Source: a virus
Direction: 5' to 3' (one strand)
Virus record (IMG/VR): IMGVR_UViG_3300014838_000323
Span: 1 to 24,290 of that record
DNA: 24,290 bases
Shown here: in pieces, positions 1-24,290 of the stretch
Layout of the letters: each line of letters begins with the position of its first letter
Numbering within the stretch: position 1 is the stretch's first letter
Made by a program: the position numbers and the translations under genes
Notes under the pieces: generated by a model
Told to the model about the DNA's origin: nothing
Seen by the model: the letters and a program-made list of their open reading frames with translations, nothing else
Database searches by the model: none

Positions 1-25
1 ATATGGCTTATACTCGTGGCGAGAA

Positions 26-56
26 TTGACAAACACGGCGCGCATTGTGGTATACT
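26..56 (+). promoter_or_regulatory. Promoter before terminase small subunit
   Basis: TTGACA (26-31) and TATACT (51-56) are separated by 19 bp. The -10 is extended by TGG at 48-50. Transcription would begin near 63, only about 5 nt before the ATG at 68. A second TATACT lies at 9-14 but its -35 would be outside the window. The spacer is slightly long for sigma-70, but the boxes are near consensus. Confidence 0.5.
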
Positions 57-67
57 ATGGCAATCTT

Positions 68-520
68 ATGGGCGCAATCAATCCACAAAGAGTGGCGGCG
101 AAAGTATCACAAACTATCCAGCGCGGCGAATTGGTGGACTTAGAGGATATTATCGCCAGCGTTGGATACGCGGCGAGCACTGCAAAGCGATCTGGCATGG
201 TAACGAATACCAAGGCATACAAGGCTACGATGGCAATTATGGAAAAGCCGCTACTAGAAGGAATACAGGCCGAGATCAACCGGCTCAAACTCGCGATGAG
301 CAAAAAAGATTTGATGCAAGAGGACTACAGAACGCTTGCCTATGGCATGGATATACAGGTAAAAAATTATCAACTGCTCTCCGGCGGCGCGACCGAACGT
401 CAAGTGTTTGTACTTCCTGCCGAGATCATGAGCAAAAACGCGATTGTGCCAACTGAAGCACAGCCCGCGCTTGGCTCTGTTAAGCCTTTAGCGGATAACG
501 GCGAGGTTAAGCCATCATAA
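68..520 (+). CDS. Terminase small subunit (probable)
   Basis: This 150-residue protein resembles small terminases, which recognise phage DNA and hand it to the large subunit for packaging. The N-terminal part has the family pattern of a basic stretch, a short helix, then GYAASTAKRSGMV followed by a T-K-A-Y-K segment. This looks like the helix-turn-helix region of phage small terminases. A charged helical region follows, and a flexible tail rich in P, A and E. The reading frame stays open upstream to a TTG at 26, but that codon lies inside the -35 box of the promoter. The ATG at 68 is therefore the better start. No Shine-Dalgarno sequence is visible. Its place directly ahead of the large terminase supports the call. 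The assignment is by pattern and context only. Confidence 0.65.
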   Translation: MGAINPQRVAAKVSQTIQRGELVDLEDIIASVGYAASTAKRSGMVTNTKAYKATMAIMEKPLLEGIQAEINRLKLAMSKKDLMQEDYRTLAYGMDIQVKNYQLLSGGATERQVFVLPAEIMSKNAIVPTEAQPALGSVKPLADNGEVKPS

Positions 521-522
521 GC

Positions 523-550
523 ATGTCGCACAATATGTATTGTGCGACAT
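523..550. repeat. Perfect 13-bp inverted repeat after small terminase
   Basis: ATGTCGCACAATA (523-535) and its exact reverse complement (538-550) are separated by only TG. No T-run follows directly, so it is not a typical intrinsic terminator. Its position three bases after the small-terminase stop, and just upstream of a promoter, suits an operator or a packaging recognition site. It could also be a Rho-independent hairpin of unusual form. Confidence 0.8.
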
Positions 551-554
551 TGTA

Positions 555-583
555 TAGACAATGAATAAAAAATATGGTACAAT
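555..583 (+). promoter_or_regulatory. Sigma-70-like promoter
   Basis: TAGACA (555-560), a 17-bp spacer and TACAAT (578-583) form a plausible promoter. TATAAT overlaps at 583-588. It would transcribe through the G-rich and pyrimidine-rich spacer towards the large terminase operon. The -35 half overlaps the edge of the inverted-repeat region, so that repeat could regulate it. Confidence 0.4.
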
Positions 584-705
584 ATAATACGAATTATGGG
601 GTGGGGGAGGGGCGATTCACTTTTTTTCTTTTTATATATAGGTACCCTCCGCTCTCCGAGTTTTCAATTTAATAGACCTATTGACATTATCTAAAATCTA
701 TGAAC
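584..705 (+). other. Noncoding spacer with G-rich and pyrimidine-rich tracts
   Basis: No gene was found in this spacer. It holds a G-rich run at 597-612 (G4-T-G5-A-G4) and then a pyrimidine-rich, A/T-rich tract at 615-639. CCCTCC at 645-650 is the exact complement of GGAGGG at 606-611, so a 6-bp stem enclosing the pyrimidine tract can form. TTGACA at 681-686, with TATGAA at 699-704, may be a weak member of the window's promoter family, but its spacing (12 bp) is poor. Lying between the terminase genes, the spacer is a candidate packaging (cos or pac) region. Confidence 0.5.
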
Positions 706-807
706 ATGGAAGAACTCTACACATGCTACGATTCAGAAGAAGAAAAAGATTTCCTCGAGAGCGCTCTCGAGGATGAAGTGGTATCATTGGAAGAACTCTT
801 AAGATGA
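706..807 (+). CDS. Small acidic protein before large terminase
   Basis: This 33-codon ORF encodes a strongly acidic peptide beginning MEELYTCYDSEEEKDF, with Glu or Asp at roughly 40 percent of positions. Its TGA overlaps the large-terminase ATG in an ATGA junction, the same arrangement used by several clear gene pairs here, which supports real translation and coupling. No family was recognised. It may simply be a leader peptide that delivers ribosomes to the terminase start, or a small DNA-packaging accessory. There is no Shine-Dalgarno sequence; the ATG lies 19 nt after a TTGACA. Confidence 0.5.
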   Translation: MEELYTCYDSEEEKDFLESALEDEVVSLEELLR

Positions 808-2024
808 TCTTCCACCCCGCACAGTCCAAGGTCGCTTCTTCACCCAAACGATTCAGAGTGGTCTGCGCAGGCCGGCGTGGAGGCAAGACCGAGCTGGCAG
901 TCTACGAGATGATCGGAAAGGCCTATGCCAAGAAAGGCAGAAACATCACCTATGTCGCGCCTACGTTCCAACAGGCCAGGGATATCGCCTGGGTGAAATT
1001 GGTGGAGGCGTGCAAAGCCATCACTGTGAAAGTCAATGAGACAAGGTTAGAGATAACGGTGCAGACGATGGACAAGGGAAAGAGCATCATATCCCTGCAC
1101 GGGTGGGAGTCGATCGAATCGTTGCGCGGGCAGGCATTCGACTTCATCGTGATAGATGAGATAGCCAGTATGAGGAATTGGGAGACGCTCTGGATGACGG
1201 TCATACGGCCTACATTGACAGACCGAGAGGGAGAAGTGCTTTTTATTTCCACTCCAAAAGGATTCAATCATTTTTACGACTTGTACAATCTCTGCAACGA
1301 TCCCGTGAAAGGCAAGGACTACGCCTCATTCCATTTCACCTCATACGACAATCCGTATATCAGCAAGGAAGAGATCGACAAGGCGCGCTCGGAGCTGTCA
1401 GAGGATCAGTTCGCGCAGGAATACATGGCGGACTTCAGGAAACAGGAGGGACTGGTCTACAAGGACTTCGACAGGAAATTGCATTTGTATGAGGGAGAGA
1501 TACCGCGTCGTATCGAGTTTCGCATGGCCGGCGTGGATTTCGGATTCACGAACCCGGCTGCGGTTGTGGAGGTGTGCAAGGACAGCGACTCGCACTATTG
1601 GGTGGAGAGCGAGATGTATAAGACGGGGATGACGGACGCGCATGTGGCGGATTATGTAAAAGCGCAGCATTTCAATCTGGTGTTCCCGGACCCGGAGAAC
1701 CCCGCGGCCATAAAGGAATTGACGGACAGGAACATCAACCTCCGCGAGGTCAGGAAGGGCAAGGATTCCGTCGTGAATGGAATAAACAAGGTCAGGGAGA
1801 TATTGAAGCAGAACAGGCTTCACATCCATGTGCGGTGTCAGAACCTCATCGAGGAGATCGAGAGCTATCACTATCCGGACACGAAGGACGGAAGGAACGA
1901 GAGGGAGAATCCGGTCAAGGACTTCGATCACGCTTTGGACGCGCTGCGGTATGTCGTCATGACGGACGACGCGGTGATGACGTATGACGAGGACTTCAAG
2001 CTGTACACAGAGAGATACAGGTAG
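804..2024 (+). CDS. terL: Terminase large subunit
   Basis: This is the ATP-driven packaging motor and nuclease, which translocates DNA into the prohead through the portal and cuts it. The 406-residue protein has a complete motif set. Walker A is AGRRGGKT at residues 22-29. Walker B is FIVIDE at 114-119, with D118 and E119. The STPKG coupling motif is at 149-153. The RNase H-like nuclease has acidic positions in GVDFG (D245), FPDPEN (D296) and DHALDALRY (D375, D379). Length is normal for the family, if somewhat short. It starts inside the stop of a small acidic ORF (ATGA). The stop at 2022-2024 is immediately followed by the portal promoter. Nothing suggests damage. Confidence 0.96.
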   Translation: MIFHPAQSKVASSPKRFRVVCAGRRGGKTELAVYEMIGKAYAKKGRNITYVAPTFQQARDIAWVKLVEACKAITVKVNETRLEITVQTMDKGKSIISLHGWESIESLRGQAFDFIVIDEIASMRNWETLWMTVIRPTLTDREGEVLFISTPKGFNHFYDLYNLCNDPVKGKDYASFHFTSYDNPYISKEEIDKARSELSEDQFAQEYMADFRKQEGLVYKDFDRKLHLYEGEIPRRIEFRMAGVDFGFTNPAAVVEVCKDSDSHYWVESEMYKTGMTDAHVADYVKAQHFNLVFPDPENPAAIKELTDRNINLREVRKGKDSVVNGINKVREILKQNRLHIHVRCQNLIEEIESYHYPDTKDGRNERENPVKDFDHALDALRYVVMTDDAVMTYDEDFKLYTERYR

Positions 2025-2058
2025 GCTTGTATTGACACAATAAACTATACTATGCTCT
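2022..2058 (+). repeat. 37-bp exact repeat, copy 1 (promoter block)
   Basis: From the TAG stop of the large terminase through ATGCTCT, this 37-bp block is identical to 12537-12573, where it also starts with a gene's TAG stop. The inner 20-mer cttgtattgacacaataaac (2026-2045) also occurs at 11216-11235, and a diverged form is at 20823-20842. Exact conservation over noncoding sequence more than 10 kb apart implies duplication, or strong selection on a regulatory unit. Confidence 0.9.
2027..2056 (+). promoter_or_regulatory. Recurrent phage promoter, portal operon
   Basis: TTGTAT (2027-2032), an 18-bp spacer and TATGCT (2051-2056) fit a promoter. TTGACA (2032-2037) overlaps the -35. The inverted repeat TATTG-ACA-CAATA (2030-2042) also overlaps it and could be an operator. 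The -10 ends 6 nt before the portal ATG at 2063, so transcription would start at or beside the A of the start codon. Confidence 0.65.
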
Positions 2059-2062
2059 GTTC

Positions 2063-3982
2063 ATGGCAAATACTCAACAGGTAGACGACGTGCGGGAAAC
2101 TAAAACTCAAAGGACTGATAAAACGCGCTATGTTCCCTCGGATGTCGAACGGGAAGCGATATCGATCGTGCGTCTGGAGAAGCAGCGCTGGGAGGACGCA
2201 GTGGCGTTCGTCACGGAGCAGATTGCCTTCAAGATGCGCGACCTTATCCGTGTGTGCAGGAAGAATTTCTACGGCATTTTCGATTATCCGTACGACGAGG
2301 CCACGGGGCGAGAGAAGCTGTGGTATCCGCTCACCGAGATATTCGTGAACGCTGCGGTCAAGAACTTTGACTTGGACACGAAGGACGTGGGGTTCCGGGC
2401 GAAGAACGAGAACGGATATGGCATGACGGACATAACAAGAGCAGTCGTGCGGGACTGGCTCGACAAGATGAACTTCGGCGAGGCGCTCGACGAGGCGGAG
2501 AGGATGCTCGCGATCGACGGCACAGTCGTCTGGAAGACATTCGAGCGGGAGAAGAAAGTCAACCGCGTCGTTGTGGACTTGTTGAATATCTATCTCGACC
2601 CGACATCCCCGAGCATTCAAAAAGCATATCGATTCACTGAGCGCTCTTTGCAGTATCCGTCGGACTTGGCGCGGATGAGCGGCTGGAAGAATACAAAATT
2701 TCCGATAATGGTGCCAGTGCCGGGACTGCCGCGCACGGACCCTGTGTACAATCAGCTCAACATCTACTCGAATATCAAGATGGTCGATGTCTATGAGACA
2801 TGGGGCAAAGTTCCGAAGTGGATAGTGCCGGGCGAGAAGGCGTATCAAGACCCTCATCATCCGGAAGCGGATGAGGAGACTGATGCACAGATCGTGGTCT
2901 CGGGAATAGACACGCCAGGCAAGGAGCGCGTGCATCTCATCGCTAAGAACGACAAGGTGGACGCTTTCGGAGATGCGCTTAAGCCGTACGAGGAAGCATG
3001 GTACGAGAAAGTTCCCGGCAGATGGTATGGAAAAGGGATATCGGAAAAGCTCATGCCATTCCAGTTGTACTCGAATGAAGTTTTGAACATCCGCAGGAAT
3101 AGGAATTATGTAACACAGCTCGGGCTGTTCAAAGTCAGGAAAGGCTCGGGCATCACTCCGCAACAACTTCGCAGGTTGCCATCGAACGGGGCGATCGTCA
3201 TGTCTTCGATGGATGACCTCGAACAGCTTGTCATGCAGGATGTTCCGCAGTCGTCGTACAACGATGAAAAGGTCATACAGGATGTCGCTCAGAGGGTGAC
3301 TTCCGCTTTCGATGTCATCGTGGGAGATTCGCTTCCGTCATCGACTCCAGCGACGAACGCTTCGATTCAAAACACCAACGCTAAGAGCATGTTCGTGATG
3401 ATCCGCGAGGAACTGGGAATGTTCCTCAAGCGCTGGATTGATAATCATGCTTTGCCGATAATCGCCAAGAACACGAAGATAAGCGACATCATCCGCGTGG
3501 ACGGCGGAGATGATAAGCTCCGTGCGGTCTTCGAGAGGGTCGTCGCATGGTATGCGATAGAGGAGCTGGAGAAGCACGCGGCAGAAGGCAGGATTCCTTC
3601 GGAACAGGAACTGGTGAAGTCGATGGCTATGGCCGAGGATAAGCTCCGCAAGCGCAACGACTTGTTCGTGGAAATCATAGATGAGATAATCAAGGACCAT
3701 ATCGACACGGAGATTTATTTCACCAATGAGGAGATGGACATCGGCATCACGACGCAAAGGCTCATGTCTATGCTACAATTGGCTCCAGAGTTCAAGGGTC
3801 CGATAGTGAAACAGCTATTCGACCTTATGGGATTGCCGATGCCCTCGTTGCCGCAACAGATGCAACAGCCTCAGCAAGGAACTCCTCGCCGGCAGTCACA
3901 GCCGATGAACGCGGGACAGGCGGCGACTCCCGCTATCACTATGGGGAACCAGATGCCGAACATGAATCCTCAAACAGCATGA
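2063..3982 (+). CDS. Portal protein
   Basis: This 639-residue protein sits where the portal belongs, directly after the large terminase and before scaffold and capsid genes. Portals form the dodecameric ring at the capsid vertex through which DNA enters and leaves. The sequence has the alternating helix and acidic-loop look of large podovirus-type portals. It has a helical N-terminal region (around 25-75), a central region with several W-Y and GKG motifs (WYGKGISEKLMPFQ, near 323-336), a long helical segment, and a low-complexity Q/P/M-rich C-terminal tail (about 595-639). The ATG is predicted to be leaderless. The stop overlaps the next gene (ATGA at 3979). The call rests on size, position and general pattern; no catalytic motif exists for portals. 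Confidence 0.82.
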   Translation: MANTQQVDDVRETKTQRTDKTRYVPSDVEREAISIVRLEKQRWEDAVAFVTEQIAFKMRDLIRVCRKNFYGIFDYPYDEATGREKLWYPLTEIFVNAAVKNFDLDTKDVGFRAKNENGYGMTDITRAVVRDWLDKMNFGEALDEAERMLAIDGTVVWKTFEREKKVNRVVVDLLNIYLDPTSPSIQKAYRFTERSLQYPSDLARMSGWKNTKFPIMVPVPGLPRTDPVYNQLNIYSNIKMVDVYETWGKVPKWIVPGEKAYQDPHHPEADEETDAQIVVSGIDTPGKERVHLIAKNDKVDAFGDALKPYEEAWYEKVPGRWYGKGISEKLMPFQLYSNEVLNIRRNRNYVTQLGLFKVRKGSGITPQQLRRLPSNGAIVMSSMDDLEQLVMQDVPQSSYNDEKVIQDVAQRVTSAFDVIVGDSLPSSTPATNASIQNTNAKSMFVMIREELGMFLKRWIDNHALPIIAKNTKISDIIRVDGGDDKLRAVFERVVAWYAIEELEKHAAEGRIPSEQELVKSMAMAEDKLRKRNDLFVEIIDEIIKDHIDTEIYFTNEEMDIGITTQRLMSMLQLAPEFKGPIVKQLFDLMGLPMPSLPQQMQQPQQGTPRRQSQPMNAGQAATPAITMGNQMPNMNPQTA

Positions 3983-4311
3983 AGAAAACAATTAAACTCG
4001 AAAACGATACGAAGAAGGTCCTGACCGATCAGGAGAAGATCAAGCGTCTGACTGAACAAGACGGTTGGCCGATAGTCCGTAATCTTTTTCTTAAGGAAGC
4101 CGCCGCGCTTCTCAATATGGCAAATATGAATGTGGCGCAACCTTTAGGCGGAAGCATCCAAGTCGAGCTTGGTATGAGACAGCTTGCCTCTTCAAAGATT
4201 CTTTCCATTCTCAACGATGTGATCGGAACCGCGGAACAATTCGACATGAACTCCAAACTGACCGAAGAGGTCGAGTCCGGGTATGTCTTGAGAATGCCGG
4301 CCAGACGCTAG
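3979..4311 (+). CDS. Small protein between portal and scaffold
   Basis: This 110-residue protein starts with four lysines and other charged residues (MKKTIKLENDTKKVLTD), followed by a predicted helical middle and a basic C-terminus (RMPARR). Its start overlaps the portal stop in an ATGA junction, so it is probably translationally coupled to portal synthesis. No family was recognised. The position suggests a head-assembly or connector accessory, but this is inference from context only. Confidence 0.7.
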   Translation: MKKTIKLENDTKKVLTDQEKIKRLTEQDGWPIVRNLFLKEAAALLNMANMNVAQPLGGSIQVELGMRQLASSKILSILNDVIGTAEQFDMNSKLTEEVESGYVLRMPARR

Positions 4312-4330
4312 AGCTTCCGATCTCCTCAAT

Positions 4331-4363
4331 CGGGCGCTTTAGTGGTAAAGGGTCTTTCGCCCG
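4331..4363 (+). other. Stem-loop with tRNA-like D-arm sequence
   Basis: CGGGCG (4331-4336) pairs with CGCCCG (4358-4363). Inside it CTTTA (4337-4341) pairs with TAAAG (4346-4350) around a GTGG loop, leaving GGTCTTT unpaired. A run of seven T follows at 4375-4381. It may be a weak terminator or an RNA structure before the scaffold gene. The inner loop resembles a tRNA D-arm, but no T-arm or acceptor stem could be found. Confidence 0.45.
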
Positions 4364-4415
4364 TAATCATGGATATTTTTTCATGTTAATAAGGAACTAG
4401 TACATAGACATACAT

Positions 4416-5066
4416 ATGGAACCTACTAACAATAACCAAGTGAACTTACCTGATGGGCCTCAATTGAGTCCGGCAGGCGGGAACGCGGCTGTTGGAGGCC
4501 AAAGCCCCCAAGAGACCCCGATCACGCTTAGCGAGCTGAATAAGGGTCTGGGTAAGGACTTTAAGGACAAGGATACCGCGCTTAAGTCGCTCAAGGACAC
4601 GCAGTCCTATGTGGCTCAGGTCGGTACACTTAAGTCGCAACTCGAGAAACTTCAGTCTCAGCCGTCGTCTCCGCAAGCTAGCGGTGAGATAGCCGACCTG
4701 AAGGCTCAACTGAATAATATCCAAACGGAGAACTTCTTTGAGCGCAACGCACCTCTCAAGGCTATTCGCACCACGGTGGAGGCGTTCACCAAGGCGCAGG
4801 GAAAGACTTTGCAAGAGGTGGCTGAACTGCCCGAGATTAAGGAATTGCTCGTTAAAGTCTCCGGCTTTGAGCAAAGCCAGAAAATGAGGACGGTACTGGA
4901 ATCTAATCCAAGATTAGCTTCCATGCAGGACAAGATGACGAAAGCCCAAGAACTCGCAGCTACCAAAAGTCGAAAAGCGATCGGTGAGGCCGCCGACATA
5001 GCGGTTAGCGCGGTCATGGACGCATACCCGGAATATTCAGAGCCGTCAGGCCCTCCGCTCCGGTAG
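4416..5066 (+). CDS. Capsid scaffold protein (probable)
   Basis: The 216-residue protein lies immediately upstream of the major capsid gene, the usual place for a scaffold, which guides prohead assembly and then leaves. The first 40 residues are a flexible N/P/G/Q-rich tail. Then come charged helices with coiled-coil potential (about 55-105, with repeated K-S-L-K-D, LKSQLEKLQSQ and IADLKAQLNNIQTE), and a further helical half ending AYPEYSEPSGPPLR. Scaffolds diverge greatly in sequence, so the call depends on helix content and position. The nearest purine-rich motif (AAGGA at 4391-4395) is about 20 nt from the ATG, too far for a normal ribosome binding site. Confidence 0.72.
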   Translation: MEPTNNNQVNLPDGPQLSPAGGNAAVGGQSPQETPITLSELNKGLGKDFKDKDTALKSLKDTQSYVAQVGTLKSQLEKLQSQPSSPQASGEIADLKAQLNNIQTENFFERNAPLKAIRTTVEAFTKAQGKTLQEVAELPEIKELLVKVSGFEQSQKMRTVLESNPRLASMQDKMTKAQELAATKSRKAIGEAADIAVSAVMDAYPEYSEPSGPPLR

Positions 5067-5105
5067 TCATCACTCGTCAGGTGGAAGCTAGCTCTTTGAA
5101 AACAC

Positions 5106-6365
5106 ATGGGTGCAGTAGCTTCAACCCTTCTTACCTACGGCGACGTATCGCGGCGGGACGATTGGCAACACAACTTGTCGTCCTAAATGCTTTGTGTTAA
5201 GATGGGGACATGATTAAAAACTGCGCTATTTGCAACTTTAATTTTTGTCCTCATTGTCAGCATTGCAAACAAAAATCGGATGAAGTCAGGGGACTTCCCT
5301 CAATGGGACAATCCTGAACTAAGCCGAAGGTTAAAATCTTCGGAAAGCGCAACGACTAGATATTGAAACTCGAAAGAGAATATAATATATCCAAGAGCGT
5401 CCGACACCAGCAATGGTGATGATATAGTCTGAACACTATGGCAACATAGTGAAGTAGAAATTAAAAAATCTACGATAACATATTTGGTAGTTCTCAATGC
5501 AATTGAGATCCTTACGGCCACCGAGTCGCAGATAATGAACCAGCTTGGTAAGACGACGGCTATCGACACGATCCACTCCTTCTTGACCGACACATTGCTC
5601 ACACCGGGCAGCGCTGCAGTTGAGATGGGTGCGGCGTATTCCTATTCGACTTTGACGACTCCCTCACGACAGACAAATATCGTGGAGGAAATCGCCATTC
5701 CGATTCAGGTCGCGCGTCCGCAACAGGTCATCCAGCACTATCACGGTCAGAACGAATTGCAGAGGCAGTTGAATAAGGCTTTGCTTGCATGGGGCAACGC
5801 AGCCGAGTTCGACCTAGTCCGTAGCTCGCTCACTTCCGGCTTGTCCGGAACGGCCGCGAGGATGTTGGGTATCCAGAACTGGATCGCCGGAGTATCGAGC
5901 GCTTATACCAACCAGACATCTGGAACGGTATGGTCGTCCTCGATACTCGATGCCCTGATGATGAACTGTTGGACGAACTCTAACGGCGATGTTGCGACGG
6001 ACCTTTACATGGGCGGCAACATGAGGAAGCAGACTGATTATTTCACGCAGAAGACGAATGTCGTCGTGAATAATCCTTCTGAGATTTCCGACGTCGTGAA
6101 GACGGTGACAACGTACGAGACTTCCTTCGGAACCCTCTCGATACATAAACACCGTTTCGTTCAGGATGTGTCCTCAACGGTCAATCAGGTCGTTATGGGT
6201 ATCCGACCGGAGAAATTGAAGGTTGCATTCCTTGATAAGCCCTATATACAAACTGATCTGTCTACGACAGGTCCGTACACGCCTCGGGCGGTATATGGTT
6301 CGCTTACCTTGGAAGTCCGCAATCCTCTTTCTAACTTCTACGCTAGCGGTTACGCCGCGGCCTAG
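5106..6365 (+). CDS. Major capsid protein, split by a group I intron
   Basis: Predicted exons are 5106-5184 and 5488-6365. Joined, they give 957 nt and 318 residues of an HK97-fold capsid protein resembling the SU10/DUF5309 family. Exon 1 encodes MGAVASTLLTYGDVSRRDDW and six more residues. It ends with a T that joins TA of exon 2 to make a Leu codon. Across the junction the protein keeps the family order: a GDV-RR-[ED]D start, a hydrophobic stretch, TATESQIMNQLGK, then a segment ending FLTDTL and TPGSAAVE. The C-terminal half contains TAARMLGIQNWI, NMRKQTDYF and FGTLSIHKHRFV, as in SU10-like capsids. Without splicing, exon 1 stops after 26 codons at TAA (5184-5186). The TTG at 5484 would be a poor start and would lose the conserved N-terminus. 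A terminator follows. Confidence 0.85.
5185..5487 (+). ncRNA. Group I self-splicing intron in capsid gene
   Basis: The roughly 303-nt element has group I landmarks in order. P1: GTCCT at the exon end (5180-5184) pairs with GGGAC (5205-5209), with the required U.G at the 5' splice site (U5184/G5205). Core: the run GGGACAATCCTGAACTAAG (5305-5323) resembles the conserved P3/P4 strand. P3: GGAC (5306-5309) with GTCC (5399-5402). P5: CCGAAG (5324-5329) with CTTCGG (5338-5343). P7: GACTA (5354-5358) with TAGTC (5425-5429). P8: CACC (5405-5408) with GGTG (5415-5418). P9: CACTATG, GCAA tetraloop, CATAGTG (5434-5451). Between P7 and P3' is a hairpin with ATATT/AATAT and CTC-GAAA-GAG, like P7.1/7.2 of subgroup IA. 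The last intron base is G5487, as expected. P10 pairing looks weak. Confidence 0.9.
5210..5317 (+). CDS. Cysteine-rich micro-ORF inside the intron
   Basis: An ATG at 5210 opens a 35-codon frame whose start reads MIKNCAICNFNFCPHCQHCK. The five cysteines fall in a CxxC-x4-CxxCxxC pattern that could bind zinc. The frame ends at 5315-5317 inside the conserved P3/P4 strand, and it is not in the capsid frame. GATGGGG lies just upstream, but that is also part of the P1 internal guide. It might be a decayed remnant of a homing-endonuclease zinc finger, a genuine micropeptide, or chance. The region also folds (GAAGTC/GACTTC at 5282-5297), so RNA structure may explain it. Confidence 0.25.
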   Translation: MIKNCAICNFNFCPHCQHCKQKSDEVRGLPSMGQS

Positions 6366-6376
6366 ATAGGAGCATT

Positions 6377-6406
6377 AAGCCATCCATCCACAATGGGTGG
6401 CTTTTT
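6377..6406 (+). terminator. Intrinsic terminator after capsid gene
   Basis: AAGCCATCC (6377-6385) pairs with GGGTGGCTT (6395-6403), with one U.G pair, around a 9-nt loop. The strand runs into five T (6402-6406). It lies 12 bp after the capsid stop and would end the head operon, with a new promoter directly downstream. Confidence 0.85.
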
Positions 6407-6413
6407 GTTTGGC

Positions 6414-6443
6414 TTGCTTGCATTGAACAATGTATTGTATACT
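6414..6443 (+). promoter_or_regulatory. Promoter of glycosyltransferase operon
   Basis: TTGCTT (6414-6419), 18 bp and TATACT (6438-6443) match the geometry of the TTGTAT-N18-TATRCT promoters elsewhere in the window. The -10 ends 6 nt before the ATG at 6450, predicting a leaderless mRNA. ATTGAACAAT in the spacer is a shorter inverted repeat reminiscent of the TATTG-ACA-CAATA operator. Confidence 0.6.
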
Positions 6444-6449
6444 TTTGAT

Positions 6450-6782
6450 ATGTCAGTCTTTATCAAAGACATTCCTATCGAACGAATTGTAAAAGACAAA
6501 CTCATCGGCTGTGTACAAGCCTATGTAAAATTATTTCCGGAAGAGAATAAGCAGATGATAGACCAGGTCAATAAAAAAAGATGGTTTCTTGATGATATGG
6601 AATATGGAGCGTCTCCTACTGATTCAGTCATCGTGCGAGCGCTGTTCGAGATCCCCGAGACTCTTAACGCGATAATCATAAAGGGATTGAGCGAGAGCGA
6701 GATGCAACAGTTCAGGGGATTGAAGGGGTCGAGATGGTTTGCCAAAGAATTTCCTCAGTTTAGGACTCCCAGAGAGATATGA
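6450..6782 (+). CDS. Hypothetical protein leading the glycosyltransferase operon
   Basis: The 110-residue protein begins MSVFIKDIPIERIVKDKLIG and is mixed alpha/beta with many charged residues. No family was recognised. An upstream ATG at 6393 is in frame but lies within the terminator stem and ahead of the promoter, so the ATG at 6450 is chosen. That ATG is predicted to be at the first base of the transcript. The stop overlaps the start of the next gene (ATGA at 6779), tying it to the glycosyltransferases. It could be a short virion protein or an enzyme partner; the sequence does not say. Confidence 0.7.
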   Translation: MSVFIKDIPIERIVKDKLIGCVQAYVKLFPEENKQMIDQVNKKRWFLDDMEYGASPTDSVIVRALFEIPETLNAIIIKGLSESEMQQFRGLKGSRWFAKEFPQFRTPREI

Positions 6783-9175
6783 ATAAATTAGCTTTAGCCA
6801 TGATTGTGAAGGGCGATAAGAAAGAATCCGACGTTCTTTATCGTTGTCTTCAAAATGTTCTGCCTCATGTCGATATGGCCTTTGTCACCATTACCCATGA
6901 AAAAGGAAAGCCAAGAAACAAGGATGTTGAATCTGTTTGTAATCTTTTTAACGACACTGAGATTCAAGTCGTCATTTCCGATTTTGAATGGATAGATGAT
7001 TTTGCCGCGGCAAGGAATTTTAATTTCTCTCAAGTCCCTAAAGAATATACTCATATCCTATGGTGCGATGCAGATGACTCTTTCCGTGGCCTTGAAAGGA
7101 TAAAGAGCATAATTCAAAAGGACAGTTTGAAGGATAAGCCCGCGGACGGCTTCGGCATGTGGTATCTGTATCATTTTGACCAACACAAGCAGGCCGATGT
7201 CGTTCATAAGAAGACGATGATATTGCGGAATCCTATCGAGAATAAATGGGTCGAGTGGAAAGGCCGTCTCCATGAAGATCTGATACCGAATATCGTTCCG
7301 GAGATAACCATGATAGACAAGTATTTTAACGGAGGAATAGACCGTATGCACCTTGTCGATGAATCCGAGAATAAGGAAAAGGTCTTTAGGAATGTCAGGA
7401 TTTCAAAGAGCGCCTTGGACGAAGACCCTAAGGAACCGAGGAACTATTTGAACTATGCCGCTTCTCTCATTGGGGCGGCTAGGTACAAGGAAGCCGCGAA
7501 GACGTATCAAGACTTCATCGAAAGGAGCGGTTCCGAGGAAGAGAAGTATATCGCTCGGCTTCGTATCTCCGAGGCATTACAAAAGACCGGGGATAGGGAA
7601 GGTTCGCTAGAGTCTGCTTTCATTGCCCTTGGCATGAGACCGCAGTACCCGGATGGATACTTTAATCTGGGACAGCTCATGTATCGCTATGGACGACTGG
7701 ATGAGGCGGAGATTTATATCCTCATGGGACTGAAGATAAAGCCGCAATATAACTCCATCGTGGTCTATAACCCCCGTGATTATGATTATAACCCGATGAG
7801 GATGCTGATGAATGTCTATTTGGACAAAGGCAGACCTGATCTCGGGTTGCCTTTTATGAAAGCGTGCCTTGAGATTTACCCGAATAATAATAAACTGAAA
7901 GACGAATATGAAGCGCTTAAAATCGAGACCGAAAGGCTCACCCAAGTCGTATCGCACTTTGAGGAGTGGAAAAAGATGTCAGACGAGGAGTTCAAAAAAG
8001 CCATCGAGAAATTGCCGGTCGATCTTCGTTCCCACCCTGGGGTCTGCTCTCTTTATAATCAACGATTTGTCAAACAAACATCTACTGGTAAAGAGCTGGT
8101 CATTTACTGTTACCCCACGGGCTTTGACTTTAACCCTGAACTCTTCCAAAAGGTTGGATTCGGCGGTTCGGAAGAAGCTGTCGTCAATCTATCCAAAGAG
8201 CTTGCTGAAATTGGCTGGGATGTTACGGTCTACAACCGTTGCGGAGTAGAGCCTAAGAAATACGGCAAAGTCTGGTGGAAACCCTTCTGGATGTTCAATC
8301 GCGCGGATGTCGTGGATGTGCTTGTCATATGGCGCTCGCCTGCGATGTTGAATCATGAGTTGGGAGCCAAGAAGGTCATCCTTGACCTGCATGATGTCGT
8401 TCCCGAGCAGGAGTTCACAGCGGAGAGATTGGCTCGGGTTGATAAGATAATGGTAAAGACGAAAGCCCATCGCTCCTTGTTCCCTGATATTCCTGATAAG
8501 AAATTCGCTATAATCCCGAATGGTCAGGATAATTCTCTTTTTAAGGGAAATATAAAGAAAGACCCGTATCTCATCATCAATACTTCTAGTCCTGATAGAA
8601 GCATGGATGTGTTGCCCGAATTGTTCATGGAAATCAAGAAGTATGTTCCGCAGGCGAAGATGTCTTGGGCTTATGGCTGGAATAACTATGACGATTTTTT
8701 TAGAGGCGATCCGCTCCGCATGAAATGGAAGGATGAGGTTGAGAGACAGATTAAGAAAGCCGGTATCAAGTCTCTCGGAAAGATACCTCAGAAAGATGTC
8801 GCTAAGCTCTATGAAGAGGCTACGATACTCGCTTATCCATCCGAGTTTTTCGAGATCGACTGTATATCCGTGAAGAAGGCTCAAGCTGCCGGTTGCATCC
8901 CTGTGTCCACTGATTTTGCGGCGTTCGATGAGTCGATTCAGTACGGCTATAAGGTCCATTCAAAAAAGAATAATAAGAATTGGGCGAGCCAGTATCAGTT
9001 CGGATTCGGCATCACTGACCCGAAGATGAAAAAGGAGTTCGTACAGTATTGTGTTAATATTCTTAAATCAAAAGAAGACCCGCGCAGGATAGAGGCGGCA
9101 AAGAAGTGGGCGAGGAACTTCGATTGGGATAAGATAGCCAAAAGATGGAATCAAGTATTACAAGAGAAGAATTAA
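6779..9175 (+). CDS. Fused glycosyltransferase: GT2 - TPR - GT4
   Basis: The 798-residue protein joins three parts. Residues 1-190 resemble a GT-A family 2 glycosyltransferase, with AMIVKGD at the start and the metal-binding DADD at 97-100 in ILWCDADDSF. Residues about 217-385 look like tetratricopeptide helices (NYLNYAASLIGAARYKEAAKT, PDGYFNLGQLMYRYGRLDEAE). Residues about 438-795 resemble a GT-B family 4 enzyme, with the GGSEEAVVNLSKEL nucleotide-side loop (462-475), an IPNGQD motif, and a late EFFEIDCISVKKAQAAGCIPV sugar-nucleotide loop. It presumably transfers two sugars to a phage or host target; the substrate cannot be read from sequence. The start overlaps the previous stop, and a 57-aa ORF overlaps its 3' end. 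Confidence 0.85.
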   Translation: MNKLALAMIVKGDKKESDVLYRCLQNVLPHVDMAFVTITHEKGKPRNKDVESVCNLFNDTEIQVVISDFEWIDDFAAARNFNFSQVPKEYTHILWCDADDSFRGLERIKSIIQKDSLKDKPADGFGMWYLYHFDQHKQADVVHKKTMILRNPIENKWVEWKGRLHEDLIPNIVPEITMIDKYFNGGIDRMHLVDESENKEKVFRNVRISKSALDEDPKEPRNYLNYAASLIGAARYKEAAKTYQDFIERSGSEEEKYIARLRISEALQKTGDREGSLESAFIALGMRPQYPDGYFNLGQLMYRYGRLDEAEIYILMGLKIKPQYNSIVVYNPRDYDYNPMRMLMNVYLDKGRPDLGLPFMKACLEIYPNNNKLKDEYEALKIETERLTQVVSHFEEWKKMSDEEFKKAIEKLPVDLRSHPGVCSLYNQRFVKQTSTGKELVIYCYPTGFDFNPELFQKVGFGGSEEAVVNLSKELAEIGWDVTVYNRCGVEPKKYGKVWWKPFWMFNRADVVDVLVIWRSPAMLNHELGAKKVILDLHDVVPEQEFTAERLARVDKIMVKTKAHRSLFPDIPDKKFAIIPNGQDNSLFKGNIKKDPYLIINTSSPDRSMDVLPELFMEIKKYVPQAKMSWAYGWNNYDDFFRGDPLRMKWKDEVERQIKKAGIKSLGKIPQKDVAKLYEEATILAYPSEFFEIDCISVKKAQAAGCIPVSTDFAAFDESIQYGYKVHSKKNNKNWASQYQFGFGITDPKMKKEFVQYCVNILKSKEDPRRIEAAKKWARNFDWDKIAKRWNQVLQEKN

Positions 9176-9318
9176 AACAACTATTCCGCGAGGAATATCC
9201 AGGCGCTGAAGACACGCTCGATTTAGTCGTGGATATTTGTTTTATCGAAGAAAAATACAGGAAGTTTTCAAAAGACGAATGGAAATCTTGGATACATAAA
9301 GCGAAAAATCATCTATGA
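9145..9318 (+). CDS. 57-aa hypothetical protein between glycosyltransferases
   Basis: This small frame starts MESSITREELKQLFREEYPG and ends WIHKAKNHL. It overlaps the end of the GT2-TPR-GT4 gene by 31 nt, in another frame, and its TGA overlaps the ATG of the next glycosyltransferase (ATGA at 9315). It fills the only gap between the two enzymes, and the junction type matches other coupled pairs, so it is probably real. The protein looks helical and charged. No family was recognised. Confidence 0.65.
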   Translation: MESSITREELKQLFREEYPGAEDTLDLVVDICFIEEKYRKFSKDEWKSWIHKAKNHL

Positions 9319-10205
9319 AAATCGCATTTATCTGGCAAGGTATATCAGGTCGTTATGGCCAATGGAAAGACGGCCTCTATCAGGCTATGCAGATCATCGG
9401 TAAGAAGCACGATGTTCATCTATTCGAGCCGGAAGGCAATATAGAGTCATTCAAGCCCGATTGGGTTCTGTATTGGGAGTCTCCGGCCACGGCTCATGGA
9501 AAAGATAAAAAGAATTGGGATAAAGTGTGCAATCTTCCGTTCAAGAAAGCCCTTTTATATGCCGGTGGAGAAGTGGACGCGATGGCTGTTAAGGACTTCG
9601 ATCATGTTTTTATCGAGAGCCAGGTGGACATGGAGACATGCGAACGATTGGGTATTCCTCATTCGAGGGCATTTGGAATAAATGATGAGATAATGAAGTC
9701 GCAGATTCAGCCGAAGATTTGGGACGGAATGCAACAGGCGACTTGTGCCGCATGGAAAAGGACATGGCTGATGACGGAAGCTTTGAAAGAGAAGTCTTTA
9801 GTCTGCGGAAGATTCCAAGAACACGACCCGGCCTGTTTTGAAAGGGCTACGACTCATGGAGCGTTGGTATTGCCAGAGCAATCCGCGGAATCGGTCTGTA
9901 GCCTCTTGAACGCCTCTAGGTGCCTTGTACAGACCTCTAGTGGGCAAGGTGGAGGACAACGAGCAACTCTCGAGGCCATCGCCTGTGGCATACCCGTTAT
10001 TGCCATGACTGATTCCCCAAAAAACTGTGAGTTCGTCAGGGAGAGTGGTTATGGTCTCATCTGCGAGCCTAAGGTTGAGGCGATCAAGGAATCTATTAAG
10101 GAAATCAAGAGCAATCAGTGGAACATCGATGATGGGGTGAGTTACATCAAAAAGAATTGGTCTGCGAAGAAATACGCGGATGATCTTCTTAAAATCCTAG
10201 AATGA
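9315..10205 (+). CDS. GT-B glycosyltransferase (group 1-like)
   Basis: The 296-residue protein starts MKIAFIWQGISGRYGQWKDG, a typical GT-B N-terminal beta-strand with a glycine loop. It has WVLYWESPA and LLYAGGEVD segments in the first Rossmann domain. The C-terminal domain holds a donor-binding region SSGQGGGQRATLEAIACGIPVIAM (208-231), with E220 in the usual GT4 position, followed by NCEFV and YGLICEP. It is shorter than most GT4 enzymes (350-400), which suggests a compact phage form. The gene sits in a run of ATGA-coupled genes, so it is likely made together with the neighbouring enzymes to build one glycan. Donor and acceptor are unknown. Confidence 0.8.
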   Translation: MKIAFIWQGISGRYGQWKDGLYQAMQIIGKKHDVHLFEPEGNIESFKPDWVLYWESPATAHGKDKKNWDKVCNLPFKKALLYAGGEVDAMAVKDFDHVFIESQVDMETCERLGIPHSRAFGINDEIMKSQIQPKIWDGMQQATCAAWKRTWLMTEALKEKSLVCGRFQEHDPACFERATTHGALVLPEQSAESVCSLLNASRCLVQTSSGQGGGQRATLEAIACGIPVIAMTDSPKNCEFVRESGYGLICEPKVEAIKESIKEIKSNQWNIDDGVSYIKKNWSAKKYADDLLKILE

Positions 10206-10564
10206 ACTACCCTCTTTCAGAACTCATTGACCGCTATTCGATACTGCTCTTGAAAAAAGAGCGCTTGCCCGAGGACAAGAGCCTTGGCCTTCAGCTCTCG
10301 CTATTAAAGTCTGCGATTAGGGCTTACAACTATCCATGGTCTTTTTTATTCGTAGATAAGTTTCTGAAAGTGAACGGCAAGATTTGGGATTTGGAATCAG
10401 ACATCAGGAAGGGCAGGGAGAAGCTTCTGGGTCTAACTGAGGTCGGTAGGAGAGCGATAGCTATCCGGGAACTCAACAAGGAACGGATCTCAATCAAGAA
10501 CGATGTTGCTAAAAAGGTCGGAGATTTTCAGGACATCAAAATAGACCATGCCAGTCAGGGTTAG
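10202..10564 (+). CDS. Glycosyltransferase-associated small helical protein
   Basis: This 120-residue protein begins MNYPLSELIDRYSILLLKKE. The ELIDR-[YL]-[ST]-IL-LK pattern resembles small helical proteins of the DUF6165-like type often found beside glycosyltransferases in phages and bacteria; that resemblance is from memory and not tested. The rest is helical and basic. Both ends overlap enzymes (ATGA at 10202 and a 17-nt overlap at 10548), so it likely works with them. No catalytic motif is visible. Confidence 0.65.
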   Translation: MNYPLSELIDRYSILLLKKERLPEDKSLGLQLSLLKSAIRAYNYPWSFLFVDKFLKVNGKIWDLESDIRKGREKLLGLTEVGRRAIAIRELNKERISIKNDVAKKVGDFQDIKIDHASQG

Positions 10565-11225
10565 TGTAATCAGCGTGAGCATTCGGCCAAAGGGTCTGGA
10601 TATAATCCAGAAGTGCCTTGCTGAACAGACCTTTCCATTCGAGGATTTTGAGTGGCTTACAGAACTTTCCGTGCCGCCTAAATGCAATTATGATTTGAAC
10701 AAGGCGTATAATCGAGCGCTTCGCAGGGCTAAGGGAGAGCTTGTCGTAAGTTTGCAGGACTATATCAAAGTCACTCCACAATACTTGGAGAAGTTCTGGA
10801 AAGCCTATCAGGAAAATCCAAAGACATTTTTTACCGCGCCGGTGGGAAAGACTGATAAGGAAGATTTCACAGGAAACATCCGTTGGGACTGGAGAGCCTA
10901 TAAAGACGCGAAGCCGGACTGGAAGTGCTGGGAGATAGACTCTGGCGCGGCTCCTAGGCAAGCACTGTTCGATATCGGGGGGTTTGACGAGGAACTGGAT
11001 GGCAAGTGGTCATGCGACAATATCAATGTGGGTTTCAGGGCTGATAAGTCTGGATATAGATTCATGAACCTTTTTGACAATCCCGCGGTGGCTTATGATC
11101 ACGATGCTTTCATCCCTAATCCTTTTAGGAAGGTCGGAAAGGATTTTGAGAAAGTAGTTCAATTCAACGCCCAAAGAATGAGGGAGATTGAGATGGGCGA
11201 ATTGAAGATTAACTACTTGTATTGA
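10548..11225 (+). CDS. Family 2-like glycosyltransferase with altered DxD
   Basis: The 225-residue protein has a GT-A fold pattern: RVSVISVSIRP at the N-terminus, a helix with YNRALRRAKGELVVSLQDYIKV (55-76) where the metal-binding DxD usually sits, then DSGAAPRQALFDIGGFDEELDG (131-152), which is the typical acceptor-side GGFDE motif. DNINVGFR (157-164) and YDHD (183-186) follow. The expected D-x-D is LQD here, so catalysis may be metal-independent, use a different residue, or be lost. The stop codon TGA (11223-11225) lies inside the next promoter (TTG-TAT-TGA). It ends the glycosyltransferase operon. Confidence 0.78.
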   Translation: MPVRVSVISVSIRPKGLDIIQKCLAEQTFPFEDFEWLTELSVPPKCNYDLNKAYNRALRRAKGELVVSLQDYIKVTPQYLEKFWKAYQENPKTFFTAPVGKTDKEDFTGNIRWDWRAYKDAKPDWKCWEIDSGAAPRQALFDIGGFDEELDGKWSCDNINVGFRADKSGYRFMNLFDNPAVAYDHDAFIPNPFRKVGKDFEKVVQFNAQRMREIEMGELKINYLY

Positions 11226-11246
11226 CACAATAAACTTGTCTATACT
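11217..11246 (+). promoter_or_regulatory. Recurrent phage promoter before small basic protein
   Basis: TTGTAT (11217-11222), 18 bp and TATACT (11241-11246). The 20-mer cttgtattgacacaataaac (11216-11235) is exact, including the TATTG-ACA-CAATA palindrome. The -35 overlaps the last codons and stop of the upstream glycosyltransferase. The -10 ends 6 nt before the ATG at 11253, so the transcript should be leaderless. Confidence 0.65.
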
Positions 11247-11252
11247 TAAACT

Positions 11253-11438
11253 ATGGCCAAAGAATCAAACTTCAAAAAGCTCTCGAATAAGGTCAAGAAG
11301 TCCGAGATGAAAGCCGGATATAACGAGAAGAAAGCCGCCAAGATCGCCGATGCCACCGCCTATACCATTGGAAAGGCAAAGTATGGCAAGAAAGGAATGG
11401 CCAAGAAAGCCGCGGCAGGTCGAGCGCGTAAAAAGTAG
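11253..11438 (+). CDS. Small lysine-rich basic protein
   Basis: This 61-residue protein is about one-third Lys or Arg and ends KYGKKGMAKKAAAGRARKK. Small proteins with an A-[KR]-YGKKGMAK-[KA]-A-A-[AK]-GR tail are common in phage structural modules. They may bind DNA or an acidic virion partner, but the exact role is unknown to me. It is predicted to be translated from a leaderless mRNA. No zinc or enzymatic motif is present. Confidence 0.8.
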   Translation: MAKESNFKKLSNKVKKSEMKAGYNEKKAAKIADATAYTIGKAKYGKKGMAKKAAAGRARKK

Positions 11439-11471
11439 ATTATCAATTTTAGTAATATAACAAACAATACA

Positions 11472-11678
11472 ATGTTAAAATCTTACGAAGATGGCATGAC
11501 CTACGGCAAAGAAGGTCTGCATGAGCGTTCAAAGTTCGCGCTTGAGAATACTACTCCGGCAGAGACCCTTTCAGGCGTAGCCGCCATAGGCGTGTTCCCT
11601 TCAGTCTCTCTTTCAGACACCAACCCCGTGAATGTCGAAAAGTCTGAGGAGGGTTCGATTGGTGGCAAACTTGAATAA
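11472..11678 (+). CDS. Hypothetical 68-aa protein
   Basis: The protein begins MLKSYEDGMTYGKEGLHERS and ends in an acidic and Gly-rich segment. No family was recognised. It lies between the basic protein and two other small proteins, all in the same direction with short gaps. No Shine-Dalgarno sequence is visible (upstream bases are A-rich). The position suggests a minor virion component, but this is inference. Confidence 0.6.
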   Translation: MLKSYEDGMTYGKEGLHERSKFALENTTPAETLSGVAAIGVFPSVSLSDTNPVNVEKSEEGSIGGKLE

Positions 11679-11683
11679 CTACT

Positions 11684-11995
11684 ATGGCAGAAACCAGAGT
11701 AGAACTGAATACTGGGTTTGAGACCTCTCAAGCGGGGATGTCTTTGGTATCGAAGATCGCCTTGAATACTTCCACTCCAGCTGGATTGGCTGATGATTCC
11801 GGAGTTCTCAAGAGGAGCGTTCTCGAGCCTGATCAATTCCCTCAAGTGGGTTTGGATATCACCAATCCTTTCGACCCGGGAGATATCGATGTTTCTCCTA
11901 AGTATCCTCGTGAAGGCAAACGGCCTTTTGATGGAGGAAAGAATCGAAACAATAAGACCCACGATGGTAAGAGTCTAACTTCAGTAAAAATATGA
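11684..11995 (+). CDS. Hypothetical 103-aa protein
   Basis: The protein begins MAETRVELNTGFETSQAGMS and has a polar, P/D/G-rich C-terminal half with GGKNRNNKTHDGKS. It looks partly disordered. The gene starts 5 nt after its neighbour and its stop overlaps the next start (ATGA at 11992), so it belongs to the same operon. No family was recognised; it may be a minor capsid or connector component. Confidence 0.6.
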   Translation: MAETRVELNTGFETSQAGMSLVSKIALNTSTPAGLADDSGVLKRSVLEPDQFPQVGLDITNPFDPGDIDVSPKYPREGKRPFDGGKNRNNKTHDGKSLTSVKI

Positions 11996-12189
11996 GCCAC
12001 GACAAACAAGACAAAACATACGCTGAGTCCCGCTCCCGCATCGGCTCCATGAGCTTTGATGAGATAAAGAAGTGGAACGGTATCGACTACAATCCCGACG
12101 AGGATGTCATGGAGCATGAATCCGGCACTCCTACCAATTCCAAGGCTGGAAAGGAGGATGGGGTCAGGGTCAAGGGAAACAGCAACTAG
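11992..12189 (+). CDS. Hypothetical 65-aa hydrophilic protein
   Basis: The protein begins MSHDKQDKTYAESRSRIGSM and is strongly hydrophilic, with a disordered C-terminus (ESGTPTNSKAGKEDG). It is coupled to the upstream gene through ATGA and is the last gene before a terminator. No function can be assigned. Confidence 0.6.
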   Translation: MSHDKQDKTYAESRSRIGSMSFDEIKKWNGIDYNPDEDVMEHESGTPTNSKAGKEDGVRVKGNSN

Positions 12190-12194
12190 GAATC

Positions 12195-12218
12195 AAGGCG
12201 TTCTAACCAACGCCTTTT
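12195..12218 (+). terminator. Intrinsic terminator with competing repeat
   Basis: AAGGCGTT (12195-12202) pairs with AACGCCTT (12209-12216) around a 6-nt loop and runs into a short T-tract (12215-12218). A third copy, AAGGCGTT at 12223-12230, can pair with the same AACGCCTT instead, so two mutually exclusive hairpins are possible. The T-run is short, so termination may be partial. Confidence 0.7.
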
Positions 12219-12235
12219 CCGTAAGGCGTTATTCG

Positions 12236-12244
12236 TGTTATATT
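12236..12244 (+). promoter_or_regulatory. Possible extended -10 before regulator gene
   Basis: TGT followed by TATATT (12239-12244) resembles an extended -10 element. It lies 7 nt before the ATG at 12252, which would again give a nearly leaderless mRNA. No good -35 is seen, so the support is weak. Confidence 0.3.
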
Positions 12245-12251
12245 TATTTCA

Positions 12252-12539
12252 ATGATTTCTAAACTATCTCCTCCGGAGTTCAACCGCTTACGCCGATTGA
12301 GCCAAGACGGGATTCCAGACGCTAAATTGATGGAGCTGTTCTGCATCTCTCGCTCCACCGTGGAAAGATACAAGTACGAGAGCATTCGGGAGATTTCAAG
12401 ACGGGTCCAACGCAACAGGTATAAGCAGGAGAAGTCCTGCTACAAATGCGGTGGATCTCTGAAAGATCATCCCAAATGCCTCGTCTGCGAGATACTCATC
12501 CATGGCAATGAGCAATACTGCGAGTCCCATAAGCCATAG
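12252..12539 (+). CDS. Helix-turn-helix / zinc-ribbon protein, possible regulator
   Basis: The 95-residue protein has an N-terminal helix-turn-helix pattern: a segment around LSPPEFNRLRRLSQDG, then IPDAKLMELFCISRSTVERYK (21-41), which resembles the recombinase/Hin-type or sigma-like HTH that reads DNA. After an Arg-rich linker (RRVQRNRYKQEK), C63xxC66 and C76xxC79 form a zinc-ribbon pattern, with C90 and H93 as further candidate ligands. It is the only obvious DNA-binding regulator in the window. It is flanked by a terminator upstream, and its TAG stop is fused to the 37-bp promoter repeat. It may regulate that promoter family, or it may be an endonuclease subunit; neither is shown. Confidence 0.72.
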   Translation: MISKLSPPEFNRLRRLSQDGIPDAKLMELFCISRSTVERYKYESIREISRRVQRNRYKQEKSCYKCGGSLKDHPKCLVCEILIHGNEQYCESHKP

Positions 12540-12573
12540 GCTTGTATTGACACAATAAACTATACTATGCTCT
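12537..12573 (+). repeat. 37-bp exact repeat, copy 2 (promoter block)
   Basis: Identical over 37 bp to 2022-2058, and likewise starting with the TAG stop of the gene before it. Beyond ATGCTCT the two copies diverge. Confidence 0.9.
12542..12571 (+). promoter_or_regulatory. Recurrent phage promoter, tail operon
   Basis: TTGTAT (12542-12547), 18 bp and TATGCT (12566-12571), with TATTG-ACA-CAATA overlapping the -35. Unlike the portal copy there is no ATG 6 nt downstream. Transcription would start near 12578 and leave a leader of about 65 nt before the ATG at 12644. Confidence 0.6.
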
Positions 12574-12592
12574 ATCCAGTTGGAGAGTGCTG

Positions 12593-12636
12593 GAGGTTTT
12601 GGTAGTTGAGGAACTACTAAGGCCGCCACTAACCTC
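12593..12636 (+). promoter_or_regulatory. Structured mRNA leader before adaptor gene
   Basis: GAGGTT (12593-12598) pairs with AACCTC (12631-12636), enclosing a hairpin in which GTAGTT (12602-12607) pairs with AACTAC (12612-12617) around GAGG. The fold ends 7 nt before the ATG at 12644. It could control ribosome access. The same bases can be read as codons from a GTG at 12587, so coding is the alternative explanation. Confidence 0.4.
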
Positions 12637-12643
12637 TAAAAAA

Positions 12644-13390
12644 ATGATTTTATCTCAAATAGTCCAAAAGATTTATAACCTGACCGATTCCAATTCGGGG
12701 AACTATACCGCGGCACAGATGCTACCTGACATCAATTCATGGTATCAGCGCATTGTGAATGTCATTCTTCGTTCACAGGACGACTGGGAATTTGATGATT
12801 CCAATAAAACTGACTATCCGATTTTGACCGGTGATCTGGTAGCCAATCAGCAAAGCTACGTTCTTCCTGCCGGATGTCTTCGTATCCAACGCCTTGAGCT
12901 TTCATATGATGGCTCGATAACTTTTTACAAGGCGGAGCCGATAGATGTTTCGATGATAAGCAAGGGGACTCAGCCTGCACAGATACTTCAGTGGGCGAAT
13001 GTCAATCGTCCTTACTACGATATTCGCTATTCTTCCATATTCCTCTATCCAATTCCAACAGTGACGACTACAGGAAGCACGGGCATGAAGATATGGATTA
13101 ACCGTAATATCACCGAGTTCACTTCTTCTGACCTATCGACTGGGACTGCTTCTCCCGGATTCGACCCGAACTTCCACATGCTCCTTGCCTATGGCGTGGC
13201 GCATGACCGTGCCATTGCCAAGAGCCTTGCTAATGCAGACCGGATAGACAAAGAACTCGATAAGCTCATGTCTGAGCTTTCGACCTACTACGGAAACAAG
13301 GACGAGGACATGGCATGGAGCATACAGCCGGCGTACGAGGATTACGGTCAGCTTAATTATCAGACGGGAAATATTCGTAGAATAAGGTAA
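12644..13390 (+). CDS. Head-tail adaptor-like protein
   Basis: The 248-residue protein starts MILSQIVQKIYNLTDSNSGNYT, followed by a segment where MLPDINSWYQRIVNVILRSQDDWEFDD is characteristic of short-tailed phage adaptor proteins. These ring proteins sit below the portal and connect it to the tail. The middle has beta-rich segments (YVLPAGCLRIQRLELSYDG, YDIRYSSIFLYPIP) and the end is helical (DKELDKLMSELSTYYGNK). A GTG at 12587 is in frame and would add 19 residues, but the family pattern begins at the ATG. It is the first gene of the tail operon, which fits an adaptor. Confidence 0.68.
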   Translation: MILSQIVQKIYNLTDSNSGNYTAAQMLPDINSWYQRIVNVILRSQDDWEFDDSNKTDYPILTGDLVANQQSYVLPAGCLRIQRLELSYDGSITFYKAEPIDVSMISKGTQPAQILQWANVNRPYYDIRYSSIFLYPIPTVTTTGSTGMKIWINRNITEFTSSDLSTGTASPGFDPNFHMLLAYGVAHDRAIAKSLANADRIDKELDKLMSELSTYYGNKDEDMAWSIQPAYEDYGQLNYQTGNIRRIR

Positions 13391-13396
13391 AATATC

Positions 13397-13816
13397 ATGT
13401 CAACACTTCAAAAACTAAACAACTTCGCGGGAGATATGGGAAAAGGAATATTCATTCTGAATACGGACACGATCACGGTGGCTCTGACCGATGTCGCTCC
13501 GACCGCCGCAAGCCATGTGCTTGCAGACATCACACAGATATCATATACGAATCTTTCCTCAAGAAATCTGACGAGCGTCACATGGACTAATTCCGCCACG
13601 ACTGTCTGGAATCTCATCGCCGCGAATCTCACCTTGACTTCTTCGGTGGGTTCGGTCGCTCAGTTCCGCTATATCGTCTTCTATGACAACACTTCTGCCT
13701 CTGACAACCTCTTGGGTTGGGTCGATTACGGAAGCGAGATTAACCTGAACGGAGCGAACGGAGATACGCTCCTCTTGAGCTTCGATGCGACGAATGGTTT
13801 GGTGAGCGTATCTTAA
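13397..13816 (+). CDS. Virion structural protein, beta-rich
   Basis: The 139-residue protein begins MSTLQKLNNFAGDMGKGIFI and has the pattern of a common phage structural family: NTDTITVALTD near the N-terminus, VLADITQISY, and then a late RYIVFYDNTSASDNLLGWVDYG segment that keeps the order of strands seen in such proteins. It is probably a small tail or head decoration component. It lies 6 nt after the adaptor gene, within the tail operon. The exact role is not known. Confidence 0.7.
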   Translation: MSTLQKLNNFAGDMGKGIFILNTDTITVALTDVAPTAASHVLADITQISYTNLSSRNLTSVTWTNSATTVWNLIAANLTLTSSVGSVAQFRYIVFYDNTSASDNLLGWVDYGSEINLNGANGDTLLLSFDATNGLVSVS

Positions 13817-13819
13817 AAT

Positions 13820-14668
13820 ATGGCCATCGCAAGAGACGCAACATCATTCGTACAAAATTCGGGCACTTCAGCAACCGTAGCCCATACCTGTACTGGAACA
13901 AATCTGATCCTAATGGTAAATGCGGTAAATACGTCTGGAAATTTTTCCTTTACGGGAATGACTTATAACGGTGTCTCTATGACGTTAGTCTCGTCAATCT
14001 TTAACGCTACTACTGGCTTTTATGTTTCATTGTGGTATTTGATTAACCCATCTACGGGCACTCACAATATAGTCGCAACTACGTCAGGAAATAATAGTGT
14101 TTCAATTGGAGGAATATCATATACGGGAGCAAAACAATCTTCTCAGCCCGACTCATTTTCAAGCACTAGCCAAACAGCAAGCACATCAGCAACATACAAT
14201 ACTACAGTTGTTGCCAATAATTCTTGGCTAATAATGTCTGGGGGGGCAGATGCCAACGCGACTTCATGGACTGCTGGTACAAATACAAATCTGATACAAA
14301 ATACAGCAAATGGTGTATTAATTATGGATGCAATAGCTTCAGTAGGCACTGGTTCACAGGGACTTACTTTTAACTATAGCGGTTTACACACCACCAACGC
14401 AGTGATAGCATCTATCGCACCAGCTCCTACCACTCAAAATCTCACCCTTTCCGTTGCCACCGCCGTCTATTCCATCGCCGGGCAGACTGTCACCATATCG
14501 AAGTTCAAGCAGTTGGTCTTGAACATAGCTACAGCGGTGTATAATTTCACGGGATTCAACATTGGGGCGACGTTCTCTGGCTGGATAAATCAGACCAAGC
14601 CCAGCACCTCATGGACTAATCAAAACAAACCCACTACTAACTGGACTAATCAAGCTAAAAACACATGA
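13820..14668 (+). CDS. Beta-sandwich virion protein with W-x-NQ-x-KP tail
   Basis: The 282-residue protein begins MAIARDATSFVQNSGTSATV. It is rich in Ser, Thr, Asn and Gly and has the pattern of an immunoglobulin-like or jelly-roll surface domain: SFTGMTYNGVSMTLVS, SLWYLINPSTGTHNIV and SVSIGGISYTGAKQSSQPDS. This domain type is common in phage virion proteins that bind surfaces or decorate heads and tails. A second part contains two similar short blocks (LSVATAVYSIAGQTV and LNIATAVYNFTGFNI, near 216-250). The C-terminus is a tandem motif, W-[IT]-NQ-[TN]-KP-[ST]-T-x, in three imperfect copies (about 255-280). The stop overlaps the next start (ATGA). Confidence 0.65.
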   Translation: MAIARDATSFVQNSGTSATVAHTCTGTNLILMVNAVNTSGNFSFTGMTYNGVSMTLVSSIFNATTGFYVSLWYLINPSTGTHNIVATTSGNNSVSIGGISYTGAKQSSQPDSFSSTSQTASTSATYNTTVVANNSWLIMSGGADANATSWTAGTNTNLIQNTANGVLIMDAIASVGTGSQGLTFNYSGLHTTNAVIASIAPAPTTQNLTLSVATAVYSIAGQTVTISKFKQLVLNIATAVYNFTGFNIGATFSGWINQTKPSTSWTNQNKPTTNWTNQAKNT

Positions 14669-14940
14669 AACAAGACATACAAGTACAACAGTCCGATGCT
14701 TATCAGTCGAACGACGATGTTGTCATCGCTGTCACTACCACTACGCCGCAACCCGATATCACTTCGATTCAGAATTATACAGTCGGGAATCTTAATCAGC
14801 AGATATCTGACCTGAACGATCAGATAACGGCGCTACAAACGCAACAGGCGAATCTGCAATCAATCCTTGATGCGGCAACGCCTCAACTTGCTACGGTTCA
14901 ACTAAAGGTCGCTACGCCTGCACAACAAATAAATGGCTAA
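14665..14940 (+). CDS. Coiled-coil small protein
   Basis: The 91-residue protein is Gln-, Thr- and Asp-rich, and its middle has heptad-like spacing (LNQQISDLNDQITALQTQQANLQSIL, about 43-68), predicting a coiled coil. Its start overlaps the stop of the previous gene, and its end overlaps the next gene by 8 nt, so it is coupled on both sides. It is likely a short tail or fibre connector. No family was recognised. Confidence 0.65.
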   Translation: MKQDIQVQQSDAYQSNDDVVIAVTTTTPQPDITSIQNYTVGNLNQQISDLNDQITALQTQQANLQSILDAATPQLATVQLKVATPAQQING

Positions 14941-16495
14941 CGCGAAGCAACAGTTACAAATAGCGGCAGATGAATTAGTCAAAGGTCTAACTACTTCCAG
15001 CAATCTTACTGATGGAGGATTTGGCGCTGAATCTTGCGCCATCAATTTGGCCTCAAATCCAGGGGTCATCTATCCGACGAACGCCGCGATTGATTTGGGA
15101 GCCTTGAAAACCAATACGATTGTTGCCTCATGTCCCGATACAGGAGGCTCTTCGGGCGCTCAGAAATGGATCCTTGACGGTGCGGGCTATCTCTCGGTCA
15201 TTCAGAACGGCGTTCTTACGGCTTCTCTTTCGGGTACAGGTTCTAAGACATTTACTTATGGTCAGACTGATATGATTATGTACGGCGGAAAGTTGTACGC
15301 GACCTACGGAAACAATATGGCCCAGTGGACGATCAACTATTCCGGTCCTAGCGTTACGGAGACCGATGGATGGTGGACGGCAAGCGGATATTCTACTTTG
15401 ATGGCGAACCCGCATCCGATGGTTGTATTCAGTAATAAATTATATATCGCCGATGGGCAGTATCTTCACACTTATGACGGAACGACTCAAACGGGAGCTG
15501 TTCTGACCCTCCCTGCGGGTTGGACCATCACGGCTTTGGAAATAGACTCGGGGACAGGAAGATTGATGTTGGGAATCGTCTCTAATTCTGGAGGAGTTAC
15601 TGGATCGGTGGATACCTCGATTGAGACTCTTGGGCGCAGTTATGTCGGCCTTTATGACGGTATCAGCCCTTTTACTCTCCTTCGCACCATTACCGTGGAT
15701 GCTCCCGTGACGGCATTTCAAGCGATTGATGGACATATGTACGTCATCTATGGAGGCAATATCGGCATGTGGAACGGTGCTGGAATAGATTTCGTCCGAG
15801 ATCTCAAAAACAACATCTCCTCTGGAAAAGCCAATATCACCTATAAGCAACAGGTATCGAATATCGGCAGGTTTCTGCTTGTGGGCGATAATTCCGGTAA
15901 CTCTAATCCGTTCACGACATACGGGACGTATCGAGTGATAGCCTATGGAGAAGCTGAACGGGGCAACCCGGCTTTCTTTCCCATAGTGAATGAGTCAACG
16001 CAGATACACATGGTGAGCAATCTGTGGCTGAACTCCGCTGGAACACCAGGGGTGGGAACTTACGGGGTTCTTATCGGTGGTTCTTATTTGAATGGTGATT
16101 CCAGCGGGAATGAGCACGTCTATTTCATCCCCTTGTATTCCCATGCAACGGTTTTGTCCACTGGAGATTCAAGCCCTCTCCTCGTCACCAAGCGCTACAA
16201 TCTCGGCCGTCCATGTGAGATCAACCTCATCAGGATATTCTATGAGGACACTTTTACCGCGACTTCGACGGCATTTGGAACTTTGTCGGTTGTAGACGAT
16301 AATAGGCAAGTGGCTTATAGCGAGGCCATACCGAATACGGCAAGCGAAGTGGGATTGACTAGTTCAAAGATGGCGTGGATAGACGTGAAGTGCCAGGTCA
16401 AGTCCACCGAAGTCCAACTCGCGTATCAATGGACGGAGACCGCTACAAACCACGGTATCCGCAAAGTCATCATCTTCTACACTCCCTATGAATAA
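14933..16495 (+). CDS. Tail nozzle-like beta-propeller protein
   Basis: The 520-residue protein is beta-rich with repeated blade-like strands. A Y-x-G-K/D-x-L-Y motif recurs (MIMYGGKLYATYGNNMAQW, VVFSNKLYIADGQYLHTYDG, GHMYVIYGGNIGMWNG). Such repeats resemble the propeller in short-tailed phage nozzle proteins (functional parallel: P22 gp10, T7 gp12). The C-terminal 130 residues form a further beta domain ending KVIIFYTPYE. The nozzle ends the tail channel and plugs it until host contact. The role is inferred from repeat style and position between the adaptor and ejection genes. The gene overlaps its neighbours by 8 nt on each side. Confidence 0.68.
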   Translation: MANAKQQLQIAADELVKGLTTSSNLTDGGFGAESCAINLASNPGVIYPTNAAIDLGALKTNTIVASCPDTGGSSGAQKWILDGAGYLSVIQNGVLTASLSGTGSKTFTYGQTDMIMYGGKLYATYGNNMAQWTINYSGPSVTETDGWWTASGYSTLMANPHPMVVFSNKLYIADGQYLHTYDGTTQTGAVLTLPAGWTITALEIDSGTGRLMLGIVSNSGGVTGSVDTSIETLGRSYVGLYDGISPFTLLRTITVDAPVTAFQAIDGHMYVIYGGNIGMWNGAGIDFVRDLKNNISSGKANITYKQQVSNIGRFLLVGDNSGNSNPFTTYGTYRVIAYGEAERGNPAFFPIVNESTQIHMVSNLWLNSAGTPGVGTYGVLIGGSYLNGDSSGNEHVYFIPLYSHATVLSTGDSSPLLVTKRYNLGRPCEINLIRIFYEDTFTATSTAFGTLSVVDDNRQVAYSEAIPNTASEVGLTSSKMAWIDVKCQVKSTEVQLAYQWTETATNHGIRKVIIFYTPYE

Positions 16496-16811
16496 CGACA
16501 TCCAACAGCTCAAAGACCAAATTCAAAAGCTCCAACAGCAGGTTGATATCCAGCAGAGTAAATTCGACATGCACTTTCACGATGGGAATAATAGCCAAAG
16601 AATAAACATGTCTGACCTATTTTCAGGAATGATATGGGGCAATGCTGGGTCTTCTAGTTCCTCTTTGACTGTGACTGAACCTCGCATTTCAAGCACATCT
16701 ATTTGTGTCGCTTCAACTCCTTTCGTTGTTAGTTTTTCAGCTCCTCATTCTTACATACTCACCAATATCGGAGGGTCTCTTTATACTGCTTATTATATAA
16801 TCATCTTCTAA
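16488..16811 (+). CDS. Coiled-coil fibre-like protein with HFHDGNNSQRI motif
   Basis: The 107-residue protein starts with a coiled coil (MNNDIQQLKDQIQKLQQQV, 1-19), then HFHDGNNSQRINMSDLFS. The H-x-H-x-G-x-[DN]-S-x-x-I-x-x-x-D-L pattern is frequent in phage baseplate and fibre proteins. The remainder is a beta-rich Ser/Thr domain. The likely role is a tail spike or connector subunit. It overlaps the nozzle gene by 8 nt. The protein is short, so it may act as a trimeric adaptor. Confidence 0.62.
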   Translation: MNNDIQQLKDQIQKLQQQVDIQQSKFDMHFHDGNNSQRINMSDLFSGMIWGNAGSSSSSLTVTEPRISSTSICVASTPFVVSFSAPHSYILTNIGGSLYTAYYIIIF

Positions 16812-16812
16812 C

Positions 16813-18642
16813 ATGGCAACATACACATCACCCATCGGTTCGACATTCAATCCTCTGGCGGCATGGGGCGGAAATCAGACGAGCACGCCGGCGTATACTC
16901 CTCCTGCGCCGCCCGTGCCTCAAGCTCCGTCTTGGACTGCTCCGACTGGGCCTTTGGCATTGAATACCGTTCCCACAAGCGGCCCCAATTTCAATATCAC
17001 TGGACAATCTTCGACTCCGGCAGGACCAACGCTTCCTTCAGCTTCGACTCCGGCAGGACCAACGCTTCCTTCAGCTTCAACTCCTTCCGGCTCTTCTCAA
17101 GCCGCCGATACGCAGCAGGCATCAGACATGGCTAAGTATTTCCCGAACGGGATCGGCGGTCAGACTGCACGGACCCCAGCTTCTCCCACCGTGAACAATC
17201 TTGCCTCTTCCTATGTCGGCCAATCCAACCCTTCGTATTCCATCGGGATGGGAATTAATACTCCAACCACCATTCCCTCGAATGTCATAGGTTCTGGAAA
17301 TTCATATTCCGATGTCTTGAATGCCCGCAACTCTTTGATGCAGAATGCCACTCAGTACCTCACCCAGACCTATCCGAACATCATCTCCGGAGCCAACCTC
17401 GCCAACTTCAATGCTCAATATGGTCCAGGAGCGGAAGACGCCCAGTATGGAGCAGGTGCTGCAAATTATGTCGGCGCACAGACCAATATCACCAAACAGA
17501 ATGCGCTGTTGGCCGCACAGGGCTACGGGACGCTATTGGGAGCCAACGCCTCTACTCTCCAGTCCGTGAATCCATATCAGAATCAGGTTGCACCCGGCTC
17601 TACTGCCTATAACCCCGCGACCAATCAGCCCGTAACGAACGGCATGGGAGCGGCTCCCGCGCAGATCATGTCCACGGCTTCTCAACTTGCTCAACTCGCC
17701 ATTCAGAATGGTTCGGCCTCATACAATTCCGACGGCACAGTGAACATGCAACCGTATATCACTCAGGCGCAACAATTCTACGGAAGCGGTCAAATAGGCT
17801 CTGGTTCGTCTCAAGGGGGGATTCCGAGCCCTTATACGGCCTCAGGAGCCTCTCAACCTGGCACAGGCGGCCAAGGAGCCGTCCCTGCCTACTCCGGGAA
17901 CGGACAGTCCACTTCAGTCGCCTATCAAGGGCAACCTGATGGACAGCCGCAGGGATATGGATCCAACGGTTACGGCAATGTGAACGCTCTGGCTCCGGCT
18001 CTCAAACAGTATGTTCAGAATGTTTCATTCCAAAATGCCGATGGAACGGCAACCCAGCTTCCGTTCATCGATGCCGAAAGAGTCCCGACTGCGATGCAGG
18101 CCACGGCGATGAATCAGGCGGCTCAGGCGGGCATCCCATATCTCCAAGGAACGGGCGCGAATGCCGTCCTCGCTGCTCAGCAGATCATCGATGTGGTCAA
18201 CTCGGCAGAAGCGCTGTCAATCAGGAATCTCAAATCAGGCGTAGTCGGCAAGATTGAAGACAGCGCTCTAAACTGGGCGAACAACTGGCTCCAATTCAAC
18301 CCCGACCTCTCGAACTTTGGACAGTTGAAAGACGCGGCTTCCAAGGCGACCACGGCTCTTGCTGGCGGCGTTGGTTCTGGCTTCCGCATGAACATGGGAA
18401 TCATCGATGCGGCCACGCAGAACATGCCGACAGCAAGCGATAATCTCGAGACCGCGATGACAAAGGCCGAAGCTCTCCGTGGGCAGATCATCAACGCCAT
18501 CGCGCCTTTGTACCCGCAATTAAGGGGAGGGACGATATTCTCGAACAGCAACACGGCCTCTAATCCGACGGGAGGGGCTACAACTCAACCTCAATCCTCA
18601 GGAGCTAATCCATTTTCTGACGCATCTTTCTATGGACAATAA
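16813..18642 (+). CDS. Internal virion / ejection protein candidate
   Basis: The 609-residue protein has a Pro, Ser, Thr, Ala-rich N-terminus with two identical STPAGPTLPSA units (67-88), a Gln-, Gly- and Asn-rich middle (to about 385), and a helical C-terminal part with ALAPALKQYVQNVSFQNADG, MQATAMNQAAQAGIPYLQGTGANAV and LAAQQIIDVVNSAEA. It precedes the lysozyme-like protein and overlaps it by 11 nt, as ejection-protein pairs do. In short-tailed phages such proteins leave the capsid first and help DNA cross the envelope. There is no motif that proves this, so the role is a contextual guess. Confidence 0.55.
   Translation: MATYTSPIGSTFNPLAAWGGNQTSTPAYTPPAPPVPQAPSWTAPTGPLALNTVPTSGPNFNITGQSSTPAGPTLPSASTPAGPTLPSASTPSGSSQAADTQQASDMAKYFPNGIGGQTARTPASPTVNNLASSYVGQSNPSYSIGMGINTPTTIPSNVIGSGNSYSDVLNARNSLMQNATQYLTQTYPNIISGANLANFNAQYGPGAEDAQYGAGAANYVGAQTNITKQNALLAAQGYGTLLGANASTLQSVNPYQNQVAPGSTAYNPATNQPVTNGMGAAPAQIMSTASQLAQLAIQNGSASYNSDGTVNMQPYITQAQQFYGSGQIGSGSSQGGIPSPYTASGASQPGTGGQGAVPAYSGNGQSTSVAYQGQPDGQPQGYGSNGYGNVNALAPALKQYVQNVSFQNADGTATQLPFIDAERVPTAMQATAMNQAAQAGIPYLQGTGANAVLAAQQIIDVVNSAEALSIRNLKSGVVGKIEDSALNWANNWLQFNPDLSNFGQLKDAASKATTALAGGVGSGFRMNMGIIDAATQNMPTASDNLETAMTKAEALRGQIINAIAPLYPQLRGGTIFSNSNTASNPTGGATTQPQSSGANPFSDASFYGQ
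17011..17076 (+). repeat. Two exact 33-bp tandem copies
   Basis: The unit TCG ACT CCG GCA GGA CC.. (17011-17043) is repeated exactly at 17044-17076 and begins again as TCAACTCC before diverging. It encodes the STPAGPTLPSA units of the surrounding protein, and is likely a recent slippage duplication. Confidence 0.9.
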
Positions 18643-20752
18643 TCAAACACAACTCGATCCAAATGCCCTTACTCTTACAAAAGCCATAGGACTTCAAGAA
18701 GGAGGCGGACAAATAAATTACAACGCCAAGGGAGGTTCCGGTGAGACTGGCGCATATCAATGGATGCCGGAGACTTGGAAAGCGCAGGCGCAATCGGTCT
18801 TAGGAGACGCTAATGCTCCAATGACTCCTGAGAATCAGAATCAGGTCGCGTATACTTGGGTCAAATCAAAACTCGATGCCGGAAATACTCCGGCTCAAGT
18901 CGCTTCCATGTGGAACGCCGGAGAAGGCAATCCAAACGCATGGCAGGGAAATGCCGGAACCAATAAATCTGGAGTGTCTTATGACACGCAAGCATATGCG
19001 AATGGAGTTCAAAAATACGCTTCTCAACTGTGGAATCAGCAGAATCCTCAACAACCTGCTCCTGCTCCTGCTCAACCTTGGTATCAGCAAGCGGCAAGTG
19101 CTGTCGGTAATTTCTTTACGGGGAGCACGCAACAATTTGGTAAGACTATCGGCGGTGCCTTAGCTGCTCCGCAAAATGCGCAATCGTATTCTGATGTGCT
19201 TCAAAATTGGACACAGCAGATAGATGGGATTAAAACCCAAATAAAACAGACCGTTGCCAATGGAGGCGATCCGAGTCATATGCAATTCGCGCTTTGGGAA
19301 GCGTTGCAGAATAAGCCAAAGTTAGAAGATTTCACGGGGGATGTCATCAATACCACTCCGGAACAACTAGCTGGTCAAGGAATTGGAACAGGGCTTGAAG
19401 CATTGTCAGGCGGAATCCTTGGAGGGGGAGCAAGCGCGGTCGCCGATAAGAGCCTTGGTGTCATGGCAAAATTAGGTCAGGGAGCTAAATTGGGAGGGAT
19501 ATATGGCGCTATTTCCGGAGGAGCGGGAGCAATGCAGAATAACGCTTCTCTTGGCGGAATAGCGGAGAATACGGCGATTGGTGGGGCTGGAGGAGCTGTA
19601 CTGGGAGCGGGACTTGAAGGAGCGGGAATGTTGGGAGGAAAGATAATATCCAGCCTCGATAAAAGCGGCATTGTAAATAGCATACTTCCCGAGACTGATT
19701 CCCGCACTGCCAAGATCGAGGGGTGGGTTCAGGACGCACAGGACAAGACTGCGCAAGCGTATGAAAATACTCTGCCTCTGACCCCGACTGAAAGGATGAA
19801 GGAACAGACATTGTTAGCTAAACAGGGTGATAACCTTTACACGACTTTGGCAAAATATGGCGTATCACCAGGAACCGAAGATGCTATCCCGCAATTACAG
19901 GCGATTTCCGATAGATTCGAGAACGCGACTAATTTTGCTCAGCAGAATGAGCATGCGCTCTTTAATGCTGACGAGATACGGGCGAAAGCATACGATCAGG
20001 TGAATCAGAATATTCCATCTGAAGTGGCGCGAGAAGCGGCTAAAGGGAAAATAGATACGGAAATGGATTCTCTTATAAAGGCAAATTCAAAATCAGTTGT
20101 TCAAGGAGCCAGCGGAGAGACACTGATGCCCTCTAATCTTGTCGAACGCCTAAGGAGAACTGGAAACAGTTGGACTCCTTTCAATGCTTCTGATCCGGAA
20201 AAGATAGGAAAGTCGGCAGGTTATGCCTTGTCAAATGCGGTTAGGGATCAAGTCGATAAGGAAGGAACATTCCCCGCGTACAGGGAAGCAAACAGTCAGT
20301 GGGGAAAAGTCATCCATGCCCAGCAGATGCTTCAAAAGATATCCGATTCGGGGAAGACATTCAAGGCGATCGGAGGTCTTGGAGGAACTATTGCTCGAAG
20401 AATCCTCGCCGGAGTCGTCGGATTGCATACTGGAGGATTGGGAGGAGTTGTTCTTGATGAGATGGGTTCAGAATATGCCGCAAAGATACTTTCAAATCCA
20501 AATCTGCGGACTTATTTTGATAGGAAATTGATCCAAAGATTCAGCGACAGTAAGGCGACTCCTGAAGCTATTACCGCTCTTGAAAATGAAGTCAAAAACT
20601 ATATTGATAAGCAGGGCAAATTATTAAGGCTCCCCCCAGGTAAAACTATACAAGTTCCGTCCTTACAAGGTGGACAACCAGTTACACCAAATCAGATGGT
20701 CGGAAATCTCACGGAGAATCCCGTTGTAATAAAAACTAAAACTTCCAAATGA
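18632..20752 (+). CDS. Lysozyme-like internal virion (ejection) protein
   Basis: The 706-residue protein has an N-terminal domain (about 12-135) like a lysozyme/transglycosylase: AIGLQEGGGQINYN (E23), GGSGETGAYQWMPETWK (34-50) and PAQVASMWNAGEGN (87-100), with conserved GETGAYQW and N-A-G-E patterns. A Pro/Ala linker (135-150) follows. Residues about 248-340 are a long Gly/Ala-rich stretch that may cross or insert in a membrane. The C-terminal half is helical, with a second Gly-rich segment (about 589-615). This resembles ejection proteins that open peptidoglycan during infection, as in T7-like phages. E23 is the best catalytic candidate. It is not a lysis enzyme by itself; no holin or endolysin was seen nearby. 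Confidence 0.75.
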   Translation: MDNNQTQLDPNALTLTKAIGLQEGGGQINYNAKGGSGETGAYQWMPETWKAQAQSVLGDANAPMTPENQNQVAYTWVKSKLDAGNTPAQVASMWNAGEGNPNAWQGNAGTNKSGVSYDTQAYANGVQKYASQLWNQQNPQQPAPAPAQPWYQQAASAVGNFFTGSTQQFGKTIGGALAAPQNAQSYSDVLQNWTQQIDGIKTQIKQTVANGGDPSHMQFALWEALQNKPKLEDFTGDVINTTPEQLAGQGIGTGLEALSGGILGGGASAVADKSLGVMAKLGQGAKLGGIYGAISGGAGAMQNNASLGGIAENTAIGGAGGAVLGAGLEGAGMLGGKIISSLDKSGIVNSILPETDSRTAKIEGWVQDAQDKTAQAYENTLPLTPTERMKEQTLLAKQGDNLYTTLAKYGVSPGTEDAIPQLQAISDRFENATNFAQQNEHALFNADEIRAKAYDQVNQNIPSEVAREAAKGKIDTEMDSLIKANSKSVVQGASGETLMPSNLVERLRRTGNSWTPFNASDPEKIGKSAGYALSNAVRDQVDKEGTFPAYREANSQWGKVIHAQQMLQKISDSGKTFKAIGGLGGTIARRILAGVVGLHTGGLGGVVLDEMGSEYAAKILSNPNLRTYFDRKLIQRFSDSKATPEAITALENEVKNYIDKQGKLLRLPPGKTIQVPSLQGGQPVTPNQMVGNLTENPVVIKTKTSK

Positions 20753-20823
20753 CGGAAAGTCCTCCTATAATGCAAGATAGTATAAATCCGATTATTATCA
20801 TGCCCCTAACTATACCATATCGC

Positions 20824-20853
20824 TTGTATTGACACAAGATAATCGCTTACCAT
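20824..20853 (+). promoter_or_regulatory. Recurrent phage promoter, fibre operon
   Basis: TTGTAT (20824-20829), an 18-bp spacer and TACCAT (20848-20853) follow the family. The palindrome is degenerate here (TATTG-ACA-CAAGA). The -10 ends 9 nt before the ATG at 20863, so the leader would be at most a few nucleotides. No terminator was recognised between 20753 and the promoter, although TATAAT occurs at 20766-20771. Confidence 0.5.
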
Positions 20854-20862
20854 TAGAAACAC

Positions 20863-21270
20863 ATGGAATCCGCCTTTGAACAACTGGATATGGACGCGAT
20901 GTCGGCCTCGCGGCTGATGGAAGCGCTTGGATTGACCAAGATAGACCTCGACATCCCCGAAAGGTTCAGCCGCCTTCAGCAAGTGTGGCAGTATCTGAAG
21001 CAATATCCGGAAGACACGCAGAATTTCCTCATCTCCAAGATCACCACGGGGAAGATTGTTCCCGACAAGCTCCAGAAAGTATTCGAGTACACTCAACTTC
21101 TCCAGAAGAAACAAGCCGTGAGCGAGCAATATGAAGCGGTAAAAAAGGAAGGCGCCGTCATCACGGGCGAAGCGGACCCGATGCTGAGGATCTCGCACGC
21201 GCAGCGCGAGATAGAGGCACGGGACGGTCTTAAGGGCATAGAGAATGAGATCGGCTTATATGAAAAATAA
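20863..21270 (+). CDS. Hypothetical 135-aa helical protein
   Basis: The protein begins MESAFEQLDMDAMSASRLME and is mostly helical and charged, with coiled-coil-like stretches (LQKVFEYTQLLQKKQAVSEQ). No family was recognised. It follows the last promoter and precedes the fibre genes, so it may be a fibre-attachment or assembly factor, by context only. No Shine-Dalgarno sequence is visible. Confidence 0.65.
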   Translation: MESAFEQLDMDAMSASRLMEALGLTKIDLDIPERFSRLQQVWQYLKQYPEDTQNFLISKITTGKIVPDKLQKVFEYTQLLQKKQAVSEQYEAVKKEGAVITGEADPMLRISHAQREIEARDGLKGIENEIGLYEK

Positions 21271-21272
21271 TC

Positions 21273-21833
21273 ATGGGATATTTCATCACACCGAAGAATA
21301 CGACGGCAGTTCTAGGAATACCTATAGGACGGCTTAATTTCCTTGAAAGAGAGATAATCGCTCTCCAGTCCCAAGGTGGGGGCATAAAGTTCGTTCAACC
21401 AGTCTCAGGGAATATTGATGATAGCAATACGGCATTCGCCTTCTCGACGCTTCCTTTGATATTAGTCATCAATGGATTAGCTTACCGACAGTCGGGAGGA
21501 GCGATAACTTGGTCATATGCCGGCGGAATAGTGATTCTTTCCTCTCCCGTAGGTGTGAATGGGAGCCTCTTCGCTCTTTCGGGGACGTATACGATAATCG
21601 AGATTCCCGGGACGATAAGCGATAATAATGTTTCTTTTTCCTCGGCAGTCGAGCCTCTTTATCTCGTGATGAATGGAGCTGCATACTTGCGCTCTGGGGC
21701 TCTCATAACTTGGACTTATCTGAATGGCGCGATCGTTACCAACGAACCTGTCGGATCAGGTGGCTGTCTATTCGGACTTTCAGGTGTCGCCTTATCAGCA
21801 GATACTAATGGGATAATAACTGGAATACAATGA
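21273..21833 (+). CDS. Fibre-like protein with internal duplication
   Basis: The 186-residue protein has two similar blocks of about 59 residues (46-104 and 113-171). Each follows the order G-x-[IV]-[DS]-D-x-N, then L-[IY]-L-V-[IM]-NG-x-AY, SG-x-[AL]-ITW-[ST]-Y, PVG-x-x-G and LF-[AG]-LSG. The duplicated beta-rich block resembles repeats in phage tail fibres. The N-terminus (MGYFITPKNTTAVLG) might attach it to the virion. The stop overlaps the next gene's start (ATGA at 21830). Trimer formation is likely for such a fibre but not proven. Confidence 0.68.
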   Translation: MGYFITPKNTTAVLGIPIGRLNFLEREIIALQSQGGGIKFVQPVSGNIDDSNTAFAFSTLPLILVINGLAYRQSGGAITWSYAGGIVILSSPVGVNGSLFALSGTYTIIEIPGTISDNNVSFSSAVEPLYLVMNGAAYLRSGALITWTYLNGAIVTNEPVGSGGCLFGLSGVALSADTNGIITGIQ

Positions 21834-24290
21834 AATTACTCATTAAAATATTGATCGCGTGCGGCATAGCTCTGATGTTCCCATCCATCGTGAATGCCCA
21901 AATAAGCGTTGTGCAAGGAGGAACAGGTCTCAGTTCAGTCCCTTTTGGTTATTGCCTTGAAGGAAACGCCACATTACATTTGATCGCCGTCCCCTGTGGA
22001 AGCACAGGAGGGGCAGGAACATGGGCAACGACGACCTCGAGCGTCCCCGCATGGCTCTATAACTATTCCAACAATACGACAGACATCATTCTTGTTGGTG
22101 GCACATCCACCTCGACCGCCAAGTTCATCTTCGACCCAAATAGCCAGATAGGATATTTCAGCCAGTACCTTGGAATAAATACCAAGTCTCCTCAATACAA
22201 TCTTGAAGTGAACGGCACGGCTTCAACCTCACAGCTTTACGGCTCTTCGCTTGCGACCTGCAACGGTTCTAGTTTCCTGCAGTGGACAGGCGGTCTATTC
22301 GGTTGCGGAGCTGGTTCGACTTCTAGCTTCAGCACCACCTCCGCCAATTACTGGATAGGCCAATATCCGAATGGAAATCTGTTCTCGACGACCTCGGCAA
22401 ATAACTGGGCTTCCGTGGGAGGCTATCTCAATTCAAATACTGGAAATTGGGCGGGCACATGGCAGGGCAATTCCCCGTCTGCATTTCAGGCGGCGCTTAC
22501 GCTTCCTTTGACTATTGCTAATGGCGGCACGGCGACCACGACTGGCGGCGTGACTAATGGTGTAGAGTATTACAATGGCACAAACCTCACGAACGGCACA
22601 GGCTTCGTATACTCGGTCGGCAACGTCGGCATCGGGACGGCGAGTCCAGGGTATAAATTGGATGTAAATGGACAAATTGCATCAGGAAATAGTACTTCAG
22701 GTTCAAGTTTTATTGCAAGAGGTAATGGTTCAAATATGCAGTTTGGAAGCGATGGAAGTAATATTGGATATTTATTCAATAGTGGCGGTTCAGTGCAAAT
22801 TAGAAGTTATGATGCAACAACTCCTGTAGCGACATTTCTATACGGTGGCAACGTCGGCATCGGGACGACGAACCCAACTGCTCTTTTGTCTGTGAATGGC
22901 ACAGCTTCGACGACAAGCCTGTATATATCAAGTCTCGGCACTCCGGCAGGGACAGTTCTCGCCGTGAATGCACAAGGGCAGGTCATCGCCACGACGACCA
23001 GCTCGGGCGGTGTCAGCTCCGTCAACGGCACATGGCCGATACTCTCATCTGGCGGCACTACTCCTTCTATTTCCTTCGGAGGCCTTGGCACGACAACCAA
23101 TCTCACGAATGGGCAAGTCCCCTACGTCACGGGTGTCAATACGCTCGGTCAGGAAGCCACAGGAACCGTCACCTGCACCGGCAATGCTTCATGCGGAGCT
23201 GGTTCATACGTTCTCGGAAATAATCTTACGATAACTGCTACTGGAGGCGGCGGAGGCGGAGGTGGCAATGTCTCAACCTCATCCGTCCCCGTTGTCGGAA
23301 ACTTGGCCTACTGGACGACCACCACAGCCACCCCAGCTCTTCTAAGCACGGTAGCCACGACTTCTATCGGCTGTACTGGTCTCATCTCCTGCACGGGCTT
23401 CTACGCCCTCGGCAACGCTTCAACGATCAGCTACACTGGAAACAACTGGGCGACCACTTCTTCAAACTATTGGCTCACTCAAAATCAAGGCAATGCGTTC
23501 TCAACTACTTCTGCCGCCTATTACAATGGGACGCAAGGTTATTTGACTGGTAACCAGTCCATAACGCTTACAGGCGATATTACAGGTTCGGGATCGACTG
23601 CTATAACCACGGCGCTGAAATCAACTGGCACAGGCGCAGGTTCCTGTACTAATTGCAATGTAACCTTTGACGCTCAAGGCAGAGAAACAACTTATGCTAA
23701 TGGCTCGGCAGGTTCTGGTTCCTATCCTTTCACTCCATCTACGAATTATGGAGCATTGGCGCAAGCCACGACTGGAATAGCATGGTTCCAGAACGGTCTT
23801 GAAGCTTCCTCGACTTCATTCTTCACAAATGCCTCGACGACTGCTATTTCATCCTCAAATCTGACATCTGGCGACTGTGTGCAGGCAAGCACAGGCGGAT
23901 TGCTTACTACGACTTCTTCAGCGTGCGGTAGTGGCGGTTCTCAAACTCCGTGGACATCGAATATAAATGGAGCGGGATATAATCTAAATAGTGCAAGCAA
24001 AGTTGACGCTGATTATGGATTCTTTACAAATGGAAACTTGGTAGGCTACGCTTCTTCAACCAATCAAGACACGATATTTGGTCTTGGTGCGGGAGGACAG
24101 AATGCGACGACGAGTGCGACAAGTGGATATAATTCAATCTTTGGGTATCAAGCAGGAAATGCTCTTACTACTGGACAATACAATACGGCAATTGGTTATC
24201 AATCCCTCTACGCCAACACCACGGGCTTCCAAAACACCGCGAATGGTTTTCAATCCCTCCACGCCAACACCACGGGCTACCAAAACACCG
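21830..24290 (+). CDS. Long tail fibre, 3' end outside window
   Basis: The open frame runs from the ATG at 21830 to the end of the window, at least 820 codons. It starts MKLLIKILIACGIALMF, with two Lys, a hydrophobic core and a VNA cleavage pattern, that is, a Sec-type signal peptide. QISVVQGGTGLSSVPFGYCL follows, as in many fibre proteins. Two blocks of the fibre type [VG]-GNVGIGT-x-x-P-x-x-L-V-NG occur (22618 and 22846 regions). A Ser/Thr/Gly-rich body follows, then 17-residue repeats GY-Q-[AS]-x-x-x-x-T-TG-x-x-NTA at the window end. Repeats of this kind often precede an S74 endosialidase-type chaperone domain, which would lie beyond the window. The likely function is host recognition. Confidence 0.8.
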   Translation, partial: MKLLIKILIACGIALMFPSIVNAQISVVQGGTGLSSVPFGYCLEGNATLHLIAVPCGSTGGAGTWATTTSSVPAWLYNYSNNTTDIILVGGTSTSTAKFIFDPNSQIGYFSQYLGINTKSPQYNLEVNGTASTSQLYGSSLATCNGSSFLQWTGGLFGCGAGSTSSFSTTSANYWIGQYPNGNLFSTTSANNWASVGGYLNSNTGNWAGTWQGNSPSAFQAALTLPLTIANGGTATTTGGVTNGVEYYNGTNLTNGTGFVYSVGNVGIGTASPGYKLDVNGQIASGNSTSGSSFIARGNGSNMQFGSDGSNIGYLFNSGGSVQIRSYDATTPVATFLYGGNVGIGTTNPTALLSVNGTASTTSLYISSLGTPAGTVLAVNAQGQVIATTTSSGGVSSVNGTWPILSSGGTTPSISFGGLGTTTNLTNGQVPYVTGVNTLGQEATGTVTCTGNASCGAGSYVLGNNLTITATGGGGGGGGNVSTSSVPVVGNLAYWTTTTATPALLSTVATTSIGCTGLISCTGFYALGNASTISYTGNNWATTSSNYWLTQNQGNAFSTTSAAYYNGTQGYLTGNQSITLTGDITGSGSTAITTALKSTGTGAGSCTNCNVTFDAQGRETTYANGSAGSGSYPFTPSTNYGALAQATTGIAWFQNGLEASSTSFFTNASTTAISSSNLTSGDCVQASTGGLLTTTSSACGSGGSQTPWTSNINGAGYNLNSASKVDADYGFFTNGNLVGYASSTNQDTIFGLGAGGQNATTSATSGYNSIFGYQAGNALTTGQYNTAIGYQSLYANTTGFQNTANGFQSLHANTTGYQNT
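24143..24290 (+). repeat. 51-bp tandem repeats in fibre gene
   Basis: Three units with an exact 51-bp period begin at 24143, 24194 and 24245. They encode GYQAGNALTTGQYNTAI, GYQSLYANTTGFQNTAN and GFQSLHANTTGYQNT (cut by the window end). Units 2 and 3 are nearly identical in DNA, suggesting recent duplication. More copies probably follow. Confidence 0.9.

Follow-up and report, generated by a model that had tools for sequence, protein, structure and literature searches.

In cluster J mycobacteriophages, spliced group I-type introns have been described in the capsid gene of LittleE and in the tail gene of BAKA (PMC3706429). The LittleE intron was considered 'most likely' to be group I, and its splicing was demonstrated by RT-PCR and N-terminal sequencing (PMC3706429; JF937101). 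A capsid-gene intron of the group I type is also attributed to the lactococcal phage Tuc2009, as cited in the same paper, and group I introns are numerous in huge gut phages, where metatranscriptomes reveal their splicing (PMC12363816).

The locus analysed here resembles that of LittleE in that a major capsid gene is split, exon 1 ends in U and the intron ends in G. It differs in that the LittleE intron is ~820 nt long and contains an endonuclease gene in the opposite orientation, and in that the LittleE capsid belongs to PF05065 instead of PF17236 as in the window (i.e. the whole 24 290 nt stretch analysed, from IMG/VR record IMGVR_UViG_3300014838_000323 of an uncultured phage). BLAST comparison of the window's intron and capsid with the LittleE capsid region revealed no relationship and no notable DNA similarity. 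The BAKA intron is, like the window's, short (265 bp), devoid of a homing endonuclease and located in a virion gene, a likeness by description; the host gene there is a tail gene, and the phage lineage is another.

The best explanation of the window's sequence, to which we assign a probability of about 0.93, is that a phage IA-like group I intron without an endonuclease gene splits an SU10-type capsid gene after codon 19 and is spliced at 5162/5487. It adds to the known group I introns one that is well bounded and that lies in a gene ranking among the most heavily expressed in phages.

A group I core within an SU10-type capsid gene

The host gene codes for an SU10-type major capsid protein, as originally proposed: PF17236 (SU10_MCP) scores 136.5 bits against a cut-off of 24.1 (E = 1.7e-39). 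Exon 1 (5106–5162; on the + strand, like all features of this gene and its intron) comprises 19 codons, ends in ...SRRDD and resembles the starts of intron-free homologues such as L002 (MAIASTLLTYGDVSRKED). It is intact and conserved, with the family-invariant residues Y11, D13 and D19 kept, despite the in-frame stop TAA (5184–5186) that the intron places behind it. Exon 2 (5487–6365) starts with VVLNAIEIL and is delimited by the PF17236 match and by homologues.

When the whole window was searched against Rfam 15, a single match rose above its family's cut-off, to the group I model RF00028 at 5175–5451 on the + strand (71.2 bits, E = 1.6e-16; curated cut-off 50 bits); the match spans the full model (1–253) and was recovered on rescanning a short stretch. 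Running this model had been proposed as a check on the original prediction of a group I intron at the capsid locus, which the above-cut-off match bears out. The group I catalytic core (P3–P8, with the P7/P3 pseudoknot) is present. In the Rfam alignment, P3 is formed by 5276–5282/5398–5404, P4 by 5286–5290/5313–5317, P5 by 5296–5299/5305–5308 and P7 by GACUA 5354–5358 and UAGUC 5425–5429, which enclose the 3' strand of P3 and P8 (CACCA 5405–5409/UGGUG 5414–5418); P6 and a P7.1/P7.2-like insert fall within 5276–5404 (alignment and direct reading of the sequence). P9, with a GCAA loop (5434–5440/5445–5451), is seen in the sequence, the fold and the alignment, and P9.1 (GUAGA 5454–5458/UCUAC 5469–5473) lies 3' of it. 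P3, P5, P7, P8 and the GCAA-capped P9 had been recognized at the outset (P4 can be added), and both core strands quoted at that time are found in the sequence. A 39 nt insert with a CUCGAAAGAG hairpin (5359–5397), located between P7 and the 3' strand of P3, suggests subgroup IA (td/Twort-like). The G+C content is 38% in the intron versus 58% and 52% in the exons, and 0.4% of equal-size segments of the contig are as low; this is as expected of acquired DNA, albeit a structured RNA could differ too. Two combinations of intron-core patterns scanned across IMG/VR gave no match.

Three glycosyltransferase-like genes, one of them with TPR repeats, follow the capsid gene at a short distance within the structural module (6779–11225), and two related loci, L055 and L056, share with the window a glycosyltransferase-like gene in such a position. 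Elsewhere in the window are a gene for a small protein that combines a helix-turn-helix of the resolvase type with a C-terminus resembling a zinc ribbon (12252–12539), and a long open frame cut off by the end of the contig (21830–24289), whose Ser/Thr/Gly-rich product, with repeats like NTAIGYQSLYANTTGFQNT, is trimeric adhesin- or tail-fibre-like. A capsid search of prokaryote genomes returned one 25-residue fragment (QHYHGQNE..RQ), encoded in a MAG of Candidatus Staskawiczbacteria (L051:5990–6075) and closely followed there by a serine recombinase. This capsid-like fragment may be a prophage remnant, and gives a faint hint of Patescibacteria as hosts that is too little for host assignment.

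Splice sites and predicted product

Candidate junctions were enumerated under three requirements: T preceding the 5' site, G preceding the 3' site, and an open frame. SRRDD followed directly by VVLNAIEIL was obtained from 5162/5486 alone. This sole U/G site pair restoring the D-V-V-L of the homologues defines, together with the RF00028 match, an intron of 324 nt (5163–5486); its 3' end reads AACATATTTG, with G5486 as the terminal G before GTA. Homologues 50–61% identical to the capsid were collected, 13 IMG/VR loci at first and then 35 by profile search (overlapping sets, several loci being near-duplicates). Because the search patterns came from exon 2 only, the profile search was unbiased against genes broken at the position of the window's intron (site 1). 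In all 35 loci, zero residues separate the two blocks joined by the 5162/5487 junction: [TS]YGD....D runs straight on into [VI]V[LM]..[VI]E, with D-[VI]-V at the intron point (the exceptions to this pattern are L044, one residue shorter, and L047, with S in place of D). The intron-free homologues that had been suggested as a further check therefore exist, all 35 capsid loci being uninterrupted at site 1, and no second intron was seen there in any other capsid locus fetched. They align unbroken to the spliced product only; the suggestion that unbroken alignment to the unspliced frame might speak against an intron is inapplicable, since that frame stops at the TAA.

P1 (5155–5184) pairs the exon end GGGACGAU (5155–5162) with GUCGUCCU (5177–5184). 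Its 8 pairs end in U5162.G5177, the 5' splice site, and no other U in 5120–5199 has a better helix ending in U.G. Its strength was equalled in 23 of 5000 dinucleotide shuffles of the 60 nt downstream, and its base-pair probability in the thermodynamic ensemble is 0.91–1.0. In the minimum-energy fold, a long imperfect hairpin (5188–5267) represents the P2 domain. Against this account, Rfam sets the first hairpin elsewhere (5179 onwards), though too far downstream and with several non-standard pairs, and P10 is weak (AGUU 5489–5492 with AACU 5172–5175, by eye).

In the folded precursor RNA, with exon 1 held to the internal guide by P1, guanosine would attack after U5162; attack by U5162 after G5486 would join GAT to GTA. 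Removal of the 324 nt is predicted to yield a capsid protein of 311 residues with the junction-spanning peptide ...DDVVLNAIEILTATESQIMNQLGK.

A second intron site in related capsid genes

The capsid genes of two relatives, L046 and L047, are interrupted ~130 codons further on, after ...SGTAPxMS, and taking out 582 nt (L046:1895–2476) or 626 nt (L047:1881–2506) restores SGTAPxM-SGIIEA. Each of these introns holds an HNH_2 gene; use of the HNH_2 protein as query revealed that the capsid genes of L055 (2937–3504) and L056 (2808–3443) are broken at the second site too, frame restoration being shown for L046 and L047. In all four of these group I-like introns the exon end is able to pair with a guide 3' of the HNH gene, giving a P1. 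The pairing is supported by L056, because exon and guide change together there (AUGCGU/GCGCAU versus AUGAGU/GCUCAU). L047 alone was scored by Rfam, at 28.7 bits, which is below the cut-off, so that group I status rests on P1, the terminal U and G, the restored frame and P7/P3/P8 recognized by eye. These introns share with the window's the SU10-type capsid lineage, a P1 ending in U.G and a 3' terminal G; they are unlike it in position, length (568–636 nt), the HNH_2 gene in the P1 loop and a different core. None of them is a copy of the window's intron, and they make the lineage useful for the study of intron invasion of structural genes.

Alternative readings

The original prediction set the intron at 5185–5487 (303 nt), with a P1 formed by GUCCU 5180–5184 and GGGAC 5205–5209. 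These ends likewise keep the frame open and that P1 also ends in U.G, but the 5184/5488 junction gives SRRDD-WQHNLSS-LVLNAIEIL, and WQHNLSS occurs in none of the 35 homologue loci. Moreover, the helix has just 5 pairs, was matched or bettered in 353 of 5000 shuffles and has a pairing probability of 0.0; imposing it on the fold costs ~14 kcal/mol, and its 3' strand lies in GGGGAC (5204–5209), which pairs inside the P2 hairpin. We regard this placement as most improbable. With the homologues and P1 putting the intron at 5163–5486, the earlier ends were off by 22 nt at the 5' site and 1 nt at the 3' site, and the seven extra residues of the 318-residue capsid then predicted are intron sequence: the family N-terminus is restored, as had been claimed, up to residue 19, and is lost over the next seven residues of that version. 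Reading by eye can misplace splice sites by tens of bases and alter the predicted protein. It is also very unlikely that the intron is dead, or that the capsid is made unspliced, e.g. from TTG 5484 with exon 1 as a relic. The 293 amino acid ORF starting there (MVVLNAIEIL) does hold the entire SU10_MCP match, but it has no apparent ribosome-binding site 5' of its TTG, exon 1 has stayed intact and conserved, and so has the catalytic core; translation of exon 2 alone was rejected on these grounds as the main route to the capsid. As far as can be judged from sequence, conserved exon 1 and the intact core strongly imply splicing in the infected cell, and an active intron is plausible on the same basis. 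Gene callers will pick a wrong start for such capsids and truncate them.

The absence of a homing endonuclease gene had been anticipated, and none is recognizable in the intron, whose sole content is an ATG ORF of 35 codons (5210–5317) with three CxxC motifs (MIKNCAICNFNFCPHCQHCKQKSDEVRGLPSMGQS) and no Pfam match. This Cys-rich ORF is possibly a remnant of the zinc finger of an HNH enzyme, or a product of chance. A doubtful, albeit possible, reading is that an HNH homing endonuclease was recently lost or acts in trans on an intron mobile now or until recently, the ORF being what is left of the enzyme's N-terminal finger. In the four second-site introns the HNH proteins begin, a short way into the intron, with fingers of CxxC...CxxC-like pattern, and an ORF of at least 25 amino acids with three CxxC motifs arose in 0 of 5000 shuffles; however, this test was chosen after the ORF had been seen, no HNH sequence can be aligned, the relatives' introns have another site and a different core, and no HNH domain or gene was found among the window proteins scanned. 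We would also hold it unlikely that in this lineage the SU10-type capsid gene has been entered repeatedly by unrelated group I introns (at two sites or more), with the site-1 intron a stable endonuclease-less resident, the Cys-rich ORF the last trace of its enzyme and capsid output possibly dependent on splicing. The site-1 intron itself is probably a resident without a mobility gene of its own, and perhaps a deletion derivative of an endonuclease-bearing intron.

Comparison with known introns

Scanning of IMG/VR with a P7–P9 pattern retrieved terL introns only. Those of L052 and L053 have a P7–P9 strand nearly identical to that of the window's intron (37 of 39 and 39 of 43 bases, respectively), and their 3' ends, GAACATATTG and GAACATAATTG, resemble its own; in both, an HNH-like reading frame closely precedes the 3' part of the intron. 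The terL intron of Staphylococcus phage 6ec is 72.6% identical to the window's over 104 bases. All three differ from it in being lodged in terminase genes. A literature search on group I introns in SU10-type capsid genes, with thin coverage of subscription journals, surfaced only papers on one Pseudanabaena cyanophage. Phage capsid genes already have precedents as hosts of group I introns in LittleE and Tuc2009, and the window's intron is, allowing for a possible earlier report of this type, a new SU10-type representative of an already known class of elements.
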